64,000 nucleotides of DNA from positions 496,001 to 560,000 of the forward strand of contig NZ_JAXIVS010000003.1 in the NCBI RefSeq assembly GCF_034259325.1, in the 5' to 3' direction. The stretch comes from Hyalangium ruber (GTDB lineage Bacteria > Myxococcota > Myxococcia > Myxococcales > Myxococcaceae). Shown piece after piece: positions 1 to 64,000 of this stretch (position 1 is its first letter; each line of letters starts with the position of its first letter). The translations under genes and the position numbers were made by a program. The notes beneath the pieces are model-generated. The model did not search any database. It was not told the DNA's origin and saw nothing but the letters and a program-made list of their open reading frames with translations.

Positions 1-153
1 CAGCCCCGTCTCGCTCAGGAGCTGGGGCGGGGAGCGCGGGCGCCCCGTCTTGCGCGCGGAGGCCACGCCCGCCCAGAGCGCCAGGGCGACCGCCACGCCA
101 CAGGAGAGCCACTTCAGGCGCACACTCACGGACTGCCGGACCTCCTCGAGCAT
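1..153 (-). CDS. Partial exported protein, N-terminal 51 residues
   Basis: Only the N-terminus is in the window; the gene runs off the left edge. It opens MLEEVRQSVSVRLKWLSCG and continues into a hydrophobic stretch ending in Ala-Ser-Ala, which looks like a Sec signal peptide. The residues after it are basic and proline-rich. I chose the ATG at 153. The frame stays open upstream, with a GTG at 162 and a TTG further back, so the true start may be earlier. It is divergent from dtd. No function can be assigned from this fragment. Confidence 0.5.
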   Translation of the reverse strand, partial: MLEEVRQSVSVRLKWLSCGVAVALALWAGVASARKTGRPRSPPQLLSETGL

Positions 154-344
154 ATCGAGCACTACGCCAAGAGGTTGTGACGCATTCAAGGTGGGGGACT
201 CAGACGAAAGCCCGCCTCCTGGCGGAGCTAGTAGACGGCACCCCGGGGCGGCTGGCAACCCGGAGCGAGAAAGCAGGCAGGCGAGCGCCTGGACAGGATT
301 AACCTCAGGGTCGCGGAAGACCGAGAGATTCTCTGGAGGAAGCG

Positions 345-800
345 ATGCGGGCCGTGGTGCAGCGGGTGCTCGAGGCGTCAGTCACCATCGACGGGGCGAA
401 GGTGAGCCAGATTGGCCCCGGCCTGCTGGTGCTGTTGGGCGTGGGCAAGGGCGACAGCGAGGCGGATGTGCCGTGGATGGTGGAGAAGCTGGCCACCTTG
501 CGCATCTTCGAGGACGCGGCGGGCAAGATGAACCTCTCCCTGGAGGACACCCACAAGCAGCTCATCGTGGTGAGCCAGTTCACCCTCTATGGAGATACGC
601 GCAAGGGCCGGCGCCCCAGCTTCATCGACGCGATGGAGCCGACGGCGGCCAAGGCGCTCTACGAGCGCGTCTGCGAGGGGCTGCGCGGGCGGGGCCTCAC
701 GGTGGGCACCGGCGTGTTCGCCGCGGACATGAAGGTGGCGCTGATCAACGACGGCCCCGTCACCCTCCTCCTGGAGACCCCGGGCGCGGCCGGCGCCTAG
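345..800 (+). CDS. dtd: D-aminoacyl-tRNA deacylase
   Basis: Hydrolyses D-amino acids mischarged on tRNA in the cytoplasm, a proofreading step of translation. At 151 residues it is the normal length for the Dtd family. It carries the SQFTLYGDTRKGRRPSF segment (the SQFTL substrate-pocket motif) and near the C-terminus NDGPVT, the family's Gly-x-Pro motif region. A GGAGGA ribosome site lies six bases before the ATG. It is monocistronic as far as can be seen, convergent with the next gene. Confidence 0.95.
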   Translation: MRAVVQRVLEASVTIDGAKVSQIGPGLLVLLGVGKGDSEADVPWMVEKLATLRIFEDAAGKMNLSLEDTHKQLIVVSQFTLYGDTRKGRRPSFIDAMEPTAAKALYERVCEGLRGRGLTVGTGVFAADMKVALINDGPVTLLLETPGAAGA

Positions 801-804
801 CACC

Positions 805-1650
805 TTAGAGGTGCATCTCGACGCCCTTGGTCACCAGCGACACCAGCGCGGTGTGCTCCTGGGCCGCCTCGCGCACGTGGCCGGTGATGACGCCGATCTC
901 CTGGATCCACCCCGGGGCGCGGGGCCCCAGCCCGGAGAAGACCACCGCCAGCGGGGGCGGCTGGGTCGCCTTGCCCGACCAGTACGCCAGCAGCTCCTCG
1001 CGCTCCGGCAGCGACGTCAGCTTCAGCCGCTCCTGCTCCCGGGTGAGCAGCCGCTCCAGCTTGCGCGGCAGGCTCTGGTTCCATTGGGCCACCATGCCGC
1101 CCGGCCGCCACGCCCAGTCCGCGAAGGCGAAGCGGTCCCGGGGCACGTACTCGCCCCGGCCCTGAGTGGAGAAGATCTGATCCGGAGGAAAGTCCGGGAA
1201 GGGCTCCCACACCCCCGCCACCAGCGAGGCCAGCCCCATGTCTCCCCGCGGCTTGAGCCGGAACGCATCCCGCTCGGCCCGCGCCTCACGCGCGTGCGCG
1301 TAGGGGTAGTCGGGCGACTCCACCATCATCGCCAGGTGCAGCGCCTCGTCCCAGTCCCCGGCGTACCCCGCTCGCTGCCCCGCCACCTCCCAGCCCGCCT
1401 CGCCCTGGCTCCACTGGAGGAAGACGAGCCGGTCCACCAGCTCCGCCCAGGACTCGGGCTCCAGGGTGCTCAACCCGCCGTGGGCCCCCGCGGAGATCAG
1501 CTGCTCGCACAGGAACCGGGACTGCTCATCCGCCAGGATGCCGCTCAGGGCCTCCAGTGCCAGGGCCGCGTTGCCCATGGCGTGGGTGAGCACGGGCAGA
1601 ACCGCCTCCTGGAAGAAGCGGTCACTGACAGGTCGAAGAACGATTTCCAT
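805..1650 (-). CDS. Conserved hypothetical protein, 281 aa
   Basis: A soluble protein rich in Trp and Arg, with no signal peptide or membrane segment, that I do not recognise. I chose the ATG at 1650 (MEIVLRPVSDRF). A longer frame starting at 1698 would overlap the upstream ptsN gene. With this start it lies 22 bp after the ptsN stop on the same strand, so the two are probably co-transcribed. That suggests, but does not show, a link to nitrogen-PTS signalling. Confidence 0.75.
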   Translation of the reverse strand: MEIVLRPVSDRFFQEAVLPVLTHAMGNAALALEALSGILADEQSRFLCEQLISAGAHGGLSTLEPESWAELVDRLVFLQWSQGEAGWEVAGQRAGYAGDWDEALHLAMMVESPDYPYAHAREARAERDAFRLKPRGDMGLASLVAGVWEPFPDFPPDQIFSTQGRGEYVPRDRFAFADWAWRPGGMVAQWNQSLPRKLERLLTREQERLKLTSLPEREELLAYWSGKATQPPPLAVVFSGLGPRAPGWIQEIGVITGHVREAAQEHTALVSLVTKGVEMHL

Positions 1651-1672
1651 GGGCCCCCCAGCCCGGCCCCCT

Positions 1673-2134
1673 TCAGGGCCTCGCGTCTTCCTGCACAATC
1701 AGCGCGTGGATGTCCGCGGCGCTGGGCGCCTCGAGGATGGCGGCCCGGAAGCGTGGGTTCTTGAAGAGCCGGGAGATGCGCGCCAGCGCCTTGAGGTGTA
1801 CCCCCGCGCTGTTCTCGGGCGCCACCAGGGCGAAGAACAGGTGGGTGGGCTTGCCGTCAATGGCCTCGAAGTCCAGGCCCTGCTTCGACACCCCGAAGGT
1901 GGCCAGCAGCTGCGTCATCCCCGGCAGCTTGCCGTGGGGAATGGCCACACCCTCGCCAATGCCCGTGGAGCCGAGCTTCTCGCGCTCCTTGAGCACCTCC
2001 ACCAGCCGTTCCTCCTGGAGTTGGGGGTGGGCACGCACCAGCGCCACGCTCAGCTCGCGCAGCACCTCGGGCTTGGTGCGGGCTTGCATGTCCGCGACGA
2101 CGGCTTGGGGGCTGAGGAACTCGGCGATTCTCAC
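1673..2134 (-). CDS. ptsN: PTS IIA component, nitrogen-regulatory type
   Basis: A 153-residue PTS EIIA(Fru/Ntr)-family protein. The phosphorylatable histidine is H67 in AIPHGKL, and the surrounding GSTGIGEGVAIPHGKL is typical of PtsN. PtsN proteins relay phosphate from NPr and regulate other proteins rather than importing sugar. The start is a GTG at 2134, preceded by GGGAG; it gives the usual family length, whereas the frame could extend about 50 residues further. It is divergent from the GH3 gene and followed closely by an unknown gene on the same strand. rpoN lies about 11 kb away, not adjacent as in many Proteobacteria. Confidence 0.9.
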   Translation of the reverse strand: MRIAEFLSPQAVVADMQARTKPEVLRELSVALVRAHPQLQEERLVEVLKEREKLGSTGIGEGVAIPHGKLPGMTQLLATFGVSKQGLDFEAIDGKPTHLFFALVAPENSAGVHLKALARISRLFKNPRFRAAILEAPSAADIHALIVQEDARP

Positions 2135-2297
2135 TGGCGCTCCCGCGGTGGCGCTCCTCGACGTCGACGGGCAATTACTCCTCGACAACTTTTCGCGCAA
2201 GGGTCGCCTGTCACCAGAAGCCCTCTTCCGGTCAGCTTCGCTCACTCGGCTGGAAGGTGGAGGGGGTGGCGCCTCTCGACTAGCATTCACCCCCAGC

Positions 2298-4091
2298 GTG
2301 TCCTTCCCTCACCTCGCCGGCCTCACCCTGCTGCTGTCCCTCGGCTTGTGCGCCTCGGCGCCCGCCCCCGCGCCCCCCACCACGGCCACCCCCTCGGCCC
2401 TGCCCCCTCCCGCCGCCCTGTCCCCGGGGGATTCTGCCCGGGTCGAGGCGCTGCTCGCCAGCATGTCGCTGGAGGCCCGGGTGGGGCAGTTGATGATGGT
2501 GGGCTTCTACGGCAGCGACATCGACGAGGAGGTGGAGGCGCTGGTGCGTGGCCGCCAGGTAGGGGGGGTGTGCCTCTTCAAGCACAACCTCGTCGATGCG
2601 GAGCAGGCGGCCCGCCTCAACGACGGCCTGCGTCGGCTGCTGGCCGACCACATTCCCCCCTTCCTCGCGCTGGACCAGGAGGGCGGCACCGTGGTGCGCG
2701 TCAGCGACCAGGTGGTGGTGCTGCCCAGCAACATGGCCCTGGGCGCCACGCGCTCGGCGGACCTCGCCTACGCGGCGGGTAGGGCTCAAGCGCAAGACCT
2801 GAGACGTCTGGGCTTCAACATGAACCTGGCGCCGGTGCTGGACGTGAACCTCAACCCGCGCAACCCCGTCATCGGCGTGCGCTCCTATGGGGACAGCGTG
2901 CCGCTGGTGTCCGAGCTGGGCCGGGCCTTCGTGCGCGGGCAGCAGGACGCGGGCCTGGTCACCGTGGCCAAGCACTTCCCGGGCCATGGGGCCACGGACA
3001 TCGACAGCCACACGGCGCTGCCGGTGATGCGCGAGACGCGCGAGGAGGTGCTCGCGCAGCTGGAGCCCTTCCACGCCGTCATCCAGGACGGGCTGGACGG
3101 GCTGATGACGGCCCATGTGGCCATCCCCCGGCTCACCGGGGACGAGGTGCCGGCCACGCTCCACCCCCAGGTGCTGGACGGGCTGCTGCGCCGGGACATG
3201 GGCTTCGACGGGCTGGTGCTCACCGATGAGATGGAGATGGAGGCCATCGTCCAGCGCTACGGCGTGGGTCGGGCCGCCGTGATGGCGGTGCGGGCCGGCG
3301 CGGACATGGTGCTGGTGCCCTGGGGCGCGGAGCGCAAGGAGGAGGCGTACGAGGCGCTGCTGGCCGCCGCGCGCGACGGGGAGCTGTCGGCCGTGCGCCT
3401 GGAGCAGGCCGTGCGCCGCATCCTCACCGTCAAGGTCCGCCGAGGCCTCTTCCAGGCCCCGCCCCGGCTGGAGGAGCGGCTGGCCACCCCACCCCCTCCA
3501 GGTAACAGCGAGGTGGCCCACCTCATCGCCCGCGCCTCCGTGACCCTGCTGCGTACCGACGGGCGGCACTTCCCCCTGCCCCGCGAGGCCCGCATCGCCG
3601 TCATCACCTCCGAGGCCTCGCTGGGGGAGGCCATCCGCGCGCGCGCCCCGCACGTCTCCGTGCTCAATGTTCCCCCCTACCCGTCCGCCGAGAGTCGTGC
3701 CGCGCTGCGGCAACAGGCTCGGAAGGCGGCGCTGGGCGCGGAGCTGGTGGTGGTGGGCGTCACCAACTCACGACAGGTGGAGCTCGTCACCACGGCCGCC
3801 GCCACCGGGCGCCCCGTGGTGGTGGTGTCGATGGGGCTGCCCTATCTCACCGAGCTGGTGGACGAGGCCCGGGCGGTGCTCGCCGTCTACTCCTTCCAGC
3901 CCGCCTCCACCACGGCCGCAGCGGCGGCGCTCTTCGGGGAGATTGGCACTCCGGGGCGCCTGCCCGTGAAGCTGCGCCGGCTCACCTTCGGCCATGGGCT
4001 GAACCCCGTGGGCCAGCAGCAGGCCGCCGCGGCGCCGAAGTCCCCCAGCACGGGCAGCACACCCCACGGACTCCCGGGCGCCGCGCGCTGA
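2298..4091 (+). CDS. Secreted GH3 beta-N-acetylhexosaminidase (NagZ-like)
   Basis: A glycoside hydrolase family 3 enzyme of about 597 residues. The N-acetylglucosaminidase signature KHFPGHG is at about 225-231, with the His used by NagZ-type enzymes. The predicted nucleophile is D310 in LVLTDEMEM. A second domain (about 420-597) follows, as in larger GH3 proteins. The N-terminus is hydrophobic (LAGLTLLLSLGLCASA) and then Pro/Ala-rich, so the protein is exported, unlike the cytoplasmic NagZ of enterics. The start is uncertain: GTG 2298 best fits the signal peptide but has no clear ribosome site. A likely role is cleavage of peptidoglycan or chitin fragments, including during predation (inference). 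Confidence 0.85.
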   Translation: MSFPHLAGLTLLLSLGLCASAPAPAPPTTATPSALPPPAALSPGDSARVEALLASMSLEARVGQLMMVGFYGSDIDEEVEALVRGRQVGGVCLFKHNLVDAEQAARLNDGLRRLLADHIPPFLALDQEGGTVVRVSDQVVVLPSNMALGATRSADLAYAAGRAQAQDLRRLGFNMNLAPVLDVNLNPRNPVIGVRSYGDSVPLVSELGRAFVRGQQDAGLVTVAKHFPGHGATDIDSHTALPVMRETREEVLAQLEPFHAVIQDGLDGLMTAHVAIPRLTGDEVPATLHPQVLDGLLRRDMGFDGLVLTDEMEMEAIVQRYGVGRAAVMAVRAGADMVLVPWGAERKEEAYEALLAAARDGELSAVRLEQAVRRILTVKVRRGLFQAPPRLEERLATPPPPGNSEVAHLIARASVTLLRTDGRHFPLPREARIAVITSEASLGEAIRARAPHVSVLNVPPYPSAESRAALRQQARKAALGAELVVVGVTNSRQVELVTTAAATGRPVVVVSMGLPYLTELVDEARAVLAVYSFQPASTTAAAAALFGEIGTPGRLPVKLRRLTFGHGLNPVGQQQAAAAPKSPSTGSTPHGLPGAAR

Positions 4092-4105
4092 GCACTGCCC
4101 AGGGC

Positions 4106-5068
4106 CTAATGAAGCTCGCGTAACACCTGGGCCGCGTCACGGAAGACCTTGGCGCAGGTGGGGTCCTCCGGGCAGTGGACATCGAGGAGCGCCGCGTCTT
4201 CCGCGCGCCCCACGAGCTTGAGCACCACCGCAGCCCGCAGGGAGTTGTGCGGGGCGACGACCAGACTCCGAGCCGCCATTCGCAGCTCCGAGCGGGATTC
4301 TGGTGAGAACGCCCCTAGAACGCGCTCCCGGTGCAGAAGCACCAGGCTGAACAGGCAATCGCAGAAGTAGGCGGCAGCATCGTTCGGCGCCTTCGTCTGC
4401 TCGCTCAGCTCTCGGGCGGTCGCGATGAACGCGGCCAGCGTGGCGGTCAGCGTGGCAGGCACCTCCGCCTCGAGCACGACGAGCACTTCTGTCTTGTACT
4501 CCACGGGTACAGCCGGATCCCGAGCCCACACCTGAAGCTCTTCGGGGGACTTCTCCAGCAGCACCCCCAGGCCGTGCAGACCGTGGGGAGCTGGCAAGGA
4601 GAGTTGCTCCAAGCTCTGTTTGACGGCGGGCACCAAGTCGGGGTGCCGACGCCTCCACAGCGCATGCACCAGCGTGTACACATCCGAGCGCTCCGGCTTG
4701 CCCTTGGCCATGCGCTCCAGCCTTCGCACCAGGCTTGCCCGTGCCCCGACCTCTTCAATACGTCCCAGCGCGCGGGTGATCTCCTCCACGACCGCATCCG
4801 CGTCGTAATCCCCCCTCGCTTCCTCGATGGCGAGTTGCTGCTCCAAGCGCTGGATGCTGGCGGCTCCGCCCACTTCTCCCAGACCAAAGACCCCCGCCTG
4901 TCGCACCAATCCCTGGGAGTCCTCCAGCATGGCCTCCAGCACAAGCCGCACCTGCCGAGGCCCCTCCCCCAGCCGCGACACCCGCTCACGCGCCCGGGCT
5001 TCGTCACCCTGCTTGAACGCCTTGACCAGCTCTTCCCGGTCCTGAGCGACATCCCGCGTGTGTGCCAT
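4106..5068 (-). CDS. HEAT-like repeat protein, candidate immunity protein
   Basis: A 320-residue soluble, alpha-helical protein. Repeated helix pairs resemble HEAT repeats, for example VRLVLEAMLEDSQGLVRQAG then VFGLGEVGGAASIQRLEQ. No catalytic motif is seen. It starts 19 bp after the stop of the lipoprotein toxin candidate with a GAAGAG ribosome site, so the pair is co-transcribed with the toxin first. This order and the helical-repeat fold suit a cognate immunity protein, as with SitI partners of SitA toxins. The immunity role is inference from position. Confidence 0.65.
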   Translation of the reverse strand: MAHTRDVAQDREELVKAFKQGDEARARERVSRLGEGPRQVRLVLEAMLEDSQGLVRQAGVFGLGEVGGAASIQRLEQQLAIEEARGDYDADAVVEEITRALGRIEEVGARASLVRRLERMAKGKPERSDVYTLVHALWRRRHPDLVPAVKQSLEQLSLPAPHGLHGLGVLLEKSPEELQVWARDPAVPVEYKTEVLVVLEAEVPATLTATLAAFIATARELSEQTKAPNDAAAYFCDCLFSLVLLHRERVLGAFSPESRSELRMAARSLVVAPHNSLRAAVVLKLVGRAEDAALLDVHCPEDPTCAKVFRDAAQVLRELH

Positions 5069-5087
5069 CTCTCTTCTCAGCCTCTTA

Positions 5088-6467
5088 CTAGGGATAGCTC
5101 ACGCCGGGAGGGACGTATCGTCTGAGCAATGTCCCATCGAGCATGAACAGCTCATGGATGGACCGAGCGTCGGCTCGAACCATGGCCTCGAAGGCGTCCA
5201 GCTCACGCTTCAGGTCCTTCGGGTTGGAGACATAATTGGTGTTCTGCCGCATGCCATCGGGACGAAGGGACGAAGCATCGGGCCGGCGAAAGAGGGTTCC
5301 ATCCGCGGGTTCTCCATCGAAGACCGGCCTGCCGCGCGCATCGACCTGAGCCTTGTTCTTCCGCAGCTGGGTATGCCCCGCCGCCTCTCGGATGGCCAAC
5401 TCCCTCTCGATGGCCTCGTTGTGGGGCGGGTTCTGCTGGGTGTGGGGCGGGCCATAGCGCGTCGATAGCTTCGTGCCACCTCCCCCGCCACGCACCTCCT
5501 CCATCGTCGAGCAGACCGCAAGCCCACCGCACAGTCGCGCGGCCATCTCTCCTGTCGCTGCCCCACCAATAATGAGGCTGCCATCGGCCACCACCTGGGC
5601 CGTGCCCGCCGCCCCCACCGCCAACCCTCCCTCCATCGCGTACCGTGGCGGCCCCAGCAACGCCCCCAGCCCCCTCGAAGGAGCTGTAGGCATCCCCTTC
5701 GCTACCCCCATGCTCGCCACCATCACCAGCACCCGCAGCGCCGTCCCACCCACCGCCTTGCCGAAGTGCTCGGATGCCGCCTCCAGCTCCCCTTCCGTCC
5801 TCGCCGCCTCGGACTCCCGGTACAGCCGGAGGCAAGCCAGCGCCAGGTTCGCCACCTCGAAGATTCCCACCGTGATGGCCAGCACCGCCGTCAACGTCGC
5901 CGCGAACGCTTTGGAGAACAGCGGCTCGGGCGCCAACCACGCCGCGAAGTACACCCCCACCGACAAGCACACGCTGGCGACGAAGACCGGTGAGCTGAAC
6001 AGCTCCTCGGCCGCCTCGCGTACACCCGAGCCCATATAGCGGGGGGATAACTTCAAGGCTTGGAAGAGACGGCTCTTCTCCAAGGATGACGGGAGCGGCA
6101 ACAGGCTCAAGCCGAAGCGTGACAGGAACTCCTGACGCAGCGCCTGCTCCCAGTTGGCGGAATCAGCGCCCCCCAAGAGCCTGGCCCCAGAAGGGGCGAG
6201 GATCCGAATCTGAGGCCTCTCCGCCAGGAAGGTCGCGTGGAGGAACGTGAGCGCTGCCTGAGCTTCTTCCAACCGGAACGAATCAAGGTCCGGGCGGGGA
6301 GCCGCCGGCGCGAAGGAGAGCCTCAATCGGCCTCCTGGCAACTGGCTCGTCCGCACCGCCTGGGGTTCACCCCCTTCAGCCCTTGCTGGCTGGGAGGTAG
6401 CACATGCCGCGGGCAAGGAGAGACTCAGCGCCAGGAGCAGGCGCGCCAGCACCGGAGCGTTCCTCAT
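5088..6467 (-). CDS. SitA-like toxin lipoprotein, candidate nuclease C-terminus
   Basis: A 459-residue lipoprotein with signal peptide and lipobox LPAAC. The middle holds hydrophobic segments at about 165-210 and 255-275, including PEPLFSKAF and EHFGKAVGGTALRVLVMVAS. The same arrangement occurs in the lipoprotein at 19625-21139 (PEPISKAF; ERYGRVMGEKVTRLLLMVAT), so the two share a delivery or escort region. After a Gly-rich linker the last ~100 residues (HNEAIERELAIREA, RKNKAQVD, RRPDASSLRPDG) form a separate domain that may be a restriction-endonuclease-fold toxin; that call is weak. ATG 6467 was chosen because it places the signal peptide at the N-terminus. In myxobacteria such lipoproteins are passed between cells by outer-membrane exchange. 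Confidence 0.65.
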   Translation of the reverse strand: MRNAPVLARLLLALSLSLPAACATSQPARAEGGEPQAVRTSQLPGGRLRLSFAPAAPRPDLDSFRLEEAQAALTFLHATFLAERPQIRILAPSGARLLGGADSANWEQALRQEFLSRFGLSLLPLPSSLEKSRLFQALKLSPRYMGSGVREAAEELFSSPVFVASVCLSVGVYFAAWLAPEPLFSKAFAATLTAVLAITVGIFEVANLALACLRLYRESEAARTEGELEAASEHFGKAVGGTALRVLVMVASMGVAKGMPTAPSRGLGALLGPPRYAMEGGLAVGAAGTAQVVADGSLIIGGAATGEMAARLCGGLAVCSTMEEVRGGGGGTKLSTRYGPPHTQQNPPHNEAIERELAIREAAGHTQLRKNKAQVDARGRPVFDGEPADGTLFRRPDASSLRPDGMRQNTNYVSNPKDLKRELDAFEAMVRADARSIHELFMLDGTLLRRYVPPGVSYP

Positions 6468-6562
6468 GCCCGGACAGCATGCCCCACGAAGAGACAAAAG
6501 CGAGGGCGATACGCGTTTCGCGCCTCGACGCTCTCTCTCCCGTTACTGCGCTAGCCCGGCGC

Positions 6563-6592
6563 GCTCCGCCTCCCGGAGGGGTGAGGCGGAGC
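6563..6592 (-). terminator. Stem-loop terminator after hpf
   Basis: A perfect 10-bp inverted repeat, GCTCCGCCTC / GAGGCGGAGC, with a 10-base loop. It lies 17 bp beyond the hpf stop and before the toxin lipoprotein gene on the same strand. There is no clear U-run, as is common in GC-rich genomes. It probably separates the two transcription units. Confidence 0.6.
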
Positions 6593-6608
6593 ACGTCCTG
6601 CTCAACCG

Positions 6609-7286
6609 CTACGGATTGGCCTGGGGCTCGTGCGGCTCGATGAGGCCGTACTGCCCGTCCTTGCGGCGGTAGAGCACGCTCATCGCGTCCGAATCCACGT
6701 TGTGGAACACGTAGAAGTCGTTGTTCATCAGGTTCATCTGCATCACCGCCTCATCCACCTTCATCGGCTGGACGGTGAGGTGCGTGGTGCGCAGCACGCG
6801 GTGCGCGGAGCTGACATCCGACTTCGCGGCCGGGTTCTCCGTCGTCGGAGCCGACGCGGCGGCCCGGAGCGACTGAGCCTGCGAAGCCGGCTCAGCGGCC
6901 GCCTCCTCGTGGTGCTCGTCGGGCATGTCGAACACGGCGTGGCGCACGCGCGACAGCTGCTGCACCAGCCCCTGCCGGTGATGCACGCGCTCACGACCAT
7001 GGTGCGTCTTGAGCTTGTCCTTGTAGCGGCGCAGCTGCCGCTCGATCTTGTCCATCGCCAGATCGATGGACGCGTACATGTCCTCGCTCTTCTCTCGGCC
7101 TCTCAGCACCCACGAACCCGAGTGGATCGTGATGTCCGCGTGGTGCAGATGGCGTTCGAGAGAGAGCACCACATGCGCTTCACCTGCCCGGTCCAACAAC
7201 CGATTTACCCGGTCGACCTTCTCGCGTGCGTACTCCTTGAGGGAATCCGACGCTCCGAACTGGCGGAAGGTGATGTTCATCTGCAT
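6609..7286 (-). CDS. hpf: Long-form ribosome hibernation promoting factor
   Basis: A 225-residue protein. The N-terminal S30AE/HPF domain (residues 1 to about 100, starting MQMNITFRQFGASDSLKEYA) binds the 30S decoding region. A variable linker follows, and then the C-terminal dimerisation domain (about 175-225, with NNDFYVFHN and VLYRRKDGQYGLIEP) that pairs ribosomes into 100S particles in long-form HPF. GAGGAGG lies nine bases before ATG 7286, which fixes this start; the frame extends another 41 residues upstream without support. It probably responds to starvation or stationary phase. Confidence 0.92.
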   Translation of the reverse strand: MQMNITFRQFGASDSLKEYAREKVDRVNRLLDRAGEAHVVLSLERHLHHADITIHSGSWVLRGREKSEDMYASIDLAMDKIERQLRRYKDKLKTHHGRERVHHRQGLVQQLSRVRHAVFDMPDEHHEEAAAEPASQAQSLRAAASAPTTENPAAKSDVSSAHRVLRTTHLTVQPMKVDEAVMQMNLMNNDFYVFHNVDSDAMSVLYRRKDGQYGLIEPHEPQANP

Positions 7287-7648
7287 GCGTAGCTGCCTCC
7301 TCAGTGGGTAGGACGGTGCTCCATCTCCGATCAGAAACGGTCCGGGGGGACAAAAGCAACCCACCCGGCGTTTCGACTGCGCGATGGCCGTTCCGGAGAC
7401 CCGAGCCACCTTTCATCGGACAGGTGGTTTTAGTCCCTTATTCCCGAGGGTTTTCAGCCACTTCCGCTCTTTTCTGGATCCAGCGGGGGGAGCCACGCGA
7501 TGGGTTGGGTGCCACACAGTCCTCGACGCGCGAGGAAGCGTTGACAACCCGCGCCACCTGGGCCCTCTCCGCCGCCGCGACGATCACGCACGGCACATCC
7601 CGGAGGGTGGTTCCAGTGACAAGGAGTCTGGGTGCCGGGTCCGGCGGC
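7287..7648. other. Intergenic region, no gene seen
   Basis: A 362-bp stretch between hpf and the SDR gene, both on the minus strand. It holds the hpf ribosome site and presumably its promoter. I found no convincing ORF, terminator or sigma-54 promoter in it. Confidence 0.5.
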
Positions 7649-8530
7649 TCACGCCAGCACCTTGCCGCCCGTGACGCCGAGAATCTCCCCGTTCACGTAG
7701 CGCGACTCGTCGCTGGCGAGGAACACGAAGGAGGGCGCCAGCTCCGCGGGCTGCGCGGGACGGCCCGTGGGGTTGTTCTCGCCGAACTTCTTCAGGTGCT
7801 CGCCGCTGAAGGACTGCGGGATGAGCGGCGTCCACACCGGCCCGGGCGCCACGCAGTTGACGCGGATGCCGCGCTCGATGAGCGACTGCGACAGGCCCTT
7901 GGTGAAGGTGACGATGGCGCCCTTGGTACTCGCGTAGTCGAGGATGCCCGCCGAGGGCTGATACGCCTGGACCGAGGCCACGTTGATGATGGCACTGCCC
8001 GGCTTCATGTGCGGCAGCGCCAGGCGCACCAGGTGGAACATGGCCAGGATGTTCACCCGGAAGGTGCGCTCGACGCGCTCGGGGTCCAGGTCCTCGAACT
8101 TCTCCACCTCCTTGCCCTGGAAGGCGGCGTTGTTCACCAGCACGTCGATGCGGCCGAAGCGCTTCACCGTGTCCTCGACGAGCTTGCGGCAATGCGCCTC
8201 GACGGCCAGGTCTCCGGACATCGTCAGCACCTGCCGCCCCGCCTCCTCGAGCAGCCGCCGCGTCTTCTCCGCGTCCTCGTGCTCGCTGAGGTAACCGAAG
8301 GCCACGTCCGCACCCTCGCGGGCGAACGCCAGGCACACCGCCCGGCCAATGCCGCTGTCGCCGCCGGTGACCAGCGCCACGCGATCCTTCAGCCGGCCGA
8401 GCCCCTTATAGGAGTCCTCGCCGTAGTCGGGCGCCTGGCTCATGCGCTCTTCGATACCGGGGTGCGCCTGGGGCTTCTCGGAGAAGGGGGGCTGGGGGTT
8501 GGCGTTGCGTGGATCGGGGTTGCGGGGCAT
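7649..8530 (-). CDS. SDR family oxidoreductase
   Basis: A 293-residue short-chain dehydrogenase/reductase with a long N-terminal extension rich in Pro and Asn, like the YghA/general-stress SDRs. The cofactor motif TGGDSGIG is followed by NNAA in the core and the catalytic YASTK (Tyr-x-x-x-Lys). The substrate cannot be predicted. ATG 8530 has GGAGG five bases upstream. The neighbours are hpf and a permease, which fits a general-stress setting but does not prove it. Confidence 0.9.
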   Translation of the reverse strand: MPRNPDPRNANPQPPFSEKPQAHPGIEERMSQAPDYGEDSYKGLGRLKDRVALVTGGDSGIGRAVCLAFAREGADVAFGYLSEHEDAEKTRRLLEEAGRQVLTMSGDLAVEAHCRKLVEDTVKRFGRIDVLVNNAAFQGKEVEKFEDLDPERVERTFRVNILAMFHLVRLALPHMKPGSAIINVASVQAYQPSAGILDYASTKGAIVTFTKGLSQSLIERGIRVNCVAPGPVWTPLIPQSFSGEHLKKFGENNPTGRPAQPAELAPSFVFLASDESRYVNGEILGVTGGKVLA

Positions 8531-8690
8531 GAGTCCTCCAGATGAGTACCCAGGCACGGTGGGGGTGGCCCGGGAGCCCGGCAACTCCTGGCAGCCAGGC
8601 TTGGACCCAAGTCCGAGGGGCTTTCCGACTGGACAACGAGCAGGCAACCGACGCTCGCTCACTTCCCAACCTGGCGACCCTCCCCCGCGC

Positions 8691-9839
8691 TCAGTGGGGC
8701 AGGGGCTCCTCGGAGTCCTCGGAGAATGGCAGTTCCTCTTGCCTGCCCTGCGGCACGGGCGGGCCCAGGCCTCCGTCCGGCGGTCCCCCAGGCCGGGCCT
8801 CCTGCTCCCAGCGGCGAGAGCGCGCCCGCTGCACCCGCTGCAGGACGACCTGCAACGCGGCGGCGACCGGCAGCGCCAGCACGCCTCCCAGCACCCCCAT
8901 CAGCATCGCACCGATGATGACGACGATGGCGATGAGCAGGGGGTTCATCTTCAAGGTCTGCCGCTGGATGAGCGGCTGCACCACGTTGCCTTCGATCTGC
9001 TGGTAGACGAGGAACAGCACCAGCACGATGAGCGCGCGGCGAAAGCCCACGGTGGCCAGGGTGGTGAGCGAGACGGTGATGGCCACGATGAGGCTGCCGA
9101 TGTACGGGATGAACCCGAGCACCAGGTACAGCATCCCGAGCGCGAGGAAGTACGGCACCCCGAACAGATAGGTGGTGACGCCCGTCACCACGCTGCCCAG
9201 GGCGCACACGAGGAAGACGCCCACGAGGTAGCCGCTGACCGCCTCGCGCATGGCCATGATGAGGCCCCGCACGTCCGCGCGCCGATCCGGCCGCATCCAG
9301 TGGAGCCCCTGGTCGAACAGGTGGCCGCCCGACAGCAGCCCGAAGACGGACAGGGTGAGCACGGCCAGCCCCGTCACCAGTCCTCCCAGCGTGTAGCTGA
9401 GCACGTCGAACGCCGAGCCGGCCACGGTGGCCGAGAAGGAGAGCAGCTCGCGCTCCACGAAGGCCATCAGGCCGAAACGTTGATCCAGCGAGCGCAGCCA
9501 CGGTGAGCCGCTCACCCGCTCGATGAACCCGGGCAGCGCGAAGACCAGGCTGCTCACCTGCTCCACCATCATCGGGACGATGGTGAGCCCCACCAGCCCG
9601 AACAGCCCCATGACGGACAGCAGCGTCAGCAGCACGCCCCAGCCCCGAGACAGCCCGAGACGCTGGAACAGCCGCACCAGCGGGTCGAGGGCCAGCCCCA
9701 GCATCAGCGAAATGGCCAGCAGCGCCAGCATCGGGCGCAACTGGTAGAGGATGAGGCCCAACGCCACGATGGCCAGCACGTTGAGCCCCACCGTCCAGAC
9801 GGTCCGGGGCGACACTTGCGAATGGGCAGGCCGGTCCAT
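8691..9839 (-). CDS. AI-2E family transporter
   Basis: A 382-residue integral membrane protein with about eight hydrophobic segments and the fold of the AI-2E/PerM family (MLALLAISLMLGLALDPLVR at the start, LGFIPYIGSLIVAI near the centre, MNPLLIAIVVIIGAMLMGVLGG near the end). Family members export diverse small molecules or ions; autoinducer-2 export is not implied. The C-terminal tail is cytoplasmic, acidic and Arg/Pro-rich. Confidence 0.88.
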   Translation of the reverse strand: MDRPAHSQVSPRTVWTVGLNVLAIVALGLILYQLRPMLALLAISLMLGLALDPLVRLFQRLGLSRGWGVLLTLLSVMGLFGLVGLTIVPMMVEQVSSLVFALPGFIERVSGSPWLRSLDQRFGLMAFVERELLSFSATVAGSAFDVLSYTLGGLVTGLAVLTLSVFGLLSGGHLFDQGLHWMRPDRRADVRGLIMAMREAVSGYLVGVFLVCALGSVVTGVTTYLFGVPYFLALGMLYLVLGFIPYIGSLIVAITVSLTTLATVGFRRALIVLVLFLVYQQIEGNVVQPLIQRQTLKMNPLLIAIVVIIGAMLMGVLGGVLALPVAAALQVVLQRVQRARSRRWEQEARPGGPPDGGLGPPVPQGRQEELPFSEDSEEPLPH

Positions 9840-9988
9840 GAGGGCCGCAAGGTGGTGACGCCCCCTCCCCGATTCACCCGCCCTCCAGGGAGGGCCGACC
9901 GCTGGTCACCACTGGGCGGCGCGGCCCGTCCACCGCTCAACACCCACGCGGCCCGCTCCGGTGCGACAACGTGCGGAAAGTCCCGGGC

Positions 9989-10777
9989 TCAGGGCGCCAC
10001 GGTGACTTCGAAGTCGCTGGCGTGACGGATTCCGCCCACGCAGGCAGCGACCCCTTCGCAGTCGAGCACCGTGGCCTCCAAGTTGGCGCTGAGCGTCAGC
10101 AGGTGGATGGCGGCGGGGGTGGCCTCCGGCAAGGTGAAGCTCACGGCGCTGCCGTCCTGCTCGACCTGGAGGAAGGCGGGGGCCCGCCCCTCCTCGCGCA
10201 GCAGGCTGGCCGTCACGGGACCCGGGCTCTCCTCCGCCGGCTGCCAGCGGTAGGTGTAGCGCTGGCCCTGCCGCAGCGTCGTCCCCGCGCCCACGCCCTC
10301 GTAGACGAAGTGCCGCTTGGCCTTGGCGCCTTGGAGGATGAGGGTCACCACGCGCGCGCCGTCCTCGCCCTGGAGGAAGACACGGGCGTCCTCGACGGGC
10401 TCGGCGTCCCAGGCCTCCGGGTTGAAGTCCAGCCACGCGCGCGTCTCCTCGCACACCTCGCGGCCGCCGGTGCCCACGATGCCTCCGGGCTCCAGTTCCA
10501 TGAGCTGACCGTTGAAGGTCGCCGTCACGCCCGCCTCGAGCTGGGTGCAGCCCTCCTCCGGCTGGGAGAGCGTCAGCGTGAAGCGGTGCGAGCCCGCCGC
10601 GTCCGGCGTCTCCAGTTGGTCCAGGTCCACCAGGGTGAAGGTCAACGTCCGGTCGGCGAGCTCCTCCAGGGAGACGGGCCGGGTCTCGGTGCGCCCGCCG
10701 CAACCGGCGAGCAGCCCGAGCAGGGCGAGAGACGAGAGGGGTGCGAAGGAGGGAAGGAAGCGGCGGAGGCGAAGCAT
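9989..10777 (-). CDS. Hypothetical lipoprotein, 262 aa
   Basis: A signal peptide ends in lipobox LLAGC, so it is a lipoprotein. The mature part is beta-rich (for example RHFVYEGVGAGTTLRQGQRYTYRW) and contains five cysteines beyond the lipid anchor. No domain is recognised. It ends 149 bp before the AI-2E gene starts and lies 16 bp after the GNAT gene on the same strand, so it may be co-transcribed with the GNAT. Confidence 0.75.
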   Translation of the reverse strand: MLRLRRFLPSFAPLSSLALLGLLAGCGGRTETRPVSLEELADRTLTFTLVDLDQLETPDAAGSHRFTLTLSQPEEGCTQLEAGVTATFNGQLMELEPGGIVGTGGREVCEETRAWLDFNPEAWDAEPVEDARVFLQGEDGARVVTLILQGAKAKRHFVYEGVGAGTTLRQGQRYTYRWQPAEESPGPVTASLLREEGRAPAFLQVEQDGSAVSFTLPEATPAAIHLLTLSANLEATVLDCEGVAACVGGIRHASDFEVTVAP

Positions 10778-10793
10778 GCGGCGCGAGACCCTA

Positions 10794-11420
10794 TCACTCT
10801 CGCGCCAGCCGCTCCTCCAGCCCCGCCTTCACCTGGGGCCACTCGGTGTCGAGGATGCTGTAGTACGCCGAGTCCCGGACCACGCCCCCGCGCACCAGCA
10901 TGTGGTTGCGAAGGATGCCCTCGAACTTCGCGCCGAGCCGCTCGATGGCGGCCCGCGAGCGCGCGTTGCGCTGGTCCGTCTTGAACTGCACCCGCATCAC
11001 CTGGAGTGTCTCGAAGGCGTGCCGCAAGAGGAGGAACTTGCATTCGGTGTTCACCCGCGTGCGCCACGCCCTCCGCCCCAGCCACGTGTGGCCGATCTCC
11101 AGCGTCCGGTCCGCGCGCGAGATGGTCATGTAGCGCGTGGTGCCCAGCGGCGCCCCCGTCTCCCGGTCCCGGATGAAGAAGGGCTGCTCGGTGCCCTGCT
11201 CGGCCGTCCGCAGCGCCGCGGCGATGTACGCCTGGAGGTCCGCTTCCGTGCGCATCACCTGCGAGGTGAACTCGAACACCTCGTCCTCGCAGAGGGAGGC
11301 CAGCGCCGAGGCGTGCTCCGGGCGCAGGGGCTCCAGGCGCACCGTGCTCCCCTCCAGCGTCACCGGTGGGACGACCAGCGGGAGGGGGTCCCTGCGGGGA
11401 AGCTCCGTGTCCGTACTCAT
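10794..11420 (-). CDS. GNAT family N-acetyltransferase (RimJ/RimL type)
   Basis: A 208-residue GNAT protein. It has VRLEPLRPEHASALASL at the N-terminus and IGHTWLGRRAWRTRVN, the acetyl-CoA region of the RimJ/RimL subfamily. Next come LQVMRVQFKTDQRNARSRAAIERLGAKFEG, which match motif B of ribosomal-protein acetyltransferases. It probably acetylates an amine or N-terminus; the target is unknown. It is divergent from the TetR gene, with the tandem operator between them, so it may be under TetR control. Confidence 0.85.
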   Translation of the reverse strand: MSTDTELPRRDPLPLVVPPVTLEGSTVRLEPLRPEHASALASLCEDEVFEFTSQVMRTEADLQAYIAAALRTAEQGTEQPFFIRDRETGAPLGTTRYMTISRADRTLEIGHTWLGRRAWRTRVNTECKFLLLRHAFETLQVMRVQFKTDQRNARSRAAIERLGAKFEGILRNHMLVRGGVVRDSAYYSILDTEWPQVKAGLEERLARE

Positions 11421-11471
11421 GACCCCATTGTGCCCGGGGGAGGCCTTGCCTGCGCGGAATGTCGGTGTTAA

Positions 11472-11496
11472 TGAACGTGTTCACTGAACGTGTTCA
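11472..11496. promoter_or_regulatory. Tandem TetR-type operator
   Basis: Two identical copies of TGAACGTGTTCA at 11472-11483 and 11485-11496, one base apart. Each is an inverted repeat (TGAAC-GT-GTTCA). They sit 5 bp before the TetR ATG and 51 bp from the divergent GNAT start. Placement and symmetry are those of an autoregulatory TetR operator; the tandem arrangement suggests binding of two dimers. Confidence 0.7.
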
Positions 11497-11500
11497 TCCA

Positions 11501-12139
11501 ATGAAACGCGCCGAACAAAAGACCGAGACACGCCGGCTCATCCTCGAGGTCGCCAAGCGGCACTTCGAGGCCCGGGGCTTCGTCGACACGAACATCCGTG
11601 AGGTGGCCCGCGAGGCGGGGGTCGCGACGGGGACGGTGCTCCTGCACTTCCGTGACAAGGAGGACCTGCTGCATGCCGCGCTCTTCGAGGACCTCGAGCG
11701 TGAAATCGAAGAGGCCCTGGGCACCGTGCCGGAGGGCACGCTGGAGGAGCGCCTCGCCCACCTGACGCGCCGCATGTTCGGCTTCTACGCGGACCGCCCT
11801 GCCCTCTCCCGCACGCTGCTCAAGGAGTCGCTCCTGGCCTCCCCCCCCTGGGCGGAGCGGTTCGCGGCCCAGGTGGCCAAGGTCCACCAGCGCATCACCG
11901 CGCTGGCGGACGAGGCCGCGCGCGAGGGAGAGCTGGCCAGCGACGCGAGCACCGCCCTCCTCGGGGTCGCCTACTTCTCCTTCTATTACTTCGCGCTGAT
12001 CGCCTGGGTTCAGGGTGGGCACCCCGACCCGGCCGCGCTGGTGGGCCGCCTCATGCGCCAGCACCTCGACGGGCTGAGGCCCGCCCCTGCCCCCCGCACA
12101 CGAAGCCCTCAACGCCCCACCCAAAGGAAGAGCCCATGA
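11501..12139 (+). CDS. TetR/AcrR family transcriptional regulator
   Basis: A 212-residue regulator. The N-terminal HTH (RRLILEVAKRHFEARGF, NIREVAREAGVATGTVLLHF, DKEDLLHAAL) is clearly TetR; the C-terminal ligand domain is divergent, as usual. ATG 11501 was chosen over an upstream in-frame start because the upstream start lies before the operator. The stop overlaps the start of the hydrolase gene (ATGA), so the two are translationally coupled. The hydrolase substrate or product is a plausible effector. Confidence 0.9.
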   Translation: MKRAEQKTETRRLILEVAKRHFEARGFVDTNIREVAREAGVATGTVLLHFRDKEDLLHAALFEDLEREIEEALGTVPEGTLEERLAHLTRRMFGFYADRPALSRTLLKESLLASPPWAERFAAQVAKVHQRITALADEAAREGELASDASTALLGVAYFSFYYFALIAWVQGGHPDPAALVGRLMRQHLDGLRPAPAPRTRSPQRPTQRKSP

Positions 12140-13047
12140 GCCAACGCATCTTTCGCGACGCCTCCGCCCGAAGCACGCTCGACGCCTGGTACTCGCGGTT
12201 CCTCGCTCACGTGCGGGCCCCGGTGACCCACCGCGAAGTCACGACGACGCTCGGACCGAGCCATGTGCTCTGCGTCGGTGACCCGGCGCTGCCCCCTCTC
12301 CTGGTCCTGCATGGCGCGATGGCCAGCTCCGCCCACGCCGCGAACGAGCTGGGACCGCTGGCCGAGCGCTTCCACGTCCTGCTTCCCGACGTGCCCGGCC
12401 AGTCCATCCGAGGGCCCGAGGTACGGCCCCCGCTGAAGACCGACGCGCACGCGCGCTGGCTGCTCGAGGTCCTCGACGGCCTGGGCCTGAAGAGCGTCGA
12501 CCTCTACGGCATCAGCTGGGGCGGCTTCGTCGCGCTCCAGACGGCCACCGTCGCGCCTGCCCGAGTCCGGCGGCTGGTGTTGCTGGTACCCGCGGGGGTC
12601 GTCTCCGGTCCCGTGTGGGCGGGGCTCACCCAGCTCGCCATCCCCATGATGCTCTACCGCAGCTTCCCGTCGGAGGAGCGCCTGCGCCGCTTCGCGACGC
12701 CGCTGCTCACCACGTGGGACGAGGAGTGGGGGCGCTACCTCGGAGACGCGATGCGCTCGTTCGTGCCCGATCTGCGCCCGCCGCCGCTGGCGACGGCCGA
12801 GCGGCTGCGCGGCTTCCAGACGCCGACCCTCGTTGTCGGGGCCGACAACGACCTCAGCTTCCCGGGGCCGAAGCTCCTCGCGCGCATGAAGGAGCTCATC
12901 CCCCACGCCCAGGTCGAGCTCATCCCGAACTGCCGGCACATCCCGCCGACGAACGATGCGTTCCGAGGCTGGATGGCTGAGCGCGTGACGCGCTTCCTGG
13001 CGACGGCAGGCCCGGCGACGGCGGAGGCGCACGCGCGCTCCGCCTGA
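12136..13047 (+). CDS. Alpha/beta hydrolase
   Basis: A 303-residue alpha/beta-hydrolase. The oxyanion segment LHGAMASS is at about 57, the nucleophile elbow GISWGG at about 126-131, and late acid and histidine are in VGADND and NCRHIPP. These make a complete Ser-Asp-His triad. It is cytoplasmic, with no signal peptide. It overlaps the TetR gene by 4 bp and is probably repressed with it. The substrate is unknown; esterase, lactonase and C-C hydrolase are all possible. Confidence 0.88.
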   Translation: MSQRIFRDASARSTLDAWYSRFLAHVRAPVTHREVTTTLGPSHVLCVGDPALPPLLVLHGAMASSAHAANELGPLAERFHVLLPDVPGQSIRGPEVRPPLKTDAHARWLLEVLDGLGLKSVDLYGISWGGFVALQTATVAPARVRRLVLLVPAGVVSGPVWAGLTQLAIPMMLYRSFPSEERLRRFATPLLTTWDEEWGRYLGDAMRSFVPDLRPPPLATAERLRGFQTPTLVVGADNDLSFPGPKLLARMKELIPHAQVELIPNCRHIPPTNDAFRGWMAERVTRFLATAGPATAEAHARSA

Positions 13048-13076
13048 AGCCGGCACCTCCTCGTCCAGGCGCTACC

Positions 13077-14591
13077 TCAGAAGTAGCGCTTGCGCTTGCT
13101 GCTGGGGAGGATGCCCAGCACCTCGCGGTACTTGGCCACCGTGCGCCGGGCGATCTCCGTGCCCTGCGCCTTGAGCAGCTCGACGATCTTCTGATCCGAG
13201 AACGGGTTGCGGGGGTCTTCCTGCGACACCAGCTGCTTGATGTGGTGCTTCACCGCCTCGCTCGCCGTGTCCTCTCCGGACACGCGGGCAATCGACGAGT
13301 TGAAGAAGTACTTCAGCTCGAAGATGCCCTGCGGCGTGTGGACGTACTTGCTCGTCGTCACGCGCGACACGGTGGACTCGTGCATCCCGATGTCCTCGGC
13401 CACGTCCCGCAGGATGAGCGGCTTGAGGTGGGCGATGCCCTTGTCCAGGAAGTCCCGCTGGAACTTGATGATGCTCTCGGTCACCTTGTAGATGGTGCGC
13501 TGCCGCTGGTGGATGGAGCGGATGAGCCACTGCGCGCTGCGCAGCTTGTCCTGGATGAACTCCTTGGTCTGCCCCGGCGACACCGCGCCGTTCTTCAGCG
13601 CGTTCCGGTACGCCCCGGAGATGCGCAGCTTCGACAGGCCGTCGTCGTTCAGCACCACCGTGTACTCGTCCCCCATCTTGTAGACGAACACGTCCGGGGT
13701 GATGTACGGCGCGTCATCCCCGCTGAAGTTGCGGCCCGGCTTCGGATCCAGCTTGGGCAGCAGGCGCGTCGCCGCCACCACCTCTTCCAAGGGCACCTTC
13801 AGCTCCTTGGCGATGGCCGGCAGGTTCTTGCTCTCCAGGTACTTCATGTACCGCTTGATCATCAGCCCCAGCATCGGGGAGTACTTGTCCTTCAGCGCCT
13901 GCACCTGGATGAGCAGGCACTCCTGCAAGTCGCGCGCGCCGCAGCCCTTGGGGTCCAGGTTCTGGATGCGCCGCAGGGTCCGCTCCGCCACGTGCATGGG
14001 CACGTCCGCCTCGTTGGCCAGGCGAATCAGCGGATCGCCCTCCACCTCGGGCAGCTTCAAGTAGCCGTCATCATCCAGGTTGCCGATGATGAGCAGCGCC
14101 ACCCGGCGCTCGGCGTCGTTGAGCTTGAGCATCCCCATCTGCGTCTGCAGGTGGTCGAACAGGTCCTCCTTCTTGACCAGGTTGGCCTCGAAGGACGGCA
14201 TGTCCTCGGTGGCCACGTTGCCCCGGTTGGAGGGCGTGCTCTGCTCGTTGAACTGGTAGCTGTTGAGGTACGCCTCCCAGTCGATCTCCGGCGGGTTGTC
14301 CGAGTCACCCTTGAACTCCGGGGTGCTGTCGCCCACCATCGAGGCTTCCTGGTCCCGGGGCACCTCGATGTTGGCCGCCTCCAGGGAGGCCTCGCCCGGC
14401 TCCTTCTCCGCCACATCCAGGGGCGCCTGCTCGTCCGGCTGCTCCAGGAGCGGGTTCTGCTCCATCTCCTCCCGGACCTGCTCCAGCAGCTCCATCCTCG
14501 ACAACTGAAGGAGCTTGATCGCCTGCTGCAGCTGCGGCGTCATCACCAGCTGCTGCGAAAGCTTCAGGCTTTGCTTGAGTTCCATCGCCAT
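13077..14591 (-). CDS. rpoN: RNA polymerase sigma-54 factor
   Basis: 504 residues. The N-terminal activator-interacting region is Gln/Leu-rich (LKQSLKLSQQLVMTPQLQQ). An acidic region follows, then the core-binding domain, the HTH (DIGMHESTVSRVTTSKYV) and the RpoN box ARRTVAKYRE near the C-terminus, which reads the -24 element. RpoN directs RNA polymerase to -24/-12 promoters and needs an AAA+ activator; one is encoded at 51172-52671. Upstream of lptBAC on many chromosomes; here it lies downstream of lptB on the same strand with 274 bp between. Confidence 0.97.
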   Translation of the reverse strand: MAMELKQSLKLSQQLVMTPQLQQAIKLLQLSRMELLEQVREEMEQNPLLEQPDEQAPLDVAEKEPGEASLEAANIEVPRDQEASMVGDSTPEFKGDSDNPPEIDWEAYLNSYQFNEQSTPSNRGNVATEDMPSFEANLVKKEDLFDHLQTQMGMLKLNDAERRVALLIIGNLDDDGYLKLPEVEGDPLIRLANEADVPMHVAERTLRRIQNLDPKGCGARDLQECLLIQVQALKDKYSPMLGLMIKRYMKYLESKNLPAIAKELKVPLEEVVAATRLLPKLDPKPGRNFSGDDAPYITPDVFVYKMGDEYTVVLNDDGLSKLRISGAYRNALKNGAVSPGQTKEFIQDKLRSAQWLIRSIHQRQRTIYKVTESIIKFQRDFLDKGIAHLKPLILRDVAEDIGMHESTVSRVTTSKYVHTPQGIFELKYFFNSSIARVSGEDTASEAVKHHIKQLVSQEDPRNPFSDQKIVELLKAQGTEIARRTVAKYREVLGILPSSKRKRYF

Positions 14592-14865
14592 GGACTAGGG
14601 CTCCCCACCGACACAAAAGGTGTCCCTGACGACTTCCCCAATCAAGGACCGTGCCAAACTAGCAAGACCCCCTCCATTCGTCTAGTGCCCACGGGTATGG
14701 CCCCTTGCTTGCATTAGACGATTTCCATAATCGAATCATGGATTTAGAGGACTCCTCAGGTCTCCCGGGAGGTGTTCACCCCTTGACGCAAAGGGTGGGC
14801 CAACTTGCTGGGCAAGCGTGCTTGGAGCTCCACGGACCCGCTCTGAAGGCCCCTGGGGAAGGGCC

Positions 14866-15609
14866 CTAGGGAGACTGCAGCCGGAAGCGCTCTCCCAGGT
14901 AGACGGCGCGGGCGCGGGGGGAGGCGGCGATCTGCTCCGGAGTGCCCTCCTCGAGGATCTGCCCCTGGGCGATGATGTAGGCCCGGTCGCAGATGCCCAG
15001 GGTGTCCTGGACGTTGTGGTCGGTAATCAGCACGCCCAGGCCGCGCCCCTTGAGCAGCGAAATCTGTCGCTGGAGGTCCCCCACGTTGATGGGGTCCACG
15101 CCGGCGAAGGGCTCGTCGAAGAGGATGAAGCGGGGGTTGGGGATGAGCGAGCGGGCGATCTCCGCGCGCCGCCGCTCGCCGCCCGAGAGCGTCTCGCCCA
15201 GGGCGTCGGCCACGTGGCCCAGGCCGAACTCGTCGATGAGCTCCTTGGCCCGGGCCTCGCGCGCCTTCTTGTCGAGGCCCTTCTGGAGCTCCAGCACGGC
15301 CAGGAAGTTCTGGCGCACGGTGAGCTTGCGGAACACCGAGGCCTCCTGCGGCAGGTAGCCGAGGCCGCGCCGGGCACGCCGGTGCATGGGCAGGTGCGTG
15401 AGGTCCTCTTCCTCCACGCGCACCCGGCCGGCGTCCGGGGTGACGAGGCCCACCACCATGTTGAAGCTCGTCGTCTTCCCGGCGCCGTTGGGCCCCAGGA
15501 GGCCCACCACCTCGCCCTGGGCCACGTTGAAGGAGACGCCGCGCACCACCTGGCGCTTGCGGTAGCTCTTCTGGAGCCCCTCGGCCCACAGCCGCGCGCC
15601 GCCGCTCAT
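14866..15609 (-). CDS. lptB: LPS export ABC transporter ATPase LptB
   Basis: 247 residues. Walker A is GPNGAGKTT, signature LSGGERRR, Walker B RFILFDEPFAGVDP, followed by ITDHNV (switch His). The sequence is typical of LptB, which powers extraction of LPS from the inner membrane with LptFG (not in the window). It starts at ATG 15609, overlapping the lptA stop by 4 bp (ATGA), so the lptC-lptA-lptB run is translationally coupled. Confidence 0.95.
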   Translation of the reverse strand: MSGGARLWAEGLQKSYRKRQVVRGVSFNVAQGEVVGLLGPNGAGKTTSFNMVVGLVTPDAGRVRVEEEDLTHLPMHRRARRGLGYLPQEASVFRKLTVRQNFLAVLELQKGLDKKAREARAKELIDEFGLGHVADALGETLSGGERRRAEIARSLIPNPRFILFDEPFAGVDPINVGDLQRQISLLKGRGLGVLITDHNVQDTLGICDRAYIIAQGQILEEGTPEQIAASPRARAVYLGERFRLQSP

Positions 15610-16118
15610 GGCCGCTTCGCGCCTCCCTTGCCCTTCTTGGGGGCCTCGGGGGCCGTTTCGATGACGATGCGCGCGTTCTCCACCTCCACGCGCTCGCTGC
15701 CCAGGGTGAGGCGCACCTTGGTGCCCTTGAGGAACGTGGTGCCCTGGCGCGCCTCGGGCGAGCCCGTCACCACCAGCACCCCACTGGGCACGTCGTACTC
15801 GGCCTTCTCGCCCCGGGCGAAGCGGTCCCCGTCCTGGGCCTGCACGCCGCCGGTGCATTCCACGCGGCGCACCTCGCGCGACTCCGTGTAGAAGGCCTCC
15901 ATCTTGTCGCAGCGCAGCTCCAGCGTGCGGTGCTTCACCTGCACGTTGCCCGTGAAGGTGGCCGAGCTGCGGCCGCCGCTGATGAGGTTGGCGGAGATCT
16001 CCACCGGGTCTCGCAGCGGCGCCGACCCGAGCAACTGGGGACGCGTGCCACCGTCGGCCCCCGCCCCGGGAGAGGCGGGCTGCACCACGAAGAAGGCCAT
16101 CGCGAGGAACTCGATCAC
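15606..16118 (-). CDS. lptA: LPS transport periplasmic protein LptA (OstA-like)
   Basis: 170 residues: a hydrophobic N-terminus for export, then an OstA-type beta-jellyroll (VEISANLISGGRSSATFTGN, VQVKHRTLELRCDKMEAFY, GDRFARGEKAEYDVPSGVLV). LptA bridges the periplasm and carries LPS from LptC to the outer membrane. The C-terminus is Lys-rich. It overlaps lptC by 4 bp and lptB by 4 bp. Confidence 0.88.
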   Translation of the reverse strand: MIEFLAMAFFVVQPASPGAGADGGTRPQLLGSAPLRDPVEISANLISGGRSSATFTGNVQVKHRTLELRCDKMEAFYTESREVRRVECTGGVQAQDGDRFARGEKAEYDVPSGVLVVTGSPEARQGTTFLKGTKVRLTLGSERVEVENARIVIETAPEAPKKGKGGAKRP

Positions 16119-16660
16119 TTTGCCCCTCCCACCACGGTCTCTGTTGCTCCTTCGAAGGTGAAGTTCCCGTCCGGGAAGGACAGCTCGAAGGTGTCCGCCC
16201 GAAGGGCGTAATCCGGCCCCTGCACCGCCACGCCCTCGCGCCCGCCCGCCTTCTTGCCAGCGGCGTCATAGGTGCCCCGAGGCGTGCGCGCCACCAGCCC
16301 GTCGGCGGTGCGGACGACGACGCCTCCGGAGGCCACGAGCTGGCGCGAGGAGAGGCTGCCTTCCATGACAGGCGCTCGAATCTCCATGCCGCCCTGGGGC
16401 GCGGAGGGCATCCGCTCGGTGTCACGCCGGCCCGGCATGCGCAGCAGGGTGTTGGTGGCCATCACCGCCCCTTCCGAGCGCTGGTACGTCAGGCGCTCGG
16501 CCCGCCCGGCCAGGACGAGCTGGTCTCCCTCGAAGGACTGGAGCTGGACTCCTCGGAGCACCACCTGGGGCGGTGGCTCGGAGGCACCCGCCCCGTCCCG
16601 GCGCGGGCCACATGCGGCCAGGAGGGCAAGCAGGCTGGAGAGCAGCAGGAGGCGCGGCAC
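16115..16660 (-). CDS. lptC: LPS export protein LptC, lipoprotein form
   Basis: 181 residues with lipobox LLAAC, so it seems lipid-anchored rather than held by an N-terminal membrane helix as in E. coli LptC. The domain is LptC/OstA-like (VVLRGVQLQSFEGDQLVLAG, LVASGGVVVRTADGLVARTPRG, FELSFPDGNFTFEG). It links the LptBFG transporter to LptA. It overlaps lptA by 4 bp and lies 13 bp after the acyltransferase gene, so all four form one envelope operon. Confidence 0.82.
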   Translation of the reverse strand: MPRLLLLSSLLALLAACGPRRDGAGASEPPPQVVLRGVQLQSFEGDQLVLAGRAERLTYQRSEGAVMATNTLLRMPGRRDTERMPSAPQGGMEIRAPVMEGSLSSRQLVASGGVVVRTADGLVARTPRGTYDAAGKKAGGREGVAVQGPDYALRADTFELSFPDGNFTFEGATETVVGGAK

Positions 16661-16673
16661 GGGGCTCTTCCTA

Positions 16674-17630
16674 TCACTGGGTGGGCACGGGCGCCTCGGC
16701 TCCCGTGGGCAATGTCGCGGGTTGACCTTCCGGGCGGGTCTTCCACCGCTGGTGCATCCACACCCACTGCTCGGGGGTGCGGCGGATGGCCGTCTCGATG
16801 CAGCGCGAGAGGGTGGCCGTCAGCGCCAGCGCCGCCGCCTCCCGGTCCTCCTCGGCGGGTGGGGAGACCTCCTCCATGGTGAGCCGGTAGCCCGGGCCCT
16901 CGCGGTGGCAGAAGCCCACCACCACGGCGGCGCCAGTGCGCAGGGCCAGGTCCGCGGCGGCCCGAGGCGTGGCAGCCAGCTCTCCGAAGAAGGGGACGAA
17001 GAAGGACTGCACCTTGGTGTCCTGGTCGATGAGCAGGCCGAGGATTTCGCCGTTCTTCAGCGCCCGGAGCATGTGCCGCACCGCGCCGTCCTGGCCGCGC
17101 CAGATGCTGCGCACCCCGCCCCGCTCCCGGAAGCGCCCCACGAGCGCGGTGAGGCGCGGGTCCGAGGTCTCCTTGGCGATGCTCTGGCAGGGGAAGCCCT
17201 CGGAGGCCACGCGCCGGGCCAGCAGCTCCCAGTTGCCCACATGGCCGGAGACGAACACCACGCCCTTGCCCCGGGCGAGCGCCGCTTCCAGAACGCGCCG
17301 GTCCGCCTCGGGCCAGGCCACCAGCGGCTTGAGCTCCTGGTCGAGCGCGGCGGTGCAGCCCACCTCGAAGAGGGCGGCGCCCAGGTGGCGGAAGGAGGCG
17401 CGGGCCAGGGCGAGCCGCTCGGCCTCGGACTTCTCCGGGAAGGCCCGGGCGAGGGACTTGAGCGCCTTGCGCCGCTCGCCGCCGGCCACGAGGAAGGCGA
17501 GTGTCCCGAAGCGCACACCCAGCCACCGCGCCAGCCCGAGGGGAAGTGGGTGGACGAGGGCCAACGCGGCCCGCACGAGCAGGTAGCGGAGGAAACGCTT
17601 GAGCCGCTTTGCTAAGGGTGGGCGCTCCAC
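16674..17630 (-). CDS. Lipid A biosynthesis acyltransferase (LpxL/HtrB family)
   Basis: About 318 residues. The catalytic H-x4-E motif is in VFVSGHVGNWE; DQDTKVQSFFVPFFGE, the family's second conserved block, follows. Members transfer a secondary acyl chain from acyl-ACP to lipid A at the inner membrane; the N-terminus has one hydrophobic segment (LRYLLVRAALALVHPLPLG). The start is uncertain: GTG 17630 is used here, a TTG at 17651 is possible. It leads the lptCAB genes and is divergent from astB with only about 20 bp between. Confidence 0.85.
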   Translation of the reverse strand: MERPPLAKRLKRFLRYLLVRAALALVHPLPLGLARWLGVRFGTLAFLVAGGERRKALKSLARAFPEKSEAERLALARASFRHLGAALFEVGCTAALDQELKPLVAWPEADRRVLEAALARGKGVVFVSGHVGNWELLARRVASEGFPCQSIAKETSDPRLTALVGRFRERGGVRSIWRGQDGAVRHMLRALKNGEILGLLIDQDTKVQSFFVPFFGELAATPRAAADLALRTGAAVVVGFCHREGPGYRLTMEEVSPPAEEDREAAALALTATLSRCIETAIRRTPEQWVWMHQRWKTRPEGQPATLPTGAEAPVPTQ

Positions 17631-17650
17631 AGCAGCGGTTCTATATCCCA

Positions 17651-18973
17651 ATGCGCGAGTACAACTTCGACGGTCTCGTTGGCCCCACCCACAATTATGG
17701 TGGCCTCTCGGTCGGCAACCTGGCTTCCACCACCCATGGGGGCCAGGCCAGCTATCCCCGCGAGGCGGCGCTCCAGGGCCTGGAGAAGATGCGCTTCGTC
17801 TCGGGGCTGGGGGTGGGCCAGGCGGTGCTGCCGCCTCAGCCGCGCCCCTCGCTGAAGACGCTGCGGTTGCTGGGCTTCAGCGGCACGGACGAGGAGGTCA
17901 TCACCCGCGCCGCCCGGGAGGCCGAGCACCTGCTGCGGCTCACCTCCAGCGCCGCCGCGATGTGGACGGCCAACGCCGCCACCGTGGCGCCCTCGGAGGA
18001 CACGGCGGACAAGCGGCTGCACCTGACGCCCGCCAACCTCCAGCAGATGTTCCACCGGGCCATCGAGGCGGAGACGACGCACTCGGTGCTGCGCGCCATC
18101 TTCGCGGACGAGGCGCGGTTCGCCGTCCACGCTCCCCTGCCCGGCGGAGGGCACTTCGCCGATGAGGGGGCGGCCAACCACACCCGCCTCGTGACGCCCG
18201 GGCACGCCGCGGTACACCTGCTGGCGTGGGGGCGCAGCCCGTGGAAGGACATTGTCGGGCCCAAGCGCTTCCCGGCGCGGCAGACGCTGGAGGCCAGCCA
18301 GGCGCTCGCGCGGCTGCACCAGTTGGACCCGGAGCGCACCCTGTTCCCCCAGCAACACCCGGAGGGCATCGACTCGGGAGCCTTCCACACGGACGTGGTG
18401 GCGGTGGGCAATGGCAGCTTCCTGATGCTGCACGAGCTGGCGTTCGCGGACGCGCCAGGCCTGCTGCGCACGCTGCGGGAGAAGCTGGGCGAGGGGTTCA
18501 CCTCCATCACGGCCACCGAGGCGGAGCTGCCGGTGAAGGACGCGGTGAAGTCGTACCCGTTCAACTCGCAGGTGCTCACCTTGCCGGACGGCGGCATGGC
18601 CATCGTGGCCCCGGTGGAGTGCCAGGAGACGGAGACGGCGCGGCGCTTCCTCGAGCGTGTGGTAGCCGAGAACAACCCGGTGAAGCGGGTGCATTACCTG
18701 GACGTGCGCCAGTCGATGAACAACGGCGGCGGCCCGGCGTGCCTGCGCCAGCGCATCTGGCTCACGGAGGAGGAGCGGGCCGCGGTGAAGGCCAACGTCT
18801 TCTACTCCCCTGCCCTACACGAGTCGCTCGCCGCCTGGGTGAGGAAGCATTACCGGGAGACGATGTACGCGAAGGATCTGCAGGATCCGAAGCTCGCGCG
18901 GGAGACGATGACGGCGCTCGATGAGCTGACGGGCATCCTCCAGCTCGGCAGCGTTTACGACTTCCAGCGCTGA
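17651..18973 (+). CDS. astB: N-succinylarginine dihydrolase
   Basis: 440 residues; hydrolyses N2-succinylarginine to succinylornithine, CO2 and ammonia in the arginine succinyltransferase (AST) pathway. It opens with YNFDGLVGPTHNYGGLSVGN, diagnostic of AstB. The catalytic Cys is C364 in NNGGGPACLRQR. Length matches the family. Other ast genes are not in the window, so either they lie elsewhere or the enzyme works outside a full AST pathway. The ATG 17651 start matches the family N-terminus; no strong ribosome site is seen. Confidence 0.95.
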   Translation: MREYNFDGLVGPTHNYGGLSVGNLASTTHGGQASYPREAALQGLEKMRFVSGLGVGQAVLPPQPRPSLKTLRLLGFSGTDEEVITRAAREAEHLLRLTSSAAAMWTANAATVAPSEDTADKRLHLTPANLQQMFHRAIEAETTHSVLRAIFADEARFAVHAPLPGGGHFADEGAANHTRLVTPGHAAVHLLAWGRSPWKDIVGPKRFPARQTLEASQALARLHQLDPERTLFPQQHPEGIDSGAFHTDVVAVGNGSFLMLHELAFADAPGLLRTLREKLGEGFTSITATEAELPVKDAVKSYPFNSQVLTLPDGGMAIVAPVECQETETARRFLERVVAENNPVKRVHYLDVRQSMNNGGGPACLRQRIWLTEEERAAVKANVFYSPALHESLAAWVRKHYRETMYAKDLQDPKLARETMTALDELTGILQLGSVYDFQR

Positions 18974-18991
18974 GACGCATGTCCGGCCGCC

Positions 18992-19012
18992 CCCCGAGGC
19001 ACACGCTCGGGG
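18992..19012 (+). terminator. Stem-loop terminator after astB
   Basis: A perfect 7-bp inverted repeat CCCCGAG / CTCGGGG with a 7-base loop, 18 bp after the astB stop. No U-run. It sits between astB and the small membrane peptide gene. Confidence 0.5.
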
Positions 19013-19034
19013 CTGGTGGCCTGAACGGTGGAGC

Positions 19035-19066
19035 TGACGCACCTTTTCAGGAGAGGAGGTGCGTCA
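19035..19066 (+). promoter_or_regulatory. Hairpin occluding a start codon
   Basis: TGACGCACCT (19035-19044) pairs perfectly with AGGTGCGTCA (19057-19066). The 3' arm covers the end of the Shine-Dalgarno AGGAGG (19054-19059) and the A of the ATG at 19066. The 12-base loop carries the rest of the ribosome site. Such a fold would lower translation of the 30-residue peptide unless opened. Seen in sequence; the regulatory role is inference. Confidence 0.6.
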
Positions 19067-19158
19067 TGGGCGACGCGGGATTCCTGACCTTGATCATGGT
19101 GCTGGCCGTCATCTGGTACGCCTCGATGCGGATGCACATGCCCCACCTGCACCACTGA
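19066..19158 (+). CDS. 30-residue membrane peptide with His/Met tail
   Basis: A complete 30-codon ORF. Residues 5-18 (GFLTLIMVLAVIWY) form one membrane segment, and the tail ASMRMHMPHLHH holds three Met and three His within its last ten residues. The ribosome site GAGAGGAGG is very strong, ten bases or fewer from ATG. The tail looks able to bind a soft or borderline metal (Cu, Ni, Zn); that is inference. No family is recognised. It could be a regulator or subunit of a membrane complex. It lies between astB and, convergently, the SUKH immunity gene. Confidence 0.6.
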   Translation: MGDAGFLTLIMVLAVIWYASMRMHMPHLHH

Positions 19159-19178
19159 GCGCCGAGCTCAAGGCACGC

Positions 19179-19628
19179 TCAGTCGTGCAGGCCCGCCAGG
19201 AAGTCCGAGAAGCTTTCCGCCAGCGGATAGAGATCGCACTCGACCGAGACGAGGACAATCCGAGGAGGGAGGGAACCCTCCCTGTAGTCGAAGCACACGG
19301 ACTCGCCCCCGGGAGTCGAGGCGAACGGATAGATCCCCTTGGGAACATGCGGCTTCAAGGCTTGATAGACGCCAAGCGCCAGGTATCCCTCCCGCCCCTC
19401 GTCCCGGGTGACGGTCAGCAGTTCGTTGATTGCGCTTTCCGATGTCGCGCCAACGCTGAAGACATTGGGCTGAGGTGTCATGCCTTGGTACTCGCTCACC
19501 AGTTCCTTGTACTCTTTGGGGAGAGTGACACCCCACTCCCGCTCGAGCGCCTCGATTTCATGAGGCTTCGCGGCTCGGGGCTCACCCCAGACGTAAGGCC
19601 GCCAGACGATCTCGCGGTTCCGCGTCAT
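19179..19628 (-). CDS. SMI1/KNR4 (SUKH) family immunity protein
   Basis: 149 residues. SUKH-type core: AKPHEIEALEREWGVTLPKE, then YKELVSEYQGMTP; and near the end PFASTPGGESVCFDYREGS and LAESFSDFLAGL. SUKH proteins commonly neutralise nuclease toxins encoded next to them. The start ATG 19628 overlaps the stop of the toxin gene (ATGA), so the two are translated together. It is the likely cognate immunity factor of the WHH nuclease lipoprotein. Confidence 0.88.
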   Translation of the reverse strand: MTRNREIVWRPYVWGEPRAAKPHEIEALEREWGVTLPKEYKELVSEYQGMTPQPNVFSVGATSESAINELLTVTRDEGREGYLALGVYQALKPHVPKGIYPFASTPGGESVCFDYREGSLPPRIVLVSVECDLYPLAESFSDFLAGLHD

Positions 19629-21139
19629 CTCGGGTATCCCCCGCCCCAGATCGCCATGCCGCCCGTATGAGGAATGGAGAGCCGGTGCTCCCCCTCTAGG
19701 ATGAGCTGCATGCGCCCGACGTCCTGATGGTGATGCCACCTGTAGCCAGCTGGCGCCGTATTCAACGTGGGGAGCGTGCCAGCCTCGGCTCCGGTGAACC
19801 CCAACTGTTTCGCAAGCCCTGAATCCTGTTGGATGGCTTGGGAGAGCCTCTCATTCGCGGCCCTGAAGTGCGCCTGGGGCTTCCCAGTCCCTATATGCAC
19901 ATCGTCGATCAGGGTTTCGAACTTCGGCTCGAACTCTGGGAATCCATCCTTGTCGAAGCGGAGGGTGTTCCTGCCGTCAGTCATCGTCTGCCCTGCGCGG
20001 TTCCTTCCCAGGTTCGGAATAAGAGTTGGAGGCTCCCGCGTCCGCTTGAAGGGCAGAATCTGTCCCTCCTCGGTCAAGCGGGGCTTACGCCAGGACTCGA
20101 TGGAACTCAGCCGGTACTTCGCGGGAGAGGGCGTGCCTTGGCCTCTACCACTCATGCCCTGGTGGGTCATGGCCAGAGCGTTGGGCGCCATGGAGACAGT
20201 CAGGATACGGCCCGTCACCTTGACGGTATGCACCTGCCCCACCGCTGATAGCACCAGGCCGCTCTCCGTCGCCGCCATGCGCGAGGCCTGGGTAAAACCC
20301 GGCAGGTTCATCCCCCCCAAAGCCTTGCCCCCCGCGGAGCCCAGGGCCGCTGTGGCGACCATGAGCAGCAGCCGAGTGACTTTCTCCCCCATGACCCGTC
20401 CATAGCGCTCACCCGCCTCGCGAAGTTCAGAGAAGGTGCGCGCCTGCCTTGCCTCTCGGTCCATGCGCCTCCAGCCTTCGATGAGGCTGACCACCGTGTC
20501 CCAGCCCAGGTAAGCCACCAGGGTCACGGTCAGCGCCAGAACGAACGCCTTGGAGATCGGCTCCGGTAGCACCAGCAGCGTCATGGCCATGGCGATCGAG
20601 CTCACCAGGGCCACTCTCAGTTGGGCAGGATCGAGCACCTCGCCCACGACGGCGGTGGTGCCCTCCCAGACGCCTGCTGAAGCCAAGGCGAAGGCCAGCT
20701 CTCGCTTCGCTTCATCGGTGAGATAGGGCCGGCCCTCGAGCAGGCTTGCGCAGTCACCAGGGGTACCTTGGCGCTCGCACCATTGGAGGTATTCGCCAAC
20801 CAGCGCAGCCCGTCCATCAGCCTGTCCGGGACGTCCCCAGGCGATGATGGCGAGTTGCTTCGTGGGCCGAGGAGGCAACATCTCCCGAAGCTCCCGAGCG
20901 AGCCGTACCATCGCCGCCTCGTACTCGGCTTGGGTCACCTCGACGGGAGCACGTCGGAGAGAAGGCCGCAGGACGCGTGGTGCGCCGTTGTCTGGATACA
21001 AGACGATGCGCGAACCTGTGTCCGTTGCATCTCCGCTTGTAGGCCGCCCGCTGTCCGTGGCGCAGGATGTGGCCAAGAGAACCCAGGCAAGCACAACGTA
21101 CCTACGCAGGTGCAAGCCCCTCGTCGCCTCCAAGGCCAT
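19625..21139 (-). CDS. SitA-like lipoprotein toxin with WHH nuclease domain
   Basis: 504 residues. The signal peptide ends in lipobox LATSC. The middle has hydrophobic segments (about 190-240 and 265-290) with PEPISKAF and ERYGRVMGEKVTRLLLMVAT, matching the lipoprotein at 5088-6467. The C-terminus carries the nuclease motif GYRWHHHQDVGRMQLI followed by HTGGMAIWGGG, the WHH group of HNH/ENDO VII endonuclease toxins. A SUKH gene overlaps its stop. Together this is a toxin-immunity pair; delivery by TraAB-dependent outer-membrane exchange, as for SitA, is inference. ATG 21139 puts the signal peptide in place. Confidence 0.85.
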   Translation of the reverse strand: MALEATRGLHLRRYVVLAWVLLATSCATDSGRPTSGDATDTGSRIVLYPDNGAPRVLRPSLRRAPVEVTQAEYEAAMVRLARELREMLPPRPTKQLAIIAWGRPGQADGRAALVGEYLQWCERQGTPGDCASLLEGRPYLTDEAKRELAFALASAGVWEGTTAVVGEVLDPAQLRVALVSSIAMAMTLLVLPEPISKAFVLALTVTLVAYLGWDTVVSLIEGWRRMDREARQARTFSELREAGERYGRVMGEKVTRLLLMVATAALGSAGGKALGGMNLPGFTQASRMAATESGLVLSAVGQVHTVKVTGRILTVSMAPNALAMTHQGMSGRGQGTPSPAKYRLSSIESWRKPRLTEEGQILPFKRTREPPTLIPNLGRNRAGQTMTDGRNTLRFDKDGFPEFEPKFETLIDDVHIGTGKPQAHFRAANERLSQAIQQDSGLAKQLGFTGAEAGTLPTLNTAPAGYRWHHHQDVGRMQLILEGEHRLSIPHTGGMAIWGGGYPR

Positions 21140-21157
21140 TCAACAAGTCCCCATGCC

Positions 21158-23776
21158 CTACGGGCTTTCGGAGCGGGTCCGCAGCAACTGCTCCACGTCC
21201 TGCTTGCCGGGATCCTCCATCAGCTGCTGCCGGTGCGCCTCCAGCAACCGCTTCTCCTCGGCCTCCAGGCGCTCCAGCCATGCCTCCCCCGCGCTTCGCG
21301 ACCCCTCAGGCTGGAGCTGCAGCCCCTTGCGTACAGCCCTCGCCGCGTCGCCCGGGCGGCGCAAGGCCTCCTGGAGCCGCGCCACCTGGAAGTGGGCCTC
21401 GGGAGCGGGCTCGAGCCGCGACACCGTCACGTAGCGCTCCAGTGCCCGTCCGAGCAGGCCGTCCCGCTCGAAGCACGCGCCCTCCAGCGCCAGCAACCGG
21501 GCCCGCTGCCGGTAGTCCGTCACGAAGCGACTGGACTGGTTCAGCACCTCTCGCGCCCGCCGCGTCAGCCCCGTGTCCAGCAGCTGGCTTGCCAGCGCGA
21601 ACGACATCTCCAGGTTGCCCGGAAAGCGAGGCAGGCTCTGCTCGAGGAGCTGGATGGCATCCTCGCGCCGTCCTTGTGCCCGGAGGATCTCCGCCCGCAG
21701 CAGCACCGGCTGCGGTGCCGCCGGAGCCCGGAGTTCGATCTCGGCACACAGCGCCTCCGCCACCCCCAGCTCACCGCGTCCCACGCGCATGCGCGCCTCG
21801 AGCTCCCAGAGCGCGAACACCCCAGGCGCCGCGTCGAAGCGCTCCCGGGCCCAGGCGAGCCAGTCCAGGGCCTGCTCCTGTCGCCCGGGCCGCGAAGCCA
21901 GCGCCAGCGCCAGCTGCGCCACCACCGTCGCGGAGTCCGGAGTGAGCGCCCGAAGCTCCTCCACGGTGCGTGTCTGCTCCAGGGCCTCACGCACCAACAC
22001 GCTCTCGTCTCCCGACTCGTGGGCGAACCGGTACTCCAGGAAGGCCTGGCCGCGACGCCCCAGCGCCAGCAACGCGCGCGCGGCGATGCGGTGCGAGGCC
22101 GTATCCGTCGGCCGCAGGTAGAGCGCTCGGTTGATGAAGGCGAGCGCTTCGCCCGCATTCGCCTGGCCCCCCGTGGCATACGCCGAGCCCACGAGGCCAT
22201 AGAGCAGGTAGTCCGACGGGTGCCGGTCGATGAGCCCCAACGCCCGTCCACGCACCTCCGCCAGCGGCGCCCGGGCGTGAACGAGTCCCGCAAGCTCCGC
22301 CTCCGCCGCCATCAACGTGTGCCGCCCTGGCACCAGCGCCACCAGCGCCACCACCGCCACCACCGCGGCCATGCCCATCCCGCGCGTGGCAGGCAGCCTC
22401 CACGTCCACCGTGGCGAGCCAGAAGCCTCACGCTCCTCCGGCCGAGCCACCGTGGCGAGCGCCACCCACGCGGCCACCGCGCACGCGGGCAGCTCCAGGC
22501 TGAAGTCAAAGAGGTTGTGCAGCCCCAACGCCAGCACCGCCGCGAGCACCGCCAGCTCCAAGCGCCCCAGCCGTGCTCCGCGCATCAGCCGCGTGAAGCC
22601 CCAGATGCCTACCGCCAGCAGCACCAGGCCCAGCACGCCGAACTCGGCCCCCAGCTGCAGCACCGCGTTCTCCGGATGCGTGAGGGTGTTGGGGTTGAGC
22701 GCCGTCTGGTAGCGCGGGAAGGCGGCCTCGAAGGCCCCACGCCCCATGCCCAACACCGGGAAGGAGCGCGCGGCCTCGGCCATCATCGGCCACAGGTCCA
22801 CCTTGCTGTGGCGCAGCTTCTCCACGCTGTCCACGCTGGCCGCCTCCGCCACCAGCTTCTCCCACGCCACATAGCCGCCCACCGCCAGCGTCGCGCCGAG
22901 CACGAGCAGGGCGAGCGGCCCCCGGCTCCAGGGAGAGGGCACCCGCTCCTCCTCCTCCTCGTCCCGCCGCTTCGCGCGCCGGCGCAACAGCCACACCGCC
23001 AGCACCCCCTGGCCGAAGAGGAAGAAGAGGATGCCCGCGCGCGAGAGCGAGAGCAGCACCCCGGCGCCCGACAGCAGCGCCGCCACCGCGAAGAGCACCG
23101 TGCGCTCGCGACGCGCGCTGGAGAGCATCAGGCCCAGCCCCACCGTGGCCGACAACGTCAGGAAGCCCGCCAGGTGGTTGGGGTTGCCGAACGGCGTCAC
23201 CAGCGGCGGCCGCGCGTGGGTGTAGCTCCGCAGGCCCACCAGCTCCGTGAGCCCCAGCAGCGAGTGCAGCAACCCCAGCAGCGTCACCGCCGCCCCGGTG
23301 AAGGCCAGCGTGGAGAGCAGCCGCTGCCGCGAGCGCCGCGAGCGGCACACCTCCACCGCCGAGAGGAAGGCCAGCACATAGGCCAGGTGCTTGGCGAGCT
23401 CCCGCCACGTGGCCGGCGGATCCAGGGACACGGGCCTCGCGGACGACAGGCCCAGGGGAACGAGCGCGAACTCCCGCAGCGCGGCGGCCTCGGGGCTCAC
23501 TACCGCGAGCAGCGCCGGAGGGAGCGGGATGAGCTGCAGCAGGCAAAGCACCGCGCTGGCCACCAGCGGCACCGCGAGCAACGGCACATGCAGCGAATGC
23601 CCCTGTCGCCGGGCCGCCTCCGCCGCCAGCACCGCCGCCAGGGCCGAGAGCCCCACCAGCGGCCAGAGCGCCCACGTCGCCGCGCCTCCGAGCGCCAGCG
23701 GCCCCGAGACGACGAGCCCCGCCAACACCGCTTCTGCGGCGATGCTGAACCGGGAGGTGCGGCGGGAGGAAGGCAT
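21158..23776 (-). CDS. O-antigen ligase/polymerase family protein with TPR domain
   Basis: 872 residues. The first ~450 hold 11-13 membrane segments and a large periplasmic loop with the Wzy_C/WaaL pattern (PFGNPNHLAGFL; LSLSRAG; later LTHPENAVLQLGAEFGVLGL). The last ~400 are helical TPR-like repeats (ALLALGRRGQAFLEYRFA, LLRAEILRAQGRREDAIQLL). Such proteins ligate or polymerise glycans at the periplasmic face of the inner membrane. The TPR half may bind partner proteins. It ends just upstream of the toxin gene on the same strand. UDP-glucose dehydrogenase follows about 1 kb away and fits an exopolysaccharide role. Confidence 0.82.
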   Translation of the reverse strand: MPSSRRTSRFSIAAEAVLAGLVVSGPLALGGAATWALWPLVGLSALAAVLAAEAARRQGHSLHVPLLAVPLVASAVLCLLQLIPLPPALLAVVSPEAAALREFALVPLGLSSARPVSLDPPATWRELAKHLAYVLAFLSAVEVCRSRRSRQRLLSTLAFTGAAVTLLGLLHSLLGLTELVGLRSYTHARPPLVTPFGNPNHLAGFLTLSATVGLGLMLSSARRERTVLFAVAALLSGAGVLLSLSRAGILFFLFGQGVLAVWLLRRRAKRRDEEEEERVPSPWSRGPLALLVLGATLAVGGYVAWEKLVAEAASVDSVEKLRHSKVDLWPMMAEAARSFPVLGMGRGAFEAAFPRYQTALNPNTLTHPENAVLQLGAEFGVLGLVLLAVGIWGFTRLMRGARLGRLELAVLAAVLALGLHNLFDFSLELPACAVAAWVALATVARPEEREASGSPRWTWRLPATRGMGMAAVVAVVALVALVPGRHTLMAAEAELAGLVHARAPLAEVRGRALGLIDRHPSDYLLYGLVGSAYATGGQANAGEALAFINRALYLRPTDTASHRIAARALLALGRRGQAFLEYRFAHESGDESVLVREALEQTRTVEELRALTPDSATVVAQLALALASRPGRQEQALDWLAWARERFDAAPGVFALWELEARMRVGRGELGVAEALCAEIELRAPAAPQPVLLRAEILRAQGRREDAIQLLEQSLPRFPGNLEMSFALASQLLDTGLTRRAREVLNQSSRFVTDYRQRARLLALEGACFERDGLLGRALERYVTVSRLEPAPEAHFQVARLQEALRRPGDAARAVRKGLQLQPEGSRSAGEAWLERLEAEEKRLLEAHRQQLMEDPGKQDVEQLLRTRSESP

Positions 23777-23871
23777 GAACGCGCCCGAACTATCTCACGA
23801 GCGCACCCGAATGCCTCCTTACCTTCACCTCAGGGAGCAGGCAGACAGGCGGCGCCTCCCTCGTTTCGCGC

Positions 23872-24492
23872 TCAGAAGGAGAGAGAGGCCACGGTGAGTG
23901 CGACCGCGGGGCGCTCCATGTTCCAGCGGTGAACACTGGCGTCGCCCCGGCGCTTGAGCTCCCGCAGCTCATCCTCCAGGCGCGTGCGCTCGCGGAGGAG
24001 CTCCTGCCGCTCGGCGCGCGCACCCGAGGAGGCGTTGATGCCCGTGACGATGCCGGCGATGAGCAGCACCACCCCCACGCCGCCCACGATGGTGGTGGCC
24101 GCGCCGATGGCGGTGAGCGTGCCGGCGATCTCCGCGGTCGACGCGGCGCCGATGATGAGCAGTGGCAGGCCCACCACCAGCAGCGGCGAGAGCACATAGC
24201 CGCTGTAGGTCATCACCACCGCGCCCACCGGCCAGTCCGTGTCCAGGGCCCGGATGCGCGAATTGAGCTCCTCCACCTGCGAGGTCAGCTCCCGGATGCG
24301 CGCATCCGGCGCGTTGACCAGGGGCGGCGGGCTGGTCACGGAGCCCGGGGCGGAGCGCCCCTCCGAGCCCGCCGGGGGAGTGGCCTGGGCCAGCAGCCGC
24401 ACGGAGGAGGGGCGCGACTCGGCGCCCACGGGTGACAGCAGCGAGGCCTGGCCAGGGGTGGCGGTGAGCAGGACGACGACGAGCGACAGCAT
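23872..24492 (-). CDS. Membrane protein with coiled coils, 206 aa
   Basis: A signal-peptide-like N-terminus, then a Pro/Ser-rich segment and a coiled coil (DARIRELTSQVEELNSRIRAL). Two hydrophobic stretches follow (about 95-120 and 128-150), then a second coiled coil (RQELLRERTRLEDELRELKRR). No catalytic motif. It may be an envelope scaffold. The function is unknown; it lies upstream of the O-antigen ligase gene with about 95 bp between, on the same strand. Confidence 0.75.
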   Translation of the reverse strand: MLSLVVVLLTATPGQASLLSPVGAESRPSSVRLLAQATPPAGSEGRSAPGSVTSPPPLVNAPDARIRELTSQVEELNSRIRALDTDWPVGAVVMTYSGYVLSPLLVVGLPLLIIGAASTAEIAGTLTAIGAATTIVGGVGVVLLIAGIVTGINASSGARAERQELLRERTRLEDELRELKRRGDASVHRWNMERPAVALTVASLSF

Positions 24493-24594
24493 GGAGTGGA
24501 TGCCTCCCGGAAGAAGAGCGGGCGGGCGACCCTAGCACCCGAGGCCTCCCGCTTCGCTTGCATCCGGGGTGGCATCTGGCATCTTCCGCCCCCC

Positions 24595-24867
24595 ATGCAC
24601 CGCTCCGTCGCCACCGCCGTGCTGTCCCTCGCCCTCCTGGCTCTCTCGGGCTGCAAGGGCCCGTGCCGCGAGCTGTCCGAGAAGCTGTGCGAGTGCTCCG
24701 CCAACACCCTCGAGCGCGAGGTGTGCATCCGCCGCGCCTCCAACGACGAGGCCTTCATCGAGCCCACCTCCCAGGACGAGGCGGTGTGCGAGCAGCGGCT
24801 GGAGACGTGCGACTGCAACAACCTCGAGACCGACGAGGGCAAGATCGCCTGCGGTCTGGCGCGCTGA
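24595..24867 (+). CDS. Cys-rich small lipoprotein, 90 aa
   Basis: A lipoprotein (LALLALSGC) with eight further cysteines in about 70 residues, arranged as C, CEC, C, C, CDC, C (GPCRELSEKLCEC... ETCDCNNLETDEGKIAC). The pattern suggests disulfide bonds or metal binding. Unknown family; small Cys-rich lipoproteins are common in myxobacteria. ATG 24595 is preceded by a weak site, but the signal peptide supports it. Divergent from the coiled-coil protein gene. Confidence 0.75.
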   Translation: MHRSVATAVLSLALLALSGCKGPCRELSEKLCECSANTLEREVCIRRASNDEAFIEPTSQDEAVCEQRLETCDCNNLETDEGKIACGLAR

Positions 24868-24922
24868 GCCTCCCGCCTCCGAGGGCGACGGGCGCAAGCC
24901 ACCGCGCCCGCCCAGGCCCTGC

Positions 24923-26224
24923 TCAGGAGCGGCCGATCCCCAGGTAGGTGAAGCCCAGCTCGCGCATACGCGCCGGGTCGTAGATGTTGCGCCCGTCGAA
25001 GATGACCGGCGCCTTCATCAGCGCCTTCATCCGCTCGAAGTCCGGGTGGCGGAACTCATTCCACTCGGTGACGACGAACAGCGCGTCGGCGCCCTCCAGC
25101 GCCTCGTACGGCAGCGACGCGTAGCGGATGCGGTCGCCGAAGTAGCGCCGGGCACTGCGCTCGGCCACCGGGTCGTGCGCCACCACCTGGGCGCCCTTGC
25201 CCAGCAGCCCCTCAATCACCTCGATGGAGGGCGCCTCGCGCATGTCGTCCGTCTTCGGCTTGAAGGCCAGGCCCCACACGCCGAAGGTGCGCCCCGCCAG
25301 CGAGCCGCCGAAGTGCTTGAGCGCCTTGTGGACCAGCAGCTTCTTCTGCCGCTCATTGGTGCGCTCCACGGCGCGCAGCAGGTCCAGCTCCAGCCCGCTC
25401 TCGCGCCCGGTGGCCACCAGCGCCTTCACGTCCTTGGGGAAGCACGAGCCGCCGTAGCCCACGCCCGGGAAGAGGAACGGGTAGCCGATGCGCCGGTCCG
25501 CCCCCAGCCCCTTGCGCACGAAGTCCACGTCCGCGCCCACCTTCTCGCAGAGCGCGGCGACGTCGTTCATGAAGGAGATGCGCGTGGCCAACATCGCGTT
25601 GGCCGCGTACTTCGTCATCTCCGCCGAGCGCGTATCCATATAGAAGATGGGGTTCTCGGTGCGCACGAAGGGCGCGTACAGCTCGCCCATCATCCGCCGC
25701 GCCCGCTCGGAGCTGGTGCCAATCACCACCCGGTCCGGCTTGAGGAAGTCCTCCAGCGCCGCGTTCTCCTTGAGGAACTCGGGGTTGGAGACGACGTCGA
25801 ACTCCACCTTCGTCACCTGGGCGATGGCCTCGCGCACCTTGTCCGCCGTGCCCACCGGCACGGTGCTCTTGTCCACCACCACCGTGTACTGGCGGAGGGC
25901 GCGGCCGATCTGCGCCGCCGCCTCCAGCACGTAGCGCAGGTCCGCGTCCCCGCTCTCGCTCTCGGGCGTGCCCACGGCGATGAACACCACCTGCGCCGGC
26001 CCCACCGCCGCCGCCAGGTCGGTGCTGAAGCTCAGCCGCCGCTCCCGCGCGTTCTTGCGGATGAGTTCCTCCAGCCCCGGCTCGTAGATGGGCACCTCGC
26101 CCGCGTTCAGCGAGCGGATCTTCCGCTCGTCGATGTCCACGCACGTGACGTCATTGCCCGAGTCGGCGAAGCAGGTTCCCGCGACGAGCCCGACATAGCC
26201 CGTTCCGATGATGGCGATACGCAT
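24923..26224 (-). CDS. ugd: UDP-glucose 6-dehydrogenase
   Basis: 433 residues. Oxidises UDP-glucose to UDP-glucuronate with NAD+, giving a precursor of acidic polysaccharides. N-terminal Rossmann motif GTGYVGLVAG; catalytic Cys C261 in GGSCFPKD; GLAFKPKTDDMREAPS in the C-terminal NAD/UDP domain. Family-typical length. Its neighbours (nucleotidyltransferase-like and O-antigen ligase genes) support a role in surface polysaccharide. Confidence 0.96.
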   Translation of the reverse strand: MRIAIIGTGYVGLVAGTCFADSGNDVTCVDIDERKIRSLNAGEVPIYEPGLEELIRKNARERRLSFSTDLAAAVGPAQVVFIAVGTPESESGDADLRYVLEAAAQIGRALRQYTVVVDKSTVPVGTADKVREAIAQVTKVEFDVVSNPEFLKENAALEDFLKPDRVVIGTSSERARRMMGELYAPFVRTENPIFYMDTRSAEMTKYAANAMLATRISFMNDVAALCEKVGADVDFVRKGLGADRRIGYPFLFPGVGYGGSCFPKDVKALVATGRESGLELDLLRAVERTNERQKKLLVHKALKHFGGSLAGRTFGVWGLAFKPKTDDMREAPSIEVIEGLLGKGAQVVAHDPVAERSARRYFGDRIRYASLPYEALEGADALFVVTEWNEFRHPDFERMKALMKAPVIFDGRNIYDPARMRELGFTYLGIGRS

Positions 26225-26329
26225 GAGACTCCCCAGACGGCGGATGCTCCCGCCTCATAGCCGGGGAGCGAGGCCAGGGGAAGACATGGGGACCTCTCCC
26301 TCCTGCCCGCCCGGCCAGCCGACAGGGGT

Positions 26330-27304
26330 TTACTGCCCGGTCAGCAGGCGCCGGAGGCGATCCGCACCCCGGATCACCGCCTGGTTGCCCGGCGTACTGA
26401 CGGGCTCCACCACCAGCCGGTTGAGCAGCTCCCGGGTGGCGCGGCGCAGCGGAGGGCGGGCCGCCTCCACGATGCTGGCCGTGTGGGGAAAGAGCCGCTC
26501 GACGATCGACAGCGCGGTGTAGAGGGCCCGCTCCAGCCGCCAGGCCTTGGCGCGCTCCTGGAGCGCCGCCACCTCCAGCGGGCGGGAGTAGATGCCCCCC
26601 ATCCACGTGGCCCCCGTCACCAGCTCGCGCAGGTCCACGAAGTACAGCCACGGCACCTGGAAGCCCTGGCGCGCGAACTCCAGGCACAGGAGCAGCACCG
26701 CATCCTCCAGGTCCGGCCGGAACACCGAGGGCCCATACACCCGCATGGGCTTGGAGCGGTCGAAGACGCCCTGGAGCTCCTCGCGCCGCCCGGCGCCGAG
26801 CACGTCCGAGAAGAGGTAGACGGCGGTGCGCCCGTCGGACACCACGCGGGTGGCGCCGCTGTTCAGCTCGTCCTTCTCCGGGCGGAACTGGTGCTGCCCC
26901 AGGTAGCCGGCGAACCCGTCCACGTCCATGCGCCGCAGCATCACCTGGATGTCCAGCACCGGCCGGAAGCCCACGTGTGGGTAGAGCGCCTCGGCGAACG
27001 CGGCGCCGCCCATCAGCAGCATCTTGCGCCCCTCCAGGTCGTCCACGATGCGCTTGAAGTGGACGAGCTTCATCACGTTGTCGTTGACCGAGCCCTGGTA
27101 GATGGAGAGCAGCCGGTCCCGCGCCCACTCCGGCGCGTCGGCGCCCCCACCCATCCGGTACTCCAGGTTGTAGGCCGCCAGCGGCGCCAGGCCCTGAGAG
27201 ATGGCCCAATCCACGTACTCCTCCCAGGGCGCCGCGCGCAGCGAGCCCTTCGGTGGCTCAAAGGAGGACAGGATGCGGAAGGTCTCGAGCAGGCTCGGAG
27301 GCAT
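26330..27304 (-). CDS. Nucleotidyltransferase-like protein (NTP_transf_5 type)
   Basis: 324 residues resembling the uncharacterised nucleotidyltransferase family found in exopolysaccharide clusters. KMLLMGGAAFAEALYP matches the family's Gly-rich motif, and DIQVMLRRMD stands where the metal-binding DhD is expected. The second acidic residue of that pair is Gln here, so catalysis is doubtful. The remainder is helical. It lies about 100 bp upstream of ugd on the same strand and may be in its operon. Confidence 0.65.
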   Translation of the reverse strand: MPPSLLETFRILSSFEPPKGSLRAAPWEEYVDWAISQGLAPLAAYNLEYRMGGGADAPEWARDRLLSIYQGSVNDNVMKLVHFKRIVDDLEGRKMLLMGGAAFAEALYPHVGFRPVLDIQVMLRRMDVDGFAGYLGQHQFRPEKDELNSGATRVVSDGRTAVYLFSDVLGAGRREELQGVFDRSKPMRVYGPSVFRPDLEDAVLLLCLEFARQGFQVPWLYFVDLRELVTGATWMGGIYSRPLEVAALQERAKAWRLERALYTALSIVERLFPHTASIVEAARPPLRRATRELLNRLVVEPVSTPGNQAVIRGADRLRRLLTGQ

Positions 27305-27513
27305 GGTGGCGCACCTCTAACGAGATAACCGAACAGGAAGCAATGCCGCCGGCAGCCGAGGCCGCTGAAGCCTCTCAAGGAAAACAAGCGCTTACGGCCC
27401 AAAGGCAATTCATGATTTACAGTTATACTGCATATTTGCCGACAAAACGGATATTCCCTACTCTGCAGGGCACCTGCCCATAAGGGGGCGGGTACAGGAC
27501 TTGGGGGTCCTCC

Positions 27514-30500
27514 TTGAGAGCAAGTTTGCAAGCGAGCCTGGGTGCGCTCGCATCGCTGGCGTTAACGGCGTGTGGTACCGGGACAGAACCCACTGCGTCA
27601 CCACAGGTGCGGCGGCGGGTGGATGCCCTCAGCGAGCGCTGTGAGGCCAGTCCGCCCTTCAGCCCGAACTTCGAGCCGGAGCTGCAGTGGGCGTGGACCG
27701 GAGGCACGGTCATGCCGGACCACAAACAGGTGATGATGACGCCGGTGGTGGTGGACGTGAGCGGCGACGGCGTGCCGGACGTCGTCTTCAACGCGTTCGC
27801 GGGCAGCAACCACACGAGCAACGGGGTGATGCGCGCCATCGACGGCGCGACGGGCGCGGACCTGTGGGCGGTGAGCAACGCGAACTACCGGGTGCGCGGG
27901 GCGGCGCAGATCGCCGCCGGGGACATCGACTTCGACGGCCAGGTGGAGCTGTGTACCGTCCCCGAGGGCGGCACGGGCATCATCTGCTTCGAGCACGACG
28001 GCGCCTTCAAGTTCCGCACCTCGGTGTCCACCAACATCTGGGGAGGCCCCTCGTTCGCGGACCTGGACGGGGACGGCAACGTGGAGATCCTCAACGGCAA
28101 CCACGTGTTCAGCCACACGGGCGCGCTCGAGTGGGAGGGCAGCGACAACGCCGGTGGCAGCGCGGGGGCCCTCTCCTTCGCGGCGGACATCGACGGGGAC
28201 GGCCTGCAGGAGGTCATCAACGACCGGGCCATCTACCGGCACGACGGCACACTGAAGTGCGCCAACACCGGGCAGATCGGCCACGGTCTGGCGGGCGTGG
28301 GCAACTTCGACGCGGACCCGAACGGCGAGGTGGTCGTGGTGTGGGGCGGCCGCGTGTCGCTGATGGATGACACCTGCGCGCTCTTGTGGACGGCGAGCCT
28401 GCCGGGCGGAGGTACGGGCGGCGCGCCCACCATCGCGGACTTCGACAATGACGGGCAGCCGGAGGTAGGCGTGGCGGGCGGCACCCGCTACGTGGTGTTC
28501 GAGACGAACGGCACGGTGAAGTGGAGCAGGTCCACGACGGACCAATCGAACCTGACGGGCTCCACGGCGTTCGACTTCGAGGGCGACGGCCAGATGGAGA
28601 TCGTCTACGCGGACGAGCAGCGGCTGCGCATCTACGACGGAGCCACCGGCGCGACGCGCTTCGAGACGGCTCACAGCTCGAGCACCGCGTACGAGGCTCC
28701 GGTCGTCGTGGACGTGGATGGCGACCACAACGCGGAGATCGTCCTGGCCACCAACAGCCCTACCGCCTCGGGAGCCGCGGGCATCCGCGTGTTCCGGGAC
28801 CGGCTCAACGGCTGGGTGAGCTCGCGGCGCGTCTGGAACCAGCACGCCTATTCGGTCACCCATATCCATGAGGATGGCACCATCCCCACGAGCCCGCCGG
28901 CCAACTGGCTCACCCCGGGGCTGAATACCTTCCGCGTCAATCCGCAGGGCCCTGGCTTCACGCCTCCCGCCTTGGCGCCGGACCTCATCGTCACCCACCT
29001 CTCGGTGGAGTGCAGTCCCACGGCGGAGCAGCTGGCCCTGGTCGCCACCGTGAGCAACCGCGGCGACCAGGATACGGCCTCGGGCATGCTGGTGGCCTTC
29101 TTCAACGGGGACCCGAGCGCGGGAGGCACGCGGCTCGGCACGGCGCAGCTGGCCAACGCCCTGCCCGCTGGACAGAACGCCCAGGTGAAGCTGTGGATGG
29201 TGCCTCCCGACACGCTGGTGAGCGTGTACGCCGTGGCGGACAACGACGGTGCGGGCAACGGCCAGGAGACGGAGTGCCGCGAGGACAACAACGCCCTGGC
29301 GATGTCGCTGATGCTCTCGTGTGACACGGGCAACCGTCGCCCGGTGGCGCTGTGCCAGGCCGTCACCGTGCCGGCCGACCCCGTCACGTGCCAGGCCTCC
29401 GCGAGCGTGAACAATGGCAGTCATGATCCGGATAACGGCCCTCAGCCGCTGTCGATCTCCGAGAGCCCGACGGGCCCGTTCGGGCCGGGCACGCATGAAG
29501 TCACCCTGACGGCCTCGGATGGCGAGGCGAGCGCGGTGTGCAGCGCGCCGGTGACGGTGGTGGACGTGACGCCGCCCACGCTGACGCTGGTGGGAGACCC
29601 GGCGCCGGTGGTGGAGTGCGGCTACGCATTGCCTCCGGGAGTCATCGCCTCGGACACGTGCTCGGGTGACCTCACGGCGCAGATCGAGGTGCTGAACTTC
29701 AATAACCGGCTGCCTGGCTTCTACGAGGTGCAGCACCGGGTGACGGACGCCGCGGGCAACACCACCGTGGGCGTGCCGCGCTGGGTGAACGTGGTGGACA
29801 ACGTCCCGCCGGCGCTGCAGCTGCTGGGTGACTCGCCGATGGTGCTGGAGTGCGGCCGGGACACCTACGTGGACCCCGGCGCCGAAGCGTACGACGCGTG
29901 CAGCGGCACGCTGCCGGTACACAAGTACAACTCCGGGGACGACGACGGTGACGGCATTCCGGGCGAGTCGGATCCGGACGACTACGGCCCGGGGCCGGAT
30001 GGCACGGCCGAGGGCACGTACTCGGTGCAGTACCTGGCCATGGACCGGTGGAACGTGGCGAGCGCCATCCGCTCGGTGAAGGTGCTCGACACCACGCCGC
30101 CGACGCTGACGCTCAACGGGCCGGAGCACATAACCCTCTCCTGCGGCCAGGAGTTCTCTGATCCGTGGGTCGAGGCGAGCGACCTGTGCTACGGCAACCT
30201 CGGGCAGGCTGTCCGGCGCGAGGGTGGGCTCAACCACCGCGTGGCGGGCACCTACACCCTGACGTACACGGTGGAGGATGCCGCCGAACACAGCGCGCCG
30301 CCGGTGTACCGCACGGTGACGGTGGTGGACGACCAAGGCCCGAGTGTCCAGGCCGTGCCGTTCAAGCTGTGGCCGTCCGATGGACAAATGAACACGGTGC
30401 GGCTGTCCGACTGCGCGACCCTGAATGACGCGTGCGAGCAGGGCCTGGACCTGCAGGCGCGGGGCGTCATCACCTCTGTCTCCAGCGACGAGCCAGAGGA

Positions 30501-30738
30501 CGCGACAGGTGGCCAGGACGGCAACACGCTGGGGGACATCGTCATCAGTGGCCCGTCCGAGCTGCAGCTGCGCGCCGAGCGCAACGAGTGGAGCAACGGG
30601 CGTGTCTACACGGTGAACTTCCGGGTGACGGACACGACGGGCAACGTGACGAGCGCGCAGTGCAAGGTCCACGTGCCGCCGCACGAGCCGGACTGGGCCG
30701 TGGATGAGGGCCCGGGCGCGGGCTACACAGTGCCCTGA
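27514..30738 (+). CDS. Large surface lipoprotein with FG-GAP repeats
   Basis: 1074 residues, lipobox LALTAC. Residues about 60-430 carry seven FG-GAP/VCBS-like calcium loops (DVSGDGVPDVVF, DIDFDGQVEL, DLDGDGNVEIL, DIDGDGLQEVI, DFDNDGQPEVG, DFEGDGQMEIV, DVDGDHNAEIV), so a beta-propeller is expected. A CARDB-like region (about 490-600) and repeated Ig-like domains each opening with DVTPPTLTL or similar follow (about 690-1000). Likely a cell-surface adhesion or sugar-binding protein. The only usable start is TTG 27514; the upstream 200 bp are AT-rich and likely hold the promoter. Confidence 0.8.
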   Translation: MRASLQASLGALASLALTACGTGTEPTASPQVRRRVDALSERCEASPPFSPNFEPELQWAWTGGTVMPDHKQVMMTPVVVDVSGDGVPDVVFNAFAGSNHTSNGVMRAIDGATGADLWAVSNANYRVRGAAQIAAGDIDFDGQVELCTVPEGGTGIICFEHDGAFKFRTSVSTNIWGGPSFADLDGDGNVEILNGNHVFSHTGALEWEGSDNAGGSAGALSFAADIDGDGLQEVINDRAIYRHDGTLKCANTGQIGHGLAGVGNFDADPNGEVVVVWGGRVSLMDDTCALLWTASLPGGGTGGAPTIADFDNDGQPEVGVAGGTRYVVFETNGTVKWSRSTTDQSNLTGSTAFDFEGDGQMEIVYADEQRLRIYDGATGATRFETAHSSSTAYEAPVVVDVDGDHNAEIVLATNSPTASGAAGIRVFRDRLNGWVSSRRVWNQHAYSVTHIHEDGTIPTSPPANWLTPGLNTFRVNPQGPGFTPPALAPDLIVTHLSVECSPTAEQLALVATVSNRGDQDTASGMLVAFFNGDPSAGGTRLGTAQLANALPAGQNAQVKLWMVPPDTLVSVYAVADNDGAGNGQETECREDNNALAMSLMLSCDTGNRRPVALCQAVTVPADPVTCQASASVNNGSHDPDNGPQPLSISESPTGPFGPGTHEVTLTASDGEASAVCSAPVTVVDVTPPTLTLVGDPAPVVECGYALPPGVIASDTCSGDLTAQIEVLNFNNRLPGFYEVQHRVTDAAGNTTVGVPRWVNVVDNVPPALQLLGDSPMVLECGRDTYVDPGAEAYDACSGTLPVHKYNSGDDDGDGIPGESDPDDYGPGPDGTAEGTYSVQYLAMDRWNVASAIRSVKVLDTTPPTLTLNGPEHITLSCGQEFSDPWVEASDLCYGNLGQAVRREGGLNHRVAGTYTLTYTVEDAAEHSAPPVYRTVTVVDDQGPSVQAVPFKLWPSDGQMNTVRLSDCATLNDACEQGLDLQARGVITSVSSDEPEDATGGQDGNTLGDIVISGPSELQLRAERNEWSNGRVYTVNFRVTDTTGNVTSAQCKVHVPPHEPDWAVDEGPGAGYTVP

Positions 30739-30747
30739 TGTCACGGA

Positions 30748-30781
30748 GGGCCTCGCTCCTCGGAAGCTGGGAGCGAGGCCC
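30748..30781 (+). terminator. Stem-loop terminator after the FG-GAP lipoprotein
   Basis: A perfect 12-bp inverted repeat, GGGCCTCGCTCC / GGAGCGAGGCCC, with a 10-base loop, starting 10 bp after the stop, followed by TTCGCGTTATTCTT. The strongest intrinsic terminator in the window. Confidence 0.8.
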
Positions 30782-30950
30782 TTCGCGTTATTCTTCGAGC
30801 AGCGGCCGGCGTGGTTCCTCGACTTCAACAGCGCTCCCCAACCCAGCCAGATCCGCCGTGGCAACGGGGAGCCCGTACGCCCCGACATTCGTCTCGCAGG
30901 CCACGTTCAAGCAGCCCAGGCTGCACGCTGAGAAACACGCGGCCCTTCAG

Positions 30951-31415
30951 CTAACGGCGCCGAGAGAATGCGCGACTGAAGAACCAGTTGTCGGGGTCCG
31001 CTGGGCAGTCTTCCGGACGCAGCAGCTGTAGCTGCCCGTCCACCCGGATGACACACCAGCGATCGCGCCCAACCTTGAGACTGGACCTCTGGTCTCCCTT
31101 CACGGACCACTGCCCCTGCTCACCCGTGCTGCTCAGGAACATGCCATCTGCGTTCAAGGAGAGGCTGCCAACACGTGACTCCCAGACACCAACGAGGTGC
31201 TGCGTGCTGAAGTCTGGCACATAGTCGATGACGGGATATCTGAGCCGGCTCACCTCCCATGCTGCTCCGAGGAGCAGCGCCGCTTCCAATCCAAGAGCCA
31301 GGAGCACCGGGACAAGATTGCGCGGCCTCCCGCTCGGGCTGTGACAGAACGTCAGGAGTGCCACGAGCAGCATGACGGGCAAGCCCAGAAAGGCGAGGAG
31401 GCGAAGCATGGTCAT
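30951..31415 (-). CDS. Membrane protein, 154 aa, unknown
   Basis: Two hydrophobic segments near the N-terminus (MLRLLAFLGLPVMLLVALLTF and LVPVLLALGLEAALLLGAAW), then a soluble beta-rich domain (VGVWESRVGSLSLNADGMFL). Starts at ATG 31415 (TTG 31427 is also possible). It follows the nitrilase-like gene by 30 bp on the same strand, so it may be part of that operon, perhaps as a membrane partner. Unrecognised. Confidence 0.65.
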   Translation of the reverse strand: MTMLRLLAFLGLPVMLLVALLTFCHSPSGRPRNLVPVLLALGLEAALLLGAAWEVSRLRYPVIDYVPDFSTQHLVGVWESRVGSLSLNADGMFLSSTGEQGQWSVKGDQRSSLKVGRDRWCVIRVDGQLQLLRPEDCPADPDNWFFSRAFSRRR

Positions 31416-31445
31416 CCATCTTCGCAAAGAACATGCCAGCGACGC

Positions 31446-32438
31446 TCACGTGGTCAACGTGAACTTCGAGAGAGGGACGGGCGGATACAGGACAAAACAC
31501 GAGGGGATCCCGCCATAGCCTCCCTTCGCCTTGGCGAGCGGCTCCAAGGCCAGCAGATCCGTGGCCAGATGCAGCCGCCAGTGGCCAAACAATTCCTTGG
31601 TCGCGCACCGGCTGGCTGGCCCATCACACTGGACGAACACGCCCTCGTAGCCAATGGCTCCCTGATTGATGGACTCTGCTTCGGGCAGCTTCGCCACGGT
31701 CTTACCGATGACGGCTCCGTCCCGGTCGATGTATTTGGCCACCGCCTGGTTGTAGATGTACCCCAGGCTCATGCCCTGAGAGACGATGATGTGACAGCCG
31801 GGGCCCCTGCGGCTTCCGAGCACCGTCGACAGCATCCCGATGTCGTTGCAGATCTCCAGACCGAAATCGTGTCCCTCGACGGTGAACATGTCAGGAACGA
31901 GCTTCTCGCGGACCTGCTCGGACGCGGCCCGGAGCTTCTCGGTGTCGAACGCGCCCATCAATGGGGTGGCCACGGGCCACTTCCCATCGTCTTTCATCCT
32001 CGGGACACAGGGGATCTCTCCCGTGGAGTAGAACTTCTTGAAGAACCGGGCGATCAGCGCACCCTTGTAAAAGACAGGGACGCAGCTTTGCACGCGCCCG
32101 TTCGCCTTGGTGAAGGCCCCCTGCTCGGGCACCCCAGAGACCGGAATCAGCACCGTCCCAGGGATGACGATCCATGAGTGCTTCTGGGAGATCTCCGCAG
32201 CGCGATCCAGGAGCGCCTTCCGGTCCGCATCGCTCAGGGGCCGGAAGGTCCGGATGTCGTTGTCGTACAAGGAGCCGAAGAACTCAGGCATGAGCAGCAG
32301 CTTCAGCGCCTTGTCCGAGCTCTTCGCCGCCATGCGCCCGGCGGACGCATCGAGCATCTCGAGCTTGTCCTTGAGCTTATGGTTGGCGACGTTGGTCAGC
32401 CCGACACAAACGCAGCCCGCTTGAAGATCCAGTGCCAT
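31446..32438 (-). CDS. Carbon-nitrogen hydrolase (nitrilase superfamily)
   Basis: 330 residues. The Glu-Lys-Cys triad of the nitrilase superfamily can be placed: E52 in LLMPEFFGS, K134 or K135 in FFKKFYSTGE, C197 in DFGLEICNDIG. The superfamily cleaves amides, nitriles or carbamoyl groups; the substrate here is unknown and the sequence is divergent. Start ATG 32438 is supported by GAGGAG eight bases upstream. The downstream membrane protein gene may be in the same operon. Confidence 0.72.
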   Translation of the reverse strand: MALDLQAGCVCVGLTNVANHKLKDKLEMLDASAGRMAAKSSDKALKLLLMPEFFGSLYDNDIRTFRPLSDADRKALLDRAAEISQKHSWIVIPGTVLIPVSGVPEQGAFTKANGRVQSCVPVFYKGALIARFFKKFYSTGEIPCVPRMKDDGKWPVATPLMGAFDTEKLRAASEQVREKLVPDMFTVEGHDFGLEICNDIGMLSTVLGSRRGPGCHIIVSQGMSLGYIYNQAVAKYIDRDGAVIGKTVAKLPEAESINQGAIGYEGVFVQCDGPASRCATKELFGHWRLHLATDLLALEPLAKAKGGYGGIPSCFVLYPPVPLSKFTLTT

Positions 32439-32528
32439 CCACGCCACTCCTCTCAGGCGTCCACCATATCGTGGACGTAGCGAGCCGCGCGGATAGCACG
32501 GTGACTCGAAGAGACCGAATCCGCCTTG

Positions 32529-33941
32529 CTACGGAGACTCCGAGGTCGGGGGAGGCCGAGGCGCGAAGACCGGGTAGTAGCAGGCGCCTTTCCACTCGTA
32601 TGCCCCCTCTTCGCAAGGCAGAGCCGGGTCGTCGGGCCGTACCCAACACCCTCCGTTGATCGCCATCGTTCGCTTCCCGCACGGAGGCTTCCTCTGCCCC
32701 GGGAGCGGCTCCTTCGGTACCTCGAGAGTGATCGTTTCCGGTTTGGGCGCTGGCCGCTCCACGCTGGCGCTGACCGTGAGCGCGTCCTTGGCGAGGCCCG
32801 CGGTGCCAGCATCCTCCATGCCTCTCTCGGGATGCTCCACCGGCTGCCGACGCGCGGTCCACCATCCATAGAAGGACACACAGGCAAGGACCCCTACCGC
32901 CACGGCGAGACTCGGTCCCCTGCCCCGCCCCATACGCCGGGACTCCGTGCGCACGCGGGATGCCTGGGCCGCGCGCCGGGTGATGGGCAGTTCCGCCTCC
33001 ACTCCAGCCGTTTCCGCCGCGTGTTCCAGCGCTTGGGCAACCTCCGCAGCGCGGCCCCGTGCCGAGGGCTCCTCCGAAAGCATCTGGCGGATCATTCCCG
33101 CCAGCTCCGGGCACACGGTCACCACCGCCTCGGGCGCCACGAGCGCGGGACCGGGCACAATCGCGCCATTCACGGCCGCCTGGGGATCCACCCCGGGCGG
33201 CGGGTAGAACCCTGTCACCAGGCGGTAGGCCGTCACGCCCAGCGCGTACACGTCATCCGCCGGTCCTGGCTCATAGTGGGCTCCGCGCTGTCTCCAGTGG
33301 AGCCACTGGTAGCGCAGTGCCTCGGGGCTGCGGTACTGCGGAGTGCCGGGAGGCAGCACCTCTCGCGTGAGCGTGCGTGCCCCACGGAAGTCCCCCGCGC
33401 CGAAGTCCAGCAGCACCGCCCGGCCATCCTCGGCCCGCACAAGCACGTTGGCGCCCTTCACATCGCGATGCACGCCATCCACTCCATGCGTGGCCTCCAG
33501 CGCCCGAGCCACCTGGGCCAGAACCCGCAGCACCTGCCGCGAGCTGAGGTTGTGCGCTTCGGCCCAATCATACAGCGGCACCCCATGTACCCACTCCATC
33601 ACGAGGAAGGGGAAAGGCCCGGCCGGATGGCTCCACAGCCCACGGGCCCGCAGGCGCGGCACATTCGAGTGGTGGATGCGCGAGAGCAACTCCACCTCGC
33701 GCTCGAAGCGCGGATCCACCGGATGCAGGGCCAGCTTCAGCGCGAAGGGCCCAGCCCTTTCCTCGCCCACGGGCTCGACGCGGTAGACCGCCCCGTAGGT
33801 GCCCTTCCCGCGCAGCTCCAGCACCCGCCAGGGCCCGATCTCCGTTCCCGATGGAAGGTTGGCGGGCTCCAGCTCATGAACGGTCCAGTGTGGCGCCATC
33901 GGATCCTCGCGGAGAAGAGCCTCCACCTCCGCTCCTTCCAC
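32529..33941 (-). CDS. Ser/Thr protein kinase with transmembrane anchor
   Basis: 470 residues. Kinase domain (about 30-310): GKGTYGAVY Gly loop, ALKLAL (Lys), HRDVKGANV catalytic loop, LLDFGAGDF (DFG), and GTPQYRSPEA activation loop, so an active Hanks-type kinase is expected. A membrane segment at about 340-362 (GPSLAVAVGVLACVSFYGWW) is followed by a Pro/Cys-containing extracytoplasmic tail with four cysteines (PPCGKR, GCWVRP, PCEEGAYEW, ACYYP). Start: GTG 33941 with GAGGTAGG just upstream; ATG 33899 with GAGGA is an alternative. Confidence 0.9.
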   Translation of the reverse strand: MEGAEVEALLREDPMAPHWTVHELEPANLPSGTEIGPWRVLELRGKGTYGAVYRVEPVGEERAGPFALKLALHPVDPRFEREVELLSRIHHSNVPRLRARGLWSHPAGPFPFLVMEWVHGVPLYDWAEAHNLSSRQVLRVLAQVARALEATHGVDGVHRDVKGANVLVRAEDGRAVLLDFGAGDFRGARTLTREVLPPGTPQYRSPEALRYQWLHWRQRGAHYEPGPADDVYALGVTAYRLVTGFYPPPGVDPQAAVNGAIVPGPALVAPEAVVTVCPELAGMIRQMLSEEPSARGRAAEVAQALEHAAETAGVEAELPITRRAAQASRVRTESRRMGRGRGPSLAVAVGVLACVSFYGWWTARRQPVEHPERGMEDAGTAGLAKDALTVSASVERPAPKPETITLEVPKEPLPGQRKPPCGKRTMAINGGCWVRPDDPALPCEEGAYEWKGACYYPVFAPRPPPTSESP

Positions 33942-33958
33942 CCTACCTCAGAGGTAGG
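33942..33958. promoter_or_regulatory. Inverted repeat over the kinase ribosome site
   Basis: CCTACCTC-A-GAGGTAGG, a perfect 8-bp inverted repeat with a one-base spacer, directly upstream of the kinase GTG. On the kinase strand one arm contains the Shine-Dalgarno (GAGGTAGG). It could be an operator or, in RNA, a structure that hides the ribosome site, although a one-base loop cannot close without opening a few pairs. Confidence 0.4.
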
Positions 33959-34055
33959 CGAGCGTGTATGCGCTCGCAGGCCCCTGAGTGCGCGTCCATG
34001 CCGCGCGCTTCCAGGCACGCTCGAGGCTGCCTGCTGCCCCGCCTGGGGATTTAAC

Positions 34056-34083
34056 TTGAAATACAAGGAAAACAGATTATACT
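34056..34083 (+). promoter_or_regulatory. Sigma-70-type promoter of the Cys-containing lipoprotein gene
   Basis: TTGAAA (34056-34061) and TATACT (34078-34083) with a 16-bp spacer, in an AT-rich island of an otherwise GC-rich window. The ribosome site AAGGAG and ATG 34118 lie about 30 bp downstream of the predicted start of transcription. Confidence 0.65.
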
Positions 34084-34117
34084 CAGAGTGAACTTGAACA
34101 CTCATCAAGGAGCTTGG

Positions 34118-34672
34118 ATGCTTCGGAAGACGAACCTGTTCTCTCTGGGTGCCCTGATGTCCGGGGTGCTGCTTGCCGCTTGTGGTGGGACCCTCCCTGA
34201 AGCTCCGCAGGCTCTGGGTGAAGAGCCCCTGGGCACCCTGGAGTCGTCGCTGTGCTCGGGCCTGAGCGTCAGCAGCCTGAGCATCTGGGATGCCGCACAG
34301 TACGAGGGGGATGTGTCAGCGGTAGGGTCCTGGGCAGTGTCCCAGTTCTCCAACGCTGTGCGGCTGGACTACTACATCGATGGCGTCCGGTACGCCTTCG
34401 ATGAGCGCCCCGGAAACTCTGGGACCTGGTACTTCAGCACCGCGGGGATTCCCTGCGGCTCGCACTACTTGCAGGTGAACGCCTGGCCCATGGTCATTGA
34501 TAGCAATGGCAACCGTACCACCTGTGGGTCCTCCCCCAGCAGGACGGCCGGCCGGTATGTGTATTGGGAGTGCTCCCCGCCCCCGTACGATCCCTGCAAC
34601 TACTGTCCTGGCAACACATCGTGCTTCTGCGGCGACGGGGTCTGCCGCTCTAACAATGAGTACTGCCCATAG
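34118..34672 (+). CDS. Lipoprotein with Cys-rich C-terminus
   Basis: 184 residues, lipobox LLAAC. The mature domain (about 55-140) is beta-rich and aromatic (VRLDYYIDGVRYAFDE, GTWYFSTAGIPCGSHYL), resembling an Ig or carbohydrate-binding fold. The last 30 residues are Cys-rich (DPCNYCPGNTSCFCGDGVC), an EGF-like or metal-binding tail. Start set by AAGGAG before ATG 34118 and the promoter upstream. Function unknown; surface location is likely. Confidence 0.78.
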   Translation: MLRKTNLFSLGALMSGVLLAACGGTLPEAPQALGEEPLGTLESSLCSGLSVSSLSIWDAAQYEGDVSAVGSWAVSQFSNAVRLDYYIDGVRYAFDERPGNSGTWYFSTAGIPCGSHYLQVNAWPMVIDSNGNRTTCGSSPSRTAGRYVYWECSPPPYDPCNYCPGNTSCFCGDGVCRSNNEYCP

Positions 34673-34765
34673 CATCTGCGGAGTTCGCGCCGTTTTCGCC
34701 CTGTGGGATCGCCTGCAGGGCGAATTCGGAGATGATGTTCGGGCGGAACACGAGGCACAAGAATG

Positions 34766-35911
34766 TCAGCGTGCCCAGAGTTCGGCGACGGCCAGAGGCG
34801 TGGAGGTGCCTCTGCGCCCGCCGGCGACGAGCACCTGACCGGAGCGCAGCACGGTGGCGGTGTAGCCCGACCGCGGCTCGGACATGCGGCCCACCTCCGT
34901 CCAGAGGTCCTGGTCGGGCTCATACAACTCCGCGCTGTCCAGCACTTCGCTTCCGGCACTCCCGCCGAGGACGAGCACGTGTCCCGAGGGCAGCACGGTG
35001 GCGGTGTGGCTGGCTCGGCCGAGGCCCATCCGAGCGATCGTCTTCCAGGAGTTCGTGGCCTCGTCGTAGAGGCTCGCCTGCGAGAGGGGTGGACCGACCA
35101 AGGCCAAGCCATACCCCCCCGCGCACAGGACCTTGCCGGAGGGCAGCAGGCTGCAGGTATGGCTGTTCATGATCAGCGGAGCACCGACGGTCTGCCAGCT
35201 CCCGGTGTCTGGCGCATAGCGCACCACATAGCCTGTCACGTTGTTGTCGGTCGGCTGGCCCGTGATGAGCACCTTGCCGGAAGGCAGCACTGTGGCCTTC
35301 GGGTACCAGGCGGTCCGGGGCATCGAAGCCACGAGGCTCCAGGTCCCCTGGGCCGGCTCGTACTCCTCCACGCTGCCGTAGGGAGAGAGGTCCTCGTGCC
35401 TTCCGCCCACGATGAGCACCTTGCCGGAGGGCAACAGGCCCGCGGTGTGGCTCGCCCGCGGCTCGCTCAAGTTACCCGTCGAGGTCCAGGTGCCGGTGGC
35501 CGGCTCGTAGAGCTCACTGCTGGCCAGGGTGCCGCGGGCGTTATGCCCCCCCGTCACCAGCACCTGGCCCGAGGGCAAGACGGTGGCGGTGTGTCCCACG
35601 CGGGGCTCGATCATCTTGCCGGTCATGCTCCAGGTGCCCGTGGAGGGCTCGTAGAGCTCGGCGCTGGCGAGCACCTCGCTGCCGTCCCCGCCCAGTCCAC
35701 CGACGACGAGCACCTGGCCAGAGGGCAGCAGGCTGGCGGTGTGGCTCCAGCGAGCCTCATTCAGCGATGCCGTGGCGCTCCAGTAGACGGGGGTTGGCGG
35801 CGTGGGCTCCTCGGGAAGGGGCTCGGGAGGAACGGTGGGCTCCTCGCCACACCCCAGCACACTGAAGAGCACCACACCGAAGAGCAACCACTGACGGGCC
35901 TGTTCCATCAT
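34766..35911 (-). CDS. Kelch-repeat lipoprotein
   Basis: 381 residues, lipobox VLGC then a Pro/Glu-rich linker. About six kelch motifs follow, each with R.SHTA.LLPSGQVLVVGG and AELYEP.TGTW, expected to form a beta-propeller of galactose-oxidase-like type without the copper ligands being evident. Likely binds glycans or proteins at the cell surface. A shorter kelch gene at 42680-43396 resembles it. The ribosome site GAGGGAGGG precedes ATG 35911. Confidence 0.85.
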   Translation of the reverse strand: MMEQARQWLLFGVVLFSVLGCGEEPTVPPEPLPEEPTPPTPVYWSATASLNEARWSHTASLLPSGQVLVVGGLGGDGSEVLASAELYEPSTGTWSMTGKMIEPRVGHTATVLPSGQVLVTGGHNARGTLASSELYEPATGTWTSTGNLSEPRASHTAGLLPSGKVLIVGGRHEDLSPYGSVEEYEPAQGTWSLVASMPRTAWYPKATVLPSGKVLITGQPTDNNVTGYVVRYAPDTGSWQTVGAPLIMNSHTCSLLPSGKVLCAGGYGLALVGPPLSQASLYDEATNSWKTIARMGLGRASHTATVLPSGHVLVLGGSAGSEVLDSAELYEPDQDLWTEVGRMSEPRSGYTATVLRSGQVLVAGGRRGTSTPLAVAELWAR

Positions 35912-35993
35912 CCCTCCCTCGACAAGACGGCCGGCCCACCGTGGAGCGGAACGTTATCACCACGCATCAGGGGAAATTGCTCAGGCTCGATTC

Positions 35994-36137
35994 GTGGTGG
36001 GCAGCCAGACCACGGCCACCTTCTCCACGCCGGAGGAAGGCTGTAGGTGTTCGGGAGGCTCAGGGGATGGCTCGTGGCTGCTGGCGAGCCTGACCCTGCT
36101 CGCCGGTATCGTCTCCCGCCGCCGGCTCCTGGGCTGA
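35994..36137 (+). pseudogene. Orphan MYXO-CTERM-like tail
   Basis: A 47-codon reading frame from a GTG to TGA. It encodes a C-terminal cell-surface sorting tail with no body: TPEEGCRCSGGSGDG, then a membrane segment (SWLLASLTLLAGIV) and SRRRLLG. Small Cys-x-Cys plus hydrophobic helix plus Arg cluster is the MYXO-CTERM layout. No protein-sized ORF lies upstream in frame, and the kelch and beta-helix genes occupy the other strand. I read it as the remnant of a deleted surface-protein gene. Confidence 0.6.
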
Positions 36138-36164
36138 GCCCCCTCGCACTCACCGCGGCAGGCA

Positions 36165-37652
36165 TCAAGAGCGCCGGTAGCTGGAGAGCGTCAGAAGCCC
36201 CAAGGCCGTGAGCAGGAGCGTGGCGTTCACCCCCGAGTTCGAGGAGCAACCGCATCCACCGGTTGCCTCCTCATCGGAAGGACTCTCCGTGCCCGGTCCC
36301 CCGTCGCTGGCCACCCCCGAGTCCACGGGCGAAGGGGTGCCCCCGTCAGAACCCTCGTCAGAGCCCCCGTCAAAGCCCCCGTCTGAGCCCCCGTTGCCGG
36401 TCCCCGCGTCGGGAGACGCGCTGCCCCCATCGGTGGGCCAGCCCGAGCAGTCCCCGAGTGAGTGCTCCAGGGCCCCCAGCGTGTACGCGCCCTGGGTAGG
36501 ACGGGGCCGGCCGCAGAAGTCATCCACCACCTGCGCGCGGGCCGCTGCGGCGCCGATCAACGTGGACACGTTCCCTTTGATCGTGAGGTTTCCCTTCAGC
36601 GGCTCCTGGTACCAGCCGGAGAAGGTGGCCGAAGTCACGTTGAGGAGGTTGGTGCCCGCATCGAACGTGCCGCTCTCCCGGCCGCGCAGATTCCCCTCCA
36701 GCACGTTGCCGTGCGCGGAGCCCGTGCTGGAGGCAAAGCGGAAGTCCACGCCCGATGTAGAGATGAGGGTATTGAAGAGCACCTGCGTGGAGCGGGCCTT
36801 GTTCAGGTAGATGCCGACATCCGAGCAGTTGGCGATGACATTGTTACGCATCGTGCCGCCGCTGTGCTCCGGGTCGCACGGCACCGTGGAATTGAAGGCC
36901 GGCGCGCAGAAGGCATTGCCCGTCCCGCCGCCTCCGAAGGACAGCCCGATGCGTGTGCCGCCGGGGGTCACATCCCGGGTACACAGCACGAGGTTGCGCT
37001 CGAACACGCCGTTGTTGCCGCCGCTCTTCATGAACGCGCCATAGGAGACGAAGTCCCCGCCGTTCTTGTGGAAGTCGCGGATGAGGTTGTCGCGGACGAT
37101 CCAGTTGTCGCCCGTGTCGATGTTGAGCTTCGTCACCGGCTTGGACGTCGCGCGAGGGCGGGTATCGCCCAGCTCGTTGCGCTCGATGAGTCCACGGTGG
37201 GGAATCTCCCACGTGCTTCCGTTCTGGGAGGCATTCGCCTTGAGCTGCGCATTGAAGTCGCGCACCCGGCTGTTGCGCAGGACGAAGTTCTCGGCGTGGC
37301 CCGTGACGTGAAAGGCGTGCTCACAGTTGTTGTCGTCCGCGCAGACGCCCTGGATGTCGAGCCCGTCGAAGGTCCAATAGGCGCCGGAGACCTTGAAGCC
37401 CTCCACCGCATTGAAGCGGATACTCGCGCCCAGCCGGTTCTGAGCGCGCACGACGATGGGGGCTTGAGCTGTCCCATTCACCGTGCAGCTCAGGTTGGCG
37501 TTCACCGCATAGGTGCCGTCCGCGAGGATGATTTCATCCCCGGCTTGCGCGCCCGCGAGGGCCGACTGGAGCTGAGCCACCGAGGAGACATTCACCTGCC
37601 GGGCCAACGCGGGAGTGGAGAGAAGCAGCAGGAGCGCAACGGGCTTGATCAT
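36165..37652 (-). CDS. Right-handed beta-helix protein, PL6 lyase-like, with sorting tail
   Basis: 495 residues. Signal peptide (VALLLLLSTPALA), then a repeat-rich beta-helix of the chondroitinase B/PL6 kind: LADGTYAVNANLSC, YWTFDGLDIQGV, HAFHVTGHAENFVLRNSRV, NLIRDFHKNGGDFVSYGAFM. A Gly/Asp/Ser linker follows, then a MYXO-CTERM-like tail (GGCGCSSNSG, a membrane segment LLLTALGLLTLSS, YRRS). It is probably a surface-displayed polysaccharide lyase or glycan-binding protein; the PL6 catalytic Lys/Arg cannot be fixed by eye. ATG 37652 follows GAGGT. Confidence 0.78.
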   Translation of the reverse strand: MIKPVALLLLLSTPALARQVNVSSVAQLQSALAGAQAGDEIILADGTYAVNANLSCTVNGTAQAPIVVRAQNRLGASIRFNAVEGFKVSGAYWTFDGLDIQGVCADDNNCEHAFHVTGHAENFVLRNSRVRDFNAQLKANASQNGSTWEIPHRGLIERNELGDTRPRATSKPVTKLNIDTGDNWIVRDNLIRDFHKNGGDFVSYGAFMKSGGNNGVFERNLVLCTRDVTPGGTRIGLSFGGGGTGNAFCAPAFNSTVPCDPEHSGGTMRNNVIANCSDVGIYLNKARSTQVLFNTLISTSGVDFRFASSTGSAHGNVLEGNLRGRESGTFDAGTNLLNVTSATFSGWYQEPLKGNLTIKGNVSTLIGAAAARAQVVDDFCGRPRPTQGAYTLGALEHSLGDCSGWPTDGGSASPDAGTGNGGSDGGFDGGSDEGSDGGTPSPVDSGVASDGGPGTESPSDEEATGGCGCSSNSGVNATLLLTALGLLTLSSYRRS

Positions 37653-37807
37653 CGAGATGGACCTCTGTGTTGCGTAGGGTCCAACCAGTCTACGCAAGCG
37701 CGAGGCTCGAGCGTCCGTCGAATACCGCACATCCAGACAGTCAAGCAAAACGAGCCTATTATCACTAAGCCGCGAATCTTATAGGAGGCGCGCAGGAGGA
37801 TTCACCC

Positions 37808-38854
37808 CTGACGCCACTCCGCTGTCGCGCCTTTGGCGCATCCGTCGCGCTCGTCGCCTGCCTCACCGTCTCCCTCAACGCAGGCGCTGCCCCCCGTCCC
37901 GTGTACGCACCGAGCGGTGGTGGGTTCGCAGACCCGTCCGTGGTCATGCACAACAACCAGTTCTACGGCATGTCGACCGGAAGCCTCGTCCCGTCGGCCC
38001 AGGGGAACATCGCCTCCGGGCCCTGGATGACCGAGGGTCCGGCCCTCACCTCGAAGCCCTCGTGGGCCACGGGCGGCGGCATGTGGGCCCCGGACCTGGA
38101 GCGGATCAGCGCGAACGAGTGGGTGCTCTACTTCGCCGCTCCCGTGGACGGGCTGGGCGCCAACCAGCGCTGCATCGGTGCGGCCACCGCCAGCTCGCCG
38201 CTCGGGCCGTTCACCCCGGTCGCGGGCGGACCGCTGGTCTGCCCAGGGCTGGCGGACGTCCCCACCGCGGATGACACCGTCCCGGGCCGCCCCATCACCA
38301 ACGCCGGCGTCATCGACCCGTCCGGGTTCAAGGACAGCGATGGGACGCGCTTCCTGCTCTACAAGACGCAGCAGCTGCCCTCGTCGCTGCGCATCGTCCG
38401 GCTCAACGCCGCCGGCACCCACGTGGCCGGCGACGCCACCAGCCGTCAGCTGCTGCGCTCGGACCGCATCGTGGAGAACCCGGTCCTGGTGAAGCGCGCC
38501 GGGGACTACATCCTGTTCGCCTCGCGTGGGCCGTACAACAAGTGTACCTACGAGACCATCTGGATGCGGGCCAACGGCGTGGGCACCAACGCCTTCAACA
38601 GCGTCACGCAGCACACCCTGCTCACGGATGCGAACACCGGCGGCGTGTGCGGCCCCGGCGGCGCGGACATCGCCGCGGCGCTCGACGGCGGACAGCGGAT
38701 CTTCTTCCACGGCTGGCTGTGCGGCGGCAGCCCGTGCCCGATCAACTTCGACGCACAGACCGACGACGGGGGCCGCCGGGGCATGTACCTGGGCGTGCTG
38801 GGCTGGGACTCCAATGACAACCCGGTCGTCAACAAGTTCCTCAGCCCCGAGTAG
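37808..38854 (+). CDS. Secreted GH43-like glycosidase
   Basis: About 348 residues. The family 43 triad can be placed: D42 in GFADPSVV (base), D170 in VIDPSGF (pKa modulator) and E223 in IVENPVLV (acid). This suits an arabinanase, xylosidase or related enzyme acting on plant or cell-wall glycans. Upstream of a GTG at 37901 the frame continues as a signal peptide (ASVALVACLTVSLNAGAA). A strong AGGAGG lies seven bases before an in-frame CTG at 37808, with no ATG, so a CTG start is proposed. Confidence 0.78.
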   Translation: MTPLRCRAFGASVALVACLTVSLNAGAAPRPVYAPSGGGFADPSVVMHNNQFYGMSTGSLVPSAQGNIASGPWMTEGPALTSKPSWATGGGMWAPDLERISANEWVLYFAAPVDGLGANQRCIGAATASSPLGPFTPVAGGPLVCPGLADVPTADDTVPGRPITNAGVIDPSGFKDSDGTRFLLYKTQQLPSSLRIVRLNAAGTHVAGDATSRQLLRSDRIVENPVLVKRAGDYILFASRGPYNKCTYETIWMRANGVGTNAFNSVTQHTLLTDANTGGVCGPGGADIAAALDGGQRIFFHGWLCGGSPCPINFDAQTDDGGRRGMYLGVLGWDSNDNPVVNKFLSPE

Positions 38855-38913
38855 CTCTTCAACCTTCCCCCATGCGCCGGGTGATGCAACCTGGCGCCCA
38901 CCTCTGAGAAACC

Positions 38914-39651
38914 ATGTTCGAACTCTTGTCCTCTGCCGTCCTCAGCCTCCTCATCTCCCTGGGGTTCATGCCCTCCACTCCTCCGGAGCAGGTGGAGGCG
39001 CTCGCGGTCACGACGACCACTGTCGCGACCCACAACACCCTTCACGGGAGCGCGACCTTCAAGCCGCTCGCGGACGTCATCGGCTGGCAGGAGGTGGACA
39101 CCGACGCGGGCCACTCCAAGCTCAACGCGCTCGAGTACTACGACCACTACCGTCCTGGGGCGGAGCGGCTCGCCGCCCGCAACTCCATCGCCATCTCGTG
39201 GCGCAAGAACAAGTACGAGAAGACGGGAGACGGCTCTCGGATGACGCACGAGGGTGATGCCGGGGTGACGCCCGCGCGCTTCGTGAACTGGGTGGTGCTG
39301 AAGAACAAGGACACCGGCGCGAAGCTGGCGTTCATCAACACCCATTACATCTCCGGCGCCTGGAACGGTGAGCACCCCGAGCGCCAGGAGCGCTGGCGGA
39401 CGCACAACACCGTGGTGCGCGAGGTCGTCGCGGAGCTGCTCTCGCGGGGGCTGCCCGTCGTCCTGGTGGGCGACTTCAACCGTCAGCTCTCGCAGGACAT
39501 CCCGGGGATGAACCACCTGCGGACGGCGGGTGTCGACGGCGTGCCCATCGATCAGATCTACGTCAGCATTGGCATCGGCACCGGTCCCGCCGAACGCCTG
39601 GAGAAGTACGGCTCCGACCACTTCGCCTACAGCGCGACCGTCCAGTACTGA
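38914..39651 (+). CDS. Endonuclease/exonuclease/phosphatase family protein, secreted
   Basis: 245 residues with an N-terminal hydrophobic segment. EEP motifs are complete: ATHNTL (N41), GWQEV (E60, metal), INTHYI (His), VGDFNR (Asp/Asn) and SDHFAY (Asp-His at the C-terminus). It may be an extracellular DNase or phosphodiesterase; sphingomyelinase-type activity is also possible. It is 59 bp after the GH43 gene, same strand, and may be co-transcribed. It fits an extracellular degradative set. Confidence 0.85.
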   Translation: MFELLSSAVLSLLISLGFMPSTPPEQVEALAVTTTTVATHNTLHGSATFKPLADVIGWQEVDTDAGHSKLNALEYYDHYRPGAERLAARNSIAISWRKNKYEKTGDGSRMTHEGDAGVTPARFVNWVVLKNKDTGAKLAFINTHYISGAWNGEHPERQERWRTHNTVVREVVAELLSRGLPVVLVGDFNRQLSQDIPGMNHLRTAGVDGVPIDQIYVSIGIGTGPAERLEKYGSDHFAYSATVQY

Positions 39652-39691
39652 CAGGGCGGTACGCCAGGTCGAAAGCCCGGAAACTGGTGGC

Positions 39692-39720
39692 TCCTCGGGA
39701 CCCGAACAGGCTCCCGAGGA
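39692..39720 (+). terminator. Stem-loop after the EEP gene
   Basis: TCCTCGGGA / TCCCGAGGA, a perfect 9-bp stem with an 11-base loop, 40 bp after the EEP stop. No U-run. Likely terminator. Confidence 0.55.
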
Positions 39721-39741
39721 CCTACCGTTGACGGAGACTCC

Positions 39742-39948
39742 ATGGGGCTGCAGGAAGAGTTCAACCGCGATATGGACATCCTTCTGCGCACGGGGTGGCA
39801 GAAGAATTCGAGCTCCCGGAAGACTCCGTCCAGGCCGCAGGCTCTGAACGATGCCGTCTTCGCCGCCTACGTCGAAGCGGTCTACTTCCTGCTGGGCGCT
39901 CCTTCGCCTTCCGCTCGCGCCTCGCTCACTGTGACAGCTTGTGTTTGA
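39742..39948 (+). CDS. Small hypothetical protein, 68 aa
   Basis: An ATG with GGAG eight bases upstream opens a 68-codon frame with GC-biased third positions (MGLQEEFNRDMDILLRTGWQ). Its last 23 bp overlap the chitinase stop on the other strand. No signal or domain. It may be a small gene or the leftover 5' end of one. Confidence 0.35.
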   Translation: MGLQEEFNRDMDILLRTGWQKNSSSRKTPSRPQALNDAVFAAYVEAVYFLLGAPSPSARASLTVTACV

Positions 39949-41914
39949 GCGCGGTGACGAGTGAGCCCTGCGCGTCATCCCCGCTCAGCTCCCACACCAT
40001 GGCGCCGCCCAGGTTGTGCGCGTTGATGTAGTCACCCTTCACGCTCAGGGAGGTGGGATCGTCGTAGCTCACCCAGAGGCCCGTGGAGGGATTGTAGAGG
40101 TAGGGCACCTGCGCCTCCGGGTGGCGGTACTTCACGGTCCCAGGCTCCAGAGTGCTCTGGATGTAGTGGAAGTCGAACATGCCCGTGTTGCCGGTGAAGA
40201 CGTCATCCCAGTTCCCGCGTGCGGGGCCCCAGGTGGACTGGTAGAGCCCATCTCCCGCGAGCCCCGGCTGCGTGCCCTGCCAACCCCGGCCATAGAAGGG
40301 CACCCCGACGACGAGCTTGCTGGACGGCACGCCCGCGGCCAGGTGGCCTTGCACCGCCTCGTTCGTGCTGGCGCGCCTCGCCTTCTGCGGGTTGGCGGCC
40401 TGGTTGTAGAGCGGCGCGTGGAAGTTCGTCGTGGGATCCCACCCCCCGTGCATGTCGTAGGTCATGACGTTGATGGAGTCGAGGTACGGGTGGACGCTGT
40501 TGAGTTGGATCTTCGTGTACTTGTCCGGATCCGAGCCGGTGGCGATGGAGAGCTGCAGCCCCGGGCCCACCTGGGTGAGCTGGCGTCGGAACTCGGCCAG
40601 CATCTCCGTGAAGTTCACGGTGTCCTCGGGGCGGCCCGGCTGCTTGCCCTGAGCCGCGGGGAACTCCCAGTCCACGTCAATGCCGTCGAAGATGCCCGCG
40701 GCCGCCCCTGGGGGGAGACCCGGCAGGTTGCCGCGGATGTAGAGGTCGATGCAGGACTGGACGAACGCCTGGCGCCGCTCAGGCGTGCTGACCGCATCGG
40801 AGAAACCGCCAGACCAGTCCCACCCGCCCAGGGAGATGAGGATCTTCAGGTGCGGGTACTTCAGCTTGAGCTTGCGGAGCTGGTTGAAGTTTCCCTTGAG
40901 CGGCTGATCCCACGTGTCCGGTTGGCCGTCCACGCTGCTCTCCGCACCGAAGATCATCTGGTAGTCCGCGTACGGGTCTCCCCAAGGGGCAGGCAGGATG
41001 CCGCACCGGCCATTCACCACGTTGCCGAAGGCGTAGTGGACGTGGGTGAGCTTCGCGGCCATGCCGCGAGTGTCGAGGCTCTTCGCGTAGAAGGAGCGGG
41101 CGTACACCCCCCACCGGACGAAGTAGCCAATGAGCTTCTTGGGGCTGGTCGTGGTGGCCACCAGCGGCGCGCTGTCCGCGGAGCGGTTGCCCGCGGCGTC
41201 TCGGGCCTTCACGGTGAAGACATAGGTGGTCTCTGGCTGGAGCCCGCCCACGCTCACGCGGGTGCCGCCAACGGTGGCCACGGGGGAGCTGGCGCCCTGG
41301 AAGAACACCTCATAGCCAGTCACGCCGACGTTGTCGGTGGCGGCCTGCCACGTCAGCTCCAGGCTCCGGAGCGCCCGGCTGGCGACGCTCAGCCCCTGCA
41401 CCACGGAGGGAGGCTGCGTATCAGCCGGCGGCTGCGGTGGGTTGCCGCCCCCGCACGGCTGACCATTGAGCGTGCAGTTGAAGGGGCTGGCGACAGTACC
41501 GGTGTGCTCTCCGCAGAAGCCGAAGATCGCCGAGGTGCCGGCGGGCAGAGCGCTGTTCCAGACGTCATCTGTCACCATCTGCCGAGAGCCCTGGGCCGAC
41601 CACCGCCCCAGCCACAGCGAGGTGATCCGCATGCCGGGGATCAGCTCGAAGCCCACCGCCCACCCGTTGATGTCCACTCCGGTGGTGTTGGTGACGCGCA
41701 TGTCCGCGCAGTACCCGGTCTGCCAGACCGAAGTGGCCTGGAAGGAGAAGCCTTCTCCGGCCAACGCCTGCTGGCGTGTCACACTCTCAGCGGGAGGAGA
41801 CTCGAGGTGCTCCTCTCCGGAGCAAGCGGAGGCCAGGGCCAGTGTCAGCAGGCACCCCAGCAACAACGGGGGAGCCGCGCCGCGAGGCTGTTGCGCTAAC
41901 GAGGGGAGCTTCAT
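39926..41914 (-). CDS. Lipoprotein chitinase: CBM2-like, FnIII and GH18
   Basis: 662 residues. Signal peptide with lipobox LASAC; a CBM2-type cellulose/chitin-binding domain (about 55-155, FSFQATSVWQTGYCADMRV); a fibronectin III domain (about 170-255, PPSVVQGLSVASRALRSLEL start); then the GH18 barrel (about 262-662). The catalytic motif FDGIDVDWEFP gives D-x-D-x-E, with the proton donor E417; the SLGGWDWSG strand matches the SxGG motif. It degrades chitin or related glycans outside the cell or on its surface. GGAGG precedes ATG 41914. A GTGATTC inverted repeat lies about 85 bp upstream. Confidence 0.93.
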   Translation of the reverse strand: MKLPSLAQQPRGAAPPLLLGCLLTLALASACSGEEHLESPPAESVTRQQALAGEGFSFQATSVWQTGYCADMRVTNTTGVDINGWAVGFELIPGMRITSLWLGRWSAQGSRQMVTDDVWNSALPAGTSAIFGFCGEHTGTVASPFNCTLNGQPCGGGNPPQPPADTQPPSVVQGLSVASRALRSLELTWQAATDNVGVTGYEVFFQGASSPVATVGGTRVSVGGLQPETTYVFTVKARDAAGNRSADSAPLVATTTSPKKLIGYFVRWGVYARSFYAKSLDTRGMAAKLTHVHYAFGNVVNGRCGILPAPWGDPYADYQMIFGAESSVDGQPDTWDQPLKGNFNQLRKLKLKYPHLKILISLGGWDWSGGFSDAVSTPERRQAFVQSCIDLYIRGNLPGLPPGAAAGIFDGIDVDWEFPAAQGKQPGRPEDTVNFTEMLAEFRRQLTQVGPGLQLSIATGSDPDKYTKIQLNSVHPYLDSINVMTYDMHGGWDPTTNFHAPLYNQAANPQKARRASTNEAVQGHLAAGVPSSKLVVGVPFYGRGWQGTQPGLAGDGLYQSTWGPARGNWDDVFTGNTGMFDFHYIQSTLEPGTVKYRHPEAQVPYLYNPSTGLWVSYDDPTSLSVKGDYINAHNLGGAMVWELSGDDAQGSLVTALKHKLSQ

Positions 41915-42234
41915 GGTTGGCCTCCTGTGAGGGACTCTGCCTGGGGGAGCAGAGCGGCGGATGACGCGGGGCGCTGATGAGGAGAACCGGCCTCACCGTG
42001 ATTCATGCTTCTCAAGAATCACAAGAAAATGACTAACGCTCGCCCGCTCATCCGCCACAGGGAAATGACAATCATTAACATCGCACGAAGTTTCCGACGC
42101 GACCGGAATGAGCAGGAATAAGAAGAGGACGGAGGGCGGAAATCTTCACCTGTGAGCGCTATTTCCGCGCACCTCTGTCCTTCCTGGTAAGTTGGTAAGC
42201 ACCACCCTACCGTCCACGGAGCCTGAATCCTCAC
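41915..42234. other. Intergenic region with operator-like and Fur-like sites
   Basis: A 320-bp gap between divergent chitinase and VOC genes, with AT-rich patches. It holds GTGATTC-N11-GAATCAC at 41998-42022, a Fur-box-like sequence at 42061-42079 and an 8-bp hairpin at 42136-42168 (GCGGAAAT / ATTTCCGC). No ORF is seen. Confidence 0.6.
42061..42079. promoter_or_regulatory. Fur-box-like site
   Basis: GGAAATGACAATCATTAAC agrees with 15 of 19 positions of the classical Fur box (GATAATGATAATCATTATC). It lies about 150 bp from both flanking starts, neither clearly an iron gene. This is seen in sequence; binding is untested. Confidence 0.45.
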
Positions 42235-42627
42235 ATGGCAATGAATACACTGGCAGTGAAGAAGGTTGCTTTCACCATGTATCCGGTCGCCGATGTGGCG
42301 CGCGCGCGGAAGTTCTATGAAGAGACTCTCGGCCTCACGGTTGGCACCGCGGGGAGTCACGGGAACATGCACTGGATCGAGTATGACCTCCCGGGCGGCG
42401 GATGCTTCGCGCTCACCAACACGACCGGCGATGCGCCCAGCGCCGCGGCGGGCGGAACGATCGCGCTCGAGGTCGAAGACCTCAAGAGCCTGATGACGCA
42501 CCTCAAGGAGAAGGGCGTCTCCTTCAAGAGCGACGTCATTCGCGGACCGCGCTGTCAGATGGCGGTGTGTCTCGACTCGGAAGGCAACTCCCTCTTGCTC
42601 CATCAACTCGATTCGGCAAAGGCATGA
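42235..42627 (+). CDS. VOC family (glyoxalase-like) protein
   Basis: 130 residues of the vicinal oxygen chelate fold: VAFTMYPVADVARARKFYEE and FALTNTTGDAPSAAAGGTIA, with the second half VEDLKSLMTHLKEKGV and DSEGNSLLLHQL. Could be a glyoxalase, dioxygenase or drug-binding protein. A second ATG is at 42241. The upstream gap carries a Fur-like site, but the gene's function does not point to iron. Confidence 0.85.
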   Translation: MAMNTLAVKKVAFTMYPVADVARARKFYEETLGLTVGTAGSHGNMHWIEYDLPGGGCFALTNTTGDAPSAAAGGTIALEVEDLKSLMTHLKEKGVSFKSDVIRGPRCQMAVCLDSEGNSLLLHQLDSAKA

Positions 42628-42679
42628 CCGGCGACCACGGCGAGCCCCGCCACGAGTGGCTCGCCGGGTGGACCGGGCA

Positions 42680-43396
42680 CTACGGGGACCGGTAGAGCTC
42701 CGTGCTGGCGAGGACGGGGACGCCCTCGCCGGTTCCACCCGTGACGAGGATCTCGCCCGAGGGCAGCACGCTGACCGTGGGCCCCGTGCGGGGCCACACC
42801 ATGTCCGCGCCGAGAGCCCAGGTGCCCGTGTCCGGGTCGTACACCTCCGTGCCACGACCCGCTCCCCCGAGGACGAGCACCCGCCCCGAGGGCAGAACGC
42901 TGCCAACGTGGAGCCCCAGAGGAGCGGGCAGGCTGCCGGTGGGCGTCCATGTCCCCGTCTCCGTCGAGTACACCTCCGCCTGGGTGCCGAAGGTGTTGGT
43001 CACGAGCACCCGGCCATCCGGCAGCGCGGTGGCGACAAGCTCCCTCCGGGCGACGTTCAGGCTCCCCGTGGCGCTCCTGGTGCCCGTGTCTGGGTCGTAC
43101 AGCTCGGCCTTGTCCCGGGGAAAGACCGCCCCACCGACGACGAGCACCTTGCCGGAGGGCAGCACGGTGGCGACATGCTCGGTGCGAGGCGTGGCCAGGT
43201 GGCCGGTGCGCCTCCACCCCGGACAGGGCGTGCCTCCCGACACCGCGACCGTGAAGGTCCTCACGGTGAAGCGGCCCGAGGCCTCCGTGAGGGTGACCTG
43301 GAGAAGAGGCGGAGTGCCGGGCTGGCACTCCGGGGCCATCCACTCGTGCGCGCGAGCCCCAGCCGCAGCAGGGCCGCTGCTGGACGGCGATCGCAA
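42680..43396 (-). pseudogene. Truncated kelch-repeat gene
   Basis: About 238 codons with four or five kelch motifs (LPSGKVLVVGG, LPDGRVLVT, LPSGRVLVLGG, LPSGEILVTGG), resembling the full lipoprotein at 34766-35911. It has no signal peptide and opens only with a TTG, 12 bp after the phospholipase C stop on the same strand. The 5' end, with signal and first blades, seems to be missing. It may be an inactive remnant, or a small protein translated by coupling. Confidence 0.55.
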
Positions 43397-43407
43397 GAGC
43401 GTGGAAC

Positions 43408-44715
43408 TCAGAGCTTGCCCTCGGGGACGCCTTGAGCCAGAGCCTCGTCGCGGAGTTTGAGCATTTCCAACTGGAAGTCGGTGGGCTCAAGCGCAACGGC
43501 CGCCGCAGCTTCATGGCCGGCGACGCCTAGCGGTCCCGCGACCCCATGGAAGCTCAGTGGCAAGACCGACACGGTGTCGATGTTCGCCACGGGGGCTGGC
43601 TTGGCATCATCGCGTGGTTGCGGCCGGGACAGGAGCGGTTCCAGATCATTGGCGGCGGCGACGCGCGCTCCCATATCTGGAAGCGCTCCGTCCGACTTCT
43701 GGCAGAAGCGCTTGAGGATGGTCTTGAGGATGGACGTGTGGTCAAACACCGTGTGACTCACGGCGCCCGCTTCGGCCCACGGAGAGATGACGAGCGCAGG
43801 CACCCGGATGCCATAGGTGCTGAAGCTGGGGTCTCCGTTGGGAGACACCGCGGCAGGGGGAGGGACATGGTCGTAGAAGCCACCGTGCTCGTCGTAGGTC
43901 ACGATGAAAAGCGTGCGCTTCCATCGATTGTTCCTGGCCAGGAGGAGCACATTGTAGATGCGGGACACCAGATCCTGCCCGCGCCGGACATCCACCGGGG
44001 GGTGGTCGTCATTGGCATAGCCAATGCCGAAGATCGACTCCTGCAAGGTAAAGTTGGGATCGATGAACGAGACCGCGTCGAGCGTCCCCTGGGCCGCGCG
44101 GGTGTAGAAAGACTGTACCTTGTCGATGCGGCTGGTGTGGGCCGTGTATTTGGAAACGGTCCGCAGAAACGCGATGTCGTGTGAGTAGTAACGCCACGGG
44201 ACATTCGCATCGCTCAGGTGGTCGAAGATGGTCTTCGCCTCCTGGATGAAGTGACCATTGTCGGTATGGCCTTCCGAGTGCCCACAAAGGGCGAAGTGCC
44301 GGTTGGGCCAGGTGGGCCCAGGCATGGACGAGAACCAGCGGTCACACACGGTGAAGCGCCGCGCCAGGTAGTCATAGACAGGCAACTCCCGCTCATCGTG
44401 GTACCCCATGATGAGCCCAGGATCCTTGCCCTTGGCCCGGGCTCGGGGGGCGAAGCTCCCAACGAAGCCCGTCATGGCGCCACCGGCCATCTGGCGCTTC
44501 ACTTCCTCGTGGCCATGGTGAGGATCCGGCTTGAACACGGGGCTGGAGAGGTGCTCCTGCTTGTACGGCTTGTTCTCGAAAACAATGGCGCGATTGCCGT
44601 CTACCCCATCGACCCCAGGCAACCCGGTGTTCTTCAAGTAGCCGAGCATGTGGTCGAATGAGCGGTTCTCCATCATCAACACGACGATATGATCGACGCC
44701 GTAGAGGCCAGCCAT
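43408..44715 (-). CDS. Phosphoesterase (phospholipase C/acid phosphatase family)
   Basis: 435 residues of the bacterial phosphoesterase family (PF04185) that holds phosphatidylcholine phospholipase C and acid phosphatases. The metal-binding motif MENRSFDHMLG is near the N-terminus; FIVTYDEHGGFYDHVPPP and FDHTSILKTI are the other conserved blocks. No signal peptide is visible, unlike the Tat-exported PlcH type, so it may be cytoplasmic or exported by another route. It follows the exported 296-aa protein gene by 33 bp. The upstream sigma-54 promoter at 46348 may read into it. Confidence 0.88.
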   Translation of the reverse strand: MAGLYGVDHIVVLMMENRSFDHMLGYLKNTGLPGVDGVDGNRAIVFENKPYKQEHLSSPVFKPDPHHGHEEVKRQMAGGAMTGFVGSFAPRARAKGKDPGLIMGYHDERELPVYDYLARRFTVCDRWFSSMPGPTWPNRHFALCGHSEGHTDNGHFIQEAKTIFDHLSDANVPWRYYSHDIAFLRTVSKYTAHTSRIDKVQSFYTRAAQGTLDAVSFIDPNFTLQESIFGIGYANDDHPPVDVRRGQDLVSRIYNVLLLARNNRWKRTLFIVTYDEHGGFYDHVPPPAAVSPNGDPSFSTYGIRVPALVISPWAEAGAVSHTVFDHTSILKTILKRFCQKSDGALPDMGARVAAANDLEPLLSRPQPRDDAKPAPVANIDTVSVLPLSFHGVAGPLGVAGHEAAAAVALEPTDFQLEMLKLRDEALAQGVPEGKL

Positions 44716-44748
44716 GAAGTCTCCTTACTGGGCAATGCGCTGTTGGAT

Positions 44749-45639
44749 TCAGAGGGGATCGAACGAGGCAGCCACCCCAAAGGACATCGCGGCATCGCTC
44801 CAATCATCCCGCGTCGTTACCGCTACTTGAAGGTACAGTGTGTCACTTTCGCGGACCTTACCCTCGTTCGAATCCGAATCATTGATGAGAAAGGGAGCAA
44901 CCGCCATGACCGTGATGGCATTGCGGGCATGAACTTCACGACGGAGATCCGCATTCACGGCTCCGGCGTCGACCATCCAGTACCGGTTCCACTGTAAGCC
45001 CAGATAGACGTGAAAGAGGTACACGGCGGCTGTACCCTCTATGGAAACGAGGCCGAAGGTCTCCTGCTGAATGGCGGTTTGCGCATTGTCCGTGACACCG
45101 GCAAGCTCCAGAGTAGCCGCAGACTGCACGGCTCCCTGAACTGCGACCCTGCCGAGTACTCCAAGCGAGCCTCGATCCGAAGCGCGATTGTAACGCGTAG
45201 GGAACCACTCACCCTTCAAGCCCAGGTTGAGGACTCCCGTACCAGAGCTTGCGCGAATGCGCCGACCCACGTCCTCGGCAGTCCCCACGCTGGGCTTCTG
45301 ATTGAGCGTCAGCCGCACATCGCCCACCAACAAAGCTCCCAGTGACTTTGCAGCCTCCCATTCGATGGGAACAGCTCCTTGTCCCGTCAAGCTCGGGCCG
45401 ATGTCCGTCTCACCGTTGATCGGCACCGAAAAACTCGGAGTAATCACCAGCGGAGCAAGCGTACGTTTTACGTCTGTCTGAGGAATGAACGCATCCGGCT
45501 TGGTAGTCTTGTCCGTAGCCTCACGGCCTTCTGGCCGGCGGAAGGTCGTGAGCGTCTGGAGCTGGGCTTCCGCAGTGAGCGGCGCAATCATCAGGACTAC
45601 AAGCCCCGTCAATGTCCTACGCAGTAGATTCAGTCGCAT
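44749..45639 (-). CDS. Exported protein, 296 aa, unknown
   Basis: A signal peptide (LTGLVVLMIAPLTAEA), then a beta-rich mature part with alternating hydrophobic strands (GALLVGDVRLTLNQ, LNLGLKGEWFPTRY, VYLFHVYLGLQWNRYWMVD, DTLYLQVAVTTRDDW), which suggests an outer-membrane barrel or beta-sandwich. No family is recognised. It ends 33 bp before the phosphoesterase start and begins 63 bp after the 202-aa membrane protein, so all three probably share a transcript. Ribosome site AGAGGA before ATG 45639. Confidence 0.7.
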   Translation of the reverse strand: MRLNLLRRTLTGLVVLMIAPLTAEAQLQTLTTFRRPEGREATDKTTKPDAFIPQTDVKRTLAPLVITPSFSVPINGETDIGPSLTGQGAVPIEWEAAKSLGALLVGDVRLTLNQKPSVGTAEDVGRRIRASSGTGVLNLGLKGEWFPTRYNRASDRGSLGVLGRVAVQGAVQSAATLELAGVTDNAQTAIQQETFGLVSIEGTAAVYLFHVYLGLQWNRYWMVDAGAVNADLRREVHARNAITVMAVAPFLINDSDSNEGKVRESDTLYLQVAVTTRDDWSDAAMSFGVAASFDPL

Positions 45640-45702
45640 GTTTCCTCTGTCCGGCTGCAGGTTCATCCCGCGCTGCTCTCGCTCTCTCGATGCCAGGGAA
45701 TG

Positions 45703-46311
45703 CTAGTGACCAGGCTGGGACTCGGCGGCCTTGCGGGCCCCTCGCTTGAGCGCCTCGGCCACGTCCGTGAGGGCCTGCTTCGAATCCGCTGCTTTGGACT
45801 TTCCTACCTCTTCGGCTGCGGTATTGAGGGCCTGCTGCACCTCTGCCGCTGTCAACTTGCGCGCTGCCGCCCCCGCGCCCGCCAATTGCTTCCGGAGCTC
45901 CATCAAGCCATTGACGGCGTCGTGCCAGAACTTCGAGCCCACGGTGGTGGAGAATCCCATGAGCACGCAGCCGAGGAACTCGAGCAGTGACCAGCTTGAC
46001 CAGTCCCAAGGACTCTTCCGCAGATACTGCGTGAGGAACTCGGGCTTCTGGCCAGCGGCCACTGGCTCGATCAGCTTCAGCAGATCCGCACGCGTCAACA
46101 GCGCGAGGACGACGCCGCTCACCCAGTTGAAGGAACCGATCGTCACGGCGTCCAGCACCGTGACGACTTGGGTCCACCGCTTGCTGTCTTCAGGCTTGTT
46201 CTGATCCTGCTTGGCGAGCAGCTCCCGCGGCATGCGCAGCAGTTCCAACACGCGTTCGTGAACCATGGCGAAGACGGCGAGCACGGCGAACATCTGGATG
46301 AGCAGATCCAA
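45703..46311 (-). CDS. Membrane protein, 202 aa, first gene of sigma-54 operon
   Basis: Begins at TTG 46311, supported by TAGGAGG with six or seven bases spacing. Hydrophobic stretches near the N-terminus (LIQMFAVLAVFAMVHERVLEL), in FNWVSGVVLALLTR and in LLEFLGCVLMGFSTTVG suggest three membrane segments. The C-terminus is Ala/Lys-rich and helical (coiled-coil-like). Unrecognised. A -24/-12 promoter lies about 37-52 bp upstream, with two operator-like repeats behind it, so expression is probably controlled by the sigma-54 activator encoded at 51172-52671. Confidence 0.75.
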   Translation of the reverse strand: MDLLIQMFAVLAVFAMVHERVLELLRMPRELLAKQDQNKPEDSKRWTQVVTVLDAVTIGSFNWVSGVVLALLTRADLLKLIEPVAAGQKPEFLTQYLRKSPWDWSSWSLLEFLGCVLMGFSTTVGSKFWHDAVNGLMELRKQLAGAGAAARKLTAAEVQQALNTAAEEVGKSKAADSKQALTDVAEALKRGARKAAESQPGH

Positions 46312-46347
46312 GACAACCTCCTACGCATTGGGCGCGGGAGGGCCTTG

Positions 46348-46363
46348 AGCAACGGGCGTGCCG
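46348..46363 (-). promoter_or_regulatory. Sigma-54 (-24/-12) promoter
   Basis: On the minus strand CGGCACGCCCGTTGCT. GG and GC are separated by exactly ten bases and the rest matches TGGCACG-N4-TTGCW with one mismatch at the first base. The start of transcription would be near 46338, giving a ~27-base leader to TTG 46311. Confidence 0.75.
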
Positions 46364-46437
46364 AGCACTTCCGGGGATCGGAAGCCCCGCAATTCCCAGC
46401 AGATTCGCAAGGATTTCCGGGCTCCCTCGCATCCGCG

Positions 46438-46487
46438 TGTCCACTCGGGTGGACAGGGACCCTGGCGAGTGTCCAAGGAATTCGACA
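46438..46487. promoter_or_regulatory. Paired activator binding sites
   Basis: Perfect site TGTCCAC-TCGG-GTGGACA at 46438-46455 and a weaker site TGTCCAA-GGAA-TTCGACA at 46470-46487. Centres are 32 bp apart (three helical turns). The perfect one is centred 85 bp behind the -24 element of the sigma-54 promoter at 46348, a usual activator distance. An equivalent pair lies at 52794-52843. Confidence 0.7.
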
Positions 46488-46534
46488 GGCTTCTCGGCCC
46501 AGGAGGCGCACGAGGTGCCTTGGGCTACGGAGGC

Positions 46535-46560
46535 GTCTAGACTCCGCAGTGTCGTGACAC
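46535..46560. promoter_or_regulatory. Two short palindromes before the kinase-STAND gene
   Basis: GTCTAGAC at 46535-46542 and GTGTC-GT-GACAC at 46549-46560, 10 bp before the ATG at 46571. Possibly an operator for the kinase gene; no matching promoter could be fixed. Confidence 0.35.
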
Positions 46561-46570
46561 CGGAGTGGGG

Positions 46571-49500
46571 ATGAGAAAGCTTGCCGTCAGCAAGGCGCCT
46601 CCTGAGGACGGGCCGCTCGCCGCGGGATCTCGGGTGGATGGGTTTCGCGTGGTACGGCTGCTGGGGCAAGGCGCATCCGGAAGGGTCTACCTGGCGCAGG
46701 ACCTGTTGCTGGGACGTCTGGTGGCGCTCAAGGTCCTCCAGCCGGAGGTGCTGGGCCCGGAGAGCGCGGACCGGCTTCTCGAGGAGGCGCGCACCACGGC
46801 TCGCTTCAGCCACCCGCACATCGTCACCGTGCTTGAGGTTGGCACGTTCGGCACTCAGCCGTATCTGGCGCTGGAGTACCTGGAAGGAGAGACGCTGCGC
46901 CAGCGGATGACGCGCGAGCGCCTGCCGGTGAGTGAGGTGCTCCGGGTGGGGCGAGCCATCGCGGATGCGCTGGCCGAAGCGCACCGGCACGGCATCGTCC
47001 ATGCCGATCTCAAGCCGGAGAATGTGCTGCTGCCGAAGGATGGACGGCTTCGGGTGGTGGACTTCGGCCTGGCCCGCCACGCGGGCGCCTCCGTGGGCGC
47101 GGCCTCAGGCACTCCGGCCTATATGTCACCGGAGCGCTGGCGGGGAGCACCTCCTGCCCCGGCGATGGATGTCTGGTCCTTGGGAGTGCTCCTGCACGAG
47201 CTGCTTGAGGGCCGCCGTCCGGTGGACGATGCGGACCTGGCCACCTTCGCCTTCTCGCCCCGTGCGCTGCCAGGCCCCGCGCAAGCGCTCTCGGCCGCGC
47301 CGCTCGTGAGAGACTGCCTGGCACTCTCCCCCACGGCGCGCCCTGCGGCGGAGGAGGTAGCGCGCTCGCTCGCCGCTCTGCTGGAGCCGGAGAGCCCACG
47401 GCAAGGAGACACTGCCCGGCCACCCTTCTGTGGGCTGCGCGCATTCACCGAGGCCGACGCCGAGGAGTTCTCAGGGCGCGAGGCGGAGGTGGACGCGCTG
47501 GTGGAGCGGCTGCGGAATGAGATGGCGGTGGCGCTCGTGGGCCCCTCGGGAATTGGCAAGAGCTCGCTCCTGCACGCCGGGTTGGTGCCGCGCCTGAGGC
47601 AGCTGGCGCCCTGGACCGTGGTGACACTCCGGCCGGGACGCCGTCCGCTTCAGCGGCTGGCGGAAGTGCTGGGGTTGGAGCCTGGAACGGCTGCCAGGTT
47701 GTCAGACAGCCCAGGTGCCATCGTGGAGGCCTTGCACGCTCGGGCGCCTGGGCCCGCGCTGCTCGCCCTGGACGCCTTCGAGGAGGCCTTCACACTGGCC
47801 ACGCTAGAAGAGGCGCAGGCGCTGGCGCGATGCCTGGCGGCGGTCGCTGCGTCGAACCTCGGGTGGCGGGTGCTGGTCGCGCTGCGGGATGATTATCTGG
47901 GCCACTTCGCTCGCTTGGAGCCGCTGCGTCCGTTCCTCGGGGGAGCCTTCGTGGTGGGTCCGCTCTCAGCGGCCGCATTGGGGGAGGCCATCACTGGGCC
48001 GCTGCGGCGAGTCGGCTACGCCACGGACGAGCCGGAGCTCGTCGCGCGCATCGTCGTGGACGTGCGGGCGCAGCCGGTGGGGCTGCCGCTGCTCCAGGCC
48101 ACGTGCGCGGCGTTGTGGGAGCGACGCGACAGCGAGAGGAGATTGCTGCGGGCCTCCGTCTACCAGGAGCTGGGAGGGGTGGCCGGCGCACTGGCCGCGC
48201 AAGGCCGGCAACTGCTGGGCCAGCTGCCCGCCGATGAGGTGCGCACAGTGCGCGCGCTGCTGCTTCAGCTGCTCACGCCCGAAAGCACCCGGCGGCCACG
48301 CCAGCGCGCGGAGCTGTTGGAAGAGCTGGGGCCCGGAGCGGGCCGGCAGCTGGATGCGCTGCTGGCACACCGGCTGGTGGTGGCCTCGCGGGATGTGCAG
48401 ACCGACGAGGCCGTGGTCGAGCTGGCCCATGAGGCGCTGGCCACGGCGTGGCCGGAGCTGGCGCGCTGGCGTGAGGAGTCCCGCGAGGAGCACCTGCTGG
48501 TGCAGGAGATCGATCAAGCCGCCGCGCTCTGGGATCGTCGCGGGCGGAGGGATGAGGAGACGTGGGGCGGCGACGCGCTGGCCCAGGCGCTGCGGCGGGT
48601 AGAGGACTGGAAGGTTCCGCTCGCCAGCCGCTCGCGCGCCTTCCTAGAGGCCGCGCGTCAGCACGAGCAGCGGCAGGCACTGCGGCGGCGGACAGTGCTG
48701 GCGGGCACCGTGATCGTGCTGGCGCTGGTGGCCGTGGCCGGCATCCTGGCGGCGCTGGCGTTCCGGCAGAAGCAACTGGAGGCAGTGAGCCAGCAGGCCG
48801 AGATCCGCCTGGCCGCGGCGGACGTGGGTGACTTCGACCTCGTGCTGGAACTCTACGACTTCGATCCACGCACCCTGGCATGGACGCGGGTGCGCGCCAC
48901 GGGGCCGCTGGAGTGGACTCTGGCACCCGTAGAAGGGCTCGGGGCTGGGAAAGAATACGATGCAGGCAGCCTGCAGCGCGGCTCAGGCCGGGTGGACGGC
49001 CAGGGGGCCTGGAGAGAGCGAGTGGAGGCGCCCTCGCGCGGGGCGTGGCTGACGGTGGAGCGGGGCGGCTGCCCCCCTTCCCAAGTACGGCTGCGGAGGT
49101 TGCCCGGTTATGAGCAGCGGGCGCAGCGCCGCGAGGTGCATGTCCCGGTGCCCACCTGTGCCGCCTCACGGTCCGGGCTGATAGCGGTGCCTGCGGGAAC
49201 CTACTGGCGTCCTGCGGAGAAGGCGGAGGACGAGCTGCGGATAAAGGTCGAGGCCTTCTCCATCGATGGGACGGAAGTCACCAACGGCCAGTTCCGCCTC
49301 TTCCAAGAAGGCATCCTCCCACTTTCGGGTGACGAGCGGATGGTGGCCCCGGCCCACCCGCTGTACGTACTGGCCCATGCCCCGGAGAGCCCGGCCACTG
49401 GGTTTGACGCGTTCACCGCCGAGGCCTTCTGCCGCTTCATGGGCAAGCATCTGCCGGCTTTCGATGAGTGGAAGAAGGCAGCCCGGGGAGGCGAGTTCCT

Positions 49501-49858
49501 GGACGCCCGGGAAGAGGTGGCCAACCCGAATCCCCGGAGGCAGACGGTCTGGGGGGAGGATCGCGCGGAACCTCCCGCCAACCTACAAGGCAAGGATGCC
49601 TTTCCCACGGTGGCGCCCATCGGCTCGTTCCCCGAGGATCGCAGCCCCTATGGCGTGCTGGACATGGCGGGCAACGTGGCCGAGTGGACGTCGACGCCTG
49701 CCACGGAGGGGCCCTATCGGGGCCTGCGCATGCTGGTGGGCGGCAGGTGGGATGGGCCGGTGGAAGTGGGACAGCACCGGCTCAGATGGACCAACAACCT
49801 GCCGCCCCGCCGCTTCGAGTTCGGCATCGGGGTGCGCTGCGTGGAGCGCTCGCGCTGA
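46571..49858 (+). CDS. Ser/Thr kinase - STAND NTPase - FGE-sulfatase domain fusion
   Basis: About 1095 residues in four parts. Kinase (about 22-270): LGQGASGRVY, VALKVL, HADLKPEN (HAD in place of HRD, Asp kept), VVDFGLAR. An nSTAND1-type NTPase (about 283-690): GLRAFTEADAEEFSGRE, Walker A GPSGIGKSS at about 322, Walker B-like LLALDAFEE. One membrane helix (about 706-730). A formylglycine-generating-enzyme-like domain (about 868-1095): AVPAGTYWRP, FSIDGTEVTNGQF, GVLDMAGNVAEW, GIGVRCV. Kinase and STAND parts are cytoplasmic, FGE outside. STAND and FGE-like modules occur together in predicted signalling and conflict systems. ATG 46571 follows GGAG; GTG 46565 is possible. Confidence 0.88.
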   Translation: MRKLAVSKAPPEDGPLAAGSRVDGFRVVRLLGQGASGRVYLAQDLLLGRLVALKVLQPEVLGPESADRLLEEARTTARFSHPHIVTVLEVGTFGTQPYLALEYLEGETLRQRMTRERLPVSEVLRVGRAIADALAEAHRHGIVHADLKPENVLLPKDGRLRVVDFGLARHAGASVGAASGTPAYMSPERWRGAPPAPAMDVWSLGVLLHELLEGRRPVDDADLATFAFSPRALPGPAQALSAAPLVRDCLALSPTARPAAEEVARSLAALLEPESPRQGDTARPPFCGLRAFTEADAEEFSGREAEVDALVERLRNEMAVALVGPSGIGKSSLLHAGLVPRLRQLAPWTVVTLRPGRRPLQRLAEVLGLEPGTAARLSDSPGAIVEALHARAPGPALLALDAFEEAFTLATLEEAQALARCLAAVAASNLGWRVLVALRDDYLGHFARLEPLRPFLGGAFVVGPLSAAALGEAITGPLRRVGYATDEPELVARIVVDVRAQPVGLPLLQATCAALWERRDSERRLLRASVYQELGGVAGALAAQGRQLLGQLPADEVRTVRALLLQLLTPESTRRPRQRAELLEELGPGAGRQLDALLAHRLVVASRDVQTDEAVVELAHEALATAWPELARWREESREEHLLVQEIDQAAALWDRRGRRDEETWGGDALAQALRRVEDWKVPLASRSRAFLEAARQHEQRQALRRRTVLAGTVIVLALVAVAGILAALAFRQKQLEAVSQQAEIRLAAADVGDFDLVLELYDFDPRTLAWTRVRATGPLEWTLAPVEGLGAGKEYDAGSLQRGSGRVDGQGAWRERVEAPSRGAWLTVERGGCPPSQVRLRRLPGYEQRAQRREVHVPVPTCAASRSGLIAVPAGTYWRPAEKAEDELRIKVEAFSIDGTEVTNGQFRLFQEGILPLSGDERMVAPAHPLYVLAHAPESPATGFDAFTAEAFCRFMGKHLPAFDEWKKAARGGEFLDAREEVANPNPRRQTVWGEDRAEPPANLQGKDAFPTVAPIGSFPEDRSPYGVLDMAGNVAEWTSTPATEGPYRGLRMLVGGRWDGPVEVGQHRLRWTNNLPPRRFEFGIGVRCVERSR

Positions 49859-49867
49859 GCCCTCCGC

Positions 49868-50641
49868 TCAGGAGAGCCGAAGGGCGCTTCGCAGCTTCGG
49901 AACGTCCAACACGGGAGGACACTTCTTGAAGAGGAAGAGCAGGGGCTGCTGCTGGCTGAGATCGCGCAGGAGCACAAGCTTGCCTTCGCTGGCGAGGCTG
50001 ACCTCCGTCGAGTCCACGATCTTCTGGTCCATTGGAATCGCGGAAGGCACGCCACGGCCCTGCGCAATGAACCCCTGAGGCAGGCTCTTGATGAACTTGT
50101 CTTCGCCAAGCGTGGGCTCAGGGCCGCCGCCAAACCGGCTCGCTGGTTCGACAGGGTGGGGGATATTTGAGGATACGAGGTACTTCTGGGCTACCTCTTC
50201 CTTGAAGCCGGTGGGACCAAAATCGCGCTGGTAGATGAGGGCCGTGGTACCCAGGATCTCGCGGTTTTTCCCAAGTCGGCCCGCGATGTCACGCAGGGTC
50301 TTGTGCCCAGCATGACAGGTGCCGGTGAAGCAACCGAGCAAGCGGACCTTGGCGCCTTCCGCCAGCACCTCGTCCAACTGGCGGATGACATCCCAGTTGG
50401 TCCTGTCTGTATCCACGAGCATGCCGTCGCCGAGCTTCAATCTGCCAGAGTCTCCATGCCCGAAGAGGTCAAGGCACGTCACCTTCTGCCCGATGTTGGC
50501 AAGCACGTGCGGGAGGTGATTCGGGTGTTGGCATCGCACAAATGCAGACTTTGGTGAGTGCGCACTTGGATTGAACGTGAAAGCCACGTCCTCGAACAGA
50601 TCGCTGATAATCGAAGGGTACGAGATGACGGTGAGGTGCAT
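49868..50641 (-). CDS. Caspase-like (clan CD/CHAT-like) protein
   Basis: 257 residues. The pattern VTCLDLFGHGDSG followed about 40 residues later by VRLLGCFTGT gives the His-Gly and Cys dyad (H62, C104) on beta-strands expected for clan CD cysteine peptidases (caspase, CHAT, C80, DUF4347). No other domain is recognised; no signal peptide. It is last in the activator operon, 49 bp after the 135-aa gene. If active it could be a protease effector; the dyad assignment is inference from motif spacing. AAGGGG precedes ATG 50641. Confidence 0.65.
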   Translation of the reverse strand: MHLTVISYPSIISDLFEDVAFTFNPSAHSPKSAFVRCQHPNHLPHVLANIGQKVTCLDLFGHGDSGRLKLGDGMLVDTDRTNWDVIRQLDEVLAEGAKVRLLGCFTGTCHAGHKTLRDIAGRLGKNREILGTTALIYQRDFGPTGFKEEVAQKYLVSSNIPHPVEPASRFGGGPEPTLGEDKFIKSLPQGFIAQGRGVPSAIPMDQKIVDSTEVSLASEGKLVLLRDLSQQQPLLFLFKKCPPVLDVPKLRSALRLS

Positions 50642-50690
50642 GGATTGGCCCCTTTCGAGTGTCGCGCCACTCACTTGCTCTGAGGCGATT

Positions 50691-51098
50691 TCACGAGGGC
50701 AACTCAGCCCCGAACGGCCATTTGTCACCGGGCTCGGCGAATGCGTTTACGGAGAGTTCGTTGTCCCGATACCACTTCTCACTCAGCATGAGGAATGCGT
50801 ATTGGTCTTTCGTCGCGTGAGCAACGGTGGAGGGCAACTCGGACCAGACGAGTTCTGTCGCGCGGTGGAGGTCCACGCGAAACTGTCTGAGCTGCTGAGC
50901 GCGAGCCTTGTCTCCAGCCAGTTCGAAGTTCAGGTAGACCGTATCCTGCGTCCTTTCGAAGGACACGACCTTGATCTTATGAGCACGATATTGGCTTTCG
51001 GAGAGATTGGGTCTCCACCAGCGCTCCAGTTTGTCAGCGCTATCAACGGGCGCGAGGGTGGCAAACTGCCGCATAAACGTATCATTGGCTTCAGGCAT
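50691..51098 (-). CDS. Hypothetical protein, 135 aa
   Basis: A soluble protein (MPEANDTFMRQFATLAPVDS, later RQFRVDLHRATELVWSELPS) with no recognised motif. AAGGAG seven bases before ATG 51098 fixes the start. It sits between the activator gene (74 bp away) and the caspase-like gene on one strand, so it may be a partner, chaperone or inhibitor of the latter. Unknown. Confidence 0.7.
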   Translation of the reverse strand: MPEANDTFMRQFATLAPVDSADKLERWWRPNLSESQYRAHKIKVVSFERTQDTVYLNFELAGDKARAQQLRQFRVDLHRATELVWSELPSTVAHATKDQYAFLMLSEKWYRDNELSVNAFAEPGDKWPFGAELPS

Positions 51099-51171
51099 GG
51101 GCACTGCTCCTTGTGTGTGGGTGAAACAAGACAACACATCAGGATGCTGCGCCGAGCCCTCTGCCACTCAC

Positions 51172-52671
51172 TCAGCGCGACAGTCCGAACGCCTTCATCA
51201 GGTTGTAGATGTGCGAACGGGTCAAATCGAGTCGCTGCGCCACATCGCTCACGCACCAATCCGTGGCATCCAGCTCGCGGCGCAGCAGGTCACGCTGAAA
51301 CAGGCGCGTGGCCTCATGAAAGGAGATAGGCCCCATGTCCTGGCCGCCCGCCTCCTCGAACACGTGGCGTGGCTCGAGGCGCGGAGCGGCCTCGGCGCTG
51401 GCGCGGATGAGCGCAGCCTCCAGCCGGTGGCGGAGCTGCCGCACATTGCCTGGCCAATCTGCCAGCTCGCACGCGACGAGGCAGGCCGGAGAGGCCTGCA
51501 GGCGCGGTAGCCCGTGCTCATTGGCCAGGCGCTCCATCAAGGCCTCCACCAGCGGGCCCACGTCCTCGCGCCGCTCGGACAGCGGCGGCAGGCGCACCGT
51601 CAGCACGTTGATGCGGTAGAAAAGATCCTCGCGGAAGCGCCGCTCGCGCACCTGCTGCTCCAGGTCCGCGTTGGTGGCCGTGATGAGTCGCACGTTCGCT
51701 TGGTGCGGCCGTGGGCTGGCCAGCGGGAAGTACTGCTTCGACTGCAGCAACTGGAGCAACTTGCTCTGCGCGGCCAGCGGGATCTCGGCGATCTCATCCA
51801 GGAAGAGCGTGCCCCCTTCTGCGGCCTCCACCTTGCCTACCGTCCGCCGCGCACCAGGGAAGGCGCCGGGCAGGGCCCCGAAGAGTTCGCTTTCGAAGAG
51901 CCCCTCCGGAATGGCGGCGCAGTTGAGCTCCACGAAGGGGCCCGCGCTGCGCTTGCTGTTGGCGTGAAGGGCCTGCGCCAGCTGTGTCTTTCCCGTGCCT
52001 GAAGGGCCGCTGATCATCACCGTCACGTCCAGTGGCACGGCCACTGCGACCTGACTGAAGACACGTGCCAGCGCCGCACTCCGCCCAACGATGCCTTCGA
52101 GGTGGAGGCGCTCGCGGAAGAGTCGGGTGGGGTCATCCACATCGCCCCCGCGCCGGGCCAGTGCGCGCTCGGCGGCGGTCCCCAGGTAGCGCGCCACGGA
52201 CTCAGCAAAGGCCACCAGCGTCTCCGGGAAGGGTCCCGCGCCGCGCTTACCCTCCAGGTAGAGCACACCCGGCAGACGGCCCGAGAGCGGGACGCAGAGT
52301 ACCGCCTCCAGCCGCTGTCCTCTCACGCTGGGCGAGCCCGAGAAGCGTGCATCCAGCAGCGCATGGGCTGTGTGGACGGTCTGTCCCGCGGCAATCGCAG
52401 ACGCCACGATTCCACGCGAAGTGAGGGCCCGGATCTCCTCACGGTCCGCATCCGTGCAGCCGTGGAAGAGCGACCACTCTCGGCGGCCCGCGGAGGCATC
52501 GCCATACAGCTCCAGGCCGGCACGCTGAGCATCCCCCAACTCGACCAGCCCCACGAGCACCTCCTGAAGGGGCTGGCGTGGGTCGGGTGCATCCAGGACC
52601 CGGAGCACAGCCAGGTAGAGGTCACGCTCGCGCGCAAAACGTATCTCGGGAGCCGCCATGTTTGTCGACAT
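51172..52671 (-). CDS. Sigma-54-dependent activator (GAF-AAA+-Fis), GAFPGA variant
   Basis: About 499 residues. GAF-like sensor (about 15-170); AAA+ domain (about 190-420) with Walker A GPSGTGKT (222-229), Walker B GGTLFLDE (286-293) and WPGNVRQLRH; Fis-type HTH at the end (VAQRLDLTRSHIYNLMKAF). The loop that contacts sigma-54, normally GAFTGA, reads GAFPGA (269-274). It is divergent from the metallopeptidase-like gene with operator pairs between. I infer it binds TGTCCAC-N4-GTGGACA. No strong ribosome site precedes ATG 52671; ATG 52659 is possible. Confidence 0.9.
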   Translation of the reverse strand: MSTNMAAPEIRFARERDLYLAVLRVLDAPDPRQPLQEVLVGLVELGDAQRAGLELYGDASAGRREWSLFHGCTDADREEIRALTSRGIVASAIAAGQTVHTAHALLDARFSGSPSVRGQRLEAVLCVPLSGRLPGVLYLEGKRGAGPFPETLVAFAESVARYLGTAAERALARRGGDVDDPTRLFRERLHLEGIVGRSAALARVFSQVAVAVPLDVTVMISGPSGTGKTQLAQALHANSKRSAGPFVELNCAAIPEGLFESELFGALPGAFPGARRTVGKVEAAEGGTLFLDEIAEIPLAAQSKLLQLLQSKQYFPLASPRPHQANVRLITATNADLEQQVRERRFREDLFYRINVLTVRLPPLSERREDVGPLVEALMERLANEHGLPRLQASPACLVACELADWPGNVRQLRHRLEAALIRASAEAAPRLEPRHVFEEAGGQDMGPISFHEATRLFQRDLLRRELDATDWCVSDVAQRLDLTRSHIYNLMKAFGLSR

Positions 52672-52733
52672 GGCACCCAGCAATAACACGTGAATGCGGG
52701 CGGGCCCGAGGCAGGACATTTGTTTCAAGTCCA

Positions 52734-52751
52734 ATGCACTCGGCGGGCCAG
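52734..52751 (-). promoter_or_regulatory. Weak sigma-54-like promoter towards the activator gene
   Basis: On the minus strand CTGGCCCGCCGAGTGCAT: GG-N10-GC spacing is kept, with two mismatches in the core (CCCG for CACG; GTGC for TTGC). It would give a ~53-base leader to ATG 52671 and lies 86 bp from the perfect operator, so autoregulation is possible. Confidence 0.4.
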
Positions 52752-52793
52752 CGAACGTTTCCGAGGGACCTCCCCATGGGCAAGCCCCCAGAG

Positions 52794-52843
52794 TGTCAAC
52801 GGCAGTGGACACGCTGCATGGTGGCTGTCCACTCCGGTGGACA
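52794..52843. promoter_or_regulatory. Paired activator binding sites in the divergent region
   Basis: Weaker site TGTCAAC-GGCA-GTGGACA at 52794-52811 and perfect site TGTCCAC-TCCG-GTGGACA at 52826-52843, centres 32 bp apart. The perfect site is centred 75 bp behind the -24 element of the promoter at 52908, ten bases (one turn) less than at the other locus. Confidence 0.75.
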
Positions 52844-52907
52844 TGGCTTGGCGCTCCAGCCAGGCCTGGGCGGACCGGCTGGCTGCAAAACCCTGAGGAG
52901 GCCACTC

Positions 52908-52924
52908 GGGCACGGCGATTGCTC
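52908..52924 (+). promoter_or_regulatory. Sigma-54 (-24/-12) promoter
   Basis: GGGCACGGCGATTGCTC, with GG (52909-52910) and GC (52921-52922) ten bases apart and a GGCACG-N4-TTGCT core identical to the consensus. Transcription would start near 52934, 40 bp before ATG 52974. Confidence 0.78.
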
Positions 52925-52973
52925 TTCAGCCACGTCACTCTCTGAGGAGAGTGCCCCCTTCACCGAGGTACCC

Positions 52974-54431
52974 ATGTCCCGTGCCAACAGAGTTGTCGCC
53001 CCCCGTCCGCCCCGGCCTTCCTCTCCCACCAGCCCTCATCCCGTAGGGACACGCCCTCCCGTCTTCTCGCCCACGCACCCCGAGCACAACCTGAGTGAGC
53101 TCATCCAGGATGCCCGCGAGGCCGCGCTGGACGGCGATATGGGGCCGCCAGAGCCCTCGGACTACCATGCGCTGCGAGGCAGGCTGGAGGCCGCGCGCGC
53201 CTCACTTCCCCCCGTGTACCGCGAGGCCTTCTACCAGCCCTTCCTCTCCGCGCTGGATGGGCTTGGCCCGATGGGGTTCTCGCAGGTGCTGCAGAGCGAT
53301 CCGCGGAGGGAGGGCACCGCAGCCCTGCTCTTGGATGTAGCGCATGCCATCCTGCAGAACGCAGAGGGGTACGAGCGCGTGGCGACGGATGCCTTCCAGG
53401 AGGTCGTCAGCGATCTCTATGATGGCTTCCTCAGCGCGGGGGATCGCCGCGGCGTGAAGCCCCCGGATCGTGGCGTGATTCCTCCACTGGTGAAGTGGGG
53501 CAATCCCAGCTTCGGACCGTACACCTGGCCGGTGGATGCCACCTCGGAAGTGCTGGGCCTGGAGGCGGGCGTGGTGAGCCTACCCCCTGCGAACGCGCGG
53601 CAAGGGCTACTGGCCTGGGCGGCGCTGCCGCACGAGGCGGCGGGGCATGACGTCCTCCACGCGGATAGCGGGCTGGCGGCGGAGCTGGCCTGGGCGGTGT
53701 ACGCCCGGCTGAAGGCGGAGGACTTGGAGATGCTTGGCGAGTATTGGGCTGAGCGCATCGACGAGACGGCCTCGGATGTCCTCGGCATCCTCAACATGGG
53801 GCCTACCGCAGGCCTTGGGCTGGTAGGCTACTTCCGCGGGCTCAACGCGGCATGGGGGGGCGAGCCGCGGCTGCGGAGCGAGGGCCCAGCGGGCGATTCA
53901 CACCCGGCCGACCTGCTGCGTGGCTATCTCGCGGCAGCCACCGTCTCCAAGCTCCAGTTCACCGGGCGTCAGGGCTGGACCCGGCTCATCGAGCAGCAGG
54001 TGGAGGAAGATCGGGCGGACGTCGTGCTGGCCGGAGAGCCCGTGTCTCTCGAGAAGGCCCGGCTGTCCGCAGGGTTCGTCGCGGAGGTCATCGTCACGCA
54101 CCGAGCCGCTGCGCTGGAAGGCCACGCGCTGGGACAGATCCAGAACTGGCGTGACGCCGACCAGACGCGTGTCGCGCGGCTCAGCCAGCGACTGCTGTCC
54201 GGCCCGCCGGAGCTGCCGGGCGCGCTGGTGGAGGGCACCTATGCGGCCCACCTGGTGGCGGCCGCCATCGAGGCTGCACTGGTGAAGGGAGCGGCGGTGC
54301 GTCCGATCCACGCCCGCATGGTGCGCCTGCTCAAGCAGATGCATGACGCGAACCCGTCTTGGGGGCCGCTGTTCATCCGGCATCGAGGAAACGCCATCCC
54401 GCACCGCGCCTACATGCCTCGGAAGGGGTGA
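52974..54431 (+). CDS. HEAAGH-motif metallopeptidase-like protein
   Basis: 485 residues; no signal peptide. The motif HEAAGH (residues 220-225) is HEXXGH, as in dipeptidyl peptidase III (HELLGH), where one extra residue separates the zinc ligands compared with HEXXH. About 40 residues later AERIDETASDVLG supplies Glu/Asp that may complete the site (E260 or E264). The N-terminal ~60 residues are Pro/Arg-rich and probably disordered. The overall sequence does not match a family I know. Driven by the sigma-54 promoter at 52908 under the divergent activator. The true start could be further upstream, but ATG 52974 fits the promoter. Confidence 0.75.
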   Translation: MSRANRVVAPRPPRPSSPTSPHPVGTRPPVFSPTHPEHNLSELIQDAREAALDGDMGPPEPSDYHALRGRLEAARASLPPVYREAFYQPFLSALDGLGPMGFSQVLQSDPRREGTAALLLDVAHAILQNAEGYERVATDAFQEVVSDLYDGFLSAGDRRGVKPPDRGVIPPLVKWGNPSFGPYTWPVDATSEVLGLEAGVVSLPPANARQGLLAWAALPHEAAGHDVLHADSGLAAELAWAVYARLKAEDLEMLGEYWAERIDETASDVLGILNMGPTAGLGLVGYFRGLNAAWGGEPRLRSEGPAGDSHPADLLRGYLAAATVSKLQFTGRQGWTRLIEQQVEEDRADVVLAGEPVSLEKARLSAGFVAEVIVTHRAAALEGHALGQIQNWRDADQTRVARLSQRLLSGPPELPGALVEGTYAAHLVAAAIEAALVKGAAVRPIHARMVRLLKQMHDANPSWGPLFIRHRGNAIPHRAYMPRKG

Positions 54432-54505
54432 GCATCAGCCCCGTCGCTCTCGCCACCCCAGTGGGTATCTGCGCAGCCTGCGGAAGCGGGAGACTCGACC
54501 GTCTC

Positions 54506-55588
54506 TCAGGTACCGGAAGAACCGGGCTCCCCTGCCGCGTCTGGAGGAGCGTCCTCCAACACCACCGCTTTGCCCACCACCTCCAGCCGCGCGCTGTCGC
54601 CTGGGCGAAAGGGCACCTCCGATGTGCCGCGCACCGTCAGCTCCATGCCTCCACACCGCACGGTGAACACCACGCCATGGCCCTGGAACTCACGCGTGAG
54701 CACCTCCGCGCGCAAGGTGCCTGCCTGCGCCCCCGTCTCCGCCATCAGCCGCAGCGCCTCCGGCCGCAGGGACAGGAGCACCGGCCCCTGCGCGGGCGAC
54801 ACCAGCGGGAGGTTGCCGAGCACCGTCCGCGCCTCGGTGCCAGAGGCGCTGCCGGGCACCGGGTTGGTGCCCCCGAGGAACGAGGCCACGAAGGCCGTAC
54901 GTGGCGTGAGGTAGAGGGACTCGGGCGTGCCGAGCTGCTCCAGCCTGCCCCCGCGCATCACCGCCATCCGGTCCGCGAAGGCCATGGCCTCGTCCTGGTC
55001 ATGGGTGACGAGCAGCACCGTGGTGTCCAGGGACTTGAGCACCCGGCGCACCTCCATGCGGGTGGAGGCTCGCAGCGCCGCGTCGAGGCTGGAGAAGGGC
55101 TCGTCCAGCAGCAACACCCGTGGCCCCGGCGCCAGCGCCCGGGCGAGTGCCACGCGCTGCTGCTGGCCACCGGAGAGCGCGTGGGGCGCTCGCGCCTCGA
55201 GGCCGCCCAGCGCGAACATGTCCAGCATGGCGCGGGCGCGGGCCACCTGCTCGCGGCGCGGCAGGGCCTGCAGCCCGAAGGTGACGTTGTCCAGAACGGA
55301 CAGGTGCGGGAAGAGGGCGTAGTCCTGGAACACCATGCCCATGCGCCGCTGATCCGGTGGGACGAAGGTGCCCGGGCCGACGAGCACGCGTCCCTCGAGC
55401 TGGAGGGAGCCTGTGTCTGGCCGCTCGAAACCCGCGACGAGCCGCAGCGTCGTCGTCTTTCCACACCCGGAGGGGCCCAGCAGCGCCAGCGTCTCCCCCG
55501 GCTCCAGCGCCAGGTTCAAGCCGTCCACCGCCGGAGTGCCACCGGCGGTGTAGCGCAGGGTGAGCTGATCCAGTGAGAGCAGCGGCAT
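54506..55588 (-). CDS. fbpC: ABC transporter ATPase, ferric iron type
   Basis: 360 residues. Walker A GPSGCGKTT, signature LSGGQQQR, Walker B VLLLDEPFSSLD, LVTHDQ. A C-terminal TOBE-like domain follows (from about 245). It belongs to the iron/spermidine/molybdate ATPase group; the partners are an FbpB-like permease (7 bp upstream) and an FbpA-like binding protein. It energises import of ferric iron from the periplasm. Symbol by analogy. Confidence 0.88.
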   Translation of the reverse strand: MPLLSLDQLTLRYTAGGTPAVDGLNLALEPGETLALLGPSGCGKTTTLRLVAGFERPDTGSLQLEGRVLVGPGTFVPPDQRRMGMVFQDYALFPHLSVLDNVTFGLQALPRREQVARARAMLDMFALGGLEARAPHALSGGQQQRVALARALAPGPRVLLLDEPFSSLDAALRASTRMEVRRVLKSLDTTVLLVTHDQDEAMAFADRMAVMRGGRLEQLGTPESLYLTPRTAFVASFLGGTNPVPGSASGTEARTVLGNLPLVSPAQGPVLLSLRPEALRLMAETGAQAGTLRAEVLTREFQGHGVVFTVRCGGMELTVRGTSEVPFRPGDSARLEVVGKAVVLEDAPPDAAGEPGSSGT

Positions 55589-55594
55589 CGTCCC

Positions 55595-57172
55595 CTACCC
55601 TGTCACCTGGGAGGAGCGCGCCCGCTCCTCCTGAGAGAGCAACAGACCCACGCCCAGCGCGGACACCGCCATCAGCAGCAGCGCGGAGGGCGCGGCCTGG
55701 GCGAACTGTCCCTCCGCCGTGGCGCCCCACACGCGGGTGGCGAGCGTGTCGAAGCCGATGGGTGCCAGCAGCAGCGTGGCCGGCAATTCCTTCATGGCGG
55801 TGAGGAACACGAGCGCCGCGCCGGCCAGCAGCCCCGGCGCCATCAGCGGCGCGGTGACACGACGAAGCACGGAGGCAGGGGCGTGCCCCAGCGTGGCCGC
55901 GGCCTCCCCCAGGCGCGGAGAGAGCTGGAGCAGCGCCGCGCGCACCGTGCCCACCGCCTGCGGCAGGAAGCGCACGAGGTAGGCCAGCAGCAACATGGCC
56001 AGCGTCCCGTAGAGGAAGGGCGCCGCGTTGATGCCGAAGAAGACGAGCGACAACGCCAGGACGATGGGGGGCAGCGCGTACCCCACATAGGCACTGCGCT
56101 CCAGCAGCGTGGGCAGCCGCCCCGGATAGCGCGCGCCCAGCACCGCCAGCGGCAGCGCGGCCACCACCGACAGCACCGCGGCCAGGCCCGAGGCCAGCAC
56201 GGAGTTCACCGCGGGGCCCCACACCCCCGCCTCGCCCGAGGCCACTCCGCGCGCGGCCCAGTACACGAGGATGCCCACGGGCAGCCCCACCCCGAGCGCC
56301 ACCACCGCGCCGCACAGGGCCAGGGCCGGCACGCTCCAGCGCCCCAGGCGGACCGGCGCCACCGCGCGGGAGGTGCCCTTGGCGCTGCGGTGGTAGCTCG
56401 CGCGGCCTCGCACCCGGGCCTCCAGCACGAGGACGACCACCGTCACCGCCACCAGTGCCAACCCGAGCAGCGCGGCATAGGCACGATCATAGGCACCTTC
56501 GTACTGCATATAGATGATGCGGGAGAAAGCGTCGTACTGGACCAGGGCCACGGCGCCGAAGTCCGACAGCACGTAGAGCCCCACCAGCAGCGCTCCGGAG
56601 GCGAAGGCCGGCCGCAGCAGCGGCACCGTGACACGCCAGAAGGCCCGTACGGGGGTGAGCCCCAGGCTTCGCGCGCACTCCAGCAGGGCTGGATCCTGGG
56701 AGAGCAGCCCCGCCCGGAGCGCGAGGAAGAGGTACGGATAGGTGGAGAGCGTCAGCGACAGCAGCGCCCCCGGGAAGCCGTACACTGGCGGCACGGGCAG
56801 GCCGAGCCGGGCCAGCGGCTCCTCCAGCGCACCGCCCGTGCCGAAGGCCGCCAGCAGCACGTAGCCACTGACGAACGTCGGCAGCGCCAGGGGCAGGCAC
56901 AGCAGCGCCGTCCAGATGCGCCTGCCGGGCAGATCCGTCCTCGTCGTCAGCCAGGCAAGCGGGAGCGAGAGCACGGTCGCGCACACCGTCACCGCCAGCG
57001 CCAGGCCCAGCGTGCTGCCCAGCAGCCCGAGCGTGCGGGGCCGGAAGAGCAGCTCCCACGCCTCCCGGGAGGCTCCTGTCGCGCGCACGACGAGATAGGC
57101 GGCGGGCAACAGCGCGAGCCCCGCCACCGCGAGCCCAGCGGCCAGCAGGGGCCTGGAGGCGCGGCGCGACAT
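55595..57172 (-). CDS. fbpB: ABC transporter permease, FbpB type (fused two-domain)
   Basis: 525 residues with about twelve membrane segments in two permease halves, each with an EAA-like loop (LLECARSLGLTPVRAFWRVTV and LGEAAATLGHAPASVLRRVTA). That is the FbpB/SfuB/ThiP layout for iron(III) or thiamin import. Lies between the binding protein (28 bp) and ATPase genes (7 bp) on one strand. Confidence 0.88.
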   Translation of the reverse strand: MSRRASRPLLAAGLAVAGLALLPAAYLVVRATGASREAWELLFRPRTLGLLGSTLGLALAVTVCATVLSLPLAWLTTRTDLPGRRIWTALLCLPLALPTFVSGYVLLAAFGTGGALEEPLARLGLPVPPVYGFPGALLSLTLSTYPYLFLALRAGLLSQDPALLECARSLGLTPVRAFWRVTVPLLRPAFASGALLVGLYVLSDFGAVALVQYDAFSRIIYMQYEGAYDRAYAALLGLALVAVTVVVLVLEARVRGRASYHRSAKGTSRAVAPVRLGRWSVPALALCGAVVALGVGLPVGILVYWAARGVASGEAGVWGPAVNSVLASGLAAVLSVVAALPLAVLGARYPGRLPTLLERSAYVGYALPPIVLALSLVFFGINAAPFLYGTLAMLLLAYLVRFLPQAVGTVRAALLQLSPRLGEAAATLGHAPASVLRRVTAPLMAPGLLAGAALVFLTAMKELPATLLLAPIGFDTLATRVWGATAEGQFAQAAPSALLLMAVSALGVGLLLSQEERARSSQVTG

Positions 57173-57200
57173 GGAGAGGGAGGCGAGTAGCCGCTGGGGA

Positions 57201-58190
57201 TTAGAGGACCCCCGCCTCCTGCAGCAACTTCAGCGTGCCCTTGAGATCCTCCAGCTTCGAGAGATCCAGTTCCGGCGAGCCCACCTTGCTCAGCGCCGGC
57301 AGCGCCGAGGCCGCCTCCACCCCCGCCACCAGTGGGTATTCGAACGTCTCCTTCGCGAAGTGCTGCTGCGCTTGCTGCTCCAGCAGGAAGGCCACCAGCT
57401 TGCGCGCCGCCTCCGGCTGCTTCGAGCTCTTCAGCACCCCCATGCCCGCCACGTTCACCAGCGTCCCCGCATCCCCCGGCGCCAAGAAGTGGTTGGCCAC
57501 CGGCAGCCCCTCGCCCTTGTCCTTCTTCGCCGCGTACAGGTAGTAGTGATTGACGAAGCCCACGTCGATTTCACCGCGCGCCAGCGCCTCGATGATCGCC
57601 GCGTTGTTCTTGTAGGTGCGCGGCCCATTGGCCTTCACGCCCACCAACCACTGCTTCGCAGCCTCGTCCCCCTTCATCAGCCTCAGCGCCGTCACGAACG
57701 CCTGGAACGAGCCATTGGTGGGCGCCCAGCCGATGCGGCCCTTCCACGCCGGGTCCGTGAAGCCCTGGATGCTGGTGGGCAGCGCCTCCGGCTTCACCTT
57801 CTTCGTGTTGTAGGCCACCACCCGGGCCCTGCCGCTCAGCCCCACCCACGTGCCCTCGGGCGAGCGGAAGCGCGCATCCACCTTCTCCAGAAGCTCCTTC
57901 GGCAGCGGCTGCAGCAGCCCCGCGCGCGCCACCGCTCCCAGCGCTCCCGCATCCTGGGCAACGAACACGTCCGCGGGGGACTTCGCCCCTTCCTCCAGCA
58001 GCGTGGCGGCGATCTGCGGCGTCTCGCCGTAGCGCACCTTCACCTGGATGCCTGTCTTCTCCGTGAAGGCCTTGTAGAGCGGCGCGACCAGGCGCTCGTT
58101 GCGCCCGGAGTAGATGGTCAGGGTCTCGCCCGCGCGCGCGGCGGGAGCGAGGAGCAGGGCAAGCAAGAAGGGTGTCAGCAGACGGTTCAT
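57201..58190 (-). CDS. fbpA: Iron(III)-binding periplasmic protein, FbpA type
   Basis: 329 residues with a signal peptide (LLALLLAPAARA). It opens LTIYSGRNERLVAPLYKAFT, the start of the ferric-binding-protein fold, and has VGFVNHYYLYAA, where the paired Tyr of the iron site is expected. It delivers ferric ion to the FbpBC transporter. The upstream gene is the di-haem peroxidase (89 bp away, same strand). No Fur-box match was seen in the gap. Confidence 0.9.
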   Translation of the reverse strand: MNRLLTPFLLALLLAPAARAGETLTIYSGRNERLVAPLYKAFTEKTGIQVKVRYGETPQIAATLLEEGAKSPADVFVAQDAGALGAVARAGLLQPLPKELLEKVDARFRSPEGTWVGLSGRARVVAYNTKKVKPEALPTSIQGFTDPAWKGRIGWAPTNGSFQAFVTALRLMKGDEAAKQWLVGVKANGPRTYKNNAAIIEALARGEIDVGFVNHYYLYAAKKDKGEGLPVANHFLAPGDAGTLVNVAGMGVLKSSKQPEAARKLVAFLLEQQAQQHFAKETFEYPLVAGVEAASALPALSKVGSPELDLSKLEDLKGTLKLLQEAGVL

Positions 58191-58279
58191 GGCCGCCGCA
58201 ACCTAACGGATGCCCCCTACCTCCGCCACCGCTTGTGCTTCCAGCCCCTCCTCCGCCAGCGGCAGCCCCACTCGAAAGC

Positions 58280-60079
58280 CTAGAACTCGAATTTCTGAAG
58301 AGGCTGCCCGCTTGGCAGCTTCTTCGGGACCTGCTTGCGCAGATTCTGCGGCTTCGCGCGTGGGTCCAACAAGCCATCGCGAACGAACGCAACGAGCGCC
58401 TTGAACTCGTCGTCCGTGAGCGCCACCGGCTTCGCGAGCAGCGGATCCAGTCTCTGGAGCACAGGCTCGGTAGGACCTTGAATCGCCCGGAGATCGGACG
58501 CGACGCCAGCCGAAGCCGCACTGTACGTTTGAATAGAGCCCTTGACGTTCAGATGGTGGCGGATGGCGTCCTCGAGCCGGGTGAATGCTCCGTTATGGAA
58601 GAAAGCCGGCTGGAGCGAAATGTTCCGCAAAGGGGAGGTCCTGAACTTGTACCGGTCGGCCGGGTCGGCGGTGATGTCCTCCAGCCCGAAGTCCTGGGTC
58701 CCGTCCTCCGTGAACTGACCCTTGTCGTTCCTGAAGGGCACGTTCCCGGTGGGCTTGCCGGCGGCATCCACGCCAAACCGTGGCGCGATCTGCGGAACTC
58801 CAATCACGCGCATTTCGAAGTCGCTGAACATCTCGTGGTGGAACTCGCCGCCATCGGGGCTCTTGGACCTGGCCGCATGACAGGCGGCACAGTTCGCCTT
58901 CCCGAAGAACAGCAGGGCTCCCTGCTTCTGCTGCGCGGTCATCGCGGAGCGCTCGCCCCGGGCGAAACGGTCAATCGGTGCATTCGCGAAGGTCAGGCTG
59001 AACTCGAACTCGGCGATGGCCTGCCCGACCATGTCAAAGCTGATGGGGCCGCCTTTGGCTACCTCCGGAAACACCTTGGCGAACTCCCTGCGGTAGGCTT
59101 CATTCGCGTTCAATCTGCCCGCCACGACGTCGCGGATGGGCTCGTTCCGGAACTCCTGAACGGTGTCGTCGGGCAGCTGCGTGACGAGCGGTGGCGGCAG
59201 CGGCACACCATGGGCGCCGTGGGGCGGATGGTCGAACTTCGTGAAATCAACGACGGGTGCATCCTCCTTCTCCTTGGCTTCCTTCAGCGACAGGCGCGGC
59301 GTTCGCTGGGGGAAGACCAGCAGCCGGGTCGGAGCCTTCGCGTCGAGCCGCGGCTCCGCGCTCTTCTCGGCCGCGAACAACGAGACGCTTCCCTGCCCCT
59401 GAGCAGCCGTCTGGAAGCGGGACGAGGTGAACGACGTCTCGCGTATCTTGCTGAAGCCCGCCATCTCCGGCAGTTCCGTGAAGGGGATGTGAGCCTGCGC
59501 CTGTAGCAGGTGGACGAACCGCGGATCATTGGGCGGGAACCTGACGGTTCCCTCGGGCTCGGGAAAGAAGAAGCCCTTCGAGTTGTCGAAGGGGTTTCCA
59601 GAGACGGCCGCGAACCGCCCATTCAACATGAGGCGTGGATAGAAGGCGTTGTTGATGACGGAAGGGGTCCGGCGCTGATTCCGAGGGCCCCCGCGACCGG
59701 GGCCGACGACCCCGTTGTTGTCAACGCCAATGGCGATGGACTGGGTATCGCCGAATCCGGCAGTCGGAGAATGACAGCCCGAGCACGAGTTGTCGTTGTG
59801 CAGACCGAGGAACCGGTCGAAAAACAAGACACGTCCCAGTTCGACCCTTCCCGAGTCGAGCTTGCGACCGAGCTGTTTCTCCAACGTCGACTCCACCTGG
59901 CCCGTGAACCCCTGCTGCTTGAGGACGGCCGCGAGCTGGGCGTCGAGACCGTATGAGCGCTCCGCGGCATCGGCTGGAGTGGGAGCGGCAGTCTGTGCCA
60001 GTGCCCCTCCGCCGAAGGACAAGAGAAAGGCGGTGGCAAAGCGAACCGCAAGGCAGCTACGAGAACGTGGTATGGCCAT
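58280..60079 (-). CDS. Di-haem cytochrome c peroxidase/MauG-family protein
   Basis: 599 residues with a Sec signal peptide (FATAFLLSFGGGALAQ). Two c-type haem sites, CSGCH (99-103) and CAACH (397-401), as in bacterial cytochrome c peroxidase and MauG. At 599 residues it is longer than CcpA (about 330), with an extended middle. It probably reduces peroxide or oxidises a substrate in the periplasm. Its neighbour, the ferric importer, suits a haem/iron context. GGGGGGA precedes ATG 60079. Confidence 0.88.
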   Translation of the reverse strand: MAIPRSRSCLAVRFATAFLLSFGGGALAQTAAPTPADAAERSYGLDAQLAAVLKQQGFTGQVESTLEKQLGRKLDSGRVELGRVLFFDRFLGLHNDNSCSGCHSPTAGFGDTQSIAIGVDNNGVVGPGRGGPRNQRRTPSVINNAFYPRLMLNGRFAAVSGNPFDNSKGFFFPEPEGTVRFPPNDPRFVHLLQAQAHIPFTELPEMAGFSKIRETSFTSSRFQTAAQGQGSVSLFAAEKSAEPRLDAKAPTRLLVFPQRTPRLSLKEAKEKEDAPVVDFTKFDHPPHGAHGVPLPPPLVTQLPDDTVQEFRNEPIRDVVAGRLNANEAYRREFAKVFPEVAKGGPISFDMVGQAIAEFEFSLTFANAPIDRFARGERSAMTAQQKQGALLFFGKANCAACHAARSKSPDGGEFHHEMFSDFEMRVIGVPQIAPRFGVDAAGKPTGNVPFRNDKGQFTEDGTQDFGLEDITADPADRYKFRTSPLRNISLQPAFFHNGAFTRLEDAIRHHLNVKGSIQTYSAASAGVASDLRAIQGPTEPVLQRLDPLLAKPVALTDDEFKALVAFVRDGLLDPRAKPQNLRKQVPKKLPSGQPLQKFEF

Positions 60080-60324
60080 TGATCCCCCCAGATAGGCACA
60101 GGCGTTCCCTGATTAGGACACGTCGGAGTCAGACGTCACCTGCCCGGTTGGGCAATGTTCAGTACGAGGCTGCAACACGGCCTGCTCGTCCAGCGCCTCT
60201 CCCCCCGAGGGGCCGAGCACGAGGACGAAGGCCATGGGAAAAATGGACGGGTGTCACGCACTTCCGCCTGGTGGCTAGAGAGGTTGATCGCGCCTCGATG
60301 CGCGGCTTTCGGAGGCATTCCCAC

Positions 60325-60648
60325 ATGAACGATCCTCGCCCCAACCTCCCCCCTTCCCCCCCGAGCGGCGCCGCGAGGTTGTCCAAGAAGCTGCCGGTCA
60401 CATTCTTCTCGCTGGGCGTCATCCTGTGTGCCCTCTGCTGCTCCATCCCGCTGCTGGTGGGGCTGGGGCTGAGCGGTGCCGCGCTCACGGCCATTGGGGC
60501 CTACGGGGAGCGGCTGGGAGTGGCCTTCATCGGACTCGGCATGCTGGGCTTCATCTGGGGCCTCGTCCGCCGCCGGAAAGCGGCGTCTCACGGCCCGAGC
60601 TGCTCGACGACGTGCGGCTGCCGCACCGGGGTTTCACGGGGCTGTTGA
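60325..60648 (+). CDS. MerT/MerF-like small membrane protein
   Basis: 107 residues with two membrane helices. The first holds LCALCCSIPLLVGLGLSGAAL, where adjacent cysteines next to a Pro resemble the CC pair of mercuric ion transporters MerT/MerF. The tail ends in Cys-rich residues (SCSTTCGCRTGVSRGC). It may move Hg2+ or another soft metal; there is no mer operon around it. It starts a possible three-gene run with the ECF sigma factor (37 bp gap). GGAGG precedes ATG 60325. Confidence 0.65.
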   Translation: MNDPRPNLPPSPPSGAARLSKKLPVTFFSLGVILCALCCSIPLLVGLGLSGAALTAIGAYGERLGVAFIGLGMLGFIWGLVRRRKAASHGPSCSTTCGCRTGVSRGC

Positions 60649-60684
60649 TGAAGGCGCGTCCGGGACAGGGAGAGGGCCACGCCG

Positions 60685-61224
60685 ATGGATGAAGCGGCGC
60701 GAGCCCAGGTGCATGCGCAGATGGTGCGCTTCGCGCAAGGGCATCGAGACGCCTTCGAGGAAGTCTATGTGGCCCTTTGGCCCCGGCTGCTGGCCTTCAC
60801 GTCCGGGCTCCTGCAGAACCCCTCCGAAGCGGAGGACGCGGCCCAGACGGCGCTCCTCAAGGTCTTCTCCCGAATCACGGACTTCAATACCCGCCGCGAC
60901 GGCGTCGCCTGGGCGTTTGGCATCGCCGCCTATGAGGTGAGAAGCCTGCGTCGGCAGCGCAACCGAAGACGGGAGGCGAGCCTGGGCACGGCGACATCCA
61001 CGCCCGACAGCAGCTCGGACGCGCAGGAAGCCCTCATTGCACAGCAGCTTCGCCAGGCGCTGGCCCAGACGCTGTCCTACCTGAGCGAGATGGACCGCGA
61101 GGCCCTCCTGGCCCCGGGTGCCGATCAGGGGAGTGAGGCGCTGCCCCCGCACATGCGAAAGCGCCGTCAGCGTGCCATGGAGCGTCTGCGCTCCTTCTGG
61201 AGAAAACTCTATGGTCCCCCATGA
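60685..61224 (+). CDS. ECF-family RNA polymerase sigma factor
   Basis: 179 residues with region 2 (FEEVYVALWPRLLAFTSGLL, NPSEAEDAAQTALLKVFSRI, RRDGVAWAFGIAAYEVRSL). A short acidic linker leads to a region 4 that is hard to trace (MDREALLAPGADQGSEALPP), with MRKRRQRAMERLRSFWRKL at the end. The region 4 helix-turn-helix appears degraded, so DNA recognition of the -35 may be altered. It is followed, with a 14-bp overlap, by a Cys-rich membrane protein that could be its anti-sigma factor. Confidence 0.8.
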   Translation: MDEAARAQVHAQMVRFAQGHRDAFEEVYVALWPRLLAFTSGLLQNPSEAEDAAQTALLKVFSRITDFNTRRDGVAWAFGIAAYEVRSLRRQRNRRREASLGTATSTPDSSSDAQEALIAQQLRQALAQTLSYLSEMDREALLAPGADQGSEALPPHMRKRRQRAMERLRSFWRKLYGPP

Positions 61225-61762
61225 CTCCAACCAGCTGCCGAGGCGGGCGCGGCGCGTCTACGAGCTCGGGCGGCTGCGCTTTGCTGCCCGGCTGGCCTTC
61301 GTCGTCGTCCCAGTCGCCCTGGCGGCGGTCGCCCTCGGCGCGCCATGGCCGGAGGCGTTCTGCCTGACCGGCATTCTCTCCGGGGCGGGTATCTGGTTGC
61401 GGTGGCGAGGCCGTGACGTTGGCTCCAGCGTGTTGCCAGGAGTCCTCGCTGGCGCCGTTCCGCTGCTTGCCAGCGGCGCGGTGGCGCTGACGGACGGGTC
61501 ATGCCAGGCGCTGGCCTCGCCGTGTGTTGGCTTCTCCATCCTCGCAGGACTGGCCGCGGGCCTCCTGGTGGGATGGACGGCGAGGCAGGCACGCGAGGGA
61601 CGCCTCCTTCGGTGGCTTGCATGCGCCACCATCGCCATCTCGACGTCCTGCCTTTCCTGCCTGGGACTGGGTCTGGGCCCCAGCCTCGGGAGTGCCGCTG
61701 GAATCCTGGGGGCGTCACTGCCCTTCGTGATTCTGGGCGCTGGCCGCCCGGGTCGCGCGTAG
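61211..61762 (+). CDS. Cys-rich membrane protein, candidate anti-sigma factor
   Basis: 183 residues with about six membrane segments and cysteines in or near them (FCLTGILSG, GSCQALASPCVGF, ACATIAISTSCLSCLGLG). The start ATG 61211 lies inside the sigma gene, 14 bp before its stop, so translation is coupled. Integral membrane anti-sigma factors with this order are common for ECF sigmas; a metal- or redox-sensing role is inference from the cysteines and the MerT-like neighbour. Confidence 0.6.
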   Translation: MVPHDSNQLPRRARRVYELGRLRFAARLAFVVVPVALAAVALGAPWPEAFCLTGILSGAGIWLRWRGRDVGSSVLPGVLAGAVPLLASGAVALTDGSCQALASPCVGFSILAGLAAGLLVGWTARQAREGRLLRWLACATIAISTSCLSCLGLGLGPSLGSAAGILGASLPFVILGAGRPGRA

Positions 61763-61802
61763 GTCGCGGCCCTGCCTCAGTCCTGACGCAATGCCCGGAC
61801 CG

Positions 61803-62336
61803 TCAGGCGTGGAGGCCGGCGCCACCCGAGGGACGCGCCACCTCGCGCGACGGGCGGAACCTCTGGCCCAATCGAATGAGCGTCTGCTTGTCGACCTCTC
61901 CGATGATCAGTTCATCGCCCGGCGCCAGGAAGTCGCGACGCACCGCCCGCTCGACAGCCCCGAGCCTTCGGTAGAGCTCGCGTGCATGGGTGTTGTCTGG
62001 CTTGACCGTGAACCAGAGCAAGTCGTAGTCGTCCTCCACCAGCTTGCTGATACATGCTCCGATGAGGCGCATGGCAACACCTGTGCCATGGAACTCCTCG
62101 CATACGCCGAGCCGGGTGCTGTAGGCCTCACGACCGCGCACGAAGCACAGCATGTATCCGATGGGCTGGCCATCCACGAGCGCAAGGAAGCAGGTGTCGG
62201 CAAAGAAATCGGTGCACAGCCGCAGGTAATGGGGAGACACGACGGCATAGCCCGCGCTGCCGAAGATGTCGGCTTCAAGCTGGCGCAGGCTCTCGAAATC
62301 CTCCCCGCGGAGAGTACGTATCTGGATTTCCGTCAT
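61803..62336 (-). CDS. GNAT acetyltransferase (RimI-like)
   Basis: 177 residues. VCEEFHGTGVAMRLIGACI corresponds to acetyl-CoA motif A, and VKPDNTHARELYRRLGAVE to motif B. Start ATG 62336 overlaps the VOC stop by 4 bp. The last gene of a coupled three-gene unit with a haem-oxygenase-like oxidase and a VOC protein. It could tailor a small molecule made by them. Confidence 0.88.
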   Translation of the reverse strand: MTEIQIRTLRGEDFESLRQLEADIFGSAGYAVVSPHYLRLCTDFFADTCFLALVDGQPIGYMLCFVRGREAYSTRLGVCEEFHGTGVAMRLIGACISKLVEDDYDLLWFTVKPDNTHARELYRRLGAVERAVRRDFLAPGDELIIGEVDKQTLIRLGQRFRPSREVARPSGGAGLHA

Positions 62337-62785
62337 GGTGCCTCTTCGCGCGGCTCGGTGCTCAGTTCCTTCGAGAAGACCTGGTCCTGGTTGCGGAACG
62401 CCTTGAACTCCAGCGCATTGCCCGAGAAGTCGTGGACGAACATGGAGACGTGCTCCCCCACCTTTCCCTCGAGCCGGATGTGCGGCTCCTTGATGAAGCG
62501 CACACCGCCAGCCTTCATCCTCTTGAGCAGGTCATGGAAGGCGTCCCAGTCGAGGTTCAACCCGAAGTGGGGCACCGTGACATCGCCCCCGTCGAAGTCG
62601 GACTCGCTGGTCTTCGGCCGCTCGGGCGCCAGGTGCGCGACGATCTGGTGCCCGTAGAAGTCGAAGTCCACGTAGTGGTCGGTACTGCGCCCCTCGGGGC
62701 AGCCGATGACACCCGTGTAGAAGGCTCGCGCCGAGGCGAGCTCCGAGACGGGGAAGGCGAGATGGAAGTCCTTGATTCGCGCCAT
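62333..62785 (-). CDS. VOC family protein
   Basis: 150 residues. ARIKDFHLAFPVSELASARA and FYTGVIGCPEG open the first half; PHFGLNLDWDAFHDLLKRMK and SMFVHDFSGNALEFKAF close the second. Fold of glyoxalase/dioxygenase and resistance proteins. It sits between the oxidase gene (13 bp gap) and the GNAT gene (4-bp overlap). Confidence 0.88.
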   Translation of the reverse strand: MARIKDFHLAFPVSELASARAFYTGVIGCPEGRSTDHYVDFDFYGHQIVAHLAPERPKTSESDFDGGDVTVPHFGLNLDWDAFHDLLKRMKAGGVRFIKEPHIRLEGKVGEHVSMFVHDFSGNALEFKAFRNQDQVFSKELSTEPREEAP

Positions 62786-62798
62786 GTGAAGTCCGCCT

Positions 62799-63527
62799 CT
62801 AGGCCGCGTGGATATGCACGCCCGCGGCCTCGAAGATGTTGTCCCAGAACTGGTCGAAGACGCCCTTGCTCTTCCTGTAGCCCCCGACCAGGTCCTCCAG
62901 CACCGCCGGATCCTCATCCACCGCTTCCATGAGCGCCGCGCGCATCAGCTCTCGGTGCTCGATGTCGACCTCCCCGGTGTGGATGTCCCAGAACTTCCAA
63001 TCCAGCCGGTCCTTCATCGCCTGGATGGCCGGGTTCTTGGTGAAGTGGGCGTGCATGGCCGCGAGGTAGACCTGACACAGGCACTCGCCCCCCATGCCGC
63101 GGAGACCTACCGCGTACCAGGGATACTCCGTCATCACCAGGTCGCTAATCTCCCTCAGAATCTGGAGGTTGGTCCGGTTGGCGTTCGCCTGCAGCTCCTC
63201 CTGGGGAATCCCGAGGCTCACCAGGAAGTCGTCGTAGATCTGCTGGTGCGCCTGATCGTGATTGCCGTTCCCCAGCTCGTCGTTGAGGAAGTCGGCCAGC
63301 AGGCTCCTCAGCTTCCCGAACGGAAGCCGGTAGACCAGGAGCGCGAGGTCGCTGATGTAGAAGATGGTGAAGTAGCGGTACTGCACGAAGATCCGCTTCA
63401 AGACATCAAGCGGAGCGTACTGCAGATACTGGAGCTTGCTATCGGCCAGATACTCGGTCTGGTTGCGCGCGTTATCCGCCATCCGCCAGAACTCTTCCTT
63501 CAAGGCCTGAGTGGTCTGTTGATCCAT
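62799..63527 (-). CDS. Haem-oxygenase-like diiron oxidase family protein
   Basis: 242 residues, all-alpha, resembling the haem-oxygenase-like domain group (Haem_oxygenas_2/HDO). Candidate iron ligands are E84 and H94 (NDELGNGNHDQAH), E148 (GMGGECL) and H183/D188/H191 (DIHTGEVDIEH), a layout as in SznF/UndA-type oxidases. These use O2 at two irons to make N-O, alkene or other groups. Start: ATG 63527, or GTG 63533 next to GGGGGA. First of a coupled trio with VOC and GNAT genes. Confidence 0.75.
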   Translation of the reverse strand: MDQQTTQALKEEFWRMADNARNQTEYLADSKLQYLQYAPLDVLKRIFVQYRYFTIFYISDLALLVYRLPFGKLRSLLADFLNDELGNGNHDQAHQQIYDDFLVSLGIPQEELQANANRTNLQILREISDLVMTEYPWYAVGLRGMGGECLCQVYLAAMHAHFTKNPAIQAMKDRLDWKFWDIHTGEVDIEHRELMRAALMEAVDEDPAVLEDLVGGYRKSKGVFDQFWDNIFEAAGVHIHAA

Positions 63528-63619
63528 CGAGTCCACATTTCCCCCTAAGTCGAATGCCCTCTGGGTTAGACTGTAGGCCGCGCGGGTGTGACTCTTGGAC
63601 CGCTGAGTGCCCCTCCCCT

Positions 63620-64000
63620 CTACGGCCGGGATGGCATACGCCGGGGGGCTCGCACTGACGCCAGGGTGCCCGCGTGCCCCTGAACGAGCAGCGGGCAGGC
63701 TCGCATTGACGTGCATTCACAGTGCAGCGCCCGGTGGAGGAGGTCCCTCATTTTCCGCAGCCGCGCGATCTGGGCGTCCACCTCCCCCAGCTTGCGAGCA
63801 GCCAGCCGCCGCCAGCGCTGCGGGGCCGATTCTTCGTCATCCAGGCCTCGCTCCAGCAACTTCACCTCTTGGAGAGAGAAGCCCGCGGCCTGCGCCAGGG
63901 CAATGCGCTTGAGCTGTTCCAGCGTCTCGGCACCGTACACTCGCCTGCCGCCCTGGCGTTCGGGCGCAGGCAGGAGGCCAATCTCCTCGTAGTAGCGAAT
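63620..64000 (-). CDS. MerR family regulator, N-terminus cut by window edge
   Basis: The last 126 residues of a MerR-type regulator. Visible: the end of the winged HTH (RYYEEIGLLPAPERQGGRR), coiled-coil dimerisation helix (AARKLGEVDAQIARLRKMRD), and a Cys-containing end (LHRALHCECTSMRACPLL), where Cys could bind a metal such as Zn, Cd, Hg or Cu. The HTH start lies outside the window. It lies upstream of the oxidase-VOC-GNAT genes on the same strand. Confidence 0.85.
   Translation of the reverse strand: MRYYEEIGLLPAPERQGGRRVYGAETLEQLKRIALAQAAGFSLQEVKLLERGLDDEESAPQRWRRLAARKLGEVDAQIARLRKMRDLLHRALHCECTSMRACPLLVQGHAGTLASVRAPRRMPSRP

Follow-up and report, generated by a model that had tools for sequence, protein, structure and literature searches.

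Does the perfect hairpin behind the astB gene of Hyalangium ruber control the translation of a hidden 30-residue membrane peptide, as was proposed in the original prediction for this locus? The question was examined in a window of 64,000 nt, that is, the whole stretch of DNA analysed (NZ_JAXIVS010000003.1, positions 496,001 to 560,000), and all coordinates given below are those of this window. Downstream of astB lie an initial hairpin, then the hairpin that carries the Shine-Dalgarno (SD) sequence, and the ORF, followed on the opposite strand by a SUKH-1 gene, a nuclease-domain gene and an O-antigen ligase gene. The features are as follows.

17609-18973, plus strand: astB (N-succinylarginine dihydrolase), the upstream neighbour; NCBIfam TIGR03241 arg_catab_astB, 582.9 bits against a cut-off of 538.3.
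18985-19021, plus strand: predicted hairpin, the first one past astB, lacking a T run; by folding, with no terminator-like site.
19016-19045, plus strand: bipartite conserved element GTGGCC-N18-CACCTT (TGGCCT, 17 nt, CACCTT), promoter-like by gap statistics.
19035-19066, plus strand: predicted SD-masking stem-loop with arms 19035-19044 and 19057-19066; match to the covariance model R1 (described below) at 19018-19067.
19054-19061, plus strand: Shine-Dalgarno sequence AGGAGGTG, from the sequence.
19066-19158, plus strand: orphan ORF of 30 aa, with a single membrane-like segment and an end rich in His and Met; from the ORF list, coding score and hydropathy.
19179-19628, minus strand: SUKH-1 (SMI1_KNR4) immunity-like gene, apparently in place of a lost tRNA_edit gene; Pfam PF09346, E 2.4e-19.
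19625-21139, minus strand: gene for a 504-aa protein with a C-terminal colicin-DNase/WHH nuclease domain; PF12639, E 2.1e-16, and PF14414, E 5.7e-13.
21158-23776, minus strand: O-antigen ligase (Wzy_C) gene, in relatives the convergent neighbour of tRNA_edit; PF04932, E 1.4e-20, and tblastn.

Our answer is that the feature is real and is most probably to be re-explained as an orphaned leader, now followed by a new and perhaps translated microprotein. Direct reading of the sequence gave TGACGCACCT for 19035-19044 and AGGTGCGTCA for 19057-19066, which are perfectly complementary and make a stem of 10 bp. The A of the ATG at 19066-19068 (A19066) is paired within the 3' arm of this stem, the full SD AGGAGGTG is enclosed by it, and the AGGAGG is 6 nt from the ATG. 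Both the perfect hairpin and the very strong ribosome site inside it were thus predicted correctly. By folding of 61 nt, an energy of -31.2 kcal/mol was obtained (z -5.3), and none of 200 shuffled sequences was equally stable; the 51-nt fold of the window at 37 °C gave -25.0 kcal/mol. The pattern GCACCTT-N3-15-AGGAGGTGC occurs once in the genome (1 forward, 0 reverse), at this very site, against 1 and 1 for the control pattern. The looser pattern CACCT-N3-20-AGGAGGTG was found at 66 genome sites against 60 for its control, a chance level that rules out a genome-wide family of SD hairpins and indicates that the site belongs to no genome-wide class of starts. Rfam gave no match at the gathering score in the whole window and none up to E 5 in 18950-19200; control by metal or temperature, as suggested earlier, is unsupported, and no metal or thermosensor family of Rfam matches.

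The ORF at 19066-19158 is translated as MGDAGFLTLIMVLAVIWYASMRMHMPHLHH. As an ATG further upstream, at 18979, already opens the same frame (59 aa), the choice of 19066 as the start rests on its SD. The third-position GC content of the ORF is 0.97, and its coding score is +20 bits, compared with -37 to +8 in the other five frames. After adjustment for length, the score ranked third among 125 ATG ORFs of 25-36 aa; it was the highest among the 19 ATG ORFs of this size outside the presumed genes (47 ORFs chosen by length and codon-position GC), and exceeded 70% of 583 genic 30-codon windows. A single stretch of the peptide is membrane-like: the N-terminal 19 residues, with a best 19-residue Kyte-Doolittle mean of 1.77. 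Its proposed metal-binding tail amounts to composition, a His/Met-rich end.

Relatives of the peptide were sought at several distances. No credible one was found in 95 other genomes of the family, where nine weak matches (E 0.555-6.45) were detected in eight other genomes, within open frames of 100-1307 aa; none of the nine has an SD and a start codon at the match position, and one, in locus L034, is cut by a contig end, leaving its placement unsure. The genomes of five neighbours (H. versicolor, two Archangium and two MAGs) contained no credible relative, the plasmid search gave no match, and the Pfam search reached no cut-off (best DUF3149, E 0.018). In the phylum (194 other genomes, some of them shared with the family set), no credible relative was detected at E<=0.5; of the two other matches in this search, the better one (E 0.003) contains a stop. 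These weak matches were rejected as homologues. Distant relatives may exist, as searches of this kind readily overlook short hydrophobic peptides. The idea of a hidden single-pass membrane peptide is upheld with respect to the coding-like codons and the membrane-like stretch, whereas the conservation by which it was to be checked was not found in family, neighbour or phylum genomes. Translation of 19066-19158 seems somewhat more probable than its absence, and the ORF, as judged from its sequence, is likely to be read from the strong SD, giving a membrane peptide with one pass and of recent, orphan origin. Either a young orphan gene has captured a start module here, or the 30 codons are accidental and follow a relic leader.

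The neighbourhood of astB was compared among relatives. The window AstB groups with that of Hyalangium versicolor (91% identity, support 95/92 in a tree of 21 rows); the window genome, of 10.77 Mb, is the sole member of its genus among the 96 family genomes compared. Downstream of astB, a tRNA_edit gene (PF04073, E 1.7e-23), which we take to be of the YbaK/ProX type, is located in 22 of 34 named astB loci, and in all 22 the O-antigen ligase gene lies beyond it on the opposite strand. One further locus, L065, has the ligase and lacks tRNA_edit. This order of astB, tRNA_edit and ligase in relatives indicates that tRNA_edit stands where the window has the ORF and the toxin/SUKH pair. In two genomes of the group taken for Archangium (G007 and G027), tRNA_edit is directly behind astB; the genus names given to G-numbered genomes were deduced from coordinates that they share with named loci. 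In three M. xanthus-like loci (L045, L048 and L069), about 1.6-1.7 kb separates the two genes, filled by reverse-strand frames in L045 and L069, the two loci printed; the leader at these places stayed with tRNA_edit (leaders G101 and G113, at the places of L134 and L135). Matches to the tRNA_edit protein at E<=1e-15 were found in 59 of the 96 family genomes, and in the window genome there was no relative at E<=1e-5.

Some observations on these loci stand apart. Locus L045 (BNCN01000002.1) is titled Comamonas sp. KCTC 72670, while the tree groups its AstB with Myxococcus xanthus and its gene order is that of M. xanthus; the record is probably mislabelled. A second tRNA_edit copy in one genome (G090:C111:162267-162776) has a TAG inside the match and may be broken. 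On the minus strand of the window, 19179-21139 holds the SUKH-1 and nuclease-domain pair at the position of the relatives' tRNA_edit, and from its gene content looks like an insertion site of polymorphic toxins. The ORF was also considered as a part of this toxin/SUKH cassette; this was rejected, as no other SUKH locus appeared among the best 30 peptide matches against all loci. For SUKH, 42 matches were obtained, 30 of which gave loci, including the window's own, and 160 nt past the 3' end were read in the other 29. Four of these loci, from two genera (L231, L233, L240 and L249), share a near-identical short flank ...CCGCCGCTTCCAGTAGAGTTTCAGTC just past the 3' end of SUKH, which looks like the 3' end of a tRNA and may be the mark of an integration site. 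At the place of the 18985-19021 hairpin behind astB, inverted repeats of different sequence were seen by eye in L010 and in Corallococcus loci; this first hairpin may be an end signal of astB that lacks a T run.

The leader of the tRNA_edit gene was then characterized across the family. The 77 tRNA_edit matches gave 70 leaders that were read, the seven not fetched being second copies. Among the 59 family genomes in which the tRNA_edit gene occurs, 51 carry the core CAC[CT]TT, which faces the AGGTG of the SD, ahead of this SD; the eight leaders without it are G003, G008, G010, G012, G023, G028, G083 and G089. Exclusion of 11 second copies and these eight core-less leaders left 51, which make the 45 distinct rows of alignment A1, with the window kept out. 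The near-invariance of the core in A1 is partly by construction because only CAC[CT]TT leaders were aligned, and the fair figure is 51/59. From A1 we built the covariance model R1, in which the window takes no part. Within the window, the best match of R1 is at 19018-19067 (E 0.001; next, E 0.46). In the whole window genome, the same place was the best reported match (26.2 bits, E 0.168), the second, elsewhere, having 24.5 bits and E 0.388; under the stricter filters of this search, 57 of 15032 first-look candidates were scored. Within about 100 nt behind astB, the expectation derived from the genome search is near 1e-6, R1 E-values being rough. The window leader thus has the model match, the position behind astB, and TGG[TC]C and CAC[CT]TT 17 nt apart, and no tRNA_edit coding sequence follows it. 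Very probably, as sequence comparison suggests, it is descended from a tRNA_edit leader. Historically, the hairpin belongs to the tRNA_edit gene found behind astB in relatives and not to the peptide. The origin of the leader, its position and the replacement of the gene are strongly supported by these comparisons. No account of the tRNA_edit leader was found among the listings of the literature searches.

In the sister genus, neither the core nor the bipartite element was detected in 420 nt from the astB end in any of seven genomes, and the sequence behind astB differs among the seven except for two similar pairs. As the leader is absent behind astB in all seven, its retention in the window may be chance survival. 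Three weak R1 matches were found in sister-genus loci; the two in L291 (13.9 bits, E 0.15) and L288 (13.6 bits, E 0.18), located about 200 nt behind astB on the same strand, leave out the entire stem, 33 positions in the middle of the model, and match mainly at CCCATGAT. They were set aside as chance. Thirteen weaker R1 matches were read. At L211 (E 0.004), L212 and L213, an ATG at the R1 start position opens frames of 252, 228 and 177 aa. A few other genes, as at these three loci, may carry a similar leader according to the model match; the family was not extended to them.

Two kinds of signal were detected in this leader. The first is one of spacing: of 51 distinct flanks, the window's among them, 45 have a gap of 17 nt between TGG[TC]C and CAC[CT]TT, three have one of 16 nt, and the remaining three lack TGG[TC]C. 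This near-fixed gap looks like the geometry of -35 and -10 boxes, in which case the -10 region would be the 5' arm of the stem. In the same 51 flanks, the distance from CACCTT to GGTG is 9-14 nt, and that from CACCTT to the start is 19-27 nt. As a -10 box, CACCTT is poor by the consensus, and no sigma-70-like site was found by a scan at the leader. The bipartite motif gave 68 matches in six genomes against 127 for the control, without enrichment, which rules out a genome-wide class of promoters; in the window genome by itself the numbers were 17 and 11.

For the second kind of signal, the predicted fold of many tRNA_edit leaders puts the SD in a two-part stem that reaches nearly to the start codon, and the SD lies in a predicted helix in leaders of Myxococcus, Corallococcus, Citreicoccus and Archangium type. 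The fold of several Corallococcus leaders is no better than that of shuffled sequences. Extension of the stem beyond the common 5 bp gave p 0.007 for the window and a combined p of 0.008 for six clade representatives, picked before their values were seen. Tested singly, four of 21 leaders had p < 0.05 (window, G096, G091 and G032), the window having the lowest value, and two Archangium-type leaders, G063 and G061, had p 0.50 and 0.97. In the inner helix, none of six pairs changed on both sides, so that no covariation was observed. In the 11-pair structure, three pairs (13 cells) changed on both sides; counts as high were reached in 15 of 500 shuffles for cells and in 215 of 500 for pairs, and further pair types were fewer than in shuffles. 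When outer strands were swapped among 34 distinct leaders, which are related sequences, 56 of 20000 permutations were as good; for diverse sets, the numbers were 1448 of 20000 with eight leaders and 7534 of 20000 with seven, the window left out. Support for the outer stem is modest.

How should the leader and the ORF be read from these data? It could be that the leader is a promoter with a strong SD and nothing else, CACCTT being kept as a DNA signal and its complementarity to the SD being incidental. The near-fixed gap (45/51), the inner helix without covariation, the swap result without the window (7534/20000) and the shuffle-like folds in Corallococcus agree with this reading, which is nevertheless doubtful, since 51 of 59 leaders retain a poor -10 box, no enrichment of the motif was seen (68 against 127), and the stem extends past 5 bp above chance both in the window and in the six clades combined. 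Conversely, the whole stem might be present in the native mRNA and be opened by a protein, a ligand, temperature or an upstream ribosome. Such a regulated switch fits the SD in a predicted helix in four types of leader, and the variable distance from the CACCTT end to GGTG (9-14 nt) suits an RNA better than a DNA-bound dimer; we judge it quite improbable, because Rfam gives no match, the window stem is very stable at 37 °C (-25.0 kcal/mol), and promoter-like spacing would place the transcription start inside the loop. Translation control by this structure, as proposed earlier, may hold, but a part of the conservation fits a promoter.

The inverted repeat is perfect, as an operator for a dimeric DNA-binding protein would be, yet its half-site spacing shifts by single bases among relatives, which would alter the helical phase, and its 3' half-site is the SD itself; this function is very improbable. 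A role in ending transcription, be it that of astB or that of the convergent SUKH gene, is hardly credible: a stable hairpin does lie between convergent genes, but terminator-like sites (a GC-rich stem with a T run) numbered zero on either strand in 18900-19300, and the relatives' element precedes a co-directional gene. With regard to the ORF, its 30 codons may be accidental, untranslated or without role, behind a leader that is a relic. That neither the 95 other genomes of the family nor the 194 of the phylum gave a credible relative, and that the leader is missing behind astB in 7/7 sister-genus genomes, speaks for such an accident; against it are a coding score above 70% of 583 genic windows and the best of 19 ORFs outside presumed genes, together with a stem perfect over 10 bp whose extension p is the lowest of 21 leaders. 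An accidental ORF is a serious possibility, if the less probable side of the question.

The reading that we prefer, with a probability evenly balanced, is that of an orphaned tRNA_edit leader now standing before the 30-aa ORF and masking read-through mRNA in the manner of T4 gene e. On strong comparative support, the segment 19016-19066, comprising promoter-like element, SD and hairpin, is the leader of a gene for aminoacyl-tRNA editing whose place in relatives is between astB and the O-antigen ligase gene. The coding part is missing from the window genome, where other DNA, including the nuclease-toxin/SUKH pair, is found instead; the leader is now followed by the 30-codon ORF, which would have captured a ready-made start signal. 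In the read-through mRNA from astB, the CACCT arm would pair with the SD and keep the ORF silent, whereas the mRNA from its own promoter would begin inside the loop and be translated, because a start at this point leaves out the 5' arm. The comparison shows the anatomy, whereas promoter activity, SD masking and translation of the ORF are what we infer, and the promoter and RNA-stem signals can both be true at once. That the locus carries a chromosomal start module whose 5' arm is also the -10 region, restricting translation of a gene beside an upstream unit to its own transcripts, and that this module survived its tRNA-editing gene and was taken over, at the insertion site of a toxin/immunity pair, by a new membrane peptide of 30 codons, is unlikely as a whole. 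If true, a small orphan gene can arise by inheriting the promoter and ribosome site of a displaced gene instead of new ones. Likewise, in the conserved leader of the Myxococcaceae tRNA-editing gene, the promoter and the SD mask may then share the same six bases, which is testable in M. xanthus DK1622. The conservation of this leader before the tRNA-editing gene is a more useful finding than the microprotein. To our knowledge, a promoter and an SD mask on common bases are known mainly from T4-type phages.

Comparison with known systems can be made at three levels. The window leader and the tRNA_edit leader of relatives are alike in the place behind astB, the bipartite spacing, CACCTT, the SD and the R1 match; they differ in that the window has the 30-aa ORF instead of the tRNA_edit coding sequence, a shorter spacing between SD and ATG, and a stem perfect over 10 bp. 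The peptide, known here from its sequence, resembles in size and in its single membrane-like segment small membrane proteins of the type of YohP, described as a bacterial small membrane protein of 27 aa (PMC7549839), and no relation is claimed. For T4 gene e and I-TevI, the accounts drawn on here describe a hairpin that masks the RBS in long transcripts and in no others; directly before the RBS, within the 5' strand of the fold, sits a late promoter, and short transcripts lack this 5' part (PMC3014915, PMC2988022). The window differs from T4 in lying on a bacterial chromosome and in having a putative promoter, and the likeness would be one of working, with no descent claimed. In both, the SD and the start region lie in a stable stem, which for the window is predicted; if the promoter-like element at its 5' arm is indeed a promoter, short transcripts would escape the masking here too.
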